From Nonlabens antarcticus (lineage in GTDB: Bacteria; Bacteroidota; Bacteroidia; Flavobacteriales; Flavobacteriaceae), in contig NZ_JADFCO010000065.1 of NCBI RefSeq assembly GCF_015356755.1, positions 558,001 to 622,000 of the forward strand: DNA of 64,000 nucleotides, in the 5' to 3' direction. This document shows positions 1-64,000 of this stretch, piece after piece. The notes beneath the pieces are model-generated. The model did no database searches, was not told the origin of the DNA, and was given only the letters and a program-made list of their open reading frames with translations. The translations under genes were made by a program, and so were the position numbers. Position 1 is the first letter of the stretch, and each line of letters begins with the position of its first letter.

Positions 1-98
1 TCAAATGCTTGCGTGGGCAACTGGATCAGTTTCATCAACTGGATCTGTTGCGGCGATAGCTTCTGCGAAAGCTTGAAATTTAAGGACTGTTTAAGCAT
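1..98 (-). CDS. rpoN: RNA polymerase sigma-54 factor, 5' end only
   Basis: Reading the complement from the ATG at 96-98 gives 32 codons starting MLKQSLNFKLSQKLSPQQIQ and continuing with LMKLIQLPTQAF before the window edge. This glutamine-rich start with repeated Leu/Gln is the typical region I of sigma-54, which contacts bacterial enhancer-binding proteins. The gene sits just downstream of asnS on the same strand, a common flavobacterial order. Everything after residue 32, including the -24/-12 DNA-binding RpoN box, lies outside the window, so the call rests on the N-terminus and on context. Confidence 0.85.
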   Translation of the reverse strand, partial: MLKQSLNFKLSQKLSPQQIQLMKLIQLPTQAF

Positions 99-255
99 GG
101 TGGTTTACTTGACTAGTAAAAATAGAAAAAGCCAGTAGTTTATATGCCATTGAAATTATAAAAAACGTAATTAAGGTTCGACTTGCTGATTAAGGCTTTA
201 GAGTTTCCTGATTTGTATTTACAAAGTATGGATTAAGGATTATGAAATCAGTTTT

Positions 256-355
256 TCGGGCGTTCCCTGCGGGCGGGCTGTTTGTTACAATCTTTTACCA
301 CCAAAGGCAAAAAGCCTCTGGTGGTAAAAGGATTTACACTTCCATCCCTAACGCA
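256..355. other. Structured intergenic element between asnS and rpoN
   Basis: A GC-rich stretch (TTCGGGCGTTCCCTGCGGGC) is followed by a strong hairpin at 293-329 with 16-nt arms (one mismatch) and a five-A loop, then CATCCCTAACGCAA. The hairpin and GC-rich head stand out from the AT-rich spacer. From memory, similar GGGCGTTCCC / CATCCCTAACGCAA elements recur in flavobacterial intergenic regions, but I cannot verify that here. An ORF overlaps it but has no credible protein features. Confidence 0.45.
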
Positions 356-385
356 AATGCAACAGCAATCAAAGTAATGGATCAT

Positions 386-415
386 AAAAAAGTCCCGTTT
401 AAAACGGGACTTTTT
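386..415 (-). terminator. Rho-independent terminator of asnS
   Basis: Near-perfect inverted repeat AAAAAGTCCCG / CGGGACTTTTT around a TTTAAAA centre, 15 bp beyond the asnS stop, with a T-run on the minus-strand transcript. The A/T symmetry would also allow termination in the other direction. Confidence 0.85.
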
Positions 416-429
416 AGTTATTATATATC

Positions 430-1878
430 TTAAAAAGCAGCATTTCCAGGCGTTCGTGGGAATGGTATGACATCTCTAATGTTAGTCATACCAGTAACAA
501 ACAGGACTAATCTTTCAAAACCAAGACCGAATCCACTATGAGTAACACTGCCAAATTTGCGCATCTCTAAATACCACCAAAGTTCTTCTTCTGGAATTCC
601 CATGGTTTCCATTTTTTGCTTCAATACGTCATAACGTTCTTCCCGCTGCGATCCACCTACAATCTCACCAATTCCTGGGAATAGAATATCCATGGCGCGA
701 ACGGTCTCGCGTCCTTCTTGATCCTTTTCATTCAAACGCATATAGAACGCCTTAATTTTTGCAGGATAATCAAATAGGATCACAGGACATTTAAAGTGCT
801 TTTCTACTAGGAAACGCTCGTGCTCTGACTGTAAATCAGCACCCCATTCTTCAATGATGTAGTTGAATTTTTTCTTTTTGTTAGGCTTGGAAGATCTTAA
901 AATATCAATCGCTTCTGTATAGGAAACACGCTTGAAGTTGTTTTTAGAAACGAAATCCAACTTTTCCTTTAGAGGCATCGGGCTTCGATCTGCCTCTGGC
1001 TTTGATTTTTCTTCCTCGATCAATCGGTTTTCAAGGAAGTCGATATCTTCTGCACAATTTTTCATGGCATAGTCAATCACATCTTTAATGAAATCTTCCG
1101 CAAGATCCATGTTATCCTGTAAATCGTTGAAGGCAACTTCTGGCTCAATCATCCAGAACTCTGCTAGATGCCGTGAAGTGTTTGAATTTTCTGCACGGAA
1201 TGTAGGGCCGAAGGTATAAACTTGACCCAGTCCCATCGCATAAGTTTCAGCTTCCAGCTGTCCAGAAACAGTCAGGTTAGATTCTTTGCCGAAAAAGTCT
1301 TTTTTATAATCAACCTCACCATCTTCTGTGAGTGGCGTGTTTTTAGGGTCAAGGGTGCTAACTCTAAACATTTCTCCAGCGCCTTCCGCATCGCTACCGG
1401 TTAAAATAGGAGTGTGTGCTTGATAGAACCCTTTTTCTTGAAAGTACCTATGAACCGCAAACGATAAGGCTGCTCTAACGCGCATCACTGCACCAAAGGT
1501 ATTCGTACGCACTCTTAAGTGCGCTTGCTCCCGCAAGGTTTCCAGGTTGTGTCTTTTAGGGGACAGTACTGTTTTCTTGACATCTTCAGGGTCTGCAGTA
1601 GCTAGTAACTTTACATTCACAGCTTGCAACTCTACACGCTGACCGCTACCAGAACTCTCTACCAGTGTTCCTGTAACAGATATTGCTGCAGCGATGTTAA
1701 TTTGATCCAGAACAGCTCGGTCAAAATTCTCTGGTTCAATCACGCATTGAAGGTTTCCTAAACAAGAGCCGTCATTTAAGGCAATAAATCGGTCGTTTCT
1801 AAAACTGCGTACCCATCCTTTTACGGTAATCTCATGGAGTGATGGATCTGATTGAAGAAGTGCTGCTATTCTTTTCAT
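430..1878 (-). CDS. asnS: Asparagine--tRNA ligase
   Basis: This cytoplasmic class IIb aminoacyl-tRNA synthetase charges tRNA-Asn. The 482-aa product has an N-terminal OB-fold anticodon-binding domain (about residues 15-100). Class II motif 2 appears as GPTFRAENSNTSRHLAEFWM near the middle, and motif 3 as GLGFERLVLFVTGM plus DVIPFPRTPG at the C-terminus, characteristic of AsnRS rather than AspRS. Length fits the family. The start MKRIAALLQSD is preceded by a -7-like element. rpoN follows after a terminator. Confidence 0.97.
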   Translation of the reverse strand: MKRIAALLQSDPSLHEITVKGWVRSFRNDRFIALNDGSCLGNLQCVIEPENFDRAVLDQINIAAAISVTGTLVESSGSGQRVELQAVNVKLLATADPEDVKKTVLSPKRHNLETLREQAHLRVRTNTFGAVMRVRAALSFAVHRYFQEKGFYQAHTPILTGSDAEGAGEMFRVSTLDPKNTPLTEDGEVDYKKDFFGKESNLTVSGQLEAETYAMGLGQVYTFGPTFRAENSNTSRHLAEFWMIEPEVAFNDLQDNMDLAEDFIKDVIDYAMKNCAEDIDFLENRLIEEEKSKPEADRSPMPLKEKLDFVSKNNFKRVSYTEAIDILRSSKPNKKKKFNYIIEEWGADLQSEHERFLVEKHFKCPVILFDYPAKIKAFYMRLNEKDQEGRETVRAMDILFPGIGEIVGGSQREERYDVLKQKMETMGIPEEELWWYLEMRKFGSVTHSGFGLGFERLVLFVTGMTNIRDVIPFPRTPGNAAF

Positions 1879-1912
1879 TATGGTGGTTATATTCTAATCG
1901 AGCAAATATAAT

Positions 1913-1920
1913 TTTAATGA
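1913..1920 (-). promoter_or_regulatory. Putative asnS promoter -7 element
   Basis: The complement reads TATATTTG, a perfect match to the Bacteroidota -7 consensus TAnnTTTG, 34 bp before the asnS ATG. A clear TTG-type -33 element at the usual spacing was not found, so this is partial support only. Confidence 0.5.
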
Positions 1921-2304
1921 CTAGTATATTCAACCTAGCAGGCTGCAAATGCAATTTAACATGGTCAAATAAACGTTTTTTGATCAGGGACTGAAAGTTT
2001 CTATTAGCGACCACAAGCTATTAATCTATCATTAACCTTCAAAAAAGGAAATCAAAATACAAGGAAAGATGTTTTATCTGATATTTAAATGAATAGCCCT
2101 TATCGGTCTCACAATGATTTGAGATTCAAAAACTCCATAAACTGCTACTTATAGTGACCTGAATTTTAATGGAGAATTATGATTAAAAAATTTATTTTCC
2201 AGCCTCCAGCCTCCAGCCTCCAGCATCCAGCGACTTAAGCCGAACAAGCAACGAGAAAGACCTATTTCAACATTCTCTGATCAATATTTGATATTTACCT
2301 CCTT
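1921..2304. other. Intergenic region with a short 7-bp tandem repeat
   Basis: No gene seen between asnS and the RND transporter. At 2199-2233 five head-to-tail 7-mers occur (CCAGCCT three times, then CCAGCAT and CCAGCGA). Nothing else is recognisable. Confidence 0.6.
2199..2233. repeat. 7-bp tandem repeat (CCAGCCT), 5 units
   Basis: Three identical CCAGCCT units followed by two one- or two-base variants, in non-coding DNA downstream of the RND transporter gene. Confidence 0.75.
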
Positions 2305-4716
2305 TTATTCATCTTCATCCAGATCTTTTGCGATAATCGGAATTGCAGGTTTTTTGATGGTTTCTTTGTTTGCAATCAATCGTTCTAAAGAAAGCAACAT
2401 ACTAGGAAGTAGTAATAAGTTAGCAAGCATTGCAAATAGGAGCGTGGCACTAACTAATGCTCCCAGAGCTACGGTTCCTCCAAAACTAGAAATCGTGAAC
2501 GTACTAAAACCGAAAAATAACACAATGGAGGTATAAAACATACTCACGCCAGCCTCTCGCAGCGCACCGAAAACAGATTTCTTAATCTTCCAGTTGTTTG
2601 CAATAAGCTCTTGACGGTATTTGGCTAGAAAGTGAATGGTATCATCTACAGAAATACCAAAGGCAATAGAAAAGACAAGAATGGTGGAAGGCTTTATGGG
2701 CACGCCTAGATAGCCCATGAGTCCTGCGGTAATGATTAGCGGTAATAAATTGGGAACTAAGGATACTAAAATCATTTTAAATGATTTGAACATCCAGGCC
2801 ATAAATAACGCGATCAATAGAATTGCAAGGGATAGGGAAATAATCAAATTATTGATCAAATAATTTGTTCCTTTTTGAAAGACTAAGGCCTTTCCTGTTA
2901 GCAGTGTATTATATTTTTCTGGCGGAAAAACGTTGTTGATTTCTGTAAGGAGATTTTCCTCCACACGTTCCATGCGATCTGTTCCCATGTCTTTCATAAA
3001 GGTAGTAATGCGCGCATACCTACCAGTACTATCTACATAGCTGGACATTAATCCTATGTCTGTGCCGCTACCTTCCATTAAAGGCGCCATAAAAAGACGC
3101 TCATTTCCTGTAGGTAAATCATAGAATTCGGCATCACCGCCATAAAAGGCCTGTTTTGAATATTTAACGAGACTGACAACAGACAGTGGTCGGGACAATT
3201 CTGGAGTTTCAAGAATGTGTTCTTCCAGTCGGTCCAATTTCTTTAAGTTTTTTGAAGAGGTAACGCCTTCCTTTTTCTTAGTGTCAATGACAATTTCAAC
3301 CGGCATGATCCCATCAAAACTATTTTCAAAGAATTTAATGTCCTTATAAAATTGCTCGCCTTTAGGCATATCCTCAATAAGACTTCCAGAAACACGTATC
3401 TGTGCTATTCCTATCATGCTTATGATCAAAATAATCACACTGGAAATATAAATGGTGATTCTGCGATTTCGCACCATTTGCTCCATCCAACTTACAAACG
3501 CACCTATCCATCGTTTCCTGAGATGTTCTAAATGGCGTTTTTTAGGAACCTTTAAATAGCTGTAAGTAATAGGAATGATCATCAAACTGATCAAGAAAAT
3601 ACACACGATACAAATGGACGCTACGACACCAAATTCTTTTAAAAGCGTACTTTCTGTAAAAATAAAAGTCGCAAAACCACTTGCTGTGGTTAGGTTAGTC
3701 ATTAAAGTAGCATTTCCCACTTTAGTAATAACGCGTTGCAGAGATTTGGCCTGGTTGCCGTGTTTTTTTATCTCCTGCTGGTATTTATTAATTAAGAAGA
3801 TACAGTTGGGTATTCCTATAACGATAATTAATGGGGGAATTAAGGCGGTCAGTACAGTGATCTCATAGCGCAGTAATCCTAAAATTCCAAAAGCCCACAT
3901 GACGCCTATCACAACGGTAATGATTGAAATAAAAGTGGCTCGCCATGACCTGAAGAAAAAGAAGAAAATCCCAGAAGTGATTAGTAGGGCAGCAAGTAAA
4001 AACAGACCTATTTCATCTACGATATTTTTAGCATTAAGAGTGCGTATGTATGGCATCCCGGACACCTTTATGTCAATGTCTGCATTGGTACTAAATCGCT
4101 CAATCAATGGCTGCAAATCATTAAGGACAAAAACCTGGCGGACTTCCGTATTTACGATATCCTTTTTAAGATATATCGCTGTACGTAGAACACTGTCCTT
4201 TTCAGAAAAAATAAGATTTTTATAGAATGGTAGATTGCTGTAAAGCTCCTTTTTTACGTTTCTTAATTCCTGATTTGAAGTGAGCGGTTCTTGAACCAGC
4301 TTTTTAGTTTCAAACTTAGTTCCATCTTCTGATTTGATCAGCTCTGGAAGATTAGCGGTAGAAAGCACCAAATCAACCTCCGCAAATGTTGCGATGCTAT
4401 CTGCTAGCTGGTTCCAAGCATTAAATTTTTGATAAGATTGTAACTCACTATCTTCAATACCCAAAATAATCAAGTTTCCTTCCTCACCAAATCTTGATAG
4501 AAACTCGTTGTATTCAAGATTTACGGGATGGTCATCTGGCAGTAGGTTTGCCTCTGTATGTGTGAATTGGAGGTTTTTCCATTGCGTCGCAAAACCAATA
4601 GTGATCAAAACAATAGCGCTCAACAATACGATTCTATTGCGCAGTATCAATCCCGCTACACTATCCCAAAAATTAAAACTGAATAATTTACCCATTGACT
4701 TTAGACCAGAATACAA
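2305..4716 (-). CDS. RND/MMPL-family transporter
   Basis: This 803-aa inner-membrane protein has the duplicated RND layout. One membrane helix near residues 25-45 is followed by a large periplasmic loop to about 230, then a five-helix block. A second lone helix lies near 420, with a second loop and a second helix block (about 630-790). The motif GISVDDTIHF in the second half is typical of the MMPL/HpnN branch, with the Asp pair likely involved in proton relay. The length is shorter than drug-efflux RND pumps, and no membrane-fusion or TolC partner is adjacent. This fits a lipid or hydrophobic-substrate exporter; the substrate is unknown. An alternative start is Met8 (MGKLFSF). Confidence 0.85.
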   Translation of the reverse strand: MYSGLKSMGKLFSFNFWDSVAGLILRNRIVLLSAIVLITIGFATQWKNLQFTHTEANLLPDDHPVNLEYNEFLSRFGEEGNLIILGIEDSELQSYQKFNAWNQLADSIATFAEVDLVLSTANLPELIKSEDGTKFETKKLVQEPLTSNQELRNVKKELYSNLPFYKNLIFSEKDSVLRTAIYLKKDIVNTEVRQVFVLNDLQPLIERFSTNADIDIKVSGMPYIRTLNAKNIVDEIGLFLLAALLITSGIFFFFFRSWRATFISIITVVIGVMWAFGILGLLRYEITVLTALIPPLIIVIGIPNCIFLINKYQQEIKKHGNQAKSLQRVITKVGNATLMTNLTTASGFATFIFTESTLLKEFGVVASICIVCIFLISLMIIPITYSYLKVPKKRHLEHLRKRWIGAFVSWMEQMVRNRRITIYISSVIILIISMIGIAQIRVSGSLIEDMPKGEQFYKDIKFFENSFDGIMPVEIVIDTKKKEGVTSSKNLKKLDRLEEHILETPELSRPLSVVSLVKYSKQAFYGGDAEFYDLPTGNERLFMAPLMEGSGTDIGLMSSYVDSTGRYARITTFMKDMGTDRMERVEENLLTEINNVFPPEKYNTLLTGKALVFQKGTNYLINNLIISLSLAILLIALFMAWMFKSFKMILVSLVPNLLPLIITAGLMGYLGVPIKPSTILVFSIAFGISVDDTIHFLAKYRQELIANNWKIKKSVFGALREAGVSMFYTSIVLFFGFSTFTISSFGGTVALGALVSATLLFAMLANLLLLPSMLLSLERLIANKETIKKPAIPIIAKDLDEDE

Positions 4717-4768
4717 ATGTAGTGCTTAAAGAAATGCGGGTTGAAATGAGTGGACTGGAATTAGTCTA

Positions 4769-6952
4769 TTACAACTCGAGATAAAATGTAAATTTTAAGG
4801 AGATGTTATCTTCAAACGTCGGTAAATGGTAAGCTCCATAGCGGTAAGCAGCACTAATTCCAAAACCGTAGAGTAGCTTATTGAGCTCAAAACCACTTTC
4901 TAAATAACCGTGTTCTAAAGTTTGAAAATCAACATTCAAATGCTGTTGCTTGTCATCTAGGTTCCCAATCGCATATCTTGAAATTAAAACTAATTCTGGC
5001 TGTAAAAACGAGGCTATTTTGAAGGGTGCAAACTCGTGTTTGATCTGACCTATTGCAATTCTATCAGAGAAAAATTCATTAAAAAACATCGTCTCAAAAC
5101 TGCGACGACCAGCTACTGAAAAACGTTTAAATATGGTCTCTTTATTAGGTGCATTAGGATAGGCATGAAACAAATGGGTTAAAGGAACCTCGCCACTTGC
5201 ATAGTGCCCTTCCACAGAAAATTCTGTCCGTGATTTGTCAGACTGTACAATGGTGTAAGCTCCCTTAGCAGATACTTTTAAATAATTAAAGTCAGCATCG
5301 AGTACATCCTTGAATCCCTTAGTTAATTGAGCGCTAAATACAGGATATCCAGCCGTGGTCTCCTCATAACCCTTCGGTGTGCGCATGTAATCACTATATG
5401 GACTCCAGCGAGCACCTACTTTAAGCTCAGATAAAGTGTACTGATCGAATGGATCTGATCCTGGTTGAAATGCATACGTAGTAGTTTGATCAATTTGCTT
5501 TCGCGAAAGCGAAACTTCACTCAAAACCGATGGTAATAATCGCTGTTGTAAAGAGGTTCCAACTTCTCGATACTTATAAAATGTTGGAATATTTACCAAC
5601 CTAGGTTCAAATAGAGAATAAACACGAGCATCAGTCAAGAAACTTTCTGCTGCAAACTCATTAATATCGTCGGTGTAAAAAACGTTTAACCATGTATTAT
5701 TCTCTTTGCTCAAACGATAACCTGTATTGACATTAAATTTGAGCTTTTTGTCCTTGGTACCATAAGCTACATAGCCTCCGAACCTGAGGTTTTCAAATAA
5801 TTTCTCGTTAGTCGTGCCACCTATCCCTAACCGGAAGGCTTCATAATTGTTATATTTAACTAGGTATTTCAAGTCGATATCAAAAAAGCCCACGGGATAA
5901 TAACCCACTTTGAACTTGTCTAAGGTTTCTAGTTTTTGGGTAACATTTGTGGCGATTACAACGCTATCGATGGTCTTATAGGAAGCAAATTCGTCATTTG
6001 TATTATCGGCACGAACTCTAAATTCTGTCCAGTAATTATCAGGCTTCGTAATTGATTCTTCCAGTACCTCTTTTATCAAACCTGGACGGCCGTAATCCTG
6101 TTTTAAGGAAGTCTCGAGATCGTAATTGATAGCTTTCAAAAACACATAGAGATCCTCATTTTCTTTCTTTTTACCTTTCTCAATTCCCACTTGGAATCTA
6201 GCACCGAAGAGTTCTAACTCTTTTTTATCCTTTTCTTTTTTAATGGATAGGAAACGTTCTGTGTGGAACCACAATTTCAGATCTTCCTCATAGACAAAAT
6301 TATGAATCGCTTGAACTTCTAATTTTCCTGTATTTGAAAAAACGGCTCTTGCCAGCGCTTTAGTTTCTTTATCTACATAAAAACTACCATTCAATGTGGA
6401 GGGATTGCGATCGTTGATGGGTTGAAAATCTATACGGGTTACAGGTCTTCCGTCGATAACGGAATCCTGTTTCTTTTGATAAAAATAATTGCGAATTCCC
6501 TTTTCACTGATGGGGTTTATAAACTCGCGATCAAAAATAATGTAGGGGGAGTGGTACGCATTAACAGACTGAAAATTGATGTTGTAAATAGGATACACAG
6601 GTTCGTCAAATCCAGGCATATCTGCACCCGTGATTTGTTCCTTCAATCCGTATTCTTCTGTGTATAAATAGGTAGAGGTTTTCTCTGCAAAAAACACATC
6701 AGTCTGCTTTAGAGTTTTGCGCAACTCTGTTTTTTTGTAACCAGGACCAGTGATGGCTTCTGGATCACCCGTAATTTTTAAATTCTCGTAACTCTTATAT
6801 TGAAATTTATCCAGTGCTTGCTCAATATCGTTTGATGGAGATTTAAGCAGGATCTCTTTCATTAGTATTAGATCTTCAGGAAACGGAATCCTGTTTTGTG
6901 CTAAAGAAGTTATAGTGATCAAAAAAAAGAACAGAGTCAAGAATTGCTTCAT
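4769..6952 (-). CDS. DUF5686-like outer-membrane beta-barrel protein
   Basis: I chose the ATG at 6952 because it gives a clean signal peptide (MKQFLTLFFFLITITSLAQN); a longer ORF start adds 40 residues without a signal. The 727-aa product has an N-terminal beta-rich periplasmic part with NDRNPSTLNGSFYVDKETKA, followed by many alternating amphipathic strands ending in FTFYLEL, as for an outer-membrane barrel. It resembles the gene ending at 22534 but lacks the CarboxypepD_reg-like domain. Function is unknown. One copy of the 16-bp palindrome family is embedded and read as LSRK. Confidence 0.7.
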   Translation of the reverse strand: MKQFLTLFFFLITITSLAQNRIPFPEDLILMKEILLKSPSNDIEQALDKFQYKSYENLKITGDPEAITGPGYKKTELRKTLKQTDVFFAEKTSTYLYTEEYGLKEQITGADMPGFDEPVYPIYNINFQSVNAYHSPYIIFDREFINPISEKGIRNYFYQKKQDSVIDGRPVTRIDFQPINDRNPSTLNGSFYVDKETKALARAVFSNTGKLEVQAIHNFVYEEDLKLWFHTERFLSIKKEKDKKELELFGARFQVGIEKGKKKENEDLYVFLKAINYDLETSLKQDYGRPGLIKEVLEESITKPDNYWTEFRVRADNTNDEFASYKTIDSVVIATNVTQKLETLDKFKVGYYPVGFFDIDLKYLVKYNNYEAFRLGIGGTTNEKLFENLRFGGYVAYGTKDKKLKFNVNTGYRLSKENNTWLNVFYTDDINEFAAESFLTDARVYSLFEPRLVNIPTFYKYREVGTSLQQRLLPSVLSEVSLSRKQIDQTTTYAFQPGSDPFDQYTLSELKVGARWSPYSDYMRTPKGYEETTAGYPVFSAQLTKGFKDVLDADFNYLKVSAKGAYTIVQSDKSRTEFSVEGHYASGEVPLTHLFHAYPNAPNKETIFKRFSVAGRRSFETMFFNEFFSDRIAIGQIKHEFAPFKIASFLQPELVLISRYAIGNLDDKQQHLNVDFQTLEHGYLESGFELNKLLYGFGISAAYRYGAYHLPTFEDNISLKFTFYLEL
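5497..5510. repeat. Palindrome GCTTTCGCGAAAGC, coding copy
   Basis: Perfect 14-bp core inside the DUF5686-like barrel gene, read on the minus strand as Leu-Ser-Arg-Lys. The left flank is T instead of the usual C. Confidence 0.95.
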
Positions 6953-7042
6953 AGAAAAAGGATACATTAAGGTTTTCAAAATTAATAAAAGACTGGGAAT
7001 CAAGCCTGATAGATAGGAAGATATTGTGAGGGTCAAACAATA

Positions 7043-7063
7043 AAGCCAGCAGTTAGCTGGCTT
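7043..7063 (-). terminator. Hairpin after frr, probable terminator
   Basis: AAGCCAGC / GCTGGCTT arms around a 5-nt loop, 25 bp past the frr stop. The minus-strand transcript continues TTTATTGTTTG, only moderately U-rich. Confidence 0.6.
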
Positions 7064-7087
7064 CATAATCATGGGCTACAGAATAGA

Positions 7088-7642
7088 TCACACTGTCATG
7101 ATCTCTCTTTCTTTAGCATCTATCATTTCATCAATTTTGACAATATGTTTATCGGTTAGGGTTTGAACATCGCCTTCTGCATTTTTGAGTAAATCTTCTG
7201 AAATCTCTAGTTTCTTAAGTTCATTCATGGCGTTTTTACGGTCGTTGCGTATACCTATTTTAGCATCTTCTCCTTCAGAACGTGCTTGTTTTCCTAGTTG
7301 TAAACGTCGCTCTTCTGTAAGTACAGGAACGTTTATAATAACGCTTTCACCATTATTCATGGGATTTAAGCCTAGATTAGCGATCATGATGCCTTTTTCA
7401 ATTTCAGGAATCAGGCCTTTTTCCCAGGGTTGTACAGTAATCGTGCGCGCATCTGTGGTATTTACATTAGCCACTCGTGTCAAGGGTGTCTGACTTCCAT
7501 AATAATCAACCATTACACCACCTAGCATTGCAGGACTTGCCTTACCAGCACGTATGTTCAATAAGGACTTCTCAAGGTGTTTGATGGCATTGCTCATATC
7601 TTCTTGAGCACTGTCTATAACAAAATCTACTTCTTCATTCAT
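7088..7642 (-). CDS. frr: Ribosome recycling factor
   Basis: RRF splits post-termination ribosomes together with EF-G. Starting at the ATG at 7642 (MNEEVDFVIDSAQ) gives 184 aa, the usual family length; an upstream in-frame ATG adds nine residues. Signature segments include LLNIRAGKASPAML near residues 28-41 and the conserved C-terminal helix TDKHIVKIDEMIDAKEREIM. It lies 40 bp downstream of pyrH, the widely conserved pyrH-frr order, and probably shares its transcript. Confidence 0.97.
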   Translation of the reverse strand: MNEEVDFVIDSAQEDMSNAIKHLEKSLLNIRAGKASPAMLGGVMVDYYGSQTPLTRVANVNTTDARTITVQPWEKGLIPEIEKGIMIANLGLNPMNNGESVIINVPVLTEERRLQLGKQARSEGEDAKIGIRNDRKNAMNELKKLEISEDLLKNAEGDVQTLTDKHIVKIDEMIDAKEREIMTV

Positions 7643-7682
7643 GGTATTGTCTTTTTTAAGAGACGGCAAAAATTTGCCAGTT

Positions 7683-8390
7683 TTATAATTGTACTTTAGT
7701 TCCTATTGCTTCTCCTTTAATCAGTTTCAATAGATTACCAGAGGTGTTCATGTCAAAAACAATAATAGGTAATTCATTTTCTTGACTCAGTGTAAATGCG
7801 GTAGTGTCCATAACTTTAAGACCTTTACTCAATACATCTTCAAAAGAGATAAAATCAAATTTGGTCGCATTTTTATCCTTTTCAGGATCTGCTGTATAAA
7901 TTCCATCGACACGGGTTCCTTTAAGAATAACATCTGCTTCAATCTCGATAGCTCTCAAAACTGCGGCACTATCTGTTGTGAAATATGGATTCCCGGTACC
8001 ACCACCGAATATGACCACACGACCTTTTTCTAAATGTCGCATTGCCTTTCTTCTTATAAAAGGCTCTGCAACCTCGTTGATGTGAATCGCACTTTGCAAC
8101 CTAGTGGGAACTCCTGCATCCTCACATGCGCTTTGCAATGCTAATCCATTAATGACAGTTGCAAGCATTCCCATGTGATCACCCTGAACGCGATCCATAC
8201 CGTTGCTAGCTCCTGCAACACCTCTAAAGATATTGCCGCCACCTATTACTATAGCTACTTGAACGCCCGTATCGACCACATCTTTGATCTCTTTGGCATA
8301 ACCTGCAAGCCTGACTGGATCAATACCGTATTGACGATCTCCCATAAGGGCTTCTCCAGAAAGTTTAAGTAATATGCGGTTGTATTTCAT
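7683..8390 (-). CDS. pyrH: Uridylate (UMP) kinase
   Basis: This cytoplasmic amino-acid-kinase-fold enzyme phosphorylates UMP to UDP in pyrimidine synthesis. The 235-aa product opens with [13 protein letters not shown] and has [10 protein letters not shown], the [13 protein letters not shown] helix, and [16 protein letters not shown] near residues 125-145, all hallmark bacterial PyrH segments. It leads the pyrH-frr pair. In many relatives tsf directly precedes pyrH; here two lipoprotein genes intervene. Confidence 0.98.
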
Positions 8391-8413
8391 AGTGTGTTGA
8401 GTCGTGTGTGTTG

Positions 8414-8421
8414 CAAATATA
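8414..8421 (-). promoter_or_regulatory. Putative pyrH promoter -7 element
   Basis: The complement reads TATATTTG, a perfect TAnnTTTG match, 24 bp before the pyrH ATG. No convincing -33 TTG is at the expected distance. Confidence 0.5.
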
Positions 8422-8457
8422 ATTTAATGCCAGCGATTCCTTTAAGGCGTTTAACAC

Positions 8458-9381
8458 TCAATTTTTAAGTACTAATCTATAAAGTTGACTATTTGCAGTG
8501 GCTTCTTCATCCCCTAGCTTGAGATTAACGGCTTCACTTGATAGGTAATAGATTTCGTTATCTCCTATCGTTTCAAAGAAGGTGATTCCCTCAACTTGTG
8601 CTCCATTTTCAATAGGTAATTCTATACGCTTAATCAATTGATACCCTTTGATTACTTTCCCCAAAACCGCTACAAATGGCTCCAGACCACTATTGTAACC
8701 GCATAATATTATGTTGATTTTTCCATTAGTTGTTGCTCCTGTTACTAGACCATTAATAATAATACTCTGAGAATGATCCAATTCATAACTACCTACAACG
8801 TCAGGAATGCTGTAGACCTCTGTGGTGAAATCTATCCAATTTTTAGAAAATAACAATAGCTTTCCATCCTTATAGGTTAAGGCTTCTCCATCATAGGAAT
8901 TGTTTTGCAACTTGCTTGTAAAATCTTGTTGCCACTTATAGGATATGTTTATTTTTTCCGGAACAACTCCTGAGTCTTTAATCGATTCTAATGGGAATTT
9001 ATAAATGGTAAGATCCTTTCTGTTGCCTTCGTTATTGCCTGTATCGGCCAGAAAAAGATGCGTAGAGCTTAAGGTAATATCTTCCCAATCCACGTTTACA
9101 GCATTTGAAAAAGTAGTGCTGTCTTCTATATTTCCAGCGGTGTCAATAAAGTAAATAGTAGGAGACGCACCACTATCATTATGAGCAATTAGTTTACCAT
9201 TGTACTTCACCAGACCAGAAGTTTCGGTTATTTCAAAAGCTAGATCCGTTACCACTTCAAAAGAAACTATTTCAACTGATTTTTCTTTAGTCGCCTGCTG
9301 GGTAGAGCCACAACTAGTCATGGCAAGTGCAAGGATTAATGCACAAATAAAGGTTGTTACAGATGGCCTTTTAGGTTTCAT
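8458..9381 (-). CDS. Beta-propeller-like lipoprotein, paralogue A
   Basis: This 307-aa protein has a signal sequence ending in the lipobox LAMTSC (Cys about residue 24), so it should be lipid-anchored in the envelope. Downstream segments such as ETSGLVKYNGKLIAHNDSG, NVDWEDI and ADTGNNEGNRKDLTIYKF recur at matching places in the next gene. They suggest blades of a beta-propeller (SdiA-regulated/esterase-like-phytase type, by memory). No catalytic residues can be assigned and function is unknown. The 16-bp palindrome lies between this gene and its paralogue. Confidence 0.75.
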   Translation of the reverse strand: MKPKRPSVTTFICALILALAMTSCGSTQQATKEKSVEIVSFEVVTDLAFEITETSGLVKYNGKLIAHNDSGASPTIYFIDTAGNIEDSTTFSNAVNVDWEDITLSSTHLFLADTGNNEGNRKDLTIYKFPLESIKDSGVVPEKINISYKWQQDFTSKLQNNSYDGEALTYKDGKLLLFSKNWIDFTTEVYSIPDVVGSYELDHSQSIIINGLVTGATTNGKINIILCGYNSGLEPFVAVLGKVIKGYQLIKRIELPIENGAQVEGITFFETIGDNEIYYLSSEAVNLKLGDEEATANSQLYRLVLKN

Positions 9382-9403
9382 AGCAGGTTATTTTAAATAG
9401 TTC

Positions 9404-9417
9404 GCTTTCGCGAAAGC
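9404..9417. repeat. Palindrome GCTTTCGCGAAAGC, intergenic copy
   Basis: Perfect core in the 51-91 bp spacer between the two paralogous lipoprotein genes, 23 bp upstream of the start of paralogue A. Confidence 0.95.
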
Positions 9418-9432
9418 GGATTAACACACCCC

Positions 9433-10341
9433 TTATTCATTCCATTTCAATTCATAAAGGTTAGCAGGAAACTCAATGTTCTGGCCAGCGATAATGCGCG
9501 TAAATTTTTCACTAGTTAAATAATAGGTGAACGCGCCATCCACTTTTCCAGCATAAGTTATGCCCTCAATTTGAGATCCCGTTCCCAACATTCCAGTAAT
9601 GTCAACCTTGCGATGCATTGTGGGCAACCCATCTATAATTTTCAATTGAGCAACAAATGGGGAAAGAGTAGGGCTGTAACCACAAATAACAATGGTGCCA
9701 TCTGGAGTAGTTGTAGCTCCTGTGACTAAACCACCTATGTTTAGAGTAGTAAGTGGATCTGATGGATAATTCCCAGCCTGAGTGCTGAATCTGTAGATCT
9801 TAGTATCTAATTTAACCCAGTCTTTTGTAAAAACATACATCTGACCTTCTATCACTGCAATGGCCTCTGCATCATAGCTGTTTTTATTGTATTCTCCATT
9901 CCCAAAATCAGTTTGATCATTAAATGAAAACGAGATCGTTTCAATAGCCGCTTTAGGATTATTCATCTGTGATTTTGCAATCTTGAAGATTTGTAAATCC
10001 TTTCTGTTAGCTAGATTATTTCCAATGTCTGCGATGTAAATAAAATTGTCATCAGATGCGATATCCTCCCAGTCTTTTACACGAGCGTTTTGATAAGATA
10101 TCGTTTCATTGATGGTGCCATCGAGATTGAGTTGTAACAAATTTGCAACGCCACCCATATCGCTATGGGAATATAATTTTCCATTTAGAAATAAAGCTCC
10201 AGAGGACTCTGTTAATTGAGGGTCCAAGTCAGCAATCTTTTGAATTTCAAAAACAGGCTCGCTGTCTGTCTCAATTTCCGCTGGATCCTTTGACTCACAA
10301 CTGGCGACTAGAGATATTATAAGGAGAATACGGTACGTCAT
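9433..10341 (-). CDS. Beta-propeller-like lipoprotein, paralogue B
   Basis: The ATG at 10341 gives MTYRILLIISLVASCESKD, a short lipoprotein signal with lipobox VASC; the longer ORF start adds seven residues including an extra Cys and is less likely. The 302-aa product aligns along its whole length with the neighbouring gene (shared LTESSGALFLNGKLYSHSDM, VKDWEDIA, ADIGNNLANRKDLQIFKI, NSYDAEA). This is a tandem duplication followed by strong divergence. Function is unknown; a secreted binding or sensing role is only a guess. Confidence 0.75.
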   Translation of the reverse strand: MTYRILLIISLVASCESKDPAEIETDSEPVFEIQKIADLDPQLTESSGALFLNGKLYSHSDMGGVANLLQLNLDGTINETISYQNARVKDWEDIASDDNFIYIADIGNNLANRKDLQIFKIAKSQMNNPKAAIETISFSFNDQTDFGNGEYNKNSYDAEAIAVIEGQMYVFTKDWVKLDTKIYRFSTQAGNYPSDPLTTLNIGGLVTGATTTPDGTIVICGYSPTLSPFVAQLKIIDGLPTMHRKVDITGMLGTGSQIEGITYAGKVDGAFTYYLTSEKFTRIIAGQNIEFPANLYELKWNE

Positions 10342-10479
10342 GCCGCAAGATAGTTTACACACGTTTTATGCATGTTAATAAACCTTCAAAGCAACAATCC
10401 GTTTTCATTTAAATAAGGTGGTTATTTCCTATTCAATTCCATAAATCAGATTCATAAAAGGGAAAACCTATCTTAAACA

Positions 10480-10511
10480 AAAAACCCTTTCTCGTGAGAG
10501 AAAGGGTTTTT
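10480..10511 (-). terminator. Rho-independent terminator of rpsB-tsf
   Basis: Perfect arms AAAAACCCTTTCTC / GAGAAAGGGTTTTT around a GTGA loop, 24 bp past the tsf stop, with a T-run on the minus strand. Confidence 0.93.
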
Positions 10512-10534
10512 AAAATCTTTTTGATAAGGTTTAC

Positions 10535-11497
10535 TTATGCAATAGAAACTCTTTTGAATCCTACTACATTAGCTCCTTTTGAATCCACATATTGAGCTAC
10601 CGTTTTCTTATCGTCCATGATAAAATCCTGGTCCAGTAAAGCAAGTTCTTTATCAAGAGAAACGTTGTCAGAGATGAAACGTTCTAGTTTTCCGGGAATA
10701 ATCTTATCCCAGATCGCTTCCGGCTTTCCTTCTGCTTTCAATTCTGCTTCATAGTTTGCTTTCGCTTCTGCAAGAGCACCGTCTGTAACTTGTGATCTAG
10801 AGATAAATTGAGGAATGTTTTTAAGCGGCTTGCCTAAACGACCTCTCTCGATGTTATCCTTTTCAATCGCAGCGATACGGGCTTCAGTCTCAGACTGAAC
10901 AAATGATGCATCAAAATCTTTGTAAGATAAAGTTGTCGCTCCCATAGAAGCTACCTGCATACTTACAGATTTTGCTACCTCTTCTTTATTGTCGCTTTCA
11001 GTTGTCAAACCAGTCAAAGCACCGATTTTTCCACCATGCACATAAGCACCTACAAATGGGGCCTCAAATACTTCAAAGCCTCCTATTTCTAGTTTCTCAC
11101 CTATAACACCAGTCTGCTCAATCAACTTTTCTCCTACGGTCATCCCGTCAAGATCAGCGGCAAGAACTTCTTCTTCAGTGTTACAGCTAAAAGCTGCATT
11201 TGCTACCTTTTCAGCTAGCTCAAGATAAGAATCGTTTTTTGCAACAAAATCAGTTTCACAGTTCAATGATAAAAGTATACCTCTGGTATTTTCATCATTG
11301 ATTTTTGCTACTACCACACCTTCAGAAGAATCGCGGTCTGCTCTTTTTGCTGCAACTTTTTGTCCTTTTTTTCTAAGGATGTCGATTGCTTTGTCAAAAT
11401 CTCCGTCTGCTTCTACAAGGGCGTTTTTACAGTCCATCATACCAGCACCGGTCGTGTTTCTTAGTTTACCTACTTCAGCGGCGGTTATTTTTGCCAT
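10535..11497 (-). CDS. tsf: Translation elongation factor Ts
   Basis: EF-Ts is the nucleotide-exchange factor for EF-Tu. The 320-aa protein begins with a UBA-like domain (KITAAEVGKLRNTTGAGMMD, then CKNAL) and continues with the signature LSLNCETDFVAKNDSYLELA near residues 75-95. Two further domains follow, including VGAYVHGGKIGALTGL. The length is slightly above E. coli Tsf and normal for Bacteroidota. It lies 36 bp after rpsB and ends at a strong terminator, so rpsB-tsf is a closed unit. Confidence 0.98.
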   Translation of the reverse strand: MAKITAAEVGKLRNTTGAGMMDCKNALVEADGDFDKAIDILRKKGQKVAAKRADRDSSEGVVVAKINDENTRGILLSLNCETDFVAKNDSYLELAEKVANAAFSCNTEEEVLAADLDGMTVGEKLIEQTGVIGEKLEIGGFEVFEAPFVGAYVHGGKIGALTGLTTESDNKEEVAKSVSMQVASMGATTLSYKDFDASFVQSETEARIAAIEKDNIERGRLGKPLKNIPQFISRSQVTDGALAEAKANYEAELKAEGKPEAIWDKIIPGKLERFISDNVSLDKELALLDQDFIMDDKKTVAQYVDSKGANVVGFKRVSIA

Positions 11498-11533
11498 TTT
11501 GTACGTTTTATTTTAGGGTTATAAGAGTTGTTG

Positions 11534-12358
11534 TTATTCTTCCTCTTCAGATGAAGCGGCTACAGCTTTTTTCTCTTTCTTCTCTTTTTTGTCTGCAGAG
11601 TCGTCAGCTTTTTTAGCTTTCTTCTCTTTTTTCTCCTTAGGTTGATCGTTATCAGATCCACCGTCGCTCTTACGGTCTGCCAAGCCTTCTTTAACTGCAT
11701 CAGTAGCAGCTTTCACAATAATCTCAATGGACTTAGAAGCATCATCGTTAGATGGGATTACATAATTGATATCACGTGGGTTAGCATTTGTATCTACCAT
11801 TGCAAAAATAGGAATACCTAATTTCAAAGCTTCAGCAACTGCGATGTGTTCACGAACAGTATCAACAATAAATAGAGCTGCTGGCATACGTGTCATTTCA
11901 GAAATAGAACCTAAATTCTTCTCTAATTTTGCACGCATACGATCTACTTGAAGACGTTCTTTCTTAGAAAGAGTTTCATAGCGACCATCCTTTTTCATAC
12001 GGTCTACAAGAGCCATCTTTTTAACTGCCTTACGGATTGTTACAAAGTTAGTTAGCATTCCACCAGGCCATCTTTCAGTGATGTAAGGCATGTCTGCATC
12101 TCCAGCATGTTGTGCAACGATATCTTTTGCTTGCTTCTTAGTAGCAACAAAAAGAATCTTACGTCCAGATGCAGCAATGCTACGCAATGCGTCTCTTGCT
12201 TCGTCTAGCTTTGCAGTAGTCTTGTAAAGGTTGATAATGTGGATTCCATTGCGTTCCATATAGATATACGGTGCCATGTTAGGATCCCATTTGCGGGTAA
12301 GGTGACCAAAGTGGACACCAGCGTCAAGTAAATCCTTGACTTCAATTGTATTTGCCAT
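11534..12358 (-). CDS. rpsB: Small ribosomal subunit protein uS2
   Basis: The 274-aa product has the S2 core: DAGVHFGHLTRKWDPNMAPYI at the start and RWPGGMLTNFVTI near residue 100. Near 165-200 are ALFIVDTVREHIAVAEA and GIPIFAMVDTNANP. A roughly 45-residue C-terminal tail is almost wholly Lys/Glu/Asp (KEKKEKKAKKADDSADKK), an extension seen in many Bacteroidota S2 proteins. It precedes tsf with a 36-bp spacer. Confidence 0.98.
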   Translation of the reverse strand: MANTIEVKDLLDAGVHFGHLTRKWDPNMAPYIYMERNGIHIINLYKTTAKLDEARDALRSIAASGRKILFVATKKQAKDIVAQHAGDADMPYITERWPGGMLTNFVTIRKAVKKMALVDRMKKDGRYETLSKKERLQVDRMRAKLEKNLGSISEMTRMPAALFIVDTVREHIAVAEALKLGIPIFAMVDTNANPRDINYVIPSNDDASKSIEIIVKAATDAVKEGLADRKSDGGSDNDQPKEKKEKKAKKADDSADKKEKKEKKAVAASSEEEE

Positions 12359-12499
12359 TGTTAAATAGTTTACGTTCTGTCAGATAGCAATGATCAAGTG
12401 GTCGTTCCACGATGGAAGTCGCCTTAAACATTTAGATGCTAAACTAGAACTCGAGGGCAATCGAGTTGACAGCAAATTAAAAAATAAATAAAGAACAAA

Positions 12500-12525
12500 T
12501 CCCGTTTGATAGATATCAAACGGGA
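12500..12525 (-). terminator. Terminator of rplM-rpsI
   Basis: Perfect inverted repeat TCCCGTTTGATA / TATCAAACGGGA, 15 bp past the rpsI stop; the minus-strand transcript continues TTTGTTCTTTATTTATTTTT. It separates rplM-rpsI from rpsB-tsf. Confidence 0.8.
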
Positions 12526-12539
12526 ATGTGTATTGTGTA

Positions 12540-12926
12540 TTAACGCTTGGAGAATTGGAATTTCTTTCTCGCTTTCTTTTGACCAAATTTCTTACGCTCG
12601 ACCATTCTAGGATCACGAGTCATAAGACCTTCTGGTTTAAGAGCAAGTCTGTGTTCTGCATCGATCTCAACAAGAGCTCTTGAAATTGCAAGACGTATAG
12701 CTTCTGCCTGTCCTGTAATTCCACCACCGAAAACGTTTACCTTAACATCATATCCATCGACGTTGTCAGTAAGCATAAAAGGTTGCTTTACTTTATATTG
12801 TAACGTACCAGTAGTAAAATAGCTATCTAATGGTTTGTTGTTGATCGTGATTTCGCCTTTACCTTCAGTCATGTAGATACGGGCTACGGCAGTCTTTCTT
12901 CTACCTATTTTGTGTAATGTCTCCAT
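12540..12926 (-). CDS. rpsI: Small ribosomal subunit protein uS9
   Basis: The 128-aa protein starts METLHKIGRRKTAVARIYM and contains GGGITGQAEAIRLAISRALV. It ends with the basic tail KARKKFQFSKR, whose terminal Lys-Arg reaches the P-site tRNA. It lies 3 bp after rplM, the universal rplM-rpsI pair. Confidence 0.98.
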   Translation of the reverse strand: METLHKIGRRKTAVARIYMTEGKGEITINNKPLDSYFTTGTLQYKVKQPFMLTDNVDGYDVKVNVFGGGITGQAEAIRLAISRALVEIDAEHRLALKPEGLMTRDPRMVERKKFGQKKARKKFQFSKR

Positions 12927-12929
12927 AGG

Positions 12930-13385
12930 TTACTTTACCTCGTTAAGATTAATAGTTTTAGGCTGTTGAGCACCATGCTCATGCTCAGCACCAGCATATA
13001 CTTTTAGATTGCGGTAAATAGCAGCACCTAATTTATTCTTAGGCAACATTCCCTTTACGGCATTTTCTACAACACGAGCAGGATCTTTAGTATACAACTC
13101 TCTTGCAGTAAGACTGCGCTGACCACCAGGATAACCTGTGTGGCGTATGTAACTTTTATCATCCCACTTATTACCGCTCAATTCGATGCCTGAGGCATTG
13201 ATGATAACAACGTTATCACCACAGTCGACGTGCGGCGTGTAGTTTGTCTTGTATTTTCCTCTCAAGAATTTTGCAGCGATGGAAGCCATGCGGCCTAACG
13301 GGTGGCCAGCAGCATCTATCAGTACCCATTCCTTGTTTACTGTAGCGCTATTCGCTGATACGGTTTTGTAACTTAAAGTATTCAC
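12930..13385 (-). CDS. rplM: Large ribosomal subunit protein uL13
   Basis: The 151-aa product carries WVLIDAAGHPLGRMASIAAK, GDNVVIINA and GMLPKNKLG, the conserved L13 segments. It is first in the rplM-rpsI operon and has a good Bacteroidota-type promoter about 50 bp upstream. Confidence 0.98.
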   Translation of the reverse strand: MNTLSYKTVSANSATVNKEWVLIDAAGHPLGRMASIAAKFLRGKYKTNYTPHVDCGDNVVIINASGIELSGNKWDDKSYIRHTGYPGGQRSLTARELYTKDPARVVENAVKGMLPKNKLGAAIYRNLKVYAGAEHEHGAQQPKTINLNEVK

Positions 13386-13436
13386 TATGAAATAGTTTTA
13401 ATTTCTTGTACGATTTTACTAACTAAAATCGGGCTG

Positions 13437-13466
13437 CAAATGTAATATTAAAAATTTGATTGACAA
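13437..13466 (-). promoter_or_regulatory. Promoter of rplM-rpsI
   Basis: On the minus strand TTG (13464-13466) is followed after 19 nt by TACATTTG (13437-13444). This fits the Bacteroidota sigma consensus TTG-N17-23-TAnnTTTG exactly. The -7 box is 51 bp before the rplM start codon. Confidence 0.75.
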
Positions 13467-13577
13467 GCAGTAGTAAAAACTTTTACACAGTTTATTTACA
13501 TTGCCAGGAATCGCATAGACCTCAAGGAAGTCGTATTTTTAACATGCTGCTTTATCCGCGGCAAATATAGTCATATA

Positions 13578-14399
13578 ATGAAATGGATTCTGTTTTTGTT
13601 TTGGTGCTGTTTCGTTTCCGCTTTCGCGAAAGCGCAATCTCTTCAATCCCCTGCTACAGCTCAAACCATTATCAATGCAGACACCTTTTACGGAGTTGAT
13701 GATTTTAATAATTTGTACCATGCTAAGAACAATGTGTTCTACAAAACGACGCCTGCAGATGAAACGACTCGTCAAAACCAACAGTTTTACGACCTTCAAT
13801 TAGGAGACCTGACAAGTGTTGACTTGATAAACCCGTTAAAGATCCTGTTGTTTTATCGCGACACTCAAACCATTGTCCTGCTGGATAATCGATTGAATGA
13901 AAGCTTGCGAATTGTCCTGTCCCAGATAAAACCATACCGTTATTTTGAGTTTGCCGCACTCGCTGGTGAACGCAGGTTATGGCTGTATAATATGGATATG
14001 CAAAGATTAGAACTTTTAGATTATAGTAATGAAGTGCTTATTTTTAGTTCTCCGGCAATACAGGATAATGTCCATTGCATGCTTACAGATTATAATTATT
14101 GCCATCTTATCACAGACGAGGGAATTGAAAGCTATAATAATTATGGAAGTAAGACCGCAACTTTAAAAATTACCGATTTCTCTGCAGCAGATTATGATTT
14201 TGAAGAGCTCGTCTTGCTTCAGGGAGGATTGTTGAACGGTTATAAATTTAATAAGGAATACCGTTTTGAAAAGGCGGAAATCAAGTGGAGGGCTTACGAA
14301 GAAGAGACTCCAGAATCGATGTACCTAAAGAACGGAAAACTCTATCTTTACCGCCGCGCTCGCGGGAGCGTTTTAGAGATTAACCAGAATAAGAACTAA
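13578..14399 (+). CDS. Exported protein of unknown function
   Basis: This 273-aa protein has a clear signal peptide, MKWILFLFWCCFVSAFAKAQ, with cleavage predicted after AFAKA. The cleavage region is encoded by the 16-bp palindrome repeat. The mature part is beta-rich with repeated Tyr/Leu/Asp segments and no cysteine pairing motif; a propeller-like fold is possible but not shown. It ends 1 bp before the deoxynucleoside kinase, so the two are probably co-transcribed. I do not recognise the family beyond 'conserved in Flavobacteriia'. Confidence 0.7.
   Translation: MKWILFLFWCCFVSAFAKAQSLQSPATAQTIINADTFYGVDDFNNLYHAKNNVFYKTTPADETTRQNQQFYDLQLGDLTSVDLINPLKILLFYRDTQTIVLLDNRLNESLRIVLSQIKPYRYFEFAALAGERRLWLYNMDMQRLELLDYSNEVLIFSSPAIQDNVHCMLTDYNYCHLITDEGIESYNNYGSKTATLKITDFSAADYDFEELVLLQGGLLNGYKFNKEYRFEKAEIKWRAYEEETPESMYLKNGKLYLYRRARGSVLEINQNKN
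13620..13633. repeat. Palindrome GCTTTCGCGAAAGC forming a signal-peptide site
   Basis: Perfect core at codons 15-19 of the exported protein, read as Ala-Phe-Ala-Lys-Ala, directly at the predicted signal peptidase I cleavage site. Confidence 0.95.
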
Positions 14400-14400
14400 C

Positions 14401-15018
14401 ATGCATATCGCCGTAGCAGGAAATATAGGAGCAGGGAAAACTACATTAACCCAGATGCTTGCCAAACATTATAAATGGACACCACAGTTTGAGGATGTTC
14501 TAGAGAATCCTTACTTGGAAGACTTCTACCAGGATATGGAGCGCTGGTCATTCAACCTACAGGTGTTTTTTTTGAACAGCAGATTTAGTCAGGTTCTAGA
14601 AATACGGGAGAGCGGTAAAAAAATTATTCAGGATCGAACAATCTATGAAGATGCCAGCATTTTTGCTCCTAACCTTCATGCCATGGGATTGATGTCCCAG
14701 CGTGATTTTGACAATTACACAAGACTCTTCAACCTTATGGAAAAACTGGTAGGTGCACCAGACCTATTGATCTACCTGCGCAGCTCTATTCCTAATCTTG
14801 TCAACCAGATCCACAAACGTGGTAGGGATTATGAGAACACAATATCCATTGAATATTTAAGCCGCCTAAACGAGCGCTATGAAGCCTGGGTGCACGGTTA
14901 TGATAAAGGCAATCTTCTTATTATTGATGTGGACAACATCGACTTTGTGAATAATCCAGAAGATATGGGAGAGGTTATCAATAAAATTGATGCAGAGTTG
15001 ACTGGACTTTTTGCCTAG
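14401..15018 (+). CDS. Deoxynucleoside kinase
   Basis: This 205-aa cytoplasmic salvage enzyme phosphorylates deoxynucleosides with ATP. It has the P-loop GNIGAGKTT at residues 7-15 and the catalytic/substrate segment QDRTIYEDASIFA near residue 80. The Arg-rich LID RGRDYE lies near residue 140. These are the dNK/dGK/dCK family signatures. Substrate preference among dA, dG and dC cannot be read from sequence. It starts 1 bp after the exported protein gene. Confidence 0.92.
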   Translation: MHIAVAGNIGAGKTTLTQMLAKHYKWTPQFEDVLENPYLEDFYQDMERWSFNLQVFFLNSRFSQVLEIRESGKKIIQDRTIYEDASIFAPNLHAMGLMSQRDFDNYTRLFNLMEKLVGAPDLLIYLRSSIPNLVNQIHKRGRDYENTISIEYLSRLNERYEAWVHGYDKGNLLIIDVDNIDFVNNPEDMGEVINKIDAELTGLFA

Positions 15019-15029
15019 AATTAAAAATT

Positions 15030-15605
15030 ATGGAAATAGGAACGGTGACAAAACTTAGTTGGAAAGTGAGGGTTTTATACGGTCTACTTTCTGGGGTGAT
15101 GTTTGCTGTCTTGATGCTTGCATTTGATTGGATCTTTTCAGATGAATTACAAAGTGTCTATGGTTATGTATTTCAAGGTGTGTTTTTCGGCTTTTTCATG
15201 GGAATAGCAATGGTTTATAGCAATAAGCACATGAGCAAATGGATGGGTTTTGGTAAAAAAGATTTTGCAAATCCAGAACTGGAACCAGATGAAGCAATAC
15301 AAATAGAAGGGCCGGCAAATCTTTTTAGAGGAATGGAAGGCGTAGGAGGAAAATTATTTCTTACGAATAAAAAGGTGATTTTTAACTCTCATAAATTGAA
15401 TATCCAGAAGGGTCAAACTAATATTCTTTATACTGATATTGAAGAAATTCAAGAACGGAAAACTGGTTTTATCGTAAATAATGGAATCCGCATTAGGACT
15501 GTTGATGAAATAGAATATGATTTTGTGGTTAATAGTAGGGAACAATGGCTGGAGGAGTTGGGTAAACGGGTGCAATTTGCTGGTGGTAAATTAGGGTTGG
15601 ATTAA
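15030..15605 (+). CDS. GRAM-domain membrane protein
   Basis: The 191-aa product has two hydrophobic helices (about residues 13-33 and 45-62). They are followed by a soluble domain from about 90 with GGKLFLTNKKVIFNSHKLNI, which matches the GRAM/PH-like pattern of membrane-binding domains. It likely sits in the inner membrane with the GRAM domain in the cytoplasm. It follows the kinase gene by 11 bp on the same strand. Function is unknown. Confidence 0.75.
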   Translation: MEIGTVTKLSWKVRVLYGLLSGVMFAVLMLAFDWIFSDELQSVYGYVFQGVFFGFFMGIAMVYSNKHMSKWMGFGKKDFANPELEPDEAIQIEGPANLFRGMEGVGGKLFLTNKKVIFNSHKLNIQKGQTNILYTDIEEIQERKTGFIVNNGIRIRTVDEIEYDFVVNSREQWLEELGKRVQFAGGKLGLD

Positions 15606-15684
15606 TCTATTTCTTTCTTTGGTAAATAAAAGTACGGATACGGGCGTGTTAGATTGTAACGGTCAAATTCAAAGTAAATTTTCC

Positions 15685-15723
15685 TAATTATTACGAACGT
15701 AAATGCGAGCCTCTGGCTCGTGC
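15685..15723. repeat. Hairpin-bearing dispersed repeat, copy 1
   Basis: Contains CGAGCC-TCT-GGCTCG (15706-15720) preceded by TTATTACGAA. It is nearly identical to the stretch at 16292-16331 on the other side of a small lipoprotein gene. Confidence 0.75.
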
Positions 15724-15747
15724 TAAAAAAATCAAACTTAAAAACTG

Positions 15748-16197
15748 ATGAAATTCTTCAAATGTACTTTAGTTGCCTGTTTGTTTATTTCTTGTATTGA
15801 TTTAGGTTTAAAATCTTCTCAGCGCTTTCCAGAGTTTGACTTTGCCAGCATAAACGAAATAGTCCTTATGCCAAAAGGCGGCAAGAGTAAAAAATTATCA
15901 GGAGAGGCGGTTGAATATATTAGTACACAATTCGGTAATGATGATTGTTACTTAATGGATCAGGAAAAGCTTGATGATTTTTATGAGGATGAACTTGGCT
16001 CTCTTGTTTTTATTAACGACACAGACACATTAAACCTAGTAATAAAATCTTCTGATACTTATAAGGACAGAGTGATTGCCACTTTCACCACCACTGAGTT
16101 CTCTGTAAACTCAAATGTAGAAACCACAAGTTATCACAGATTCTATATTAAATTCGAATGTTACGACTATATAGTAAAAAGTAATGGAGAGGATTAG
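15748..16197 (+). CDS. Small lipoprotein of unknown function
   Basis: The 149-aa protein begins MKFFKCTLVACLFISCIDLG; LFISC is a lipobox with Cys at residue 16, so lipid anchoring is likely. The rest is polar, with FPEFDFASINEIVLMPKGGK and several Asp/Glu/Tyr-rich stretches, and no recognised domain. The gene stands between two copies of a hairpin repeat, which may mean it was acquired or has simply been bracketed by repeats. Confidence 0.65.
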   Translation: MKFFKCTLVACLFISCIDLGLKSSQRFPEFDFASINEIVLMPKGGKSKKLSGEAVEYISTQFGNDDCYLMDQEKLDDFYEDELGSLVFINDTDTLNLVIKSSDTYKDRVIATFTTTEFSVNSNVETTSYHRFYIKFECYDYIVKSNGED

Positions 16198-16291
16198 TTG
16201 GATAAGTCGAGTTGCTAGAAAGTACTTAAATCTTCTGGCCACGAGCCCAGAGGCCTGCGCCAACTTATTTATCGATTCCAAGAAATCCAAC

Positions 16292-16331
16292 TTAGTTATT
16301 ACGAAATTTAGTGCGAGCCTCTGGCTCGTGC
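16292..16331. repeat. Hairpin-bearing dispersed repeat, copy 2
   Basis: TTATTACGAA followed by TGCGAGCCTCTGGCTCGTGC; the hairpin arms are at 16314-16328. Same orientation as the copy at 15685. Confidence 0.75.
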
Positions 16332-16340
16332 CGTTGCAAT

Positions 16341-17369
16341 CTAAACAATCCATCCCATCTCCCGCGCATGCTTTATCGCCTCGCTGGATTCTTTTACAAT
16401 CAATACTGGGCAAACCTCAAAAGCTTCTGCCATCTCCTTTATGGCGGCCATTTTTTTTGAATGATTTACAGCTCGTATATAAATCGCTTTTATCCGTTCT
16501 GGATACTCTTTGGCGGCACTGGTGTAATAGGCGGTGTCATGCTCGCCAGCATCTCCTATCAAAATAAATTTACGGTCTGGGTAATGCCTCAGAATATTGA
16601 TGAGTTCGTGCTCCTTATGGGGACGTTCCAGCCTTTCTGTGCGATCCCATGGCGTTGGAAAATCGCGCAAGAGAATAGGTCCTTTGGGAAAACCGTGGAA
16701 GTCTACAAATTTTTCTAGATAGCGGTACAAATTCCAAGGGCTGTTGCTCAAATAAAATAGCGGGTTTTGATCCTTACCGCTGGCACCTCGATGTAATAAT
16801 TGGTAAAAGCTGGCGGCATCTTTAAAGGGCGATCGCTGGTCATAGTTGCGGAAAAATGTATTGAACGCCACCCGCAATTTGAGGAAACTGGTGACACCGG
16901 TTTTCATAATAGTATCATCAATATCACTAATCACACCGTAGCCAGACGTGTTAGGAGGTACAAGTGTTTCTCCAGTAAATTTATTGATCGATATTCTATG
17001 TTGGGATTTCGCTTTCGCGAAAGCGGAATTCTCCTCACCAAATGAAACACTCAACTGTAAATATCCTTTCTCATCTGCGAGGTCTTGCAAGTCGGCTTTT
17101 GTGTTGATGTCAAACAAGAAATAGCCTTCGCTATCTGTTTCATTTTCAAAATGATCGCCATTGGGAAGCGTCAATCGTACGGGAATATGGCGTATTTCAT
17201 CCGTAGAAAATGCACGCCAGGTGTTTCTTATCGTTTGATAAAAAGTCTGTTGCTCATACAGTTTGAGGGGTTGATCCTCCAGCGCTCGACCGCGTACATA
17301 GAGATGATCCTCGCCGCTATAAGTGCGGAATACATCGATGATCCAGGGATCACGTTGAAATAAAGCCAT
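16341..17369 (-). CDS. App1-family phosphatase (DUF2183)
   Basis: I prefer the ATG at 17369 (MALFQRDPWIIDVFRTY), which aligns with how this family begins; an upstream ATG at 17405 adds 12 residues. The 342-aa product has an N-terminal beta domain and then a HAD-like catalytic part. The motif DIDDTIMKTGV is near residue 170, and SNSPWNLY and KFILIGDAGEHD follow further on. Relatives of yeast App1 dephosphorylate phosphatidic acid. No signal peptide is seen, so it is likely cytoplasmic. A palindrome copy encodes AFAKA in the linker between the two domains. Confidence 0.85.
   Translation of the reverse strand: MALFQRDPWIIDVFRTYSGEDHLYVRGRALEDQPLKLYEQQTFYQTIRNTWRAFSTDEIRHIPVRLTLPNGDHFENETDSEGYFLFDINTKADLQDLADEKGYLQLSVSFGEENSAFAKAKSQHRISINKFTGETLVPPNTSGYGVISDIDDTIMKTGVTSFLKLRVAFNTFFRNYDQRSPFKDAASFYQLLHRGASGKDQNPLFYLSNSPWNLYRYLEKFVDFHGFPKGPILLRDFPTPWDRTERLERPHKEHELINILRHYPDRKFILIGDAGEHDTAYYTSAAKEYPERIKAIYIRAVNHSKKMAAIKEMAEAFEVCPVLIVKESSEAIKHAREMGWIV
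17011..17024. repeat. Palindrome GCTTTCGCGAAAGC inside the App1-like gene
   Basis: Perfect core read as Ser-Ala-Phe-Ala-Lys-Ala-Lys in a likely inter-domain linker, away from the HAD motifs. Confidence 0.95.
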
Positions 17370-17405
17370 AGAGATTTCTGAAACTGAAAGGTACAAAAGC
17401 CTCAT

Positions 17406-17789
17406 AGGAACAACCTTTACAAAAAAGCCAAAAAAATCAGATCAAAATATTTTGAGCAGTTTTGTAGAAGTATGGAATTTGGGAAAAATAAGCGCCAGTT
17501 TTCTATCCGTTTCTGGTCGAATTTAAAGTCTTTATCGATTTGAAGCTCAAGTTTAATCAGAATAAAATGGTCAGGTCATAGCAATAAAGTGTTGATGCTC
17601 CATTTTTTCAACAGTAGATATTCCTCTTAGGCTGTCAGTTTATCAAAGGAATAAGCTCTATTCCAAAAGGAGGTTTGATTCCAGTAAATTTATCCCACAG
17701 CAACTAATAATAAAATGGTTTTATGTCAAATTGATGGTATGGCGCTACTATGGTAGGTTGATTGTGAGAGATACAGGTGCTGTATTTCT
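17406..17789. other. Intergenic region, nothing recognised
   Basis: Very AT-rich spacer with no credible reading frame, RNA gene or strong hairpin that I can see. Confidence 0.6.
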
Positions 17790-18251
17790 TTAAATAATTT
17801 TTATGGCTACCGTTAAAATTAAAGGTATCATACAAAGTCCAAATATTATATTCTCATAAATAGTTTTCTTGTTTGGAGCATATTTTGTTTTATAAAAAAA
17901 CATGAGTAATGTATGGACAATTAGGAAAAATAAAGTGTAGAAAATATAACTACCGATACTACCATAGGCCGGCTCAATGAACCCATATATTATAAATCCT
18001 ATGTAGAGTGCGACCGAAGAGTAAAATATAATTTTAAACCTAAAAACTGTATGTTGGTTATAATCTATAGTTAATAACCATACGTATGAAGTTATAATGC
18101 AAGAAATGGTGATTATAGATGCGAATATGTTTATATAACTAGCCTGTTTTGGGTGTTTATCATTGAGCCAGAAAAACAGTATAATTGATATAACACTTAG
18201 TACAAATAACGATAAAACAGTCTTTTTTAATATGTTTTGGATATTTCTCAT
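17790..18251 (-). CDS. Hypothetical multi-pass membrane protein
   Basis: The 153-aa product has five hydrophobic segments (approximately residues 12-29, 42-62, 74-92, 100-118 and 133-151) joined by short loops. It has no charged motif that suggests a known family. Base composition is more AT-rich than the neighbouring housekeeping genes, and the surrounding 2 kb is gene-poor. Function is unknown. Confidence 0.55.
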   Translation of the reverse strand: MRNIQNILKKTVLSLFVLSVISIILFFWLNDKHPKQASYINIFASIITISCIITSYVWLLTIDYNQHTVFRFKIIFYSSVALYIGFIIYGFIEPAYGSIGSYIFYTLFFLIVHTLLMFFYKTKYAPNKKTIYENIIFGLCMIPLILTVAIKII

Positions 18252-18469
18252 GCCAATTATTAATAATTAATTTCGAAATTAAATCTCTAAGTGTCTGAAT
18301 TTAGTAACAAAAATCGCACAAACAAAACTTGGCGAATGTCAGTATCTTTAAGTGTTGTACCATGAGTTTTATTTGGTTTTTACAGGTCAATATAAATTAA
18401 GTGGAGAAACATTAACGCTTTGACAGAATAGAGAAACTACTCAAGAGCTTATTGCTTCAATTTCTATTA

Positions 18470-18628
18470 TTATTGAAAACATTTATAAGCAATGAATATT
18501 ATATATATCATGATGGGCAATAACATCATTTTAGAATCTTTGGCTCTATAGTAAACAATAGTTGCGAGTGTAAAAAACGTGCAATTGGCTAATAATAAAA
18601 TACTATCAACCCATCCAGTCCGCGGGAG
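18470..18628 (-). pseudogene. Possible remnant of a small membrane protein gene
   Basis: A 53-codon open stretch on the minus strand reads through TGWVDSILLLANCTFFTLA and IVYYRAKDSKMMLLPIMIY to a TAA at 18470-18472. It has two hydrophobic segments joined by a charged turn, like a small membrane protein. There is no start codon at its upstream end, where a stop precedes it. It may be a 3' fragment of a decayed gene. Confidence 0.35.
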
Positions 18629-18937
18629 CTAATCAACATAAAACAAAAAGGATTAATTATCCTATTTGATACTTAATCACCCAGTGAATATTTTAATTAC
18701 AATCATCTAAACTGTTTATATCTTTTATTCCTTTCAATACTTGGTCAACCTCCTTCTATTCCGTACAGTTTTTTGCGGACACCCCTTTGGCGATCAGATG
18801 TTTTGATAAGGCTCGGACAAAGTAATTATATTCTCGTATTTACAACCTTTAACTATGTTACAAGTTGTATTAAAATACTAAAAGTTGACGCTGAGAATGC
18901 TGGAATGGAATGTAAAGGAGTAGAAAAGACTTATTTA
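18629..18937. other. Gene-poor region, nothing recognised
   Basis: No frame here shows a convincing start, ribosome-binding site or protein character. A 65-codon plus-strand ORF starting at 18773 is judged spurious because it runs antisense into the pseudogene at 18938-19209. Confidence 0.5.
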
Positions 18938-19209
18938 TTAAAACAGACGATCTTTAAAAACAAAAACTAAGACACCAGTCAATACAATCACGATTGATAA
19001 TATCAAATGATTGTTGGTAAACCTATCATCATTTGCCTTAAAAGCTTTAAAGTGGGTTATTAAGTGATACCCTATTAAAACGATCATAGGAATAACGGAT
19101 AAAAGCGGCTGATACTAATGTCATAGAGATTTCCGAACAAAAGTATTGTCAAAGGCAAAGCTGCTAGAACAATCCCTACTTATTTATTGTAAACTACCTG
19201 TGATTTCAT
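18938..19209 (-). pseudogene. Decayed small membrane protein gene (nonsense + frameshift)
   Basis: From the ATG at 19207-19209 the minus strand reads MKSQVVYNK, an in-frame TAA, then VGIVLAALPLTILLFGNLYD and ISISRFYPLF to a TGA. Shifting by one base at that point restores an open frame: IPMIVLIGYHLITHFKAFKA, NDDRFTNNHL and ILSIVIVLTGVLVFVFKD, ending at a TAA at 18938. The joined product would be a roughly 90-aa protein with three membrane helices. One nonsense change and one apparent 1-nt deletion explain the disruption. Confidence 0.65.
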
Positions 19210-19288
19210 AACTAATATTGTGTTGAAATAAGTCGGAAAACTTCTGCAATTGTAAGATTCAAAAAGCTATCACCGCTAAGAAAATAAT

Positions 19289-19316
19289 AAAACTGCCTGA
19301 TTATTCAGGCAGTTTT
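19289..19316 (-). terminator. Rho-independent terminator
   Basis: Perfect arms AAAACTGCCTGA / TCAGGCAGTTTT around a TTAT loop, just past the stop of the 116-aa membrane protein gene; A/T tracts on both sides. Confidence 0.85.
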
Positions 19317-19347
19317 ATTTTATGCCTCTTTATAAAGTTTATGTGAT

Positions 19348-19698
19348 CTAATTTTCATCTAAAGAAGTTAATTTCTTTTGGTAGGTGTCATAATTTTCAT
19401 CATCCCATAACTCTGTTTTATTAAGGATAAAATTATCTGGCCACAACAAAAGACTGTAAACACTAAGTTTTTTCCAAAGAAAGAATTCATTCTTACTTTT
19501 TAATTTTACAATAGAATATTTCCTGTACCACGGAGCCATCATGCTCCAATACAAATAACCAATAACAAACATCGCAGCTAATGAAACCATATAGTTAGAA
19601 TGACTATAATTATTGATATAGATAAAACTGAGAATGAATGGCGTGTTCATTACTAGATTACCTAAAAGAACAATTTTAACGATTTTCATGATTCTCAT
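19348..19698 (-). CDS. Hypothetical small membrane protein
   Basis: The 116-aa protein has two hydrophobic helices (about residues 4-27 and 35-55). A basic and aromatic cytoplasmic-looking part follows with MAPWYRKYSIVKLKSKNEFF, and the C-terminus is acidic (WDDENYDTY). Alternative start at Met4. No family recognised. The strong terminator directly behind it supports a real transcript. Confidence 0.55.
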   Translation of the reverse strand: MRIMKIVKIVLLGNLVMNTPFILSFIYINNYSHSNYMVSLAAMFVIGYLYWSMMAPWYRKYSIVKLKSKNEFFLWKKLSVYSLLLWPDNFILNKTELWDDENYDTYQKKLTSLDEN

Positions 19699-19799
19699 AG
19701 TTGAAAGTTATTAGGTTAGATGGAGGTCTAAGTTAGTTTATTTTTAAAAATTAATCCGATGTGGTCAAATGTTTTCGCTAGTTAGGAAAAAACACAAAA

Positions 19800-19829
19800 A
19801 AATCCGCTCAAAATTATTTGAGCGGATTT
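19800..19829 (-). terminator. Rho-independent terminator of the pyrophosphatase gene
   Basis: AAATCCGCTCAAA / TTTGAGCGGATTT arms around a short AT loop, 15 bp past the stop of hppA, followed by a T-run on the minus strand. Confidence 0.9.
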
Positions 19830-19843
19830 CAATTTCTAACCCT

Positions 19844-22276
19844 TTAATTTTCTTGTTTCAAACTGGCTATTTGGGCGTTTACCTCCTCGTCTGTGCCGGT
19901 AAACGTGTAATTGTTAGATTGTAGATCGCCGTCAACTGTGTTTTCCACCATTACATCAGCTGTCACGACTCCAGTTTCAGGATCAATTGATTTTTCAACT
20001 TCTATAAGTCTCGCCTTTTGTGGACCAGCTGCGACTTCGATAATTTCCTGATCATTTACAGCAACTCCCTCAGAATGTCCTCCTAATATAGGTGCGATCA
20101 CAAGTCCTATCAAACAAGTAAGTTTAATCAAGATATTCATTGATGGTCCAGAAGTATCCTTAAATGGATCTCCCACGGTATCTCCAGTAACCGCAGCCTT
20201 GTGAGCATCAGATCCTTTGTAAGTCATCTCGCCATTGATCAAGACTCCTGCTTCAAAAGACTTTTTAGCATTATCCCAGGCGCCACCAGCGTTGTTTTGG
20301 AAAATTGCCCAAAGCACACCGCTCACTGTAACTCCCGCCATATAACCGCCTAGCATTTCAGCAATCGCAAGCGGGTTCATTCCAAAAATCATGGGAACAA
20401 ATGCAATAACTAATGGGAAACCGATCGTTAAAACTCCCGGCAATACCATCTCGCGCAGGGAAGCTTTAGTAGAAATATCCACACATTTATCATATTGAGG
20501 TTTTCCGGTGCCTTCCATGATTCCAGGAATCTCACGGAATTGTCGGCGTACTTCCTCTACCATTTCCATGGCTGCCTTTCCTACCGCATTCATCGCAAGT
20601 GCGCTGAACACCACGGGAACCATCCCACCTACAAACAGCATCGCTAGAACTGGCGCTTTAAAAATATTGATACCGTCAATTCCTGTGAACGTGACGTAAG
20701 CCGCAAATAAAGCAAGAGAAGTCAATGCTGCAGAAGCGATGGCAAACCCTTTACCAGTTGCTGCCGTTGTATTTCCTACGGAATCTAGAATATCAGTACG
20801 TTCTCGAACTATAGGTTCCTGCTCGCTCATCTCTGCAATACCACCGGCATTGTCAGATATCGGGCCGAAGGCATCGATTGCAAGCTGCATGGCCGTTGTT
20901 GCCATCATGGCGCTGGCAGCAAGTGCCACACCATAGAATCCCGCAAAAGCATAAGATGCCCAGATCGCAGCGGCAAATAAAAGTACCGATGGGAAAGTCG
21001 AGATCATCCCGGTCGCAAGACCCGCAATAATATTTGTTCCTGCTCCGGTTGAGGATTGTTGTACGATTTTAAGAATTGGTTTTTTACCCAACCCTGTGTA
21101 ATATTCGGTTACAGAAGAAATCACAGCTCCTACTACAAGACCAACTAATGTTGCATAGAAGACGTTAAGCCAAGAAATGGTAATTAATCCCTCTCCATAG
21201 AAATTCATGGTCATAGTATCTGGTAGTAAATAATAACACAATCCAAAACAGGAAAGCGCCACTAAAATAATGGAAGTCCAGTTCCCGATGTTGAGCGCTC
21301 CCATTACTTGGGATTCTTTAGCATCATTGCTGGAAATTTTAACCAGCATGGTTCCAATTACTGAAATCACAATACCAACTCCTGCGATAGACATGGGTAA
21401 TAAAATAGGACCAATCCCGCCGAAACCTTGATTGATAATATCACCACCCATATCTCGAATGACATAATTACCCAGCACCATGGCGGCAAGAACGGTTGCG
21501 ACATAGGAACCAAAAAGGTCTGCTCCCATACCGGCAACATCTCCAACGTTATCCCCTACATTATCTGCAATGGTTGCAGGGTTTCTAGGGTCATCTTCAG
21601 GAATTCCAGCTTCTACTTTACCGACAAGGTCAGCGCCTACGTCAGCTGCTTTAGTATAAATACCACCACCAACTCTAGCAAATAATGCGATACTTTCTGC
21701 TCCCAAAGAGAATCCAGCAAGCGTTTCTAAAACGATAGTCATCAATTCTGTAGGTGTTTTCATGACACCGCCAAATTCTGCTGGAGCCCATACACCATTC
21801 ATAAATATTTGGAAGAATAATATAAAGAACGCTGTCAGACCTAAAACGGCAAGAACAGCAACTCCTAGTCCCATCACCGTTCCACCACCGAAGGATACTT
21901 TTAATGCATTAGGTAAACTGGTTTTAGCGGCTTGCGTGGTTCTAACATTGGTTTTAGTAGCAATCTTCATCCCTATATTCCCGGCATAAGCAGAAAATAA
22001 GGCTCCAAAAATAAACGCCACCAGAATCATCCAGTGCGTTGTGGGTACAACTACAGAAACAATTCCCAGCAGGATACTCACGACCACAACAAATATGGCG
22101 AGCAGTTTATATTCCGCTTTTAGGAAGGCGAGCGCACCTTCATATATGTGGTCTGAAATCTCCTTCATCTTGCCGTCGCCAGCATCTTGTTTCATTACCC
22201 AGGATTTCTTGGTCAACATAAACGCAAATCCCAACGCTGCTAAAAGGAGCGGCGCATAAATAACTAAATCTTCCAT
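19844..22276 (-). CDS. hppA: K+-dependent membrane-bound pyrophosphatase
   Basis: This inner-membrane enzyme hydrolyses PPi and pumps Na+ and/or H+. The 810-aa product has the catalytic signature [13 protein letters not shown] at residues 212-224, followed by [20 protein letters not shown] and about 16 membrane helices. The diagnostic stretch [10 protein letters not shown] (501-510) has Ala505 and Gly508, where K+-independent H+-pumps carry Lys and Thr. This places it in the K+-dependent group, which includes Na+ pumps. After the usual C-terminal end near GGHSEG there is an extra acidic tail of about 80 residues. No cytoplasmic pyrophosphatase is adjacent. Confidence 0.96.
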
Positions 22277-22399
22277 ATTTTAATCGATTGATTATTAATT
22301 CTCGCTAATGTAATAAATTTATGTTAACGAGAATCTCAAGCAGATTAAACAAGGATTTTTAGAAAATTAGCACTTTAAGGATAGATTGAAATGAATAAC

Positions 22400-22413
22400 G
22401 CTTTCGCGAAAGC
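22400..22413. repeat. Palindrome GCTTTCGCGAAAGC, intergenic copy
   Basis: Perfect core 124 bp upstream of hppA and 120 bp downstream of the DUF5686 gene start region's neighbour; flank AACG...GAA. Confidence 0.95.
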
Positions 22414-22483
22414 GAACTTTAATTGAATCTCACAGGAAAAATACCTGATGCCGAAAAAGCCTAGAAAACTTTATAAATGAAAA

Positions 22484-22508
22484 AACCCAGCATAATTTGC
22501 TGGGCTTG
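22484..22508 (-). terminator. Terminator of the DUF5686 gene
   Basis: CCCAGC / GCTGGG arms around a 7-nt AT loop, about 30 bp past the stop; the minus-strand transcript continues with six T residues. Confidence 0.75.
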
Positions 22509-22533
22509 ATATCATATTAGAATGTAAACTGTT

Positions 22534-25044
22534 TTAAAAACTAAATCCGAAACTACCGGTTAATGCAACATTGCGCGCATCTGGTAAGCTGTTATAGTTA
22601 CCCCTAAAACTCACGTCCAGTCTAAGTATTCTAAAAATATTGCCTATTCCAAAGCTGTATTCATAATATACTTCTTCAGGAGCGCGATAATTAATACTGC
22701 TGCGATTGATAGCGATATTATCATCGCTTATCGTTCCATAAACAGCTTTAAAACCGATCAATTCTCTCAAGTCTAACTGTTGCAATCCAGGAATGCGGGA
22801 GAAAATACGACCGTTGAAATTATGGTCTAAATGAAGAGTTACATATTCATCAGTTACAAATTCATAAAAATTCATGGTGTTGAATGCACCCGAAATATTG
22901 AAATAAGTTTGATTCCCAGGAATTACATCTAGCAATGCAAGTGGTACCGTGCCAAATGTTTTACCAGCCTCAACACGAGCCGTCAGTCTACCAAAAGCTC
23001 CAACTTGCAGTGGCTGGGAATAATAAAATTGAACGCGATCATACTCAAAGTCGCTATCAATAAGTCCTTTTACACCACGGGTATAATTTGCAAAAAGTAT
23101 AGGGTATTCACCTGCATTAATTAAAGTCCTATCCACTCCATAATTGGATGTTTTTCTTCCTGGCGTGAAAGTGGTTGAAAAACTCAAATCTGTTTGTTGA
23201 ACCTCACCTTCAATACTTAACGGCTCACGATTTAAATAATCAAGACTAAAAAATTCAGGGTTTGCACTTTTAATAGTGCGATAGGTTCCTCCTATTCTAA
23301 ACTCAAGATTATATAAAGGCTCAAAACTTAGTCCTAAAGTAGAGAGATTTATGGAGGACAATCTCCCATTATTCCCTGTGCTAATCAAAGCACTGGAAGC
23401 AAGACTTCTTCCTAAAACGTCATTTGTACTAGTTAAGCTAGCAGCAAGTTGTTCAATATCGCGACGGTTTCCAGCGGAAATGGTGAGTCGACTCTTTTTA
23501 TCTAAAAGATATTTTCCGGAGATACCATATTTAAACTGGTCGTCTCTCAATCCATAAGCCACGTACCCTTCTAATCTCCACGGATCGTTAGAATCAAAAT
23601 ATGTACGGCCACCAGCTCTAATACGCCAGCCCTCCACATCATTGAATCCAAATACAGAAAAGACAGGACCTAAATCAAAGTTGTCCACTTCATAATATCC
23701 AGTCGCTAGAATGCTACCGATATTGTAAATCCTGTTGAATTTTTTATTCTGTTTCAAGGTATCAAGCATGGTGTAAACCTGCTTTTCATCCTTATTGAGT
23801 TTTTCAAGTCGGTTTTCATCCCAATAAGCTTCTGATCGATCATAAATCTCCGGGTCATAGTCATTGACACGGCGGCGGTAAAAATCATCTGGTTTCTCGA
23901 TGTCAAACTGATACTGATCAAAAAGGGTGGTTCGTTTTCCATAGAGTCCCTTTGAATCTTCATCTTTATTGAGCGCAAAATCACTCATAAAATAATCACG
24001 AGTAATGAGGAATAAACTGTCATCAAGTACGGTGTATTCCTGTTCTATATAAATATCCTTGACCCAGTTAATATTGGCACTTTTGGTAGCCTGCATATTT
24101 ATTTCCTTGATTGCGTAGGTGGAATCTGCCACCCAGAAATCTCCTTTAAATGTCAATTCACCTTTACGACGTGGGTAATAAACGATATTAAATGATCTCA
24201 CGCCATCAACTACAGCAGTGTCTCTTAAAACATAATTATAGGTGTCAATCCCACTTTTCCCAACAGGACTGGTAAAACTCTTATCAAAGAACTTTAGGTA
24301 ACGTTCATAAACATCGATATCTGTATAAAGGTCTTTTACAAAAGCAATGATGGTTTGATTGTTAGAGAATCCTGAGTTTTTATTAGCCTTGACGTTAGTC
24401 TTCTCCTTATTAGATACGTTGTCACCATAAACTGTGGCAAGGGATTCGTTTATAAAAATTGGGAGATAAGTTTTACCTGTAACAGCACTCGTATCTGCAT
24501 AATCAAAAATGAATTCCATTCCTTTAAAGAGGTTGGAATTGATCATGGCACTATCAATGGTATTCAAATCAAACTCGAGTTTTTCATATTTCTCGTATTG
24601 GTATTGTTTGAATTGATCCAGTCCGTTTTTGCGACGGTTTTCCCAAACTTTTCTAAGTATGTCTAGTGCTGGATTGTTCTTTTTAGATGTCTTTCCTGCA
24701 TAAACAACTACCGCATCTAATTCTGCTTGATCATCTTGCAATGTTATATTAAAGTCTAATTTAACTTTACTTTCCAGTTCTATCGTTTGGGTTTTATAGC
24801 CTACAAATGATACTTCAATTTGTTCATAGGTCTTTTCTGATTGCAAATAAAACCTTCCATCATCATTAGTTATTGTTCCCTCATAAGAACCGGGAAAAAC
24901 AACGTTTGCAAAAGGTACAGTTACTCCATCTTTATCATAGACGACGCCGCCTACTTTTGTCTGTGCAAAGGCAATGCTTCCCATAAAAAGCACAGTTAGA
25001 ATAGAAATAAGATGCTTGTAACGAGCAGGTTGTGTGTGTGTCAT
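22534..25044 (-). CDS. DUF5686 outer-membrane protein with CarboxypepD_reg-like domain
   Basis: The 836-aa product has a signal peptide ending SIAFAQ (about residue 28). A CarboxypepD_reg-like beta-sandwich follows (about 30-115: VGGVVYDKDGVTVPFANVVF ... VSFVGYKTQTIEL). The DUF5686 region begins at KKNNPALDILRKVWENRRKN and includes YTYVLRD-like and YYPRRKGELTFKGDFWVADS segments. The final ~400 residues form many barrel-like strands ending SFGFSF. No TonB box or plug is obvious. Function is unknown; proteins of this family are outer-membrane barrels. Confidence 0.85.
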   Translation of the reverse strand: MTHTQPARYKHLISILTVLFMGSIAFAQTKVGGVVYDKDGVTVPFANVVFPGSYEGTITNDDGRFYLQSEKTYEQIEVSFVGYKTQTIELESKVKLDFNITLQDDQAELDAVVVYAGKTSKKNNPALDILRKVWENRRKNGLDQFKQYQYEKYEKLEFDLNTIDSAMINSNLFKGMEFIFDYADTSAVTGKTYLPIFINESLATVYGDNVSNKEKTNVKANKNSGFSNNQTIIAFVKDLYTDIDVYERYLKFFDKSFTSPVGKSGIDTYNYVLRDTAVVDGVRSFNIVYYPRRKGELTFKGDFWVADSTYAIKEINMQATKSANINWVKDIYIEQEYTVLDDSLFLITRDYFMSDFALNKDEDSKGLYGKRTTLFDQYQFDIEKPDDFYRRRVNDYDPEIYDRSEAYWDENRLEKLNKDEKQVYTMLDTLKQNKKFNRIYNIGSILATGYYEVDNFDLGPVFSVFGFNDVEGWRIRAGGRTYFDSNDPWRLEGYVAYGLRDDQFKYGISGKYLLDKKSRLTISAGNRRDIEQLAASLTSTNDVLGRSLASSALISTGNNGRLSSINLSTLGLSFEPLYNLEFRIGGTYRTIKSANPEFFSLDYLNREPLSIEGEVQQTDLSFSTTFTPGRKTSNYGVDRTLINAGEYPILFANYTRGVKGLIDSDFEYDRVQFYYSQPLQVGAFGRLTARVEAGKTFGTVPLALLDVIPGNQTYFNISGAFNTMNFYEFVTDEYVTLHLDHNFNGRIFSRIPGLQQLDLRELIGFKAVYGTISDDNIAINRSSINYRAPEEVYYEYSFGIGNIFRILRLDVSFRGNYNSLPDARNVALTGSFGFSF

Positions 25045-25440
25045 AGGATATATACGAATGGCCGAAGATATAACGACTATTCAAAACTTACTGTTTATTA
25101 AAACAAAAAATCGAGCCGACTTCCCTACGAGTCAACCCGATTTAAAAATGCTGGGCACAGGGCACAGCTTAATTAGGATAATACCTACGAAAATATCTTT
25201 CGGGCGGTTTGCTAATAGTCTTTAAAATGTTGAAAAATGTAATTATTCTAGTCAACTGCTCTTATAAAATGCTGTTTTAAAAGCTCTTGCAATTTAAGTT
25301 GAGATGATTCTTTTGAAAACATTTTATAAGATTCAAATAACAGACGTCGTCCTAACCGTATAATTATTTTTGAATTGAAAGCGTTCCGACTCTTTTGCTT
25401 TAAGCAACTTTCTTTTAAAAGTAAATTATTAAGAATGAAA
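25045..25440. other. Intergenic region, nothing recognised
   Basis: AT-rich spacer between the divergently read flanks of the DUF5686 gene start and the PDH beta gene end; no coding, RNA or repeat feature seen apart from the terminator that follows. Confidence 0.6.
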
Positions 25441-25472
25441 AAATCCCATTCAGATTTCTCAGAATGGGATTT
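25441..25472 (-). terminator. Rho-independent terminator of the PDH E1-beta gene
   Basis: AAATCCCATTC / GAATGGGATTT arms around a 10-nt loop, 24 bp past the stop, with flanking A/T tracts. Confidence 0.8.
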
Positions 25473-25495
25473 ATATAGATTGAAACTATTAGAAG

Positions 25496-26476
25496 TTATT
25501 TTCTGTACATTACTTTTTTAACGCCTTCTACAACATCGTCAGAATTAGGCAACCATTCTTCAAAAAGAACTGGTGAATATGGCGCTGGAGTATCTGCGGT
25601 GTTGATCTTATATATAGGAGCATCTAGAAAATCAAAAGCCTCTGCTTGTACCATGTGTGAAATCTCTGTAGATATATTTCCAAAAGGCCATGATTCTTCA
25701 AGAAGAACTAGACGATTTGTTTTCTTTACGGACATCAGGATTGCCTCTTTATCATAGGGACGTATCGTTCTCAAATCGATGATCTCTACAGAAATCCCTT
25801 CTTCCTCAAGTATTTCTGCTGCCTTGTAAGCTTCCTTTATAATTTTTCCAAAAGAAACGATCGTACAATCTGTTCCTTCGCGTTTTATTTCAGCTACTCC
25901 TATTGGTAAAATGTAATCTCCTTCAGGAACTTCTCCCTTATCGCCATACATCTGCTCTGATTCCATAAAAATGATGGGGTCATCATCACGTATCGCTGCT
26001 TTTAGAAGTCCTTTGGCATCATAGGGATTTGAAGGAATGATGACTTTTAATCCTGGAGTATTTGCAAACCAGTTCTCAAAAGCTTGCGAGTGCGTAGCTC
26101 CTAATTGTCCAGCACTACCGGTAGGACCACGGAAAACGATGGGACAGTTTAATTGTCCACCACTCATCTGGCGTATTTTGGCAGCATTGTTAATGATCTG
26201 ATCTATTCCTACCAATGAGAAATTGAAGGTCATATATTCTACGATCGGTCGACAACCGGTCATAGTAGAACCTATGGCAACACCAGCAAATCCTAATTCA
26301 GATATAGGGGTGTCGATAACTCGCTTAGGGCCGAATTCATCCAGCATACCTTTAGAAGCTTTGTAAGCTCCATTATATTCTGCCACCTCTTCACCCATCA
26401 AATAGACAGTCTCGTCGCGTCGCATTTCTTCACTCATGGCCTGTTGTATGGCCTCACGGAATTGTATCGTCTTCAT
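25496..26476 (-). CDS. pdhB: Pyruvate dehydrogenase E1 component subunit beta
   Basis: This is the transketolase-like beta subunit of the alpha2beta2 E1 that decarboxylates pyruvate with ThDP. The ATG at 26476 (MKTIQFREAIQQAMSEEM) gives 326 aa, the family length; a longer ORF adds 17 residues without homology. Diagnostic segments are GEEVAEYNGAYKASKGMLDE, TPISELGFAGVAIGSTMTG, ATHSQAFENWFANTPGL and LEESWPFGNISTEI. The alpha subunit and E2 are not in the window, so the E1 genes are split here. Confidence 0.93.
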   Translation of the reverse strand: MKTIQFREAIQQAMSEEMRRDETVYLMGEEVAEYNGAYKASKGMLDEFGPKRVIDTPISELGFAGVAIGSTMTGCRPIVEYMTFNFSLVGIDQIINNAAKIRQMSGGQLNCPIVFRGPTGSAGQLGATHSQAFENWFANTPGLKVIIPSNPYDAKGLLKAAIRDDDPIIFMESEQMYGDKGEVPEGDYILPIGVAEIKREGTDCTIVSFGKIIKEAYKAAEILEEEGISVEIIDLRTIRPYDKEAILMSVKKTNRLVLLEESWPFGNISTEISHMVQAEAFDFLDAPIYKINTADTPAPYSPVLFEEWLPNSDDVVEGVKKVMYRK

Positions 26477-26633
26477 AAAATGTTTCCTTTTGGGGAACGA
26501 GAAACAAAAATACTCCATATACCCCAACGCTCAAGAAAAGTCTAACAAAATATTATTATGCACGCATAGTTCTTTTGTAGGTTTTTCTTTAAATTCGCAG
26601 TAGATAGAAAATTGACTTAAAAGCATAGAAAAC

Positions 26634-27380
26634 ATGAAGATACTCGTATGCATCAGCCATGTGCCAGATACAACATCAAAGATTAATTTTACAGACGACA
26701 ACACTCAGTTTGATACAAACGGTGTTCAATTTGTTATAAATCCTAACGACGAGTTCGGTTTGACTAGAGCCATGTGGTTCAAGGAAAAGCAGAATGCCAG
26801 TGTGGATGTAGTTACCGTAGGTGGTGCAGAAGTAGAACCCACTTTAAGAAAAGCCCTAGCTATAGGAGCAGACCAAGCGATCCGTGTGGATACGCCAGCT
26901 GTGGACGGTTATGCCGTTGCAAAAGAACTTGCAGACGTTGTGAAGAACGGTGGTTACGACCTCGTTATTGCAGGTCGTGAATCCATTGATTACAACGGTG
27001 GTATGGTTCCAGGAATGGTAGCAGCAATGACAGGTGCAAGCTTTGTCAATACCTGTATCGCTCTAGAAATTGAAGGTTCAAGTGCTACTGTAACCCGCGA
27101 GATTGATGGGGGTAAAGAAACGGTTACAGCATCTTTACCACTTGTTATAGGTGGACAAAAAGGTCTTGTTGAAGAAAGCGACTTGAGAATTCCTAACATG
27201 CGTGGGATCATGATGGCTCGTAAAAAACCATTAGATGTTAAGGCATCTGTAAACGCCAGCAGTGAAACTAACAGCGTTTCCTTTGAAAAGCCAGAGCCTA
27301 AAGGTGCGGTGACTCTTGTAGATGCAGATAATCTGGATAAACTGGTAGAGCTATTGCACAATGAGGCAAAAGTGATATAA
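26634..27380 (+). CDS. etfB: Electron transfer flavoprotein subunit beta
   Basis: The 248-aa beta subunit pairs with EtfA to carry electrons from acyl-CoA dehydrogenases to the quinone pool. The start MKILVCISHVPDTTSKI and the segments ALAIGADQAIRVD, VIAGRESIDYNGG and LRIPNMRGIMMARKKPL are typical; the last resembles the ETF-beta signature loop. It is followed after 108 bp by etfA. That spacer holds a palindrome repeat, unusual for a two-subunit operon. Confidence 0.96.
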   Translation: MKILVCISHVPDTTSKINFTDDNTQFDTNGVQFVINPNDEFGLTRAMWFKEKQNASVDVVTVGGAEVEPTLRKALAIGADQAIRVDTPAVDGYAVAKELADVVKNGGYDLVIAGRESIDYNGGMVPGMVAAMTGASFVNTCIALEIEGSSATVTREIDGGKETVTASLPLVIGGQKGLVEESDLRIPNMRGIMMARKKPLDVKASVNASSETNSVSFEKPEPKGAVTLVDADNLDKLVELLHNEAKVI

Positions 27381-27413
27381 ACTCAGTTTTATAAAGAAAT
27401 TAAAGGGATGTTC

Positions 27414-27427
27414 GCTTTCGCGAAAGC
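27414..27427. repeat. Palindrome GCTTTCGCGAAAGC between etfB and etfA
   Basis: Perfect core in the middle of the 108-bp etfB-etfA spacer. Confidence 0.95.
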
Positions 27428-27488
27428 GCAATACCCACAAACACAGTGGAACTTTCAGGTTTGAGACTCCACATAAAAATCAAAAACT

Positions 27489-28457
27489 ATGTCAGTATTA
27501 GTATATACAGAATCAGAAGATGGAGCCTTCAAAAAGACGGCTTATGAAGTGGCGAGTTATGCCAAAGGAATCGCAGACAAGATGGGAACTGATGTTGCCG
27601 CCATTGCATTCCACGCAACAGACGCTGGAGAGCTGGGAACTTATGGAGTTAGCAAATTGCACAACGTAAAAGATGCCAAGCTGGAAAAATTCAATGCAGG
27701 TGCTTATGCAGATTCTATCGCGCAGGCCGCTAAAGCCGTTGATGCCAAAGTAATCGTGATAAGCAGCAGCGCAAATGCAAAATATTTAGGATCCTTGTTA
27801 AGCGTTCATTTAGATGCTGGTTATGTGAGCAATGTGGTAGAATTACCGTCCAGCACTGACCCATTTACCGTAAAGCGATCTGTTTTTACAAACAAAGCGT
27901 TCAGTAACACACAAATTTCCACCGACCGTAAATTGATCGGGCTTTCTAAAAATGCTTTTGGTCTAAAAGAAAGCGCTACAGATTGTGCCGTGGAAGATTT
28001 TGCTCCATCATTAAACGATGACGACTTCAAGGTTGAAGTACAATCCGTAGATAAAGCAACCGATAAAGTAACCATCGCAGATGCAGAAATTGTGGTGAGT
28101 GCCGGTCGTGGAATGAAAGGTCCAGAAAACTGGGGCATGATTGAAGAGCTTGCAGATGTTTTAGGAGCAGCAACAGCCTGTTCTAAACCAGTGAGTGATA
28201 TGGGATGGAGACCACACGGTGAGCACGTGGGACAAACAGGGAAACCTGTTGCTTCTAATCTTTACATTGCCATAGGTATATCAGGAGCTATCCAGCATCT
28301 TGCAGGAGTAAGTTCTTCTAAAGTAAAAGTGGTCATAAATAACGATGCAGAAGCACCGTTTTTTAAGGCTGCAGACTATGGAGTAGTGGGCGATGCTTTT
28401 GAAGTTGTTCCCGCTCTAATTGAAAAATTAAAAGCTTTTAAAGCAGCAAATGCTTAA
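27489..28457 (+). CDS. etfA: Electron transfer flavoprotein subunit alpha
   Basis: The 322-aa alpha subunit has an N-terminal beta-subunit-like domain. Its C-terminal FAD-binding domain contains VVSAGRGMKGPENW, KPVSDMGWRPHGEHVGQTGK and LYIAIGISGAIQHLAG, the canonical FAD-binding signature. It also carries INNDAEAPFFKAADYGVVGD. Acts as a soluble heterodimer with EtfB and ends at a hairpin terminator. Confidence 0.97.
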   Translation: MSVLVYTESEDGAFKKTAYEVASYAKGIADKMGTDVAAIAFHATDAGELGTYGVSKLHNVKDAKLEKFNAGAYADSIAQAAKAVDAKVIVISSSANAKYLGSLLSVHLDAGYVSNVVELPSSTDPFTVKRSVFTNKAFSNTQISTDRKLIGLSKNAFGLKESATDCAVEDFAPSLNDDDFKVEVQSVDKATDKVTIADAEIVVSAGRGMKGPENWGMIEELADVLGAATACSKPVSDMGWRPHGEHVGQTGKPVASNLYIAIGISGAIQHLAGVSSSKVKVVINNDAEAPFFKAADYGVVGDAFEVVPALIEKLKAFKAANA

Positions 28458-28480
28458 TAAGTTTTAGAATTATTAGATTT

Positions 28481-28526
28481 AAAGCTGTGCAATCTGAGAA
28501 AAACACTCATTTTTGCACAGCTTTTT
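28481..28526 (+). terminator. Terminator of etfBA
   Basis: AAAGCTGTGCAA / TTGCACAGCTTT arms separated by a 20-nt loop, followed by TTTCTTT, 24 bp past the etfA stop. Confidence 0.75.
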
Positions 28527-28549
28527 CTTTACAAGCCTATCCATATAAA

Positions 28550-29170
28550 ATGAGTCTAAAACGACTTAACATCCGAGGAATTTCATACAGCCAGACTCAA
28601 AATGGTGCGTACGCACTTATTTTAAAAGAATCTGGAGGTAACCGTCAACTGCCTATTGTCATAGGTGCTTTTGAAGCACAAAGTATTGCCATAGCACTTG
28701 AGAAAGAAATCAGTCCACCACGCCCATTGACCCATGATCTTTTTAAAAGTTTTGCAGAGCGCTATGGCATAGTGGTAAAACAAGTGATTATACATAAATT
28801 AGTCGATGGTGTTTTTTACAGCAGTTTGATTTGTGAGAAAGACAAAATTGAAGAAATAATTGATGCGCGCACCAGTGATGCCATTGCTCTAGCTGTTAGA
28901 TTTAAGGCTCCAGTTTTTACCTATGAAAATATACTGGATGAAGCTGGAATCCAGCAACACATGCAAGCCGATAAGGAATTACTGGATACTGACGATGACG
29001 ATCTCGATAGCGATGATATGTTTGAAGAGCTAATCAATTCTGGTACGGAAGAAGAAAATGATTACGCCTCATTATCACTGGAGGAACTCAATAAAATGTT
29101 GAAAGAGGCAGTGGTTAATGAAAATTATGAACTTGCTGCAAGCATTAGAGACGAGATCTCAAGAAGATAA
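28550..29170 (+). CDS. Bifunctional nuclease family protein with UVR motif
   Basis: The ATG at 28550 (MSLKRLNIRGISYSQT) is preferred because the longer ORF would overlap the etfA terminator. The 206-aa product has the BFN domain (about 1-130: LPIVIGAFEAQSIAIALEKE, then DARTSDAIALAVRFKAPVF). An acidic linker (TDDDDLDSDDMFEE) leads to a C-terminal UvrB/UvrC-type motif LNKMLKEAVVNENYELAASI. Members of this family are reported as RNase/DNase; here activity is inferred. It lies 9 bp before the nucleoside transporter gene. Confidence 0.87.
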   Translation: MSLKRLNIRGISYSQTQNGAYALILKESGGNRQLPIVIGAFEAQSIAIALEKEISPPRPLTHDLFKSFAERYGIVVKQVIIHKLVDGVFYSSLICEKDKIEEIIDARTSDAIALAVRFKAPVFTYENILDEAGIQQHMQADKELLDTDDDDLDSDDMFEELINSGTEEENDYASLSLEELNKMLKEAVVNENYELAASIRDEISRR

Positions 29171-29179
29171 TAATTACAT

Positions 29180-30940
29180 ATGAAGATGTTCTACCGCGTT
29201 CTAATAAGTTTTGTGTTTTCAATTTTAATGCTCGCTCCAGCAATTAGTGCAGCGCAAACCGGTCAGGTTTCATTAGAAGGCATTTGGAACAGCAGTGTAT
29301 CAAACCCTGGTGATAAACAAGCTACATTTAAAGGAGTCGCGGTTGATTCCGTAGCTTTTGGTAAAAGTAATTTTACTTATTATTTAGCAGGTGAAGATTC
29401 ATTGCAGAACGCCACTGGAAATTACTTCTATGATCTAAACGAACTGACCTTATATTTTGTAGAACCACAATCAGAACCTAAGCGTTACACGGTTGAAAAC
29501 CTAACCGGCGAATTATTAGTTTATAAAAACGATTCAGAATCTTTTGACTTTTCAAGAACAGTAGAACCTTTAGACGTAGCGGCAGCTACTACCACAAAAG
29601 CAGACTTTGCCATAGATCCATCCATGGGTTTTGGTTTTACGTTTAAGAGTTTCTATCGCGGTATGATCGGGATTGTTTTCATCCTAGGGTTATGTTTTGC
29701 ACTAAGTGCTCACAAACGTAAGATCGATTGGAAGCTTGTCGCTACCGGTCTGGGTTTGCAGATTCTATTTGCCGTATTGGTATTAAAGGTTCCCGCAGTT
29801 GCCTATGTTTTTGATTGGGTTTCTAATAAAGTAGTCGATTTTTTAAATGTCTCTGAAGCTGGTGCCGACTTTGTTTTCGGTAGTTTGATAGACGTCAATT
29901 CCAGTTTGGGATACATATTTGCTTTTAAGGTATTGCCTACTATCGTGTTTTTCTCAGCTTTTACCTCTTTGTTGTATTACTTAGGTATTCTTCAGAAAAT
30001 CGTTTACGTATTTGCCTGGGTAATGAGTAAGACCATGCGTTTGAGTGGATCTGAATCTCTTGCTGCTGCCGCTAATATTTTTATAGGCCAGACGGAAGCG
30101 CCTTTAGTGGTCAAGCCATATCTAGATAAGATGACTAAATCAGAGATATTATGTCTTATGGTCGGTGGAATGGCAACTATTGCTGGTGGTGTCCTTGCTG
30201 CGTTTATTGCATTTCTGGGAGGAGATAGCGATGTTGAAAAAATTATTTTCACAAAACACTTGTTGACTGCCTCTATAATGAGTGCACCAGCAGCGATCAT
30301 TATTGCAAAAATTCTTTTTCCAGAAACTGAAGAAGACAAGATTGACCGTAAACTTGATATTTCCAAGGAGAAAATAGGTTCTAATGTACTAGACGCTATT
30401 TCTAGAGGAACTACTGATGGATTAAAGCTTGCTGTTAATGTAGGTGCCATGCTTCTTGTTTTTACGGCTATCATGGCTGTTCTAAACTGGATGCTGGGGG
30501 ATTTAATAGGAGATCCTACAGGTTTGAATGATAAAATCGTTCAATGGACGGACGGCAGATATACTTCATTTTCCATGCAGTACATCTTAGGAAATCTTTT
30601 TGCCCCAGTCGCATGGCTCATAGGTGTTCCTCTTGAAGATGTTGTAGCAGTAGGACAATTGCTAGGGGAAAAAACAATTCTCAATGAATTCTTTGCCTAC
30701 GCTTCTTTAAGTACGTTAAAGAATACTGGAGTGCTGGTAAATTATAGATCCATCGTTATATCCACCTATGCACTTTGTGGATTTGCAAACTTTGCTTCCA
30801 TCGGTATTCAAATAGGTGGAATAGGAGTTCTCGCTCCTTCTCAAAGGAAAGTTCTTGCAAAATTCGGTATTAGAGCGCTGATAGGAGGGACTTGTGCGGC
30901 TTTACTTACAGCAACTATTGCTGGGATGCTATTTGGTTAG
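29180..30940 (+). CDS. Concentrative nucleoside transporter (NupC/CNT) with secreted N-terminal domain
   Basis: The 586-aa product begins with a signal peptide (APAISAAQT) and a roughly 125-residue beta-rich periplasmic domain. The CNT core starts near residue 150. The core has VLPTIVFFSAFTSLLYYLGI, the substrate/cation motif FIGQTEAPLVVKPYL near residue 305 and GGMATIAGGVLAAF. Near the end is VNYRSIVISTYALCGFANFA. These are signature CNT helices for Na+- or H+-coupled nucleoside uptake across the inner membrane. The extra N-terminal domain is absent from E. coli NupC and seems specific to Bacteroidota. Confidence 0.92.
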   Translation: MKMFYRVLISFVFSILMLAPAISAAQTGQVSLEGIWNSSVSNPGDKQATFKGVAVDSVAFGKSNFTYYLAGEDSLQNATGNYFYDLNELTLYFVEPQSEPKRYTVENLTGELLVYKNDSESFDFSRTVEPLDVAAATTTKADFAIDPSMGFGFTFKSFYRGMIGIVFILGLCFALSAHKRKIDWKLVATGLGLQILFAVLVLKVPAVAYVFDWVSNKVVDFLNVSEAGADFVFGSLIDVNSSLGYIFAFKVLPTIVFFSAFTSLLYYLGILQKIVYVFAWVMSKTMRLSGSESLAAAANIFIGQTEAPLVVKPYLDKMTKSEILCLMVGGMATIAGGVLAAFIAFLGGDSDVEKIIFTKHLLTASIMSAPAAIIIAKILFPETEEDKIDRKLDISKEKIGSNVLDAISRGTTDGLKLAVNVGAMLLVFTAIMAVLNWMLGDLIGDPTGLNDKIVQWTDGRYTSFSMQYILGNLFAPVAWLIGVPLEDVVAVGQLLGEKTILNEFFAYASLSTLKNTGVLVNYRSIVISTYALCGFANFASIGIQIGGIGVLAPSQRKVLAKFGIRALIGGTCAALLTATIAGMLFG

Positions 30941-31057
30941 TAATCAATCAAGTTGGGTATTTGTAAGAAAATTCGCTAAAGTCTTTAAATTTATACAATT
31001 CTGTTAACGTTTATTTATGAACTGGGGTTACATTTACCAATCCTTTGTTAGCACAGA

Positions 31058-31459
31058 ATGATGAAACCAGAATTTATTCAAACACTTGAATTTGGTACTT
31101 TACAGTACTATCGTAATTATGTGATAGGTACTGTAAATGCTGATGTCGTAGTTGATGATGTCACTGGAAAAATAATCATCGATGCGGTGAAGCAACATTT
31201 CGGTAAGCGGCCTATGGTTTATATTTCCAACAGGGAATTTGGTCGTGAAGTAGATCTATCCGTTTACAAGCTTATCGATCCTAAAAAAATGATTGCCATC
31301 GCGATCGTTTCTGCACACCGGGAATCCATCATTCCTACAGCAGGTAAAGAACAAGCGGCCTACAAAGGATCATTCGGTGTATTTAAGTCTCTGGATAGCG
31401 CTGTTTCCTGGGCAGAATCCTTCATTATTGAAGAGGTGACCGAAGACGATAATCATTAA
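31058..31459 (+). CDS. STAS/SpoIIAA-like conserved protein
   Basis: The 133-aa protein has no signal peptide or membrane segment. The alternating strand/helix pattern (GTVNADVVVDDVTGKIIIDA, PMVYISNREFG, MIAIAIVSAHRE, FKSLDSAVSWAESF) fits a single SpoIIAA-like domain. I infer this from pattern, not from a motif. It stands alone upstream of thyA. Function is unknown. Confidence 0.65.
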   Translation: MMKPEFIQTLEFGTLQYYRNYVIGTVNADVVVDDVTGKIIIDAVKQHFGKRPMVYISNREFGREVDLSVYKLIDPKKMIAIAIVSAHRESIIPTAGKEQAAYKGSFGVFKSLDSAVSWAESFIIEEVTEDDNH

Positions 31460-31585
31460 GTTTTTCAATTAAAATTTAGGGTATTACTCTAATTCATTAC
31501 GATTAGGGTTGTATTACTTTTTCTTATTTTCATACTTTGAAATTAGATGTCTTTTTTCAAAATGAAATAGGATAACAAATATCGT

Positions 31586-32410
31586 ATGAAACAGTATCAA
31601 GATCTTCTCAAGCATATTTTAGAAACAGGAACTGATAAAGGTGATCGCACTGGAACGGGAACCCGCAGCGTATTTGGACATCAGATGCGTTTTGATTTGA
31701 ATGAGGGATTTCCCCTGGTAACCACTAAAAAGGTTCACCTAAAAAGTATAATTCACGAATTATTATGGTTGCTCAAGGGCGATACTAATATCGCTTACCT
31801 AAAAGAAAACGGTGTTCGCATCTGGAACGAATGGGCAGATGAGAATGGTGATTTAGGTCCTGTTTACGGTCATCAATGGCGCAACTGGAACAGTGAAGGA
31901 ATTGATCAGATAAAGGAAGTGATTCACACGCTCAAAACTAATCCTAACAGCCGCCGCATGATGGTAACGGCCTGGAATCCCAGCGTGATGCCAGATACAA
32001 GTGTCAGTTTTTCTGAGAATGTAGCAAACGGCAAGGCAGCTTTACCACCTTGCCACGCATTTTTTCAATTTTATGTGGCAGATAATAAACTAAGCTGTCA
32101 ATTGTACCAGCGCAGTGCTGACGTGTTTTTGGGCGTACCATTTAATATCGCTAGTTATGCGTTACTGACGATGATGATGGCACTGGTCTGTGGCTTTGAG
32201 TATGGTGATTTCATTCACACTTTTGGCGATGTACATATTTATTCAAATCATCGAGATCAAATTGATCTGCAGTTGTCCAGAGAACCTAAATCCTTACCTA
32301 CTATGAAATTGAACCGGGAGATTAAAGATATTTTCGATTTCAAATTTGAGGATTTCACGTTAGAGAATTATGATCCACACGCTGCGATAAAAGGAGCTGT
32401 TGCAATATGA
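31586..32410 (+). CDS. thyA: Thymidylate synthase
   Basis: This folate-dependent enzyme converts dUMP to dTMP. The 274-aa product has the dUMP/folate segments [26 protein letters not shown] and [11 protein letters not shown]. The catalytic Cys156 is in [12 protein letters not shown], and [20 protein letters not shown] and [10 protein letters not shown] follow. Compared with E. coli ThyA, the loop between the conserved WN and PPCH is about 13 residues longer. Classical ThyA, so no need for ThyX. Confidence 0.98.
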
Positions 32411-32445
32411 TATAGGCTTCAAATCCAGCTGATTATAGAGTTTTC

Positions 32446-32459
32446 GCTTTCGCGAAAGC
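32446..32459. repeat. Palindrome GCTTTCGCGAAAGC after thyA
   Basis: Perfect core 36 bp past the thyA stop, extended to the full 20-bp TTCGCTTTCGCGAAAGCGAA and followed by TTTT on the plus strand, so it could double as a terminator hairpin. Confidence 0.95.
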
Positions 32460-32560
32460 GAACTTTTAAACAAACTACAGCATATTTCTAATAGGCTGTT
32501 TAACGTGAGCTTAACGAGCATAGAAATATACTTCTCGACTAAAGCTATTAAATTTGATAG

Positions 32561-33715
32561 ATGAACCTTCTTGATTTATTTATTCAGACCAGATCTGATT
32601 CCGAAATCTTATGCAAACCCCTAGAAACAGAGGATTATGTTGTGCAACCTATTGTAGATGTATCACCACCTAAATGGCATCTTGCACATACTACCTGGTT
32701 CTTTGAAGAATTTTTGCTGGTCCCTTATCTTAAAGATTATCAGCGTTTTGACAAGCGTTATGCCTACGTTTTCAATAGTTATTACGAGAGTATGGGTAAA
32801 AGAGTAGTTCGTACAGATCGAGGCAATCTTTCCAGGCCTAGTGTTAAAGATGTTTATGCGTACCGGCAGCACGTCACTAACGCGATGAAATCGTTGTTAA
32901 ATCAAGGATTGTCAGAGGAGATGAAGCCTGTTTTAGAAATAGGAATTCATCATGAAAAGCAACATCAAGAATTGTTGCTAACTGATATCAAGTATATTTT
33001 AGGAAATAATCCTTTACAACCTATTTATGGTTCTAGAAAGGATGAGGTTTTAGTAGAAGATATAGAATCAAAATTGATTTCTATAAAAGAGGGAATTTAT
33101 GAAATAGGCCATGCCAGTGATTCTTTCTGCTATGATAATGAATTACCTAAGCACCGCGTTTTTCTGGAGCCCTATGCCATTTCTAACAAACTAGTGACTA
33201 ATGCAGAGTGGATGGAATTTATGGCATACGGCGGCTATGAGAACGCTTTGATCTGGCATACAGAAGGATGGGACTGGGTGAAAAAGAATAAGGTAAACGC
33301 ACCTATGTATTGGTTCAACGATGATGGTAAATGGGTCAATTATTTATTATCAGGTTCAGAGAATATCAATCCTGATGCGGCAGTAACACATATTTGTTAT
33401 TATGAAGCTTTCGCTTTTGCACAATGGAAGGGAATGCGATTGCCTACAGAGTTTGAATGGGAAATCGCACAAGACAAATTCTCGTGGGGCAGCCGCTGGG
33501 AATGGACAGAGAGTGCCTATTTACCCTATCCTAATTATCAAAAACCAGACGGAGCATTAGGAGAATATAATGGAAAGTTTATGGTGAATCAAAAAGTGTT
33601 GCGTGGTGCTTCTATCGCAACTGCAACAAACCATGAACGATCGACTTACAGAAATTTTTTCCATCCTTATTTGAGATGGCAATTTACCGGCCTAAGACTG
33701 GCTAAATCTTTATGA
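32561..33715 (+). CDS. egtB: EgtB-type non-haem iron sulfoxide synthase
   Basis: EgtB joins hercynine (trimethyl-histidine) to a cysteine thiol through C-S bond formation with O2 on the way to ergothioneine. The 384-aa product has an N-terminal DinB-like iron domain with WHLAHTTWFFEEF (His43) and IHHEKQHQELLLTD (His131, His135), matching the three-His iron site. A C-terminal FGE-sulfatase-like domain follows (WMEFMAYGGY ... WKGMRLPTEFEWEIA ... RWEWTESAY). It is shorter than the ~430-aa mycobacterial enzyme. Its stop overlaps the egtD start (ATGA). Confidence 0.88.
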   Translation: MNLLDLFIQTRSDSEILCKPLETEDYVVQPIVDVSPPKWHLAHTTWFFEEFLLVPYLKDYQRFDKRYAYVFNSYYESMGKRVVRTDRGNLSRPSVKDVYAYRQHVTNAMKSLLNQGLSEEMKPVLEIGIHHEKQHQELLLTDIKYILGNNPLQPIYGSRKDEVLVEDIESKLISIKEGIYEIGHASDSFCYDNELPKHRVFLEPYAISNKLVTNAEWMEFMAYGGYENALIWHTEGWDWVKKNKVNAPMYWFNDDGKWVNYLLSGSENINPDAAVTHICYYEAFAFAQWKGMRLPTEFEWEIAQDKFSWGSRWEWTESAYLPYPNYQKPDGALGEYNGKFMVNQKVLRGASIATATNHERSTYRNFFHPYLRWQFTGLRLAKSL

Positions 33716-34680
33716 CTAAAAAAGAATTATTCCAATACGACTTTGAACAACATGTTAGAGAAGGATTAAGTGCCTATCCCAAATTTCTAAGTTCAAAATA
33801 TATCTATGATGATAAAGGGGATAAGCTGTTCCAACAGATTATGGCTCTTCCTGAATATTACCTTACTAATTCAGAGTATAACATCATTGACAAATTTAAA
33901 ACAGAGCTGCGCAAAGAATTTGAAACCAGTACCACAGGTTTTGACTTGATTGAGTTAGGTGCGGGTGATGGTAAAAAAACAAAATTGCTGCTGCGGGAAC
34001 TTTGTGAAAACCAGATTAACTTCACCTATAAACCTATTGACATTAGCCAAAATTCTATTGACGAGTTGAGCGCTAACCTTTTAGATCTGTTTCCAGATCT
34101 GGATGTTCAAGGAGAACAGGGAATGTATTTTAAGGTTCTAGGCGAACTTGCTCATTACAATAAACGACCGAAAGTAATTATTGTCTTGGGTTCTAATATT
34201 GGGAACCTGCAACATCCAGAAGCTATTGACTTTTTAACCAAATTGAAAGATGTCATGGCTCCCAATGATTACTTATTTATGGGGTTTGATCAAAAGAAGG
34301 ATCCACTGACGATTCAAAATGCTTATGCGGACTCACAAGGGGTTACCCAAGAATTCAACCGTAATTTACTGCATCGCATCAATAAAGAAATGGATGCCGA
34401 TTTTTCCGTGGACAAATTTGAACATTGGGAAGCTTACGATCCTGAAACAGGAACGGCTAAAAGTTACTTGTTAGCCACAGAAATTTGTGAGGTGCACATA
34501 GGGAAATTAGATCTGAGCGTTGGTTTTAAAAAATGGGAAACTATCCATACAGAAATCTCCCAAAAATATGATGACGACATCGTTGAATGGCTCGCCCATA
34601 AATCAGGGCTTCAAGTGAAAAAGCATTACGAGGATGATGCAAAATATTTTAAAGATTATTTGATGCAAGTAAAAGCATAA
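33712..34680 (+). CDS. egtD: L-histidine N-alpha-methyltransferase EgtD
   Basis: This SAM-dependent enzyme trimethylates histidine to hercynine. The 322-aa product has KYIYDDKGDKLFQQIMALPE near residue 28, YYLTNSEYNII, and the SAM-binding ELGAGDGKKTKLLL near residue 83. ITVLGSNIGNL-like (VIIVLGSNIGNL) and FMGFDQKKDP follow. These are EgtD family marks. It overlaps egtB by 4 bp, so translational coupling is likely. egtA, egtC and egtE are absent nearby, suggesting a short pathway that uses cysteine directly. Confidence 0.92.
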   Translation: MTKKELFQYDFEQHVREGLSAYPKFLSSKYIYDDKGDKLFQQIMALPEYYLTNSEYNIIDKFKTELRKEFETSTTGFDLIELGAGDGKKTKLLLRELCENQINFTYKPIDISQNSIDELSANLLDLFPDLDVQGEQGMYFKVLGELAHYNKRPKVIIVLGSNIGNLQHPEAIDFLTKLKDVMAPNDYLFMGFDQKKDPLTIQNAYADSQGVTQEFNRNLLHRINKEMDADFSVDKFEHWEAYDPETGTAKSYLLATEICEVHIGKLDLSVGFKKWETIHTEISQKYDDDIVEWLAHKSGLQVKKHYEDDAKYFKDYLMQVKA

Positions 34681-34755
34681 CTTAAAATTCCAAAAATCAT
34701 TAATTTGAGGTTTTGTTGACAGAATAACGATGCTGTGTCGATTATCTTTAGGAGT

Positions 34756-35034
34756 ATGAAAGCAACATGGAACAATAAGGTCATCGCTGAAAGTGACGAC
34801 ACCGTAGTAATCGAGAATAACCATTACTTCCCGGAATCAAGTATCAAGAAGGAATTTTTTGAAAAAACGGAAACAACCAGCAGCTGTCCTTGGAAAGGCA
34901 AAGCAAATTATTACTCGCTAGAAGTTGATGGAGAAACAAATAAGGATGCTGCCTGGTACTATGCAGAGCCTAAACCAGCAGCTAAGGAAATTAAGAATCA
35001 CGTGGCTTTTTGGAAAGGTGTGGAGGTAACATAA
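34756..35034 (+). CDS. DUF427 domain protein
   Basis: The ATG at 34756 follows an AGGAG ribosome-binding site, so I use it rather than a GTG 21 bp earlier. The 92-aa product is a single DUF427 beta-tent domain: MKATWNNKVIAESDDTVVIE, CPWKGKANYYSLEVDG and AAWYYAEPKPAAKEIKNHVA with F-W-K-G-V. It lies 75 bp after egtD on the same strand. Function is unknown. Confidence 0.85.
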   Translation: MKATWNNKVIAESDDTVVIENNHYFPESSIKKEFFEKTETTSSCPWKGKANYYSLEVDGETNKDAAWYYAEPKPAAKEIKNHVAFWKGVEVT

Positions 35035-35093
35035 AAGTTCTTCGAGCCTAATTCTTAGTTGTAATCCTTAAACATATTTTGAAAAAAAGTCTT

Positions 35094-35261
35094 ATGAATT
35101 TTATTAGAATCGTTGGAGTTCTGTTATTGATCACAGCAATCGTGCTACAAGTCACATTAGAACACGATGCAGTAGATTTCGTAAGTGGTATTTTAGTAGG
35201 TTCAGGATTAATATTTGCAATAACAGGTCGGTTTAGATCACGGAAGAAGCAGGTTATTTGA
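35094..35261 (+). CDS. Small two-helix membrane protein
   Basis: From ATG 35094 (a TTG at 35079 is the alternative) the product is about 55 aa. It has hydrophobic segments FIRIVGVLLLITAIVLQVTL and SGILVGSGLIFAITG and a basic tail (RFRSRKKQ). Too small to classify; plausible inner-membrane protein. Confidence 0.5.
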   Translation: MNFIRIVGVLLLITAIVLQVTLEHDAVDFVSGILVGSGLIFAITGRFRSRKKQVI

Positions 35262-35639
35262 TGTTTTTCCCAAACATTGAGTTATCGAAATAGATTCAGT
35301 TGATTCTCAATTTTTGACTGTGCTACACCCATTCCAGTCTTACACTCTAACGACGCTCAGCGCAGCGGCTTAAGGGTAGTAGTTTTATATTTCTAAGATA
35401 CTAGTTTTGTTAATGCCTAATTACCGGTAAATTCAGTTTATTTCAGATTTTTTTTGCAAAACCGCAAATGAACCTGTTTTACTTGAGGCTCCTTGCTGAG
35501 CTTGTCGAAGTGGAAATACTGAAGGCAACATGTATTCTATAAGATTGCAAAACTCTCAATTTTGAGTTAAGTCCATTCAATATCCGTTCATCGAGAGCTT
35601 GAGCTTATAAAACATCTTTTATTTTAACTGCTAACTCTT
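35262..35639. other. Intergenic region, little recognised
   Basis: No gene seen. It includes GCTGAGCTTGTCGAAGTG at 35495-35512, a sequence that resembles a short dispersed motif found in many bacterial intergenic regions; only one copy is in this window. Confidence 0.5.
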
Positions 35640-36329
35640 TTACACCACGATCAACTTATACCCATAACCTCTCACATTTACAATTTCAATCTGTGGGTCA
35701 TCTGCGAGTTTCTTGCGCAACTTTGATATAAATACATCCATGCTGCGACCAGTGAAAAAATCATTGCTACCCCATAATTTTTCAAGGATATAAGCACGGT
35801 CGAGTACTTTATTTTTATTTTGAAATAAATGAAACAGCAAATGCGCTTCTCTGTGGGTAAGCTTAACGGGTTCTTCCTTTTTAAAGGATAGTTTTTGTTG
35901 TGGGAAATTGAATTCAAATGCTCCTATAATAAAGCTATCGGCAGATTGTTGCGTGTTTTTACGATCTAAAAGATTGTGAATGCGCACGATCAACTCTTCC
36001 ATGGAGAATGGTTTTTTGATATAGTCATTTCCACCTATATGAAAACCGTGAAGAACGTCTTCCGTTTGTGATTTTGCGGTTAGGAAGATGATGGGAATGG
36101 TTTCGTTTTGTTGTCTGATCTTCTTTGCCAATTCAAACCCATCAAGCAGCGGCATCATCACGTCCAGCACGAGAATGTCAAACTCGGATTTTTTGAAGCT
36201 TTCTAATGCAATTTTTCCATTTTCGCATAAGGTGACTTGCAAGTCCCGCGTTTCCAGACTTTCTTTAACGATCATCGCTAGGGAAGGTTCATCTTCCGCC
36301 AGCAACACTTTTATAGGAAGATTATTCAT
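35640..36329 (-). CDS. OmpR-family response regulator
   Basis: The 229-aa cytoplasmic regulator has a receiver domain with acidic pocket AEDE (11-14), phospho-acceptor Asp56 in LVLDVMMPLLDG and Lys in NDYIKKPFSMEE. A C-terminal winged helix follows, with LTHREAHLLFHLFQNKNKVL and the recognition part MDVFISKLRKKL. Its start overlaps the end of the histidine kinase gene by 8 bp. OmpR-type regulators bind direct repeats spaced 10-11 bp, which matches the GTTAAC modules upstream of the kinase operon and of two GLPGLI genes. Confidence 0.95.
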   Translation of the reverse strand: MNNLPIKVLLAEDEPSLAMIVKESLETRDLQVTLCENGKIALESFKKSEFDILVLDVMMPLLDGFELAKKIRQQNETIPIIFLTAKSQTEDVLHGFHIGGNDYIKKPFSMEELIVRIHNLLDRKNTQQSADSFIIGAFEFNFPQQKLSFKKEEPVKLTHREAHLLFHLFQNKNKVLDRAYILEKLWGSNDFFTGRSMDVFISKLRKKLADDPQIEIVNVRGYGYKLIVV

Positions 36330-37881
36330 GTGGAAGATGGATTTTAAAAGTGGTAGGATTTAATGATACCGTTATGCTGCCTCCATGCTTTTCAATAATG
36401 GCTTTGGTATAAAACAAGCCTATACCGTACCCTTTAATGTTGTGCTGGTCACCTTGAGGAACTCGGTAGAACTTCTCAAAAAGGTGTTTTACATCTTTTG
36501 GCTTGAGACGGTCACCGTTATCACTTATAGATAATAAGATCTCTTTATTATTTAAGACAACCGTCAATTTTATAATCGAGCCTCCATACTTAATGGCATT
36601 ATCTAACAAGTTATTGATGGCATTCTCGATATGAAACTCATCACCATAAAACTCAACGGGAACATCTGGAAGAGCTAGCTCCATTGTTTTTTCAGTTATG
36701 GATCTATAGCGATTGACTGACTCTTCAATAATTGCACTCAAACTAAGCTTCGTTTTCTGTAGCGCTAGTTGTTCACTATCTACAGTTGCCGTTTCCAGTA
36801 GTTTTTCCACCATTAGATTTAGTTTAGTCAACTGTTCCCGTCCTACATTTAAATACCGGTTTGATTTTTCCCAATCTCCTGCGGTCGTAAAATTCTGAAC
36901 GCCTTCCAATGCAGCGCTCGCCGTGGCAATAGGAGTTTTGAACTCGTGAGTAATGTTAGAAATCAGGTCGTTTTTGATAAGACTCAGCTGTTTTTGTTTA
37001 CGGATGATAAATAACATGTAGAAAAGGCAAAAGATCACGCCGCAGATCAAAAGAAACGAAAGCGATAGTCCTGCAAGGTTCCGTTTGAAAAGGGTTGTTT
37101 CTTGACCGGAATAAAGCATTTTGAGCTTAGTGTTATTATACAATTGTGGATTATTACTTTCTACTTCATAATCACCGTTAAGGTTACCTATTTCAAAATC
37201 ATCCTCTCCGTCGTTGTATTTAAAACCATTGCTGATCTGGATATCATTCTTTTTCAAAGTTAGATCCATTAGACTGTCCAATGATTTAAGATCTAAACTA
37301 TTGGTTGAAAACGATAAGGTGAATCTTTTGTCGATTTTACTTAGCTCTCCAGAAAACGTGTCGTCTGAAATAGCAATTTTCGATATTGATACGTTATCAC
37401 CGGACTCCAAGGAATCTTTCACTCCCAGAAACCGCTTCATTTTTACGCCTACATCCTCTTTATCCTTTTTCGAATCTTTAATATTTGTATCTAAAAACTT
37501 TGATTTCTTAATGGTAACGTTGTCGTTTTTCTCTGGGAATTTGATAGAGTCATCCTCAATCCTCAAATATTCTGAGGATTTAAGATTCTTACTCCTCGTT
37601 TCATTACTCTTTGTTGAGAGAGAAATCATATTGTTAATTAAGGAATCCACTCTTCGTTCCGGTAACTCTCCATCCGCGCTTAAGAAGCCCATTGTACTTT
37701 TTTTTGCAGTATTTGTAAAATAATCTGAAACGGTAAGGTCAAATGAGGTTTTGATATCACGATCGAGCTGGCGTTTACTCTCTTCATAGTTTTTGAAAAC
37801 CCAGTATAGCTGTATTGATAGCGTTATGGCAATCACGACGCTCATGAGGACCAATAAAAATCTATATCTATTATGATTCAT
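36322..37881 (-). CDS. Sensor histidine kinase
   Basis: The 519-aa inner-membrane kinase has TM1 near residues 8-29 and a large, Asp/Ser/Lys-rich periplasmic sensor of about 240 residues. TM2 is near 270-293. The dimerisation domain has His312 in SNITHEFKTPIATA. The ATPase domain has N-box ENAINNLLDNAIKYGG, G1 ISDNGDR and G2 GYGIGLFYTKAIIEKHGG. It is first in a kinase-regulator operon, transcribed away from the redoxin gene. The shared 134-bp gap holds a three-box GTTAAC module 40 bp from the kinase start. Confidence 0.95.
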   Translation of the reverse strand: MNHNRYRFLLVLMSVVIAITLSIQLYWVFKNYEESKRQLDRDIKTSFDLTVSDYFTNTAKKSTMGFLSADGELPERRVDSLINNMISLSTKSNETRSKNLKSSEYLRIEDDSIKFPEKNDNVTIKKSKFLDTNIKDSKKDKEDVGVKMKRFLGVKDSLESGDNVSISKIAISDDTFSGELSKIDKRFTLSFSTNSLDLKSLDSLMDLTLKKNDIQISNGFKYNDGEDDFEIGNLNGDYEVESNNPQLYNNTKLKMLYSGQETTLFKRNLAGLSLSFLLICGVIFCLFYMLFIIRKQKQLSLIKNDLISNITHEFKTPIATASAALEGVQNFTTAGDWEKSNRYLNVGREQLTKLNLMVEKLLETATVDSEQLALQKTKLSLSAIIEESVNRYRSITEKTMELALPDVPVEFYGDEFHIENAINNLLDNAIKYGGSIIKLTVVLNNKEILLSISDNGDRLKPKDVKHLFEKFYRVPQGDQHNIKGYGIGLFYTKAIIEKHGGSITVSLNPTTFKIHLPHE

Positions 37882-37920
37882 ACGGTAAAGGTGCTCTTTT
37901 CCCGCGGTATGAAAAAATCG

Positions 37921-37976
37921 GTTAACACTCGTTAACGGTCGTTAACTTAGGTAGGTATTAAAACATTCCATCTTTG
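37921..37976 (+). promoter_or_regulatory. GTTAAC triple-box operator and promoter, module 1
   Basis: GTTAAC at 37921, 37931 and 37941 (period exactly 10 bp), then after 22 bp CATCTTTG at 37969-37976. Orientation of the promoter part points to the redoxin gene at 38016; the boxes also lie 40 bp upstream of the divergent kinase gene, so autoregulation is possible. Confidence 0.8.
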
Positions 37977-38015
37977 GTTAATCAAAATTATACTAAAACA
38001 TAAAACCACATTAAA

Positions 38016-38738
38016 ATGAAAAAATCAGTATTTATCTTAATTCTTTTTTCCTTTTTTAAAGCACCAGCACAAGAAATGAAAGTAGTCTATAAGCAAAGTG
38101 ACGGAAAACTAATGACAGAATCTGAATATATAAGTATGAGAGACGGGTTTGAAGAAAGAATGAAAAGAGAAGGCAAAGCTGGAGAGATCAAAGAAGTAAT
38201 AGTTGATAGCATTACTAAAAAAATCTTGTACAAAAACTTTGACTTAGGGTTTGTGTCAGTCACTACTAATGAGATAGAGCATATAGATTCCTACTTAAAG
38301 AAGAAACTTCCATTTACCGAATTACAGCTTTTAAATTCCAACAAAATCAAGCTTAGCGATTTGGAGGGAAAACCAACATTATTAAGTTTTTGGTTTATCG
38401 GGTGTGTACCGTGTATCAAAGAATTGCCGGCGTTGGAGTCCTTGAAGAAAAAGTATGGATCAAAAGTTAATTTCGTTGCAATTACATTCAATAAAAAAGA
38501 ACAAGTAAAATTGTTTTTAGCAAAGAGAGATTTTACTTACGAACACATTGTTGACGCACAGAAATTCGTTGATGAAATAGGAATAAACACCTATCCACGA
38601 AATATTATTCTGGATAAAAAGGGTAATGTTCAAATTATAAATGGCTCAATACCGTCCACTACAATGACGGTAAACAAAAAGCAAGAATTAAAATTTGATT
38701 TGTCTGAATATGAAACGCAGTTGAATAATTTGCTGTAG
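38016..38738 (+). CDS. Exported TlpA/thioredoxin-like protein
   Basis: The 240-aa product has a signal peptide (cleavage near APAQ, residue 19) and an N-terminal helical part of about 85 residues. A thioredoxin-fold domain follows with CxxC at 130-133 (SFWFIGCVPCIKELPALESL), then VNFVAITFNK and cis-Pro-like YPRNIILDKKGNVQ. It probably works as a periplasmic thiol-disulfide oxidoreductase. It is the first gene read from a GTTAAC module and lies between the two-component pair and the GLPGLI genes, so redox control may be one output of that regulon. Confidence 0.85.
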   Translation: MKKSVFILILFSFFKAPAQEMKVVYKQSDGKLMTESEYISMRDGFEERMKREGKAGEIKEVIVDSITKKILYKNFDLGFVSVTTNEIEHIDSYLKKKLPFTELQLLNSNKIKLSDLEGKPTLLSFWFIGCVPCIKELPALESLKKKYGSKVNFVAITFNKKEQVKLFLAKRDFTYEHIVDAQKFVDEIGINTYPRNIILDKKGNVQIINGSIPSTTMTVNKKQELKFDLSEYETQLNNLL

Positions 38739-38951
38739 CGGGAAACTTATAAAAATGGTTGGGTAATTGTTGCCTAACTCAATATTCCAAATATCTTTAA
38801 AAGATCTCTAAATCTAAAATTTGACTTAGTGATCTAAAATCAATAAGTTAAACTCAAGAAAACTAGATCTAATCTCATTTTCCCTAATCTTCAAGTTCCT
38901 TATTAAAGCTGTCAGGATAGAGACGCATATATAAAGGAATAAACAAAATCG

Positions 38952-39008
38952 GTTAACACTCGTTAACGGTCGTTAACTTAGGTGGGTATGAAAAATGGTG
39001 CATCTTTG
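38952..39008 (+). promoter_or_regulatory. GTTAAC triple-box operator and promoter, module 2
   Basis: GTTAAC at 38952, 38962 and 38972, then after 23 bp CATCTTTG at 39001-39008; the first GLPGLI gene starts 24 bp further at 39033. Confidence 0.8.
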
Positions 39009-39032
39009 GAAGGAACTAAAACCCTTAGGATC

Positions 39033-39893
39033 ATGAAGAATATTAAATGGATGGTGGTGGCCGTTGCTTATATTGCTTTCGCGAACGCGAGCGCTTTACA
39101 AGCCCAACAAGACTTCAAAGCCGTGGCACATTTTGCATTCCAGACAAAATTTGATGTAAACGAAGGCGACGAGGTGGATAAATTTACCCAAAAAACCGAC
39201 GACATAGCACTGAATGAAAAGGTTCAAGATGCCCTCAAAAGAGGCAGCCAGCAGGAGTTTATTATGGAATTTACCGCCGGTGAATCTTCTTACAAAGAGA
39301 TCAAAAAACTGGCAAAACCAATGGGAAATGGCGATTATAGCCTATCCTTCAATGCGCACAATGGTTCTACCGCTGCGGTTTACAAGGATTTGTTGAAGCA
39401 GCAATATATCAAGTCTGAGGACATACTAGGAAAGGATTTCCTCGTTACCGGACCATTGGAATCCTATGACTGGCAACTCACGGGTGAGACCAAGACTATA
39501 GGAAAGTACACCTGCTATCAAGCTACTTTTAAACCCGTATTATCTCAAGCAGAAATAGAAGCGGATGAGGCGGAAAAGCAACAAGGCGGCATCTTATCCA
39601 TGATTCCAGATGAAGATAATACCATAACGGTGTGGTACACTCCAGAGATCCCCATAAGTAATGGACCTGGTGTTTATCAAGGGCTGCCTGGTTTTATTCT
39701 AGAGGTCAAGGAAAAACATACAATTCTCTTGTGTACCAAAATTGAGATCAATCCAAAAAACTTTGATGAGGTGAGTAAGCCTAAGTCTGGTAAAATGATC
39801 AACGTGGCAGATTTTGAGGCTCTCAAGATTGAAAAATTAGGAGAGGCAGGAAATAGAAGCAGTGGTATGTCCGTCAATATTATTAAGGGATAA
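39033..39893 (+). CDS. GLPGLI family protein 1
   Basis: I set the start at ATG 39033 (MKNIKWMVVAVAYIAFANAS) because upstream starts lie inside the promoter module. The 286-aa product has a signal peptide ending ALQAQQ, so it should be periplasmic or surface-exposed. The family motif appears as GPGVYQGLPGFILEVKEK near residue 210, with Phe in place of Leu. The mature protein is beta-rich with no cysteine pair motif. GLPGLI (TIGR01200/Porph_ging) proteins are Bacteroidota-specific and uncharacterised. A palindrome copy with one mismatch lies in the signal peptide codons. Confidence 0.88.
   Translation: MKNIKWMVVAVAYIAFANASALQAQQDFKAVAHFAFQTKFDVNEGDEVDKFTQKTDDIALNEKVQDALKRGSQQEFIMEFTAGESSYKEIKKLAKPMGNGDYSLSFNAHNGSTAAVYKDLLKQQYIKSEDILGKDFLVTGPLESYDWQLTGETKTIGKYTCYQATFKPVLSQAEIEADEAEKQQGGILSMIPDEDNTITVWYTPEIPISNGPGVYQGLPGFILEVKEKHTILLCTKIEINPKNFDEVSKPKSGKMINVADFEALKIEKLGEAGNRSSGMSVNIIKG
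39075..39088. repeat. Palindrome, one-mismatch copy in GLPGLI 1
   Basis: GCTTTCGCGAACGC: one base differs from the core; read as Ala-Phe-Ala-Asn-Ala in the signal peptide. Confidence 0.85.
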
Positions 39894-39936
39894 ATCATAC
39901 CGTGATAAAAAAATCAATGACTAAAATAGGTTCCAA

Positions 39937-40800
39937 ATGAAAAAAGTAGCAGTTATCCTTTTATGTATCGCTTTCGCGAAAGCGAACACCTTACAAGCAC
40001 AGCAAGAATTTAAAGCTATTGCACATTATGTAGCGCAAACTAAGTTTGATATTAAACCAGATACCACCAAATCTAAAAATCCAGAACAAGATGCCATGAA
40101 GGCCAAATTTATGGAGTTGTTGAGTAAGGGGCAAAAAAATGAATTCACGCTAGAATTTACCAATAAGGAATCCAATTACAAAGAGGTTCTGCAATTGGCT
40201 AAACCATCTGCCGGTAGTGGAATGTCTATTAGTGTTTCTGGAAATGGGAACGCGTCAAATACCGTTTACAAAGATTTGCAAGCACAACAATTTGTAAAAG
40301 AGGACGAGATTATGGGGAAAGAATTCCTAATCGTCGATGAATTGCCACAATACAACTGGCAACTTTCTCAGGAGACTAAAATGATAGGGAATTACTTGTG
40401 CTATAAAGCAACATACTTGCCTGAACTTACAGAAACTCAAAAGGAAGCTAAAGCTAAAAAGGAAGAAGAAAAAGAGGCGGGTGGCTTATTTGCACAAATG
40501 GCAGACAAAGATAAAACTATAACTGCTTGGTACACACCAGAAATTCCTGTAAGCAATGGTCCAGGAGAATATCAAGGATTGCCAGGGTTAATTCTTGAAG
40601 TAAAGGAGCTCAATACAATTCTGCTAGTCACTAAAATCGAAATGAATCCAGAGAAAGACTTAGATATTAAAAAACCAAATAGTGGGAAAGAAATAAATCA
40701 AAAGGATTTCGATGCACTGGCCAAAAAGAAATATGAGGAGCGGGTCAAGATGAATGGTGGCAGTAACACATTCATTACAACAGAAGTAATTCGCCATTAA
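39937..40800 (+). CDS. GLPGLI family protein 2
   Basis: The 287-aa product starts MKKVAVILLCIAFAKANTLQ; the palindrome encodes AFAKA in the signal peptide. Motif GPGEYQGLPGLILEVKE is near residue 212. Its mature part is very similar to GLPGLI 3 (shared FTLEFTNKES-type, LPQYNWQLSQETKMIGNYLC, KEAKAKKEEEKEAGG and SGKEINQKDFDAL), so the two come from a recent duplication. It has no GTTAAC module of its own and follows GLPGLI 1 by 43 bp, so it is probably read from module 2. Confidence 0.9.
   Translation: MKKVAVILLCIAFAKANTLQAQQEFKAIAHYVAQTKFDIKPDTTKSKNPEQDAMKAKFMELLSKGQKNEFTLEFTNKESNYKEVLQLAKPSAGSGMSISVSGNGNASNTVYKDLQAQQFVKEDEIMGKEFLIVDELPQYNWQLSQETKMIGNYLCYKATYLPELTETQKEAKAKKEEEKEAGGLFAQMADKDKTITAWYTPEIPVSNGPGEYQGLPGLILEVKELNTILLVTKIEMNPEKDLDIKKPNSGKEINQKDFDALAKKKYEERVKMNGGSNTFITTEVIRH
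39970..39983. repeat. Palindrome GCTTTCGCGAAAGC in GLPGLI 2 signal peptide
   Basis: Perfect core at codons 12-16, read Ala-Phe-Ala-Lys-Ala. Confidence 0.95.
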
Positions 40801-40855
40801 TTTCAAACGAGTTATTTTTTCCAGTCTATCAATTTTTATGCAGTATCAAAAAACG

Positions 40856-40912
40856 GTTAACACTCGTTAACGGTCGTTAACTTATATGAACCTGAGAAAT
40901 AGTGCATCTTTG
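40856..40912 (+). promoter_or_regulatory. GTTAAC triple-box operator and promoter, module 3
   Basis: GTTAAC at 40856, 40866 and 40876, then after 23 bp CATCTTTG at 40905-40912; GLPGLI 3 starts 24 bp further at 40937. Similarity to module 2 extends on through GGAA-GAACTAAAA into the signal peptide codons. Confidence 0.8.
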
Positions 40913-40936
40913 GAAAGAACTAAAAACCAGATCATC

Positions 40937-41806
40937 ATGAAAGATTTTAAATGGATGGCCGTTGCTGTTGTTTATATCGCTTTCGCGAAAGCGAACACCC
41001 TACAAGCCCAGCAAGAATTTAAAGCGATCGCAAATTACATATCGCAAACTAAAGTCGATATCAAACCGGATACCACCAAAGCAAAAAATCCGCAACAGGC
41101 AGAATGGCGAGCTAAAATGATGGAGTCATTAAGCAAAGGTCAAAAGAATGAGTTCACGCTGGAATTTACTGGTAAAGAATCTTATTATGAAGAGGTGAAG
41201 CAGCTTGCTAAACCGACTACAAATGGAGGTTTTTCCATGACTTTTTCTGGAATGGGAAATGCTTCAAATACCATCTACAAAGATTTGCAGAAACAACAAT
41301 TTTTTAAAGAAGACGAAATCTTGGGTAAGGAATTCTTGATTGTTGATCAACTGCCACAATATAACTGGCAACTTTCACAAGAGACTAAAATGATAGGGAA
41401 TTACCTCTGTTACAAAGCAACTTATCTGCCAGAATTAACAGAAAGCCAGAAAGAGGCTAAAGCTAAAAAAGAAGAAGAGAAAGAAGCTGGTGGTTTATTA
41501 GCACAAATCGAGGATAAAGACAGAACAATCACGGCATGGTATGCTCCAGAAATTCCCGTTAGCAATGGACCAGGAGAATATCAAGGATTACCAGGATTGA
41601 TTCTGGAGGTAAAAGAGTCTGAAACTATTATACTGTGTACAAAAATAGAGATCAATCCCGAAAATGATCTGAACATCAAAAAACCGAGAAGCGGAAAAGA
41701 AATAAATCAGAAGGATTTTGATGCACTTTCCAAAAAGAAATATAAAGAACGTATGGAAAGAAGCGGCGGTAGTGGTGTAATCGTCACAGAAATAATTCGG
41801 AATTAG
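40937..41806 (+). CDS. GLPGLI family protein 3
   Basis: Start set at ATG 40937 (MKDFKWMAVAVVYIAFAKAN), downstream of the promoter module; longer ORF starts run through the operator. The 289-aa product has a signal peptide with palindrome-encoded AFAKA and the motif GPGEYQGLPGLILEVKES. The signal peptide resembles GLPGLI 1 while the mature part resembles GLPGLI 2, which suggests a chimeric or stepwise duplication history. Likely periplasmic or surface-exposed, function unknown. Confidence 0.9.
   Translation: MKDFKWMAVAVVYIAFAKANTLQAQQEFKAIANYISQTKVDIKPDTTKAKNPQQAEWRAKMMESLSKGQKNEFTLEFTGKESYYEEVKQLAKPTTNGGFSMTFSGMGNASNTIYKDLQKQQFFKEDEILGKEFLIVDQLPQYNWQLSQETKMIGNYLCYKATYLPELTESQKEAKAKKEEEKEAGGLLAQIEDKDRTITAWYAPEIPVSNGPGEYQGLPGLILEVKESETIILCTKIEINPENDLNIKKPRSGKEINQKDFDALSKKKYKERMERSGGSGVIVTEIIRN
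40979..40992. repeat. Palindrome GCTTTCGCGAAAGC in GLPGLI 3 signal peptide
   Basis: Perfect core, read Ala-Phe-Ala-Lys-Ala at the same place as in GLPGLI 2. Confidence 0.95.
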
Positions 41807-41890
41807 ATTTAAACCATATCATTTCTTTCTAGTCATAGATCAGTTCTTGTAACTATTGTAATACAAAAGGGACTAATCCAAAAAAAAGAA

Positions 41891-42739
41891 ATGAAAAATA
41901 TATTTTTTATTATAGCTCTGTTAGGAGCAGTTTCCTGGTCTACCGCACAGGACATATATGGTGAAGCGACCTATTTCTCTAAAGCCTCCATTGATAAAAG
42001 CTGGATGGAAGGTAACCGTGAAATGAGTGCAGAGCAACGCAAGCGCATTGAAGAGAACCTCAAAAAAGCAAGTGAAAAAACTTTTGTTTTAAGATTCAAT
42101 AGATCAGAATCTGTATGGAAGGAAGAAGTAGCACTAGCAGCTCCAGGACAAGGTGGCGGCTGGGGAAATTTCATGGGTTCATCGATGGGTGGTGAAAAAT
42201 ATAAGGACATGACTACACAAACCTTCACAGAGCAGCGTGATATGATGGGTAAAACCTTCCTGATTAAAGATGATCTTCCAGTATTGGACTGGCAAATTAC
42301 AGGTGAAACAAAAAAGATAGGGAATTATACTGTGGTGAAAGCTACAGCGGTGAAGAAGAATGATGACCTGGATATGAGTGCTTTTAGAAGACGACGTGAT
42401 GATGATAAGAAAAAGAAAGATGATGATGAGGCCACTAAAATCACAGATATGTTTGAAAAAGATGACACGACTACTGTAACCGCATGGTTCACACCAGAAA
42501 TTCCCGTTCAACACGGTCCAGCAGAATATGGTGGTCTTCCAGGGTTGATCTTAGAAATCAATGCAAATAATACAACCATGTTATGTACAAAAATCGCTCT
42601 TAATCCAGAGAATAGAGACGACATAGAACCTGCTACTAAGGGCGATGAAATAAAACAAGCCGAGTATAACGCTACGTTCACAAAGAAAATGGAGGAAATG
42701 TCACAACGCTTTCGCGGGAGAGGCAGTCGTAGAAATTAA
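41891..42739 (+). CDS. GLPGLI family protein 4 (divergent, highly charged)
   Basis: The 282-aa product has a signal peptide MKNIFFIIALLGAVSWSTAQ, different from the other three. The family motif is HGPAEYGGLPGLILEINAN near residue 215. A strongly charged insert sits before it (FRRRRDDDKKKKDDDEATK), and the C-terminus is Arg-rich (RFRGRGSRR). The latter is encoded next to a half-palindrome CGCTTTCGCGGGAG. It lies 84 bp after GLPGLI 3 without a GTTAAC module and ends at a terminator. Confidence 0.9.
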   Translation: MKNIFFIIALLGAVSWSTAQDIYGEATYFSKASIDKSWMEGNREMSAEQRKRIEENLKKASEKTFVLRFNRSESVWKEEVALAAPGQGGGWGNFMGSSMGGEKYKDMTTQTFTEQRDMMGKTFLIKDDLPVLDWQITGETKKIGNYTVVKATAVKKNDDLDMSAFRRRRDDDKKKKDDDEATKITDMFEKDDTTTVTAWFTPEIPVQHGPAEYGGLPGLILEINANNTTMLCTKIALNPENRDDIEPATKGDEIKQAEYNATFTKKMEEMSQRFRGRGSRRN

Positions 42740-42769
42740 TTATTATTTACATAAACCATACTAACATAT

Positions 42770-42795
42770 GCGAGGTTTAAAACACCTCGCTTTTT
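42770..42795 (+). terminator. Terminator after the GLPGLI array
   Basis: GCGAGGT / ACCTCGC arms around a 7-nt loop followed by TTTTT, 30 bp past the GLPGLI 4 stop; it separates the array from the barrel gene start by only 17 bp. Confidence 0.8.
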
Positions 42796-42811
42796 AATAC
42801 CCAACCAGATA

Positions 42812-45559
42812 ATGAATAAAATTATTCTTGCACTAGTCGCTCTGCTTCTCACAGCTTTTACAGCACAGGCACAAAATATTAAAATTACAGGAACTATCAT
42901 CGATAGTCTGGGAACACCCGTTGCGATGGCAAATGTTATCGCCTATGGATCTAACAATTCCATGGGTGCTTTTGGGATCTCTAATACAGAAGGTCGCTAC
43001 CAGCTAGCGAACTTAAAGCAAGACAGTACCTACGTTTTGAAAGTATCCTTTTTAGGACTAAAACCTATCGAAGAAACGGTAACTAAGATTCAGGAGGATA
43101 TGGTAAAGAATTTTATCATGATGGATGGTGCAGACCAACTGGATGCCATCAGCATCGTTTATGAAATGCCGGTCACTATTAAAGGCGACACCATCGTTTA
43201 CAATGCCGATAGCTTTACTAACGGTACCGAGAAAAAGCTGGGCGATGTCCTCAAAAAATTACCGGGAATGGAAGTGAACGCTGAAGGCGATATCCAGGTC
43301 GAGGGAAAAGCCGTGGAACGCGTATTTATAAATGGTAAAGAATTTTTTGAAGGAGATTCCAGACTTGCCACTAAAAATATTCCCGCAGACGCGATTTCAA
43401 AGGTTGAGGTTTTAAAAAATTTCAACAACGTGAGCCAGTTAAAAGGATTAGGAAATGACGATGATCGGGTTGCTATCAATATTAGATTGAAAGAAGGTAA
43501 AGAGAAGTTTTGGTTCGGAGAATTGACTGCCGGTGGTGGTTTTGGAGGTGACGATGAGCGTTATTTGGTTAAACCTAAAGCCTTTTATTACAGTCCCAAT
43601 CTTTCCATTAATGTGCTAACAGATTTTAATAATCTGGGATTACCGGCATTTACCTTTAGCGATTACAGAAGATTTACTGGAGGACGACGTGGTAATACAA
43701 GACAGGCAGGAACAGATATTAATGCAGGTATAGGCGCTGGTGGTCTAGGAGCTTTTGGTAATAATCAGGCATTAAATGTAGAGAGTAAATTTGCAGCACT
43801 CAATGCTTCTGTAAAAGCAAGTAAGTCTTTAGATTTTAACGGATTTGCAATTTTTTCCAGTACGGATACAGACGCACGTACAGATTCCCGAGTGTCTTTT
43901 ATACAAAACGGGACGACAGAGAACACGATAGATCAGAGTTTTCAACGTAATGAACTTGCCATATTTAAACTGGGCGGTGATTATAAACCCAATTCAAATT
44001 TTTCATTGGAATACGATGGACAACTCAATATAAGCGATGTTAGCCAGATTTCAGACCTTACCTCCTCGCGCAACCAGCCAGCGGTATCTGGTGGTTTTGA
44101 AAACGTTGTTGAAGACATTGATCAACTCAATGCACAAAAACCTATGGTGATTGATCAATCATTGAACGCCTACTACACAGCATCTGATAGAAGTATTTTC
44201 ACATTTGAAGGGCGATATGTAGATCAGGAAGAGGATCCTTTTTACAATGCTATTAGAAATATAAGAGATCAACAAGATCCAGAACCATTTACCGACCTGA
44301 ACGGTAACGGTGGGCTGGGACTCATACAATCTGACCCTTATAACATCAACCAGCGTAAACTAGTGGATACTAAAAGACTCGATGCTAAGGGTGATTATTT
44401 TTACATCTTAAATAAAACGAGTAATCTCAACCTTACTTTGGGAACGATACAGGTGGATCAAGACTTTGACTCTAGCATTTTTCAGATTTTAGATGATAAC
44501 TCTATTAATGAACTGTCAGATCCAACTTTAAGAAACAATGTCAATTATAGGTTTTCAGATTTGTATGCTGGCCTTCACTATAAGGTGATTTTTGACAAGT
44601 TCACAGTAACGCCTGGTTTTAACGTACATCATTTTAAAACGACAGATATTCAAAACGTTGCAACTAACGAAATTTCATCCAGTAAATTTTTGCCGGATCT
44701 TAATGTTAGATATCAGTTTAAATCTTCAGAATCATTGAATCTTGATTATGCTCAGACGATGAGTTTTAGTGATGTTGATAGTTATGCCCAGGGAATCGTA
44801 TTTAACAATTACAACCGATTAAACCAGGGGAATAATCAGTTAGAAGGTGCCATTAACGATCGTCTTTCTTTAAGGTATAATAACTTTAATATGTTTAACT
44901 ACACCACCATTTTTGGAAACATAACTTACACAAAGCAGCGGGATGCATTGCAATCCAGCACAATATTGAATGGTATCAACCAGGTGAGTACTAATATCAA
45001 CCAGGCTTTAGCAAATGAATCGGTGAGTGGTTTTGGAAGCTTTACTAGAGAATTTGGAAAAATTAGAGCAGGATTGAATGCAAATGTTTCTCTAAATACA
45101 TTCAATAATATTATCAATACAGAAATATTAGAGTCAAAAAGCCTTTCTCAAGGTTATGGAGCCAGTGTTCGCAGTAATTATCAAGATGGGGTGAATTTTG
45201 ATGTGAATTATAATATTACCTATAACAATAACGATAATGGAAATAGAGAAACCAACTCTACCAGACAGACTTTGGGAATCGATGCAGACTGGCAGATAGG
45301 GGAATCCTTGCAACTGGTGGCAGAATATGACCTAACTATATTTAAAGCTACTGGTGGTGTTAAGAATAATTTGGACTTTTTAGAAGCTTCTTTGTTTTAC
45401 AATCAACCTGATTCTAAATGGGAATACAAGCTTGCGGCGACAAATCTCTTAAACACTAGATTTAATAGTAACAACAATTTTGGGCAGATCGCCACGAGTA
45501 CTAACGACACCTACGTGTTACCTCGATACGTTTACTTACAGTTCAAGTACGATATCTAG
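42812..45559 (+). CDS. Outer-membrane beta-barrel protein with CarboxypepD_reg-like domain
   Basis: The 915-aa product has a signal peptide (AFTAQAQ, about residue 21) and a CarboxypepD_reg-like domain (about 24-110, IKITGTIIDSLGTPVAMANV). A TonB-receptor plug-like part follows, with LGDVLKKLPGMEVNAEGDIQ and KAVERVFINGKEFFEGD. A long barrel ends in VLPRYVYLQFKYDI. This is the outer-membrane protein type that often accompanies GLPGLI genes. No SusD partner is next to it, so it is not an obvious polysaccharide locus. Ligand unknown. Confidence 0.88.
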   Translation: MNKIILALVALLLTAFTAQAQNIKITGTIIDSLGTPVAMANVIAYGSNNSMGAFGISNTEGRYQLANLKQDSTYVLKVSFLGLKPIEETVTKIQEDMVKNFIMMDGADQLDAISIVYEMPVTIKGDTIVYNADSFTNGTEKKLGDVLKKLPGMEVNAEGDIQVEGKAVERVFINGKEFFEGDSRLATKNIPADAISKVEVLKNFNNVSQLKGLGNDDDRVAINIRLKEGKEKFWFGELTAGGGFGGDDERYLVKPKAFYYSPNLSINVLTDFNNLGLPAFTFSDYRRFTGGRRGNTRQAGTDINAGIGAGGLGAFGNNQALNVESKFAALNASVKASKSLDFNGFAIFSSTDTDARTDSRVSFIQNGTTENTIDQSFQRNELAIFKLGGDYKPNSNFSLEYDGQLNISDVSQISDLTSSRNQPAVSGGFENVVEDIDQLNAQKPMVIDQSLNAYYTASDRSIFTFEGRYVDQEEDPFYNAIRNIRDQQDPEPFTDLNGNGGLGLIQSDPYNINQRKLVDTKRLDAKGDYFYILNKTSNLNLTLGTIQVDQDFDSSIFQILDDNSINELSDPTLRNNVNYRFSDLYAGLHYKVIFDKFTVTPGFNVHHFKTTDIQNVATNEISSSKFLPDLNVRYQFKSSESLNLDYAQTMSFSDVDSYAQGIVFNNYNRLNQGNNQLEGAINDRLSLRYNNFNMFNYTTIFGNITYTKQRDALQSSTILNGINQVSTNINQALANESVSGFGSFTREFGKIRAGLNANVSLNTFNNIINTEILESKSLSQGYGASVRSNYQDGVNFDVNYNITYNNNDNGNRETNSTRQTLGIDADWQIGESLQLVAEYDLTIFKATGGVKNNLDFLEASLFYNQPDSKWEYKLAATNLLNTRFNSNNNFGQIATSTNDTYVLPRYVYLQFKYDI

Positions 45560-45578
45560 AATACGAGTACTTATATAA

Positions 45579-45610
45579 AAAAATGCAATGTCGATAGACA
45601 TTGCATTTTT
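45579..45610 (+). terminator. Rho-independent terminator of the barrel gene
   Basis: Perfect AAAAATGCAATGTC / GACATTGCATTTTT arms around GATA, 20 bp past the stop, with a T-run. Confidence 0.93.
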
Positions 45611-45627
45611 TGTTTTATGAGGGTTTC

Positions 45628-45641
45628 GCTTTCGCGAAAGC
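45628..45641. repeat. Palindrome GCTTTCGCGAAAGC between convergent genes
   Basis: Perfect core, full 20-bp version, between the barrel terminator and the end of the DUF2071 gene. Confidence 0.95.
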
Positions 45642-45663
45642 GAACTATTTTCAAGCTTCAGAA

Positions 45664-46365
45664 CTATAATTTTCGTTTATTTTCAATAGAAACCCTAGAA
45701 CCTTGGGCCATCAAAACAGTCTCCGGTTTTAAGGTATTAAGAATGGCAAATTCTGCACCATAAGTCTGTTCAAAATCAACGTCTATCTTAAAGTCGGTTA
45801 CTTTGAAATGCTCCCAACTGGCGTGACAAACTTCATATTCATAGGTTGTTTTCTTATTGTATTCTGAGTAGCCATAATAGCGTTCAAGAATAAATTGCTC
45901 GTTGCTTCCATCCTCGATTTGAAGGATTTCTGGCTCATAGGAAATTGAGAATTGTTGCCAGTCCTTAGGTTTCCAGCGATACTTTACATGAGAGTTTCCT
46001 TTAGAGTTTTCATTCAAATCAAAGGTGACCGGCATGGTTTCATAGCGCTCATGATATAGGTTATTTGCTACCAAAGTTATCATGGGTCGATCAACAATTT
46101 CTTTAATAAATACGACACCACGTCTATCAGTTCCTGTTTGTTTCACATAAAACCGAAGGTTGATCTCGCTAAAATTGATGTGAAAAGGGATGGGTGAATT
46201 TAAAATTCGGGTATTTTCAAACCGCAATCCTACAAGGCTGATATCAGCAAGATCACCACGCAGGTCTAATTCTGTCCCATTGGGAAGGTGTGGTATCAAC
46301 AGTGAGGGATCCACTTTATAGTTTGCAAACGGAAGATATTTCCAGGTAGAGGTAAGAAAAGACAT
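45664..46365 (-). CDS. DUF2071 (YqjF-like) protein
   Basis: The 233-aa soluble protein follows the DUF2071 pattern: WKYLPFANYKVDPSLLIPHL near the start, then ISLVGLRFENTRI, NFSEINLRFYV and RRGVVFIKEIVDRPMI. It ends with CHASWEHFKVTDFKIDVDFE. The fold resembles acetoacetate decarboxylase, but the catalytic Lys cannot be assigned here. It lies convergent to the barrel gene and divergent from the esterase gene. Function is unknown. Confidence 0.82.
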   Translation of the reverse strand: MSFLTSTWKYLPFANYKVDPSLLIPHLPNGTELDLRGDLADISLVGLRFENTRILNSPIPFHINFSEINLRFYVKQTGTDRRGVVFIKEIVDRPMITLVANNLYHERYETMPVTFDLNENSKGNSHVKYRWKPKDWQQFSISYEPEILQIEDGSNEQFILERYYGYSEYNKKTTYEYEVCHASWEHFKVTDFKIDVDFEQTYGAEFAILNTLKPETVLMAQGSRVSIENKRKL

Positions 46366-46498
46366 ATGTAAAGGTACTGTGGTACTCGTTATACTTAGGT
46401 TAAATGGGTTTTATTGAGAAAGTCACAAACCGATTTGCATTAATATTGATGCGGACTAACTCTATTACAGTCGCTTAAATAGACCTAAAATAACCTCG

Positions 46499-47341
46499 AT
46501 GAGCCTTAAAATAAAAAGACTAGCACCATTACTCACTATTTTTATTATGGTAACGTTTTTCACTTCTTGCGCTGTAAAAAAAACGAAGAATATTGATTAT
46601 GGCAGTCAAATTCAAGGTATTTCAGAAAGTCCAACGCTTCATATTTATGCTCCTAAAAAAGCTTTAAAAAATCCACAACCCGTTTTAATATTTGTGTATG
46701 GTGGCAACTGGAACAGTGGAAAAAAAGAGATTTATGGATCTATAGGTAGAAATTTTGCCCATCATGATATGGTTGCAGTTTTACCTGATTATACAAAAAG
46801 TCCGAAAGTTAGTTATGATGAGATGGCTAGAGAAATTGCCACTTCCATTAAGTGGGTCAAAGAGAACATATCAGCATATGGTGGTAATCCATCGCAAATT
46901 TATTTGACAGGTCACTCTGCGGGTGGACACTTAGTGGCACTGGCTACTATGAATCCTTCCTATGGTATTGATCAAAAAGATATTAAGGGAATTATACTTA
47001 ATGATTCTGCCGGTCTGGATATGGAGAGTTATTTAAAAAAGAACCCTCCCACGACTAGCCAGGACTATCTGTCAACCTGGACAGACGATCCAGAAAACTG
47101 GAAGCAGGCGTCACCTATTAATTTCATAACAGCTCAAACGCCAAAGATGAAAATTTATACTGGGGAAAAATCATATGAATCAATTACCTCCAGCAACAAG
47201 GCTTTCATTAAGGAATTAAACAAATTCCAGCCTGACGTAAAAATTCAATGGCTTGATAAAAAACACGCAGCGATGGTGACCCAATTATTTTGGCCTTGGA
47301 ATGATCGCTATGAAGAAATCAGCCAGTTTATGCACCAGTAA
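46499..47341 (+). CDS. Alpha/beta-hydrolase (esterase) lipoprotein
   Basis: The 280-aa product has a lipoprotein signal with lipobox FTSC (Cys about residue 24). The alpha/beta-hydrolase part has the oxyanion segment VYGGNWNSGKK, the nucleophile elbow LTGHSAGGHLVA (Ser about 142), Asp candidates near SAGLDMESY and a C-terminal His in DKKHAAMV. It fits the BD-FAE/carboxylesterase group (HGG-like motif changed to YGG). Likely anchored in the envelope. Its stop codon directly abuts the stop of the convergent PhoD-like gene. Confidence 0.85.
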   Translation: MSLKIKRLAPLLTIFIMVTFFTSCAVKKTKNIDYGSQIQGISESPTLHIYAPKKALKNPQPVLIFVYGGNWNSGKKEIYGSIGRNFAHHDMVAVLPDYTKSPKVSYDEMAREIATSIKWVKENISAYGGNPSQIYLTGHSAGGHLVALATMNPSYGIDQKDIKGIILNDSAGLDMESYLKKNPPTTSQDYLSTWTDDPENWKQASPINFITAQTPKMKIYTGEKSYESITSSNKAFIKELNKFQPDVKIQWLDKKHAAMVTQLFWPWNDRYEEISQFMHQ

Positions 47342-48664
47342 CTATTCTGGATAGTTGAGCTCTTGCTGAGAAATAGAGTAATCAAAAACAGAATCGCCCT
47401 GAGCATCATAAATGGTCAATAATAATTCACGATTTCCCCAAGGCCCACTTACATCCAAGGTTCCAAAATTGTGATCGTAGAACGTTTTACCTGAAACCTG
47501 CAATGTGTTTCCCTCATCACGGGCGGCATGTGTTCCCGCGGTAAGAGGTGAGCACGTAATGTCAATTAATGGATAAGCCCCCTGACGTTCCAGTCTGGAA
47601 ATTTCTGTATGATGTCGATCTCCACTCATGAAAACCACACCTTCAATGCGTTCTGCTTCTAGTCGATCAAGTAATCGCTGCCGTTCTTCTGGAAAAGTGA
47701 CATAGTTCTCATATACGGCTGCATCGCTTATAATCTGACCGCCACTAATCACGATTTTGAAACTTGCTTTGCTACTGGTTAAGGCATCAATCAGCCAGTC
47801 TATTTGTTCCTTGCCTAGATAATCTTTATTTGTTGCTAACGAATTGTTGGGCGCTCGATGTGTTCTGTTATCGAGCATGAAAAACTCCACATCGTTCCAT
47901 ACAAATTGCTGTGCGACACCGCCATTTCCCGCGGCATTTGTATTTAGGTTTCCCCAGTAATCATTGAATACTTTTTCTGTAGTTTCTTTTAAAACGTAGC
48001 TGCGATTACCATCATTCGGGCCATAATCGTGATCGTCCCAGGTTGCATAATTGTGGGTTGTGGCGAGTAATTCTTGCATTTCTGTATTTCTTCTGGTGTG
48101 ACGGTATCTGTGACGTATACCGTTTTCAGTCAGGAAATCAGGAGTTCGCAAATACATATTATCGCCCATCCATAACATCAGATCTGGATTTTTCTGGGTG
48201 ATGGAATTAAAAATCTCATAGCCGCCACCATAAGGTTGTGGGTTATCATCCTGCACCTCATGAATAAAACTACAGGAACCCAGTGCTACTCTAAAATCTG
48301 GCGGGTTTGTACGGTATTGCCATAAAGGTTGCGTTTGAAACTCCAGTTTAAATTTACTGATGACAGGTTTGTCATTTATGTAAACTTTATAATTGTAGGT
48401 AGTCCCATAATCAACCTGATCTGGAAAAACCTTAGCTATTAAATCATCTTTCTTAAGCGTTGAGAACGTTTCAGTAAAGCGCTCTTTTTCGCCATCTTTC
48501 CAATACCCAACTTTTACCTCTGCAGGTTCTGTAGTTTGAAGCCATAAAAGAACTTCCCGAAACCCGGAATAGCCTAGCATCGGTCCAGAATTCACCAACT
48601 CCCCTTGAGCAATGGCACTGGTAGATAGACAGATTGCAAATAAATAAACTAGAAGGTTTTTCAT
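47342..48664 (-). CDS. PhoD-like exported phosphatase
   Basis: The 440-aa product has a signal peptide (TSAIAQ, about residue 20), a beta-sandwich N-terminal domain and a metallophosphatase core. Core motifs are VALGSCSF, MLWMGDNMYLR, YATWDDHDYGPNDGN and FMSGDRHHTEI, matching the PhoD-type Fe/Ca site. It probably hydrolyses phosphoesters in the periplasm or outside the cell. It ends tail-to-tail with the esterase gene with no spacer. Confidence 0.88.
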   Translation of the reverse strand: MKNLLVYLFAICLSTSAIAQGELVNSGPMLGYSGFREVLLWLQTTEPAEVKVGYWKDGEKERFTETFSTLKKDDLIAKVFPDQVDYGTTYNYKVYINDKPVISKFKLEFQTQPLWQYRTNPPDFRVALGSCSFIHEVQDDNPQPYGGGYEIFNSITQKNPDLMLWMGDNMYLRTPDFLTENGIRHRYRHTRRNTEMQELLATTHNYATWDDHDYGPNDGNRSYVLKETTEKVFNDYWGNLNTNAAGNGGVAQQFVWNDVEFFMLDNRTHRAPNNSLATNKDYLGKEQIDWLIDALTSSKASFKIVISGGQIISDAAVYENYVTFPEERQRLLDRLEAERIEGVVFMSGDRHHTEISRLERQGAYPLIDITCSPLTAGTHAARDEGNTLQVSGKTFYDHNFGTLDVSGPWGNRELLLTIYDAQGDSVFDYSISQQELNYPE

Positions 48665-48753
48665 GGAGAAAGCTTTCCTGTAAAGTTGAGAAATTTAATG
48701 GGAGTAATTAAATATATGCCATTTTTAAGTTGTTAGAGATTTGATGCGAGTTC

Positions 48754-48767
48754 GCTTTCGCGAAAGC
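48754..48767. repeat. Palindrome GCTTTCGCGAAAGC in a divergent intergenic region
   Basis: Perfect core, full 20-bp version, 90 bp upstream of the PhoD-like gene and 103 bp upstream of the retropepsin-like gene. Confidence 0.95.
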
Positions 48768-48869
48768 GAAATCATTCCAAGTCGATGAATTATCTAGACG
48801 ACCTTTAATAATACATAGGCAACGTAACTTCTCAAAGCTTTGTAACTTGCAACCCTATTTTAAGATACA

Positions 48870-49310
48870 GTGATTAAGAACAAAAAAATTATCATAGGAC
48901 GCACTGATAAAGCAGATTTCCCTAAATTAAATCTGGAGGAGATTGATGTGAAAATTGATACCGGTGCGTACACATCAAGCATTCATTGCCAGGATATTGT
49001 TGAAAAAGACGGTGTTTTACATGCGATTTTTCTAGATGAGAGTCACCCGCAATTCCATGGTCAGAACATCCAGTTTAATGATTATGAAGTGACAACGGTA
49101 CGCAGCAGTAACGGAGCAAAAGAGGAGCGGTTTGAAGTAAAATCAAACATCAGACTTTTTGGGAAGCTTTATAAGATATCGCTCACATTGAACGATAGGT
49201 CAGAGATGCGTTTCCCCGTACTTTTGGGGCGAAAATTCCTTTCTAAAAAACTCATTGTAGATCCTGAATTGCAGGATATATCCTATTTACAATCCCAACA
49301 TGAAGATTAA
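48870..49310 (+). CDS. Retropepsin-like (RimK-associated) protein
   Basis: The 146-aa product uses a GTG start; an in-frame stop nine bases upstream and no ATG nearby make this the best choice. It has VKIDTGAYTSSIHCQDI near residue 28, an aspartic protease-type DTGA motif, and FPVLLGRKFL near the end. This matches the retropepsin-like family also named 'ATP-dependent zinc protease' (PF05618). Its 3' end overlaps rimK by 11 bp. The association suggests a role in making or trimming peptide tags together with RimK. Confidence 0.82.
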   Translation: MIKNKKIIIGRTDKADFPKLNLEEIDVKIDTGAYTSSIHCQDIVEKDGVLHAIFLDESHPQFHGQNIQFNDYEVTTVRSSNGAKEERFEVKSNIRLFGKLYKISLTLNDRSEMRFPVLLGRKFLSKKLIVDPELQDISYLQSQHED

Positions 49311-50172
49311 CATCCTATCCAGAAGCAGTAACATTTACAGTACTGCGCGTATGGTAGAAGAAATAAAAGCTGCCGGTCACGAGGTAAAGGTGATTGATCC
49401 CCTTAGATGCGATATAAAACTTGAAAAACAAAAGCCTACTGTTTTTTATAAAGGAGTGCGTCTAGACAAACCCGATGCTATTATCCCAAGAATAGGCGCA
49501 AGTATTACTTTTTACGGTACGGCAATAGTGCGCCAGTTTGAGGCCATGAAATGTTTTACGACGGTAAGTTCTCATGCCTTGGTTCGCAGTCGCGATAAGT
49601 TGCAGAGCTTGCAACGGTTGAGCAGCTCTGGTGTAGGAATGCCTAAAACGGCTTTTACAAATTTTGGAAAGCATACTAGCGCTATTCTAGAAATGGTAGA
49701 TGGACCACCTTGTATTATTAAAGTACTGGAAGGAACTCAAGGAATAGGAGTCAATCTTGCCGAAAACTTTGAAAGCGCAGAAACTATTTTAGAAGTTTAT
49801 AACACGCTGGAGTCTCGTGTGATTGTGCAAGAATTTATAAAGGAAGCGGGCGGTGCAGATTTACGGGTGTTTGTCGTTGGTGATAAAGTAGTAGGAGCTA
49901 TGAAACGTCAGGCGCAGAAAGGAGAATTCCGTTCTAACCTGCATCGCGGCGGCACGGCAATGAAGATTAAGCTTTCCAGAGAGGAAGAAAATACGGCGAT
50001 TGCAGCTGCAAAATCACTGGGGTTGGGAGTATGCGGTGTTGATTTATTGCAAAGTAGTCGTGGCCCGCTGGTACTGGAGGTGAATAGCTCACCGGGATTG
50101 GAAGGTATTGAAGCTGCAACAAAATATAATATCGCTCGCGAAATCGTGAGATACATAGAAAACAATATATAA
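49300..50172 (+). CDS. rimK: RimK-type ATP-grasp ligase
   Basis: The 290-aa product is close in length to E. coli RimK, which adds glutamate to ribosomal protein S6. It has the N-terminal domain MKINILSRSSNIYSTARMVE and PRIGASITFYGTAIVRQFE. The ATP-grasp part has CIIKVLEGTQGIGVNLAE, FIKEAGGADLRVFVVGDKV, and metal-binding VLEVNSSPGLEGIEAATK. It is second in a tightly packed four-gene cluster. Whether the target here is S6, another protein or a small molecule is not visible. Confidence 0.9.
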   Translation: MKINILSRSSNIYSTARMVEEIKAAGHEVKVIDPLRCDIKLEKQKPTVFYKGVRLDKPDAIIPRIGASITFYGTAIVRQFEAMKCFTTVSSHALVRSRDKLQSLQRLSSSGVGMPKTAFTNFGKHTSAILEMVDGPPCIIKVLEGTQGIGVNLAENFESAETILEVYNTLESRVIVQEFIKEAGGADLRVFVVGDKVVGAMKRQAQKGEFRSNLHRGGTAMKIKLSREEENTAIAAAKSLGLGVCGVDLLQSSRGPLVLEVNSSPGLEGIEAATKYNIAREIVRYIENNI

Positions 50173-50174
50173 AT

Positions 50175-51134
50175 ATGGCAACTGACATTACTATTTTAGG
50201 AACTGTTATAAAGCCGGGTACTAGCCACACGCTCAACTTTAACATGGCGCGGTTGTATACCTCTACCGTGGTAGATATTCCAGTTATTATCCACCGTGCG
50301 AAAAGAGCTGGTCCTATTGTTTTACTTACTGGAGGTCTTCATGGTGACGAATTTAACGGCGTTGAGGTGGTGCGGCAGTTAATTTCTAAAAAAGTGGTGC
50401 GTCCTAAAAAAGGAATGATCATCGCTATTCCCGTAGTTAATGTTTTTGGTTTCCTAAATATGCAGCGCGAATTTCCTGACGGTAGAGATTTAAACAGAGT
50501 ATTTCCAGGAACAAAAAATGGTTCTTTGGCAAGTCGTTTTGCCTACCAAGTTACTAAAGGTATTTTACCGCATGTTGATTTAGTAATGGATTTTCATACT
50601 GGAGGTGCACAGCGATTTAACGCACCACAATTGAGGGTTGACCCCATGGAGATTGAAAGCTTAGCTCTGGCTCACGTATTCCAGCCACCATTTTTGATCC
50701 ATTCTAAGAATATTCCCAAAACCTTCAGAGAAACTTGTTGCAAAATGGGCAAGAAGTATTTATTGTTCGAAGGAGGGAAATCGCAGCAAAGTGATAAAAA
50801 TGTGATCTTAACCGCGGTCAACGGTGCCATCAGGATCATAGATCATTTAGGAATGCTCCAGGACAAATCATTAGTTCATGAAAACGAAAAGCCTGTACAT
50901 ATAATCAAACGTTCAAAGTGGGTGCGTGCTAGATACAGTGGCTTGTTACATCCACGTGTGGTAAACGGTAAACGTGTAGAAAAGGGTGAAATGATTGCCT
51001 CCATTACAGATCCTTATGGAACAATGCGTCACAAAGTTAACGCTCCTCATGACGGCTTTGTAATTAATGTAAACCACAGCCCATTAGTATATCAAGGTGA
51101 CGCGATTTTTCATATAAGTAAGGATGAAGAGTAA
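50175..51134 (+). CDS. Succinylglutamate desuccinylase/aspartoacylase-family zinc hydrolase
   Basis: The 319-aa product has the M14-like zinc site GGLHGDEFNGVEVV (His and Glu near residues 56-59) and VMDFHTGGAQRFNA (His near 141). Its C-terminal domain SGLLHPRVVNGKRVEKGEMI resembles a biotinyl/lipoyl-like sandwich. These enzymes cleave N-acyl-glutamate/aspartate-type amide bonds. The gene follows rimK by 2 bp, and this retropepsin-RimK-AstE/AspA combination recurs in bacteria, so it may remove or process RimK products. Confidence 0.85.
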   Translation: MATDITILGTVIKPGTSHTLNFNMARLYTSTVVDIPVIIHRAKRAGPIVLLTGGLHGDEFNGVEVVRQLISKKVVRPKKGMIIAIPVVNVFGFLNMQREFPDGRDLNRVFPGTKNGSLASRFAYQVTKGILPHVDLVMDFHTGGAQRFNAPQLRVDPMEIESLALAHVFQPPFLIHSKNIPKTFRETCCKMGKKYLLFEGGKSQQSDKNVILTAVNGAIRIIDHLGMLQDKSLVHENEKPVHIIKRSKWVRARYSGLLHPRVVNGKRVEKGEMIASITDPYGTMRHKVNAPHDGFVINVNHSPLVYQGDAIFHISKDEE

Positions 51135-51696
51135 AGTTAACTTACGAAAGGAATACCTCGCCAAAAGAGCAGATTTGTCTGAAGAAGATATTCATGAACT
51201 CAGTGTATGCATAGCTAACAATACACTCAAATTAGATATTTGGGACCAAAAATTGTTTCATTTGTTTTTATCTATTGATATTAAAAATGAAATCAGAACA
51301 GAATATATTCTTCAAATCTTACAGGGTAGGGATAAAAATGTTGCTTTGTCGAGAAGTGATTTTAAGACCTCCGAATTACGACACTTCTTATTGACCGATC
51401 AAACAGTTATAAAGATCAATGAATACGGTATTCCAGAACCTCAAGAAAATGAATTTGAGATTGACGCCAAAGATATGGATGTAGTCTTTATACCCTTACT
51501 CGCCGCGGACAGTAGTGGTAATAGAGTAGGATATGGAAAGGGTTTTTACGATCGGTTTTTGTCTAAATGTCGTTCAAATACTATTAAAATAGGCCTCTCC
51601 TTTTTTGAACCGTTAGATTTTGAAATAGCGACTGAATCGACTGATATACCATTAAACCAACTAGTTACCCCTAAAGGCATCGTGAGGTTTAAATAA
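51124..51696 (+). CDS. 5-formyltetrahydrofolate cyclo-ligase
   Basis: The 190-aa enzyme converts 5-formyl-THF to 5,10-methenyl-THF with ATP. It begins KSKVNLRKEYLAKRADLS and has the ATP/folate motif VGYGKGFYDRFLSKC, with IPLLAADSSGNRVG just before it and PLNQLVTPKG at the end. It overlaps the upstream hydrolase gene by 11 bp, so it rides on the rimK cluster transcript; a functional link is not evident. Confidence 0.93.
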   Translation: MKSKVNLRKEYLAKRADLSEEDIHELSVCIANNTLKLDIWDQKLFHLFLSIDIKNEIRTEYILQILQGRDKNVALSRSDFKTSELRHFLLTDQTVIKINEYGIPEPQENEFEIDAKDMDVVFIPLLAADSSGNRVGYGKGFYDRFLSKCRSNTIKIGLSFFEPLDFEIATESTDIPLNQLVTPKGIVRFK

Positions 51697-51815
51697 CAAT
51701 AAGATTTTTTTAGGAGATTAAAGGTAATCCATGCGCTTATGGTCGATAGTTTTCTTTAATTTGAACAATCTAGTACCATAACTTGATTTTAACTGACACG
51801 CTTCCCCCCTATAAG

Positions 51816-52910
51816 ATGTTAGACTGCAATGATTATTTTAATTCCTCACAAGAGGATAAAGCCTATTTTCTGTCAGAAGTAGCAGAAGCTACACGGACAG
51901 GAGTTTATAGTGCAAACTTTAAACAAAACGCTTTTTTTATCGACACCATAGGCCGTGAGATACTTCACATGCCTGTAGATTATATGCCGTCGATAAATGA
52001 AGCAGCTTATCTGCTTTCTTCTCCTAGAGACTTAAAAGATTTGATCCGCGATTGTCAAACTGGAAACCGTTTTGAAAGAGATGTTTTGATGAATACCTGT
52101 AGTAATCAAGAAATCTGGATGCGGTTTACAGGAAAGCCTAAACATGATGAAGAAGGGGAGATGATAGGAGTACGTGGTGTTTTCACCAGCATCGATAAAT
52201 ATGTAAGAGAGAAGAAGGAATTAGAGAAACACAGTCAGGTTATCAAAGCTCAAAATGAAAGATTATTGCATTTTGCGCATATCGTTTCTCATAATTTACG
52301 CTCCCATAGCAGCAATCTTGAATTGACGTTAGAGTTGTTTAAGGAAGTTTTAGAAGATGATAGGACTAAAGTTTTTTACTCCTACTTAGGTGAAATATCT
52401 AATAATTTGAGCAGCACATTAGAGCACTTAAATCAGGTAGTTACTATCAATTCTCAGAAAAAAGTTTATGAGGTTATCAATGTCAAAACCGTTGTAGATA
52501 AGGTTCTAATTCGTCTTCAAAAAGAACTAGAGAAGGCAGAAATTACTGTGAAAACAGATTTTGTTAAGCTTCAATTTTTTGAATACGTACCTGCATTTTT
52601 TGAGAATATTGTTTATACCCTGGTTCAGAATGCAATTAAGTATAGAGACCCTTCTAAATCCTCGTACATAGAGATTAAAACAAAAGTAAAAAATAAGAAA
52701 AGGCTGCTTGTGGTTAAGGACAACGGTCGCGGTATAGATTTGACTTCTCAAAAAGAAAGCGTTTTTCAAGCATTTACAGATCAGCAAAAACTGAAAGACT
52801 CCAATGGCCTCGCTTTATTCCTAGCCAAAAATCAAGTTGAAGCGTTAGGAGGTGATCTTGTAGTTAACAGTGCATCCACCATAGGGAGCAGTTTTACCGT
52901 TAAGTTTTAA
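51816..52910 (+). CDS. Cytoplasmic PAS-type sensor histidine kinase
   Basis: From ATG 51816 (a TTG at 51783 adds 11 residues) the product is 364 aa with no membrane helix. A PAS-like sensor (about 20-140, ending with TSIDKYVREKKELEK) and a coiled linker are followed by a HisKA-type helix with the phospho-His in HIVSHNLRSHSSNL. The ATPase domain has N-box TLVQNAIKYRDP and G1 VKDNGRGID. The G2 box is reduced to SNGLALFLAKN. A single-domain receiver gene follows 2 bp later. Confidence 0.85.
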   Translation: MLDCNDYFNSSQEDKAYFLSEVAEATRTGVYSANFKQNAFFIDTIGREILHMPVDYMPSINEAAYLLSSPRDLKDLIRDCQTGNRFERDVLMNTCSNQEIWMRFTGKPKHDEEGEMIGVRGVFTSIDKYVREKKELEKHSQVIKAQNERLLHFAHIVSHNLRSHSSNLELTLELFKEVLEDDRTKVFYSYLGEISNNLSSTLEHLNQVVTINSQKKVYEVINVKTVVDKVLIRLQKELEKAEITVKTDFVKLQFFEYVPAFFENIVYTLVQNAIKYRDPSKSSYIEIKTKVKNKKRLLVVKDNGRGIDLTSQKESVFQAFTDQQKLKDSNGLALFLAKNQVEALGGDLVVNSASTIGSSFTVKF

Positions 52911-52912
52911 AC

Positions 52913-53320
52913 ATGACAGACCCTCTAATTTCTAAAGTATGTATTATCGACGATGATAAGCTCTACGTTAGTCTCATTACCATGCTCATAAACCAGAACC
53001 ATTTTGCACGCGAGATAATCGTATTTGCAAACGGTCAAGAGGCGTTGGAATACTTTAAGAATAACATAGATAACGATGAGGAGTTGCTTCCAGAAATTAT
53101 CCTGCTGGATCTTAATATGCCCATTATGAACGGTTGGGAGTTTTTAGAGCATATTGAGCCTTACGCAAACAAGCTACTTGCTAATGATGTCCGATTAAAC
53201 GTGGTAAGCTCTACCATCAATCCAGAGGAAGTTGATCGAGCAGAGAATCATGGCATTGTGAATCTCTTTATGAACAAGCCTATTTCTAAAGAAGCCATTG
53301 CTCTAGCTTTTACTAAATAA
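52913..53320 (+). CDS. Single-domain response regulator
   Basis: The 135-aa protein is only a receiver domain: acidic pair IDDDK near residue 13, phospho-Asp in EIILLDLNMPIMNGWEF, Thr/Ser in NVVSSTI, Lys in MNKPISKE. With no output domain it probably acts by protein contact or in a phosphorelay. Paired with the kinase just upstream. Confidence 0.92.
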   Translation: MTDPLISKVCIIDDDKLYVSLITMLINQNHFAREIIVFANGQEALEYFKNNIDNDEELLPEIILLDLNMPIMNGWEFLEHIEPYANKLLANDVRLNVVSSTINPEEVDRAENHGIVNLFMNKPISKEAIALAFTK

Positions 53321-53340
53321 GGTTATCAGTAGCAATTCAC

Positions 53341-53949
53341 TTATTTCTCTGGAAAAGCTCTTTTACTAAACAAAATTAATAATATCACACCCACAGATAT
53401 AGCACTATCCGCGATATTGAATACAGCATTGAAAAAAGTAAAAGTTTGTCCTCCTACACTTGGAACCCATTGTGGCCAGGTTCCATTAAAGAGTGGGAAG
53501 TACAACATATCTACAACTTCTCCATGAAACCAAGTGCCATAACCACCATTTGCTGGGAATAAAGTAGCAACGCTAGTGGTGCTGCCAGAAAATATAACAC
53601 CGTAGAAAACACTATCGATAATATTCCCTAAAGCACCAGCAAAAATAAGCGCGATACACACGGTTAATATTTTATGACTGTGATTTTTTACACTTTTCCA
53701 AAGCCAATACCCGATCCCGCAAATAGCAAATAGACGAAATATTGTTAAAACCATTTTACCGTAATCTCCCGGTAATTCAAAGCCCCAAGCCGCTCCAGGG
53801 TTTTCGTAAAAAAGCAATTGGAACTTATCCCAGTCCACAATGGGATTTCTGGAATCCCGTAGCATGTAGTTTAGCTTGATGTAAACCTTACTAGCCTGGT
53901 CTACAATTAGGACAAGGGCGATAATAAGAATGGCTTTGTATAATTTCAT
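53341..53949 (-). CDS. lspA: Lipoprotein signal peptidase
   Basis: This inner-membrane aspartic protease cleaves prolipoproteins before the lipidated Cys. The 202-aa product has four membrane helices, VDQASKVYIK after the first, GALGNIIDSVFYG (catalytic Asp) and FNIADSAISVG (second catalytic Asp). It has an extra periplasmic loop of about 40 residues compared with E. coli LspA, common in Bacteroidota. The window encodes several lipobox proteins that would be its substrates. Confidence 0.96.
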   Translation of the reverse strand: MKLYKAILIIALVLIVDQASKVYIKLNYMLRDSRNPIVDWDKFQLLFYENPGAAWGFELPGDYGKMVLTIFRLFAICGIGYWLWKSVKNHSHKILTVCIALIFAGALGNIIDSVFYGVIFSGSTTSVATLFPANGGYGTWFHGEVVDMLYFPLFNGTWPQWVPSVGGQTFTFFNAVFNIADSAISVGVILLILFSKRAFPEK

Positions 53950-53985
53950 TATTGTGGGAATACCTTATTTACAATATATAAAATA

Positions 53986-54669
53986 TCAGTTCAAGTAAAT
54001 GTCTCCGTTGATGGCTTCAACCTTGAATACATATTTTGTAGTACTTTTATTTTGTTTAATCGATAGAGTTCCATTTCTGGAAGAGCCATCAAACATATAA
54101 CTTTTAAGTGCCGTCGCAGCTACATCAGCATTAACACTTATAACGGTGACATCGCCAGACAGTTTCTTGAAAATCGCATCTCCTGTGTGAATGTTAAGAA
54201 TAAGACGCTTATAGTCACCACTTATTTTTACATTGCTGTTAACTAGATTAAGAAACAGATTTTTATTCTCAGGCAATACTAGAATAGCTCTAGTATCCGT
54301 GATTTTATGAGCACTTAATTTATCCTGTGGAAATGTAAAAACGGGATTTTTGGGATCCGTAACAAACAAAGTATCGTTAGCAACTTTCGTATTTAACAAT
54401 AATGCCTTACTATATTCCCCTGATTGCTTCTCATCACTAACATAGAAGCCTTTCTCCTTAGTAGTAGAAATTTCTAATTCTACAAAATGTTCTAATTCTA
54501 TAAAAACAGTTGTAAAGTTCTCGTTGCGTGATTCAGTGTGAGTATATACAGAATCCTTATTCTGTGCTTGACAGAATAAGGATCCGCATAAAAAGAATGT
54601 CAGAAAATATATGTTTATAATCTTTTGATATGCCACGACATCACTAATCCTGCATATTCTTTGCCTCAA
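53986..54669 (-). CDS. Exported DUF4097-like protein
   Basis: The 227-aa ORF contains a signal segment IINIYFLTFFLCGSLFCQAQ. A GTG at 54636 would start just before it and avoid the 26-bp overlap with the dksA-like gene, so the true start may be there. The mature protein is made of short beta-strand repeats (NLVNSNVKISGDYKRLILNI, GDAIFKKLSGDVTVISVNAD), the stacked pattern of DUF4097/adhesin-like beta helices. It sits inside the ileS-dksA-lspA group. Function is unknown. Confidence 0.65.
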   Translation of the reverse strand: MRQRICRISDVVAYQKIINIYFLTFFLCGSLFCQAQNKDSVYTHTESRNENFTTVFIELEHFVELEISTTKEKGFYVSDEKQSGEYSKALLLNTKVANDTLFVTDPKNPVFTFPQDKLSAHKITDTRAILVLPENKNLFLNLVNSNVKISGDYKRLILNIHTGDAIFKKLSGDVTVISVNADVAATALKSYMFDGSSRNGTLSIKQNKSTTKYVFKVEAINGDIYLN

Positions 54670-55033
54670 TACTCAAAGTTGCATGAGGAACGAGTTCTAA
54701 ACGCTCTTTTGCAATAAGTTTACCAGTAACTCTACAAACCCCATAAGACTTATTTTCAATGCGTATTAGAGCATTTTTCAAATCACGGATAAATTTCTCT
54801 TGACGTATGGCAAGAGCTGCATTTGCCTCTTTGCTCATAACAGCACTTCCTTCATCAAAAGCTTTAAATTGTGGAGCAGTATCTTCCGTACCATTGTCAG
54901 CATCGTTTGTAAAGGCACTTTTGATCAATTCATATTGCTCTGTAGCCTCTTCAATCTTACTTTTAACGATTTGCTTAAAGTGCGCAAGGTCCTTTTCATT
55001 ATACCTTATTTTTTCATCTGCAGATGTACTCAT
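54644..55033 (-). CDS. DksA/TraR-family protein lacking most zinc cysteines
   Basis: The 129-aa product has a long coiled coil (about residues 10-95) and ends with YGVCRVTGKLIAKERLELVP, HATLSIEAK. This aligns with the DksA/TraR zinc finger, but of the four expected Cys only the first remains (CRVT for CxxC, HATLSIEA for the second pair). It should still fold as a DksA-like coiled coil that could enter the RNA polymerase secondary channel. It overlaps ileS by 4 bp, a common flavobacterial pairing. Confidence 0.87.
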   Translation of the reverse strand: MSTSADEKIRYNEKDLAHFKQIVKSKIEEATEQYELIKSAFTNDADNGTEDTAPQFKAFDEGSAVMSKEANAALAIRQEKFIRDLKNALIRIENKSYGVCRVTGKLIAKERLELVPHATLSIEAKNMQD

Positions 55034-58000
55034 AGTTGGATTTTTTTAATACGGATAACCGTTCTTATTTCGTCAAAATCAATTTCCGTACCGTTAACTA
55101 ATTCATTTTTAATTTCAATGGCATTTGCAAGGGTTTCATCCTTCACATATTGCTCATTGCTTGCAATGGCTTCATCAATCTGCTCATGGGATTTGATTTC
55201 TACCATAATGCGATCTGTAACCTCAAGTCCAGAATCCTTTCTAATGTTCTGGATTCTATTGACCAGTTCTCTTGCTATTCCTTCTTTTTTCAATTCTGGG
55301 GTGATGGAAACGTCCAGCGCCACTGTTATTCCAGACTGATTTGCAACAAGCCAGCCTTCAATATCCTTAGAGCTAATTTCTACATCAGCAAGGTCCAATG
55401 TAATTTGTTTTCCATCAATCTCGATTGATTTCTCACCTGTTTTTTCTAACAATGCAATGTCTTCTTGTTGAAAACTATTGATCATTCCCGCTACCAGCTT
55501 CATATCCTTCCCAAATCGCGGTCCCAAAGCCTTGAAGTTAGGTTTGATCTCTTTAACGAGGATTCCACTGGCATCGCCTATGAGCTCAACTTCTTTTACA
55601 TTTACCTCACTTTTTATGAGGTCTGCAATGGCTTCAATCTGCTTTCTGTCACGTTCATCAAGTACAGGAATCATAATGCGCTGCAATGGCTGACGCACCT
55701 TTATAGATTCTTTTTTTCTCAGTGATAATGTCAGACTGGAAATTGTCTGCGCCTTGTGCATTTTTTCCTCCAGCTCTGGATTGATAGCACTTTCATCACA
55801 CTTAGGGAATAGTGACAAGTGCACGCTTTCACTGGCAGTTGACTCACAAACCGTGGTTAGATCACGGTACAATTGATCCATGAAAAACGGAGCGATAGGA
55901 GCGCCCAGTTGAGCGACAGTCTTCAAACAAGTATATAATGTCTGATACGCAGCAATTTTATCTTGCTGATAATCACCTTTCCAGAAACGTCTTCTACACA
56001 AACGTACGTACCAATTGCTCAGGTTCTCCGTCACAAAAGTGGTAATAGCTCTGGCAGCCTTGGTAGGCTCATAATCTTCATAAAAAGACGTCGTATCCTT
56101 GATTAAAGTATTCAATTCTGATAGCACCCAGCGATCGATTTCTGGCCGTTCTTCTAATGGTATTTCGCTTTCGCGAAAGCGGAATGCATCCACATTCGCA
56201 TACAAAGCGAAGAAGCTGTAGGTATTATAAAGTGTGCCGAAAAACTTGCGCTGGACTTCTGTAATGCCGTCGACGTCAAATTTTAGGTTATCCCAAGGGT
56301 TTGCATTGCTGACCATATACCAGCGCGTCGCATCTGCACCATATTTGCCTAGTGTCTCGAATGGGTCTGCAGCATTGCCCAATCTCTTAGACATTTTCTG
56401 TCCGTTTTTGTCTAAAACCAGACCGTTTGAAACCACATTTTTGTAGGCGATATCATCACTGATCATGGTAGCAATCGCGTGCAGTGTGTAAAACCAACCT
56501 CTGGTCTGATCCACACCTTCTGCAATAAAATCAGCCTTGCGCAACTGGTTTTCTACTACTTCTTTATTCTCAAACGGGTAGTGCCATTGAGAGTATGGCA
56601 TGGAACCAGAATCAAACCACACATCGATCAGGTCTGCTTCTCTGGTCAGTTTTTCACCACTATCTCCTACAAGATAAATAGCATCGACTACGTTTTTATG
56701 CAAGTCTACCAGGTCATAATTCTGCTCGCTCATGTCGCCAGATTTGAAACCGGCAAACGGATTCTCCATCATAAAGCCAGCATCGACAGATTTCTCAATT
56801 TCCGTCATCAATTCTTCTATGGAACCTATAAATTTTTCCTCGGTTCCAGTTTCATTTCTCCAGATGGGCAATGGAATTCCCCAGAATCTGGAACGTGAAA
56901 GGTTCCAGTCATTTGCATTTGCTAGCCAGTTGCCAAAACGTCCCTCACCAGTAGATTTAGGTTTCCAGTTGATCTGTTTGTTCAACTCATGCATGCGATC
57001 CTTAAACTCGGTCACTTTAATGAACCAACTATCCAGCGGATAATATAAAATAGGCTTATCAGTCCTCCAACAATGCGGATAACTGTGCACGTATTTCTCA
57101 ACATTAAAGGCGCGATTATCTTCCTTAAGCTTGATCGCGATATCTACATCCACAGAACGTTCTGGCGCCTCACCTTCTGCGAAATATTCATTCTTCACAT
57201 ACTTTCCACCTATCTCTGGCAACTCATCACGGAATTTTCCTTGAAGGTTGACTAACGGTACTGGGTTCTGATTTTCATCGAGGACAAGCATCGGCGGGAT
57301 CGGTGGGTTTGCCTGTTTAGAAACCAGCGCATCATCTGCTCCAAAAGTGGGTGCAGTATGCACGATTCCTGTTCCATCCTCAGTAGTTACAAAATCACCA
57401 GCGATAATGCGGTAGGCATCTTGCGCGTTTTCAAACGGTGTAGCATATGTGAGCAATTGCTCATAGCGCATGTTTATAAGCTCGCTTCCCTTACAGCTTC
57501 CTAATATTGAATAAGGGGTTTTTTTGTCAGAAATTTGGTAGGATTGTTTCGCTTCCGCGAAAGCGGATTCCTCCTCCATATTCTGATATTTCTTTCCGAA
57601 TTGCGAGCCTACTAATTTCTCTGCAAGAATTACCTGCATGGGCTCACCAGTGTATTGGTTGAAGGTATCAACCAGAACATAATCAATCTTGTTTCCCACC
57701 GTCAACGCGGTGTTTGAAGGCAACGTCCAAGGTGTCGTCGTCCAGGCAAGGAAAAAAACTTCGCCGTTGGTTTCAAACGGTAATTTCGATGGGTCGACAA
57801 CCTTAAATTGAGCTGTAACCGTGGTATCCGTAACATCTTGATAAGTTCCGGGCTGGTTCAACTCATGCGAACTCAAACCCGTTCCCGCAGCAGGAGAATA
57901 AGGCTGGATTGTGTAGCCTTTGTAGATCAAATTCTTAGAATAGATCTCTTTCAACAACCACCATACAGACTCCATATATTTAGACTTGTAGGTAATGTAT

Positions 58001-58446
58001 GGATCTTCCATATCTACCCAGTAGCCCATGTCGTCAGTGAGCTGACTCCAGATGTCAGTGTATTTGAGGACGGCCTTTTTACATTCTTCGTTGTATTCTT
58101 CAACGCTAATTTTAGTTCCTATATCTTCTTTAGAAATCCCCAGTGCTTTCTCCACACCCAGTTCCACGGGAAGTCCATGGGTGTCCCAGCCCGCCTTGCG
58201 ATTGACCTGGTAGCCTTGTTGAGTTTTGAATCGGCAAAAAAGATCTTTGATGGTGCGCCCCATCACGTGATGGATTCCGGGAAGACCGTTAGCAGATGGT
58301 GGACCTTCAAAGAAAATAAAGGGATCATTTCCCTCACGAGTCGTCATCGACTTATTAAAAATGTCGTTTTCCTTCCAAAATGTTCTGATGCGCTCATCAA
58401 CTTCTGGTAGGTTCAACCCTTTGTATTCCTTGAATTTAGTACTCAT
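55030..58446 (-). CDS. ileS: Isoleucine--tRNA ligase
   Basis: This class Ia synthetase has 1138 aa, longer than E. coli IleRS and typical of the Bacteroidota/eukaryote-like type. Motifs: FEGPPSANGLPGIHHVMGRT (HIGH region), the editing domain with FLAWTTTPWTLPSNTAL, and KNGQKMSKRLGNA (KMSKR). The anticodon-binding domain follows KWNYV-like NWYVRLCRRRFWKGD. Two copies of the palindrome family are embedded in surface-type segments (ESAFAEAK and AFRFRESE). It is first in an operon with the DksA-like gene, the DUF4097-like gene and lspA. Confidence 0.98.
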   Translation of the reverse strand: MSTKFKEYKGLNLPEVDERIRTFWKENDIFNKSMTTREGNDPFIFFEGPPSANGLPGIHHVMGRTIKDLFCRFKTQQGYQVNRKAGWDTHGLPVELGVEKALGISKEDIGTKISVEEYNEECKKAVLKYTDIWSQLTDDMGYWVDMEDPYITYKSKYMESVWWLLKEIYSKNLIYKGYTIQPYSPAAGTGLSSHELNQPGTYQDVTDTTVTAQFKVVDPSKLPFETNGEVFFLAWTTTPWTLPSNTALTVGNKIDYVLVDTFNQYTGEPMQVILAEKLVGSQFGKKYQNMEEESAFAEAKQSYQISDKKTPYSILGSCKGSELINMRYEQLLTYATPFENAQDAYRIIAGDFVTTEDGTGIVHTAPTFGADDALVSKQANPPIPPMLVLDENQNPVPLVNLQGKFRDELPEIGGKYVKNEYFAEGEAPERSVDVDIAIKLKEDNRAFNVEKYVHSYPHCWRTDKPILYYPLDSWFIKVTEFKDRMHELNKQINWKPKSTGEGRFGNWLANANDWNLSRSRFWGIPLPIWRNETGTEEKFIGSIEELMTEIEKSVDAGFMMENPFAGFKSGDMSEQNYDLVDLHKNVVDAIYLVGDSGEKLTREADLIDVWFDSGSMPYSQWHYPFENKEVVENQLRKADFIAEGVDQTRGWFYTLHAIATMISDDIAYKNVVSNGLVLDKNGQKMSKRLGNAADPFETLGKYGADATRWYMVSNANPWDNLKFDVDGITEVQRKFFGTLYNTYSFFALYANVDAFRFRESEIPLEERPEIDRWVLSELNTLIKDTTSFYEDYEPTKAARAITTFVTENLSNWYVRLCRRRFWKGDYQQDKIAAYQTLYTCLKTVAQLGAPIAPFFMDQLYRDLTTVCESTASESVHLSLFPKCDESAINPELEEKMHKAQTISSLTLSLRKKESIKVRQPLQRIMIPVLDERDRKQIEAIADLIKSEVNVKEVELIGDASGILVKEIKPNFKALGPRFGKDMKLVAGMINSFQQEDIALLEKTGEKSIEIDGKQITLDLADVEISSKDIEGWLVANQSGITVALDVSITPELKKEGIARELVNRIQNIRKDSGLEVTDRIMVEIKSHEQIDEAIASNEQYVKDETLANAIEIKNELVNGTEIDFDEIRTVIRIKKIQL
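56167..56180. repeat. Palindrome GCTTTCGCGAAAGC inside ileS
   Basis: Perfect core read as Phe-Arg-Phe-Arg-Glu-Ser between the catalytic and anticodon-binding parts. Confidence 0.95.
57551..57564. repeat. Palindrome, one-mismatch copy inside ileS
   Basis: GCTTCCGCGAAAGC, read as Ser-Ala-Phe-Ala-Glu-Ala in the editing-domain region. Confidence 0.85.
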
Positions 58447-58499
58447 TCTGCTACTGTTTTAAGGCTGGCAAAAGTACGGAAAAAAGAGAAGTCTTTTCA

Positions 58500-58533
58500 T
58501 TCCAAAGAGCATACTTAAGTCTGTCCTTTGGAA
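58500..58533. repeat. 34-nt palindrome P1 (transposase-type hairpin)
   Basis: Starts TTCCAAAG, centre ACTTAAGT, ends CTTTGGAA; imperfect in the middle of the arms. Same length and layout as P2 and P3. It lies upstream of the toxin-antitoxin pair. Confidence 0.75.
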
Positions 58534-58578
58534 TAGGGAATCTATAAAACTCTAACTCCAGATATTATGTATAAAATG

Positions 58579-58586
58579 TATATTTG
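58579..58586 (+). promoter_or_regulatory. Putative promoter -7 of the toxin-antitoxin pair
   Basis: TATATTTG is a perfect TAnnTTTG match 19 bp before the antitoxin ATG. The direct repeat GTATAT flanks it (58578 and 58587), which could be an autoregulatory operator. No clear -33 element. Confidence 0.45.
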
Positions 58587-58604
58587 GTATATAAAACTCG
58601 CAAG

Positions 58605-58856
58605 ATGAAAAAGAACATAGATATAGATGAAAGGGTTTTGTTTAAACTCAAAATACTATCAGCTTTTGAGGATATGAGCGTCAAGGCTTTGATGGAAAAA
58701 GCGGTTTCTTTTTATGTAGAACATAAAGAAAAAGAGAAGTTTGATCGATTATCTCAAGAGGAAAAGGAAGATGTAGGATTGCTCGCTCTTATGATGGAAA
58801 CAGAGAACGACGAGTATGTTAGCCGAGAAGAGGTAATGGACTTTTTGGATAGCTAA
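58605..58856 (+). CDS. Antitoxin, ribbon-helix-helix-like
   Basis: The ATG at 58605 (MKKNIDIDERVLFKLKILSA) is preferred over a TTG 21 bp upstream. The 83-aa product begins with a basic strand followed by two helices (KLKILSAFEDMSVKALMEKA), like a ribbon-helix-helix DNA-binding fold. An acidic, probably toxin-wrapping C-terminus follows (SREEVMDFLDS). Its stop overlaps the toxin start by 1 bp (TAATG), the usual type II antitoxin-toxin arrangement. Confidence 0.8.
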   Translation: MKKNIDIDERVLFKLKILSAFEDMSVKALMEKAVSFYVEHKEKEKFDRLSQEEKEDVGLLALMMETENDEYVSREEVMDFLDS

Positions 58857-59122
58857 TGAAAGTAACCTTTAGAAAATCGTTTTTTAAAGACGTAAAAAAG
58901 CATTCAGATAAAAAGCTGAAGAAAACAATCAAGTCTAAGATCATAGAGTTGGAAAATTCTTACGATCTATCTGCAATTTCCAATATTATCAAGTTGAAGA
59001 ACCATGATACCGCATATCGAACGAGAATTGGTAAATATCGGTTAGGCTTTTATCATACAGATGGCGTAGTGGATCTGGCTAGATTTGTAAAAAGGGAAGA
59101 CATCTATGATATTTTTCCATAA
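58856..59122 (+). CDS. RelE/ParE-family toxin
   Basis: The 88-aa basic protein has the RelE/ParE layout: MKVTFRKSFFKDVKKHSDKK, a helical hairpin, then YRTRIGKYRLGFYHTDGVVD and ARFVKREDIYDIFP at the C-terminus, with Arg and Tyr residues in the strand region. Such toxins either cleave mRNA on ribosomes or inhibit gyrase; which one is not visible. Paired with the antitoxin directly upstream. Confidence 0.85.
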   Translation: MKVTFRKSFFKDVKKHSDKKLKKTIKSKIIELENSYDLSAISNIIKLKNHDTAYRTRIGKYRLGFYHTDGVVDLARFVKREDIYDIFP

Positions 59123-59149
59123 TCGGAGGTAAAACTTTGCGATGACCTT

Positions 59150-59183
59150 TTCCAAAAGGTGGACTTAAGTCCACCCTTTGGAA
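59150..59183. repeat. 34-nt palindrome P2, transposase left hairpin
   Basis: TTCCAAAAGGTGGAC, centre TTAA, GTCCACCCTTTGGAA; near-perfect. It lies 24 bp upstream of the transposase start. Confidence 0.85.
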
Positions 59184-59207
59184 CAAGAAAAGGCATATCT
59201 TTCTTTT

Positions 59208-59609
59208 ATGTCACGAAATAACCTACAACTTTACTATCATCTGGTGTTTGTCTGTAAACAAAGACAAAAATTTGTTGTTGCTCATATGGAGAATGGACTC
59301 TACAATTTTCTATGGAACAAGGTTGAGGCATTAAATCAAATACCACTAGCGATTAATGGAATGCCAGATCACGTCCATGTACTATTGAAAATGAATGCCA
59401 AGGATAACATTGCCAAACTTGTAAAAGATCTTAAAGGCTCGAGCTCAATATTTATGAAAGATATGAGTGATCAATTTAAATGGTCTAGAGGTTACGGAGC
59501 TTTTACGGTCAGTAAAAAGGATGTGGATATGATCGCAAACTATATCAAGAATCAGAAATCACATCATCAAAAAGGTACTGTCGACATAGATCTGGAAGAA
59601 ATGTCATAG
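59208..59609 (+). CDS. IS200/REP-associated Y1 transposase
   Basis: Start at ATG 59208 (MSRNNLQLYYHLVFVCKQRQ); an upstream TTG lies inside P2. The 133-aa single-strand DNA transposase has the HUH metal-binding motif in MPDHVHVLLKM (about residue 55). The catalytic Tyr is in IANYIKNQKSHHQ near residue 115. Its length is typical for IS200/IS605 TnpA. No accessory TnpB follows. It is intact and could be active. Confidence 0.9.
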   Translation: MSRNNLQLYYHLVFVCKQRQKFVVAHMENGLYNFLWNKVEALNQIPLAINGMPDHVHVLLKMNAKDNIAKLVKDLKGSSSIFMKDMSDQFKWSRGYGAFTVSKKDVDMIANYIKNQKSHHQKGTVDIDLEEMS

Positions 59610-59614
59610 CCACT

Positions 59615-59648
59615 TTCCTAAGGGTAGAATTAATTCTACCCTTAGGAA
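59615..59648. repeat. 34-nt palindrome P3, transposase right hairpin
   Basis: TTCCTAAGGGTAGAA / TTCTACCCTTAGGAA around TTAA: perfect palindrome extended by two more base pairs, 6 bp after the transposase stop. Confidence 0.88.
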
Positions 59649-59704
59649 AGCTTTGAAACTACTGTCGTTGTTTTGAAATTTCTTTTTAAAATTCAACCGC
59701 TGCG

Positions 59705-62161
59705 CTATTCCCACTGCAACTGCATCCGCTTAATTCTATCCGCCAGCTTCTCACTACTTAACTTTTCCCGTAACCGATCCGTAATAATAGGAAAGGAAAA
59801 AGGTGTCGGTTTTTCACAAGCCTTCCAGACGATCTTTTGGGTTTGAATACGCTCCAATGCATCAAACAATCGATATTCTTCTATTGCTTGTTCAAAGGTT
59901 TCGGTATAAGCCTGGCGGAACAATAGATTCTCTGGTTCATTATCGCGGAAGACCTCGAACAACAATTGGCTGCTGTTTTGAAGATGTTTGGTTTTGATCA
60001 ATTTATTGGGGTAGCCGGTAAAGACCAGGCCAGAAATGACCGCAATATCACGGAATTTCCTCCGCGCCATTTCTGTAGCATTCATGCTGGAGAGTAGATC
60101 CTGTGATAGCATTTCTGGAGTCAGTAAGTTATTATCCAGAATCTCCTGCATATCAAATTCCTGATCACTCAAAAGTTCAAATCCGTAGTCATTAAACGCT
60201 AGCGAAAAGGTAATCGGTTTCAATAAACTAATCCTGTAGGCAATCACGCCTGCCATGGCTTCATGGACGAAGCGGCCTTCAAACGGATAAAAAACCGCAT
60301 GATATCCTTCTCTGGTTTTAAAGGTCTCAATCAAAAACTGACTTTGCAGCGGCACAATACTTTCTCGTTGCTGGCGGATGATTATCTCCCGCAACGCTTT
60401 AACTTCTGGAGTGCGTTTTTTACCGGTCTGAAAATTCTCCATTTCTTCTCGCAGCAATTCGCCCAGTTGGGCACTTAACGGCAACTTGCTTCCCTGCCAG
60501 TTTGAAACCCGAGCCCTTTTTTTAGAGGAAAGTCTGACCTGTGCTTCCATGCCTTTTAAGCGGACGAATTCCAACGTCCGTCCCCCCAAAACAAAAACAT
60601 CTCCTCGAGTCAATTTACTGACAAAATATTCTTCAATAGAACCTATATACCCACCTGTAACAAACTTAACGGTAATAGTTGTTGCCGTTACAATAGTTCC
60701 CATTTGAAGGCGGTGACGCATGGCAATCATCCGGTCTGTAATCACATATTTCCCATCTTCCTCAACGGTTACCCGCTTATATTCATCATAGGATTGAAGC
60801 GACGAGCTACCATGAACAATCAATCGCAGGCACCAGTCCCATTCATCATCTGTAATGCTGGAATAACAAAAGGTATTCTTGATTTCAGGATAGATTTCTG
60901 CAGGATAGAAACCGCCAGAGACTGCCAGTGTGCATAAGTATTGAATCAACACATCAAAACACAGAATATAGGGCAGGCGATCTTCCACCGCCTGAGTGGA
61001 AACTGCTTTTTGAAGAGCGCTTGCCTCAATTAATTCAAGGGCATGTGTCGGTAAAAAATGAATCACGCTTGTCTCGCCAGGGCGATGTCCAGATCGTCCA
61101 GCGCGCTGTAGAAATCGAGCAACACCTTTGGGTCCACCCACCTGAATTATGGTTTCCACAGGAGCAAAGTCAACTCCTAAATCGAGGGATGAGGTACAAA
61201 CACAAGCTCTGAGACTTTCATTTCTAATCGCATTTTCCACCCAATTGCGGGTTTCTTTGTTGATCGAACCATGATGCATGGCAACCTCACCGGCAAGCTC
61301 AGGAAAATTAGTCATCAAACCCTGAAACCAAAGTTCACATTGCGCTCGTGTATTGGTAAAAATGAGCGTAGACCTACTGTTGTTAATAATTTCCACCACT
61401 TCTTTCATCAAATGCAGTCCCAAATGCCCGCGCCACGGGAATTTGTCCATGGATTTTGGAATTATCGACTTGACTTCAATGTCTTTTTTCAAATTTGCTT
61501 TGATGAGTACGCTTTCGCGAAAGCGATGTTCATTGACACCCAGTAAAACCTGTCTAGCCTGCTCTAAATTACCAATAGTCGCGCTTATTCCCCATACCCT
61601 AAGATCTTTACTCAATCCTAGTAAGCGAGAAATACCCAACTCCATTTGAACGCCGCGTTTTGTTCCCAATAACTCGTGCCACTCGTCAATCACGATAGCG
61701 TTGAGGTTGCTAAAGAATTTTTGATGGTCTTTTGAACCCAGCAGCAAATGCAGGCTTTCCGGAGTTGTAATTAACAGATCTGGCATGTTTTTCATCTGTG
61801 CGGCCCGCTCTTTAGTGGGTGTATCGCCGGACCTTATTCCAACCGTAAATGGTAAACCGATGCCGTCCACAAACCGCTGCGAGGTCTGTTCAATTTCGTT
61901 AGAAAGTGATCGCAGCGGCGTAATCCAGATTGCTTTCAGCCCTTTCTTAGGCTTCTTTTTATAATCTGGATTATTCTTAATATAATTAAGAACAATAGCA
62001 ACCCATAACGCATAGGTTTTCCCGCTTCCCGTGGGCGCATTAAGTAAACCATGTTTACCTGCCAAAAAAGCATCCCAAGTCTGCCGTTGAAACGGAAAAG
62101 CCGTCCAGCCTTGTTGCTGGAAAAAATCTTCTGCGATATGGTAGAGTTCTTTTTTGTTCAA
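59705..62161 (-). CDS. Ligase-associated DEXH-box DNA helicase (Lhr-like)
   Basis: The 818-aa SF2 helicase has Walker A NAPTGSGKTYALW near residue 40, IDEWHELLG (DEWH box), SATIGNLEQA, and the C-terminal motif FLQRAGRSGHRPGE near 350. The winged-helix and Lhr-type extension runs to the end. It matches the helicase of the ligase-associated DNA repair cluster. Only a small lipoprotein gene lies between it and the DNA ligase. A palindrome copy encodes HRFRES between helicase motifs. Confidence 0.93.
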   Translation of the reverse strand: MNKKELYHIAEDFFQQQGWTAFPFQRQTWDAFLAGKHGLLNAPTGSGKTYALWVAIVLNYIKNNPDYKKKPKKGLKAIWITPLRSLSNEIEQTSQRFVDGIGLPFTVGIRSGDTPTKERAAQMKNMPDLLITTPESLHLLLGSKDHQKFFSNLNAIVIDEWHELLGTKRGVQMELGISRLLGLSKDLRVWGISATIGNLEQARQVLLGVNEHRFRESVLIKANLKKDIEVKSIIPKSMDKFPWRGHLGLHLMKEVVEIINNSRSTLIFTNTRAQCELWFQGLMTNFPELAGEVAMHHGSINKETRNWVENAIRNESLRACVCTSSLDLGVDFAPVETIIQVGGPKGVARFLQRAGRSGHRPGETSVIHFLPTHALELIEASALQKAVSTQAVEDRLPYILCFDVLIQYLCTLAVSGGFYPAEIYPEIKNTFCYSSITDDEWDWCLRLIVHGSSSLQSYDEYKRVTVEEDGKYVITDRMIAMRHRLQMGTIVTATTITVKFVTGGYIGSIEEYFVSKLTRGDVFVLGGRTLEFVRLKGMEAQVRLSSKKRARVSNWQGSKLPLSAQLGELLREEMENFQTGKKRTPEVKALREIIIRQQRESIVPLQSQFLIETFKTREGYHAVFYPFEGRFVHEAMAGVIAYRISLLKPITFSLAFNDYGFELLSDQEFDMQEILDNNLLTPEMLSQDLLSSMNATEMARRKFRDIAVISGLVFTGYPNKLIKTKHLQNSSQLLFEVFRDNEPENLLFRQAYTETFEQAIEEYRLFDALERIQTQKIVWKACEKPTPFSFPIITDRLREKLSSEKLADRIKRMQLQWE
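61511..61524. repeat. Palindrome GCTTTCGCGAAAGC inside the helicase gene
   Basis: Perfect core read as His-Arg-Phe-Arg-Glu-Ser, in a loop between motif III (SATIGN) and the second RecA-like domain. Confidence 0.95.
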
Positions 62162-62165
62162 GGAT

Positions 62166-62534
62166 TTAATTGCGTTTAAAATCTGCTCTGTAATATTTGA
62201 TAGCTTCTGAATTTCCCCAAAGGATATTAATCATTTTATCTTTCTGTTCAAGAAGTCTTCCTTTGGCCACAAAAACAGGAAATCTCTTGAAGATGCTGTC
62301 TTTCTCTATTTTAAATGTTCCTTGTTTATTGTCATCCGTATTGAATGTATTATCGTCATTGAACATGATATAACTTCCAGACTCTGATGGCATATTTGTA
62401 AGCCACTTTCCTAGAAGTTTCTCCTTATCAAAGTCTTGTGAGATTTTGGAATAGTCGATAGTGCTTATTTCCTTTTTTGATGCACAGGAACTCAAGATGC
62501 AGCAAAACGCTATCAATAAAAATAGATTTTTCAT
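62166..62534 (-). CDS. Small lipoprotein of unknown function
   Basis: The 122-aa product has a lipoprotein signal with lipobox LSSC (Cys17) and then a lipocalin-like pattern: LLGKWLTNMPSESGSYIMFN, DDNTFNTDDNKQGTFKIEKD. This suggests a small beta-barrel that reports or binds a ligand, but I recognise no family member. It sits 4 bp from the helicase gene inside the repair cluster. Confidence 0.7.
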   Translation of the reverse strand: MKNLFLLIAFCCILSSCASKKEISTIDYSKISQDFDKEKLLGKWLTNMPSESGSYIMFNDDNTFNTDDNKQGTFKIEKDSIFKRFPVFVAKGRLLEQKDKMINILWGNSEAIKYYRADFKRN

Positions 62535-62581
62535 AAACGATTAATTATTTGAAATTTATCAATTATATCAAGATAATATAT

Positions 62582-64000
62582 TTAAAGAAAACCCCCTTCC
62601 GTAGGGATTAATGCTTTTAGATCATCCAGCGTATTTGCTTCTTCAATGGGTTTGTCGGTTCGCCAGCGTACGATTCGCGGGAATCTTGTTGCCACGCCAG
62701 ATTTATGTCTTTTACTGGGTGCGATTCCTTCAAAAGCAATCTCAAAAACGTGATGCGGCGTCACAGATCGTACCGGCCCAAAGCGCTCCAATGTATTTCG
62801 TTTGATCCATGCATCCACTTTTCTAAATTCCACATCGGTTAGTCCGGAGTACGCTTTCGCGAAAGTGACCAATTCGCCATCCTGCCATAATCCAAAGGTA
62901 TAGTCTGTATATAAATTAGCCCTTCTACCATGACCACGCATGGCATAAGTCAACACCGCATCCACAGAAAATGGATCTACTTTCCATTTCCACCAATCGC
63001 CTTTTTTCCGACCTACTAAATATGGGCTGTCCTTGCGTTTCAACATCAAACCCTCTGACTTGCGTTCGGTACTTTTTGAGCGTTCTTTTGCAACTTCTTC
63101 CCAAGAATCAAAATGCATGGTTTCTGACAGCATTAATGGAACTGATGATGTCGCATCTGTAGTTGTATCATCTTTATCGCTTACCACATGCCGGATAGAA
63201 CCATTATTACTAGTATCCTCAATGCCGGTTTGATCTTTTAACTCTTCAAACGGAGTTCCATCCTGAACAGCTCTCACTAGTTGCTCTAGCAATTTTCTTC
63301 TCTCGATGAATGGCGTATCTCTCAAATCTTTTCCTTCCCACTCTAATAAATCGTAAGCAACCACTACCACAGGAACGTCTGACAGTAATTTTTTACCCAC
63401 TGTTTTTCTGCCGATTCTTGTTTGCAGATCATTGAAGTTTAATATCTCCCCATTTTTATAAGGAAGAATCTCTCCATCAATGACAGTTCCATTGGGAATC
63501 ACTTCGAGAAATTTTTGAAACTCTGGATATTTATCGGTTACCAGTTCTTCTCCGCGTGACCAGACAAATAATTCGCCTGCCCTAATAATGGTTTGGGATC
63601 TTATGCCATCCCATTTATGTTCTGCACTCCATTCGTTTACATCTCCCAAATCCTTGACTTCACCTTCCACCGCATAGGCCAGATAGAACGGATAAGGTTT
63701 GCCGCGCATGGCGACCTCGTTATCTTCAAAAACCAACTCCTGAAATGTCGTATTCTCTCCCGTCCAGCTTCCCATCAATTTATGGGCAAGCACATCTTGA
63801 TCTATTCCCGTTGATGCGGCAAGTGCTCTAGTCATCAATTTTTGGGAAACTCCAATACGGAAACCGCCGGTCATTATTTTATTGAAAACGAATCTTTCGT
63901 AATAGTTGAGTTTCAGCCAGTTTTCCTGCAGGTATTCTTTCTTTTCTTCGTCCGTTTTTTTGCGGAGTAGGATCAATTCGTGAATTATTTGAGATAAGGA
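62582..64000 (-). CDS. ATP-dependent DNA ligase, 5' end outside the window
   Basis: The minus-strand frame stays open to the window edge (SLSQIIHE precedes residue LILLRKKTD), so the N-terminus is missing. The catalytic Lys is in EHKWDGIRSQ, followed by SRGEELVTDKYPEF, VIDGEILPYKNGEI, EGLMLKRKDSPYLVG and KKGDWWKWKVDPFSVDAVL (motifs III-V). This is the ATP-dependent ligase of the helicase-ligase repair cluster. A low-complexity stretch (DDTTTDATSS) is inserted before motif IIIa. The exonuclease/phosphoesterase partner would lie beyond the edge. Confidence 0.93.
   Translation of the reverse strand, partial: SLSQIIHELILLRKKTDEEKKEYLQENWLKLNYYERFVFNKIMTGGFRIGVSQKLMTRALAASTGIDQDVLAHKLMGSWTGENTTFQELVFEDNEVAMRGKPYPFYLAYAVEGEVKDLGDVNEWSAEHKWDGIRSQTIIRAGELFVWSRGEELVTDKYPEFQKFLEVIPNGTVIDGEILPYKNGEILNFNDLQTRIGRKTVGKKLLSDVPVVVVAYDLLEWEGKDLRDTPFIERRKLLEQLVRAVQDGTPFEELKDQTGIEDTSNNGSIRHVVSDKDDTTTDATSSVPLMLSETMHFDSWEEVAKERSKSTERKSEGLMLKRKDSPYLVGRKKGDWWKWKVDPFSVDAVLTYAMRGHGRRANLYTDYTFGLWQDGELVTFAKAYSGLTDVEFRKVDAWIKRNTLERFGPVRSVTPHHVFEIAFEGIAPSKRHKSGVATRFPRIVRWRTDKPIEEANTLDDLKALIPTEGGFL
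62853..62866. repeat. Palindrome, one-mismatch copy inside the ligase gene
   Basis: GCTTTCGCGAAAGT, read as Thr-Phe-Ala-Lys-Ala-Tyr in the C-terminal OB-fold. Confidence 0.85.

Follow-up and report, generated by a model that had tools for sequence, protein, structure and literature searches.

Organization of the locus

The window, by which we mean the whole 64,000-nucleotide stretch of Nonlabens antarcticus DNA that was analysed, contains a two-component gene pair and, on the opposite strand, a redoxin gene, four GLPGLI genes and a gene for a probable outer-membrane barrel (Table 1). The regulator consists of a receiver domain and a Trans_reg_C winged helix, and is adjoined by a cognate kinase with HisKA and HATPase_c domains, which together place it in the OmpR/PhoB type. 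Membership of two narrower groups was rejected, as the scores of 250.9 bits against RprY (NF051850) and 185.6 bits against Bacteroidota PhoB (NF053854) lie below the curated cut-offs of 370 and 270. Among relatives, the regulator match lies on the same strand as the kinase in 92 of 92 kinase loci. For the sensor fold of the kinase, the structure model has low confidence over residues 66-191. Four proteins of the window match the GLPGLI family TIGR01200 with 140, 171, 170 and 158 bits (cut-off 50). Secretion of the targets was judged by eye from their N-termini together with Pfam. The 915-amino-acid CarboxypepD_reg protein is encoded by the last gene of the cluster.

Table 1. Genes, triple boxes and promoter elements of the cluster.
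Feature	Position	Strand	Basis or remark
Response regulator of the OmpR/PhoB type, predicted to bind the boxes	35640..36329	-	PF00072 105 bits, PF00486 73 bits
Sensor histidine kinase	36322..37881	-	HisKA, HATPase_c
Degenerate kinase-side -7 element CACCTTTA	37886..37893	-	4 nt before kinase ATG; predicted leaderless start
Triple box copy 1	37921..37946	+	Exact GTTAACACTCGTTAACGGTCGTTAAC; between kinase (-) and redoxin (+); position equivalent in relatives
-7 element CATCTTTG, redoxin promoter	37969..37976	+	22 bp after copy 1; conserved in 85/90 loci
Redoxin/TlpA-like protein, probably secreted	38016..38738	+	ORF and profile matches
Triple box copy 2	38952..38977	+	Exact GTTAACACTCGTTAACGGTCGTTAAC; upstream of GLPGLI gene 1
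-7 element CATCTTTG	39001..39008	+	23 bp after copy 2
GLPGLI protein 1	39033..39893	+	Profile matches
GLPGLI protein 2	39937..40800	+	Profile matches
Triple box copy 3	40856..40881	+	Exact GTTAACACTCGTTAACGGTCGTTAAC; upstream of GLPGLI gene 3
-7 element CATCTTTG	40905..40912	+	23 bp after copy 3
GLPGLI protein 3	40937..41806	+	Profile matches
GLPGLI protein 4	41891..42739	+	Profile matches
915-aa protein, CarboxypepD_reg domain, probable outer-membrane barrel	42812..45559	+	Match to the domain only; barrel predicted; relatives

A triple direct repeat in three copies

The initial annotation described three exact GTTAAC triple boxes with a 10-bp period, and all three copies are indeed exact over 26 bp. 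At no more than three mismatches, GTTAACACTCGTTAACGGTCGTTAAC has five matches against 0.07 expected, two of which come from these arrays shifted by 10 bp. The proposed whole-genome search returned only the three window sites instead of a random spread: no further triple box was found in this genome at up to three mismatches beyond these sites and their 10-bp shifts, and the double box was found only inside the three arrays. The repeat unit is a direct repeat, GTTAACACTn, with the core TTAAC. While GTTAAC recurs exactly in the window, the unit conserved among relatives is TTAAC(AC), the first G being a C in 31 of 90 loci. A palindromic reading of GTTAAC is ruled out because this first base of box 1 varies and the unit continues asymmetrically with AC.

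Around the box, a 31-bp core is identical in all three copies (31/31). The upstream flanks (-100 to -2) have 26-30 of 98 positions in common, about chance, and the downstream flanks are alike in copies 2 and 3 (79/100), the other pairs sharing 34 and 35. The identical core and the clustering of the copies within 3 kb would fit a recent local duplication or a repeat element devoid of regulatory meaning, but we give this explanation almost no weight, since the flanks have diverged where the core has not, and the same arrangement recurs family-wide with a spacer that is free in sequence but fixed at 22 bp in length.

Promoter elements and their spacing

As the initial annotation had it, a -7-like element follows each box, with CATCTTTG, one letter away from TAnnTTTG, beginning 22, 23 and 23 bp downstream. 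The promoter was further claimed to be shared by the three copies; in copies 2 and 3, 17 of the 19 positions surrounding the -7 element are indeed the same, but copy 1 has in common with them the core and CATCTTTGG. Redoxin or GLPGLI genes start shortly after the boxes, as described, with ATG codons at 38016, 39033 and 40937. Two alternative program-listed ORF starts, 38982 (GTG) and 40886 (ATG), fall between box and -7 element. On the other side, copy 1 sits 39 bp from the kinase ATG.

The target-side element begins exactly 22 bp past the box in 85 of 90 family loci (TTTG at 26 bp); among 59 named loci, Cytophagales genera included, 58 have TTTG at exactly that 26-bp distance. In the family loci, the 22-bp spacer is constant in length and free in sequence. 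On the kinase side, 77 of 90 loci have an element resembling TAnnTTTG that stops 3-6 nt short of the start codon, a position from which a leaderless kinase mRNA is predicted. The target-side -7 starts with CA in 61 of 85 cases, the kinase-side -7 with TA in 77 of 80. Two features of the window count against the operator model set out below, namely its own degenerate kinase-side -7 (CACCTTTA) and the spacing of copies 2 and 3, which is 23 and not 22.

Distribution among related genomes

Of 299 family genomes, 41 contain the exact triple and 83 the relaxed form TTAACAnnnGTTAACn5TTAAC; the backwards control pattern matched in none of them. All 41 and all 83 fall among the 94 carriers of the orthologous kinase, none of the other 205 family genomes bears the site, and 11 carriers are without the relaxed form; because the genomes are related, these counts are not independent. 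Carriers were defined by a kinase match at E <= 1.5e-49, a cut-off fixed after the exact-triple search and before the relaxed-form search, with the next match close by at 3.9e-49 (a second kinase of G047).

Besides the window, 91 kinase loci of the 94 carriers were fetched, leaving out G170 and G194 (hits at or near a contig start). The spacing count also left out L157 (G205; kinase start mis-set) and L161 (G062; contig end). Boxes were seen in G205 and, on other contigs, in G062 and G194. Counting sites no more than 150 bp from the kinase start, 83 of 92 loci reach at least 14/15 core matches at a 10-bp period, as against 0 of 92 at periods of 7-9 and 11-14 bp. No triple box was obtained from 6 of the 65 named loci: five are cut off by a contig end within the kinase gene, and L281 carries just two boxes.

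The kinase-regulator operon stands on one side of the box and a divergent gene on the other, which in 90 loci encodes a GLPGLI protein (60), a small secreted protein (26) or a redoxin (2); one example of the small protein (120 aa) had no Pfam match at 0.01. The other two sampled genomes of the genus (G010 and G242) have degenerate boxes only, at 16 and 15 of 18 positions, and the first divergent ORF of G010 is not a GLPGLI gene.

Nine further sites in relatives are unlinked to the kinase, and each of the nine stands ahead of a gene whose product is probably secreted or in the outer membrane (redoxin, 2; aspartyl protease, 3; OMP_b-brl_3, 2; 186/187-aa proteins, 2), in line with the predicted link of the boxes to envelope genes. 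At several of these sites, the gene diverging on the far side is a possible alternative target. The pattern xAnnTTT occurs at the same 22-bp offset after six of the nine, and three have no -7 element there.

Candidate regulators of the boxes

The proposal that operator, regulator and regulon belong together agrees with the restriction of relaxed-form sites to kinase carriers (83/83), the 10-bp period and the conserved promoter spacing (85/90), and with the paralogous, RprX-like kinase loci of the family, where a box was found in 0 of 20 fetched. The regulator had been described as lying right next to the boxes; the kinase-regulator operon does adjoin them, but the regulator gene is its second, about 1.6 kb from copy 1.

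In a class-wide survey, 76 of 395 genomes had TTAAC triples, but the control also matched in about 27 (counted from the listing), so that outside the family the specificity of this five-base pattern is only moderate. Among 20 loci picked from this survey, 18 have an adjacent kinase-regulator pair, 11 being RprXY-like, 5 with GLPGLI genes and 2 with a redoxin gene. Since RprXY-like pairs of other families thus carry TTAAC triples upstream of the kinase, sister regulators may share this binding specificity. The same observation, together with the TTTAACA core of the Riemerella PhoP motif (compared as motif text), could suggest that another regulator, an RprY-like OmpR-type paralogue or an unlinked factor, binds the boxes and that the neighbouring pair is a passenger. 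We regard this as very unlikely, as the sites occur only in genomes with this kinase and mostly adjoin it, and the fetched paralogue loci lack the box, though a paralogue-level kinase match at 1e-25 exists in 291 of 299 genomes among the matches listed.

Proposed mechanism

OmpR/PhoB-type operators lie next to the -35/-33 region. The boxes are direct repeats spaced by roughly one helical turn near the -33/-35 region, as in operators of this type. From the sequence comparisons, it is highly probable that the adjacent regulator uses the triple box as its operator, both to activate the divergent operon and to autoregulate the kinase-regulator operon. We postulate that three regulator protomers would bind head to tail on one face of the DNA, at three GTTAACACTn half-sites spaced every 10 bp. 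If the -7 box is numbered as in F. psychrophilum (-12 to -5), the half-sites would fall near -60/-55, -50/-45 and -40/-35 relative to the divergent operon, bringing the last of them up against the -33 region. The bound, phosphorylated regulator would bring RNA polymerase to a promoter with a -7 that is mostly off-consensus (CAnnTTTG), turning on the genes for redoxin, GLPGLI proteins and the outer-membrane barrel. On the opposite strand these boxes lie upstream of the kinase promoter, about 5 bp (half a turn) farther from its -7 than from the target -7, and would autoregulate the kinase-regulator operon; in this genome two extra putative operator copies stand before GLPGLI genes. Sequence, spacing, conservation, co-occurrence and gene content are directly observed. 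Binding, activation over repression, phosphorylation dependence, the leaderless start and the operon structure are what we infer from this arrangement, and the kinase signal is probably envelope or redox stress.

The adjacent regulator might instead repress the divergent operon, with release under stress, or activate the kinase operon only. The boxes end beside the target -33 region, from where a repressor might likewise obstruct polymerase, and repressed as well as activated GLPGLI genes occur in the Riemerella PhoP regulon (PMC9603813). We nevertheless consider this improbable, given that the -7 element lies outside the boxes, that the spacing is fixed to the base pair, and that an off-consensus target -7 against a consensus kinase -7 resembles an activator-dependent promoter.

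Comparison with known systems

E. coli PhoB binds direct repeats of 11-nt units in tandem, head to tail (PMC4415409). The PHO box resembles the present arrangement in its winged-helix regulator and its direct repeats, set roughly a helical turn apart, but differs from the three GTTAACACTn units with a 10-bp period at a Bacteroidota TAnnTTTG -7 promoter. Work on Riemerella anatipestifer describes an OmpR-type PhoP that binds its own promoter through a TTTAACA core motif, with direct targets including GLPGLI genes regulated in both directions (PMC9603813). The two systems share a two-component regulator, a similar core motif, autoregulation (predicted here) and GLPGLI targets, a likeness drawn from motif text. 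Riemerella PhoP is global (583 peaks, PMC9603813), whereas here there is mostly one linked site per genome.

RprY is the nearest NCBIfam model of the window regulator (251 bits), under its cut-off, and the regulator is 43-46% identical to the RprY-like paralogues of the family, whose 20 fetched loci are without the box. HaeSR / PG0720-PG0719 of Porphyromonas gingivalis is likewise a Bacteroidota two-component pair; its regulator binds its own and TonB-dependent receptor gene promoters, the targets described for it are hemin-acquisition and capsule genes, and neither report contains TTAAC as a word (PMC3764172, PMC8757827). No published TTAAC or GTTAAC operator for such a regulator was found in the open-licence PMC literature.

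GLPGLI proteins and a possible role in envelope sensing

Predicted GLPGLI structures match LolA, RseB, MucB and EPDR1 with Z of about 8-9, middling values that may reflect only a common arrangement, VioE with Z 10, and the N-terminal part of PNGF-II with Z 16. A more speculative reading, which we hold to be unlikely, is that Flavobacteriales and Cytophagales have a bidirectional switch that is near-private and locked to the base pair, with GLPGLI feedback reporting envelope damage to its kinase. A leaderless-mRNA kinase and a divergent GLPGLI/redoxin/outer-membrane-barrel operon would share one three-protomer operator, the sole copy in most genomes. GLPGLI proteins, whose predicted fold may resemble that of LolA and RseB, would act in the periplasm and bind lipids or lipoproteins as components of the feedback loop. 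Such a loop would be the Bacteroidota equivalent of stress sensing of the RseB/MucB or Cpx type.

In the open-licence PMC literature, GLPGLI proteins have received little study, with 3 papers containing the word and 2 matching by accessions and names, and they gain here a candidate regulator, an exact putative operator and predicted transcription starts, together with redoxin, aspartyl protease and outer-membrane-barrel genes as candidate co-targets. The fixed spacing would provide a natural example of activator-to-promoter geometry for the Bacteroidota -33/-7 polymerase, and a response-regulator regulon in non-model bacteria becomes testable straight from sequence. As a whole, the arrangement would tie a little-understood group of envelope proteins to one regulator.

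Triple boxes at the locus

The sensor kinase gene overlaps that of the OmpR/PhoB-type regulator, whose nearest named relative (71% identity) is from Nonlabens ulvanivorans. Copy 1 of the triple box, a 26-bp array of GTTAAC direct repeats, lies upstream of the kinase, 39 bp from its start. On its other side, a redoxin gene is followed by four GLPGLI genes and one for a 915-aa protein with a CarboxypepD_reg domain, and GLPGLI genes 1 and 3 are preceded by copies 2 and 3, respectively. A scan of the window recovered all three exact 10-bp-period arrays described in the initial annotation, each followed by CATCTTTG at the expected spacing (22, 23 and 23 bp for copies 1, 2 and 3). With up to three mismatches, five array matches were found vs 0.07 expected, two of which are 10-bp shifts. 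Alignment of the copies revealed a 31-bp core that is the same in all three, while the upstream flanks are alike only at about chance level.

The genome-wide search proposed with the initial annotation (3.27 Mb) placed the triple box at these three sites only; allowing up to three mismatches added only shifts of the same arrays. The double box is likewise confined to the three arrays. Matches to the shorter TTAAC core with two mismatches were not commoner in the rest of the genome than those of the control. Across the 64 kb, the palindrome GCTTTCGCGAAAGC occurs in 13 exact copies (0.00 expected at one mismatch) and three further copies with one mismatch; the copies at 39970 and 40979 fall in the stretches of GLPGLI genes that encode the signal peptide (IAFAKAN).

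Positions of features within the window
Feature	Position	Strand
Regulator gene	35640-36329	-
Sensor kinase gene	36322-37881	-
Triple box, copy 1	37921	
Redoxin gene	38016-38738	+
Triple box, copy 2	38952	
GLPGLI gene 1	39033	+
GLPGLI gene 2	39937	+
Triple box, copy 3	40856	
GLPGLI gene 3	40937	+
GLPGLI gene 4	41891-42739	+
Palindrome GCTTTCGCGAAAGC, exact copies	5497, 9404, 13620, 17011, 22400, 27414, 32446, 39970, 40979, 45628, 48754, 56167, 61511	

Co-occurrence with the kinase

Among 299 Flavobacteriaceae genomes, the exact triple is present in 41 and a relaxed consensus in 83, with no match of the backwards control in either case. Kinase carriers number 94 genomes by a cut-off of our choosing on the kinase search (E <= 1.5e-49), and every site genome is a carrier (41/41 exact, 83/83 relaxed). 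This comparative evidence strongly supports the initial reading of the triple box as an operator tied to the adjacent regulator, which is predicted to bind it.

For comparison, 91 kinase loci were fetched. The distance from box to predicted kinase start is 38-41 bp in 73/90 loci; in some of the others, the kinase start is set wrongly. All 92 of 92 loci have a regulator match on the kinase strand. At period 10, at least 14/15 core positions match in 83/92 loci; at periods 7-9 and 11-14, none of the 92 reaches this score. The box was found in 0 of 20 fetched RprX-like paralogue loci of the same family.

A second, named set of 80 loci was drawn from another collection via the regulator, and some species are perhaps in both sets. 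In agreement with the first set, the box is present in 59 of 65 examined loci (L251-L314 and L329), including Winogradskyella, Aquimarina, Polaribacter, Lutibacter, Leeuwenhoekiella and Kordia, as well as the Cytophagales genera Reichenbachiella, Roseivirga and Algoriphagus. In the other 15 named loci, regulator identity is at most 53%; one without a kinase match (L316) was left out of the scan, and the 14 scanned lack the box, with a best score of 12/15.

Predicted promoter architecture

The consensus of 90 loci reads CG[G/C]TTAACAC[T/A]C GTTAACACTn GTTAAC, followed by 22 variable bases and CA(t)(a)TTTG. The target-side TTTG offset is 26 in 85/90 loci and 27 for window copies 2 and 3; the target-side -7 element begins with CA in 61/85 and TA in 13. 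On the kinase side, the offset is 30-32 in 80/90 loci (-7 spacer 26-28), and the -7 element begins with TA in 77/80. In a transcript map of Flavobacterium psychrophilum, the sigma-A -7 box TAnnTTTG occupies -12 to -5 (PMC9723704). By this numbering, the triple box would cover the target promoter from about -60 to -35, and transcription of the kinase would begin at its start codon. In 77/90 loci, the kinase-side -7 is followed at 3-6 nt (exactly 4 nt in 66) by an ATG or GTG that begins a reading frame of >300 codons, and the start codon similarly follows in 55/59 named loci. The window's own kinase-side -7 is degenerate (CACCTTTA, 4 nt from ATG). The F. psychrophilum study gives leaderless mRNAs as 5.5% of those it mapped (PMC9723704).

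Predicted target genes

The first divergent gene encodes a GLPGLI protein in 60/90 loci, a 100-165-aa protein in 26, a redoxin in two (the window and genome G088) and another product in two (G010, G250); in two named Aquimarina loci, a redoxin comes first and GLPGLI second. The 100-165-aa protein has a signal-like N-terminus in L072-L077, L086 and other loci, and one example run against Pfam gave no match.

Nine of the 93 relaxed sites in the 83 genomes (nine sites, eight genomes) are unlinked to the kinase. They precede genes for redoxins (2), aspartyl proteases (3) and OMP_b-brl_3 receptors (2), plus two for 186/187-aa proteins, of which one has no Pfam match and the other matches DUF4440 weakly, at a score under that model's cut-off. 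Six of the nine sites have xAnnTTT at the 22-bp offset. Kinase-linked clusters overlap with these in gene classes (redoxin, GLPGLI, barrel protein), and an Aquimarina linked cluster encodes a protein in which an aspartyl-protease-like FDTGAS motif was spotted by eye. At loci L331 and L333 (around 2500), from two genera, a triple box separates an aspartyl protease gene from a divergently oriented one, whose product appears by eye to be winged-helix-like with a C-terminal hydrophobic stretch.

Within the fetched loci, extra boxes (score >=15) occur only in the window (three copies), L141 and L158. A genome of another family (G562) carries two identical sites ~1 kb apart, each before GLPGLI genes; together with the window copies, this makes more than one case in which copies of the operator go with copies of GLPGLI genes.

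For the predicted model of GLPGLI protein 4 (pLDDT 84), the N-terminal part of PNGase F-II is a structural match at Z 16, with weaker matches to VioE, EPDR1, LolA, RseB and MucB (Z about 8-10). The model suggests a candidate periplasmic lipid- or lipoprotein-binding fold, and thereby an envelope role of GLPGLI.

Relation to known systems

This kind of system is already known. According to a DAP-seq study, Riemerella anatipestifer PhoP recognizes a TTTAACA core, binds its own promoter region and directly targets GLPGLI genes, regulated in both directions (PMC9603813); the direct repeats bound by PhoB, in head-to-tail arrangement, are 11 nt long (PMC4415409). GLPGLI is mentioned by name in three papers of the open-licence PMC literature. 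No earlier description was found there of this operator or the fixed geometry of its promoter, nor of the regulon or the predicted leaderless kinase.

In a class-wide survey, TTAAC triples were found in 76/395 genomes, with control matches in about 27 by our count. A kinase-regulator pair adjoins the site in 18 of 20 hand-picked class loci, 11 of them RprXY-like. Outside the window's family, RprXY-like pairs have TTAAC triples close to the kinase (L231-L237, L242, L244, L245, L248), whereas the 20 such loci fetched from the window's family have none. Two further other-family pairs (L238 and L249, about 2800-6260) have overlapping TTAAC triples of four boxes, flanked by the kinase gene and a gene for a ~390-aa redoxin, which repeats the copy 1 layout in distant relatives. 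TTAAC triples may thus be an older trait of a wider regulator family, of which the GTTAACACTn-N22-CAnnTTTG module may represent a GLPGLI-linked branch.
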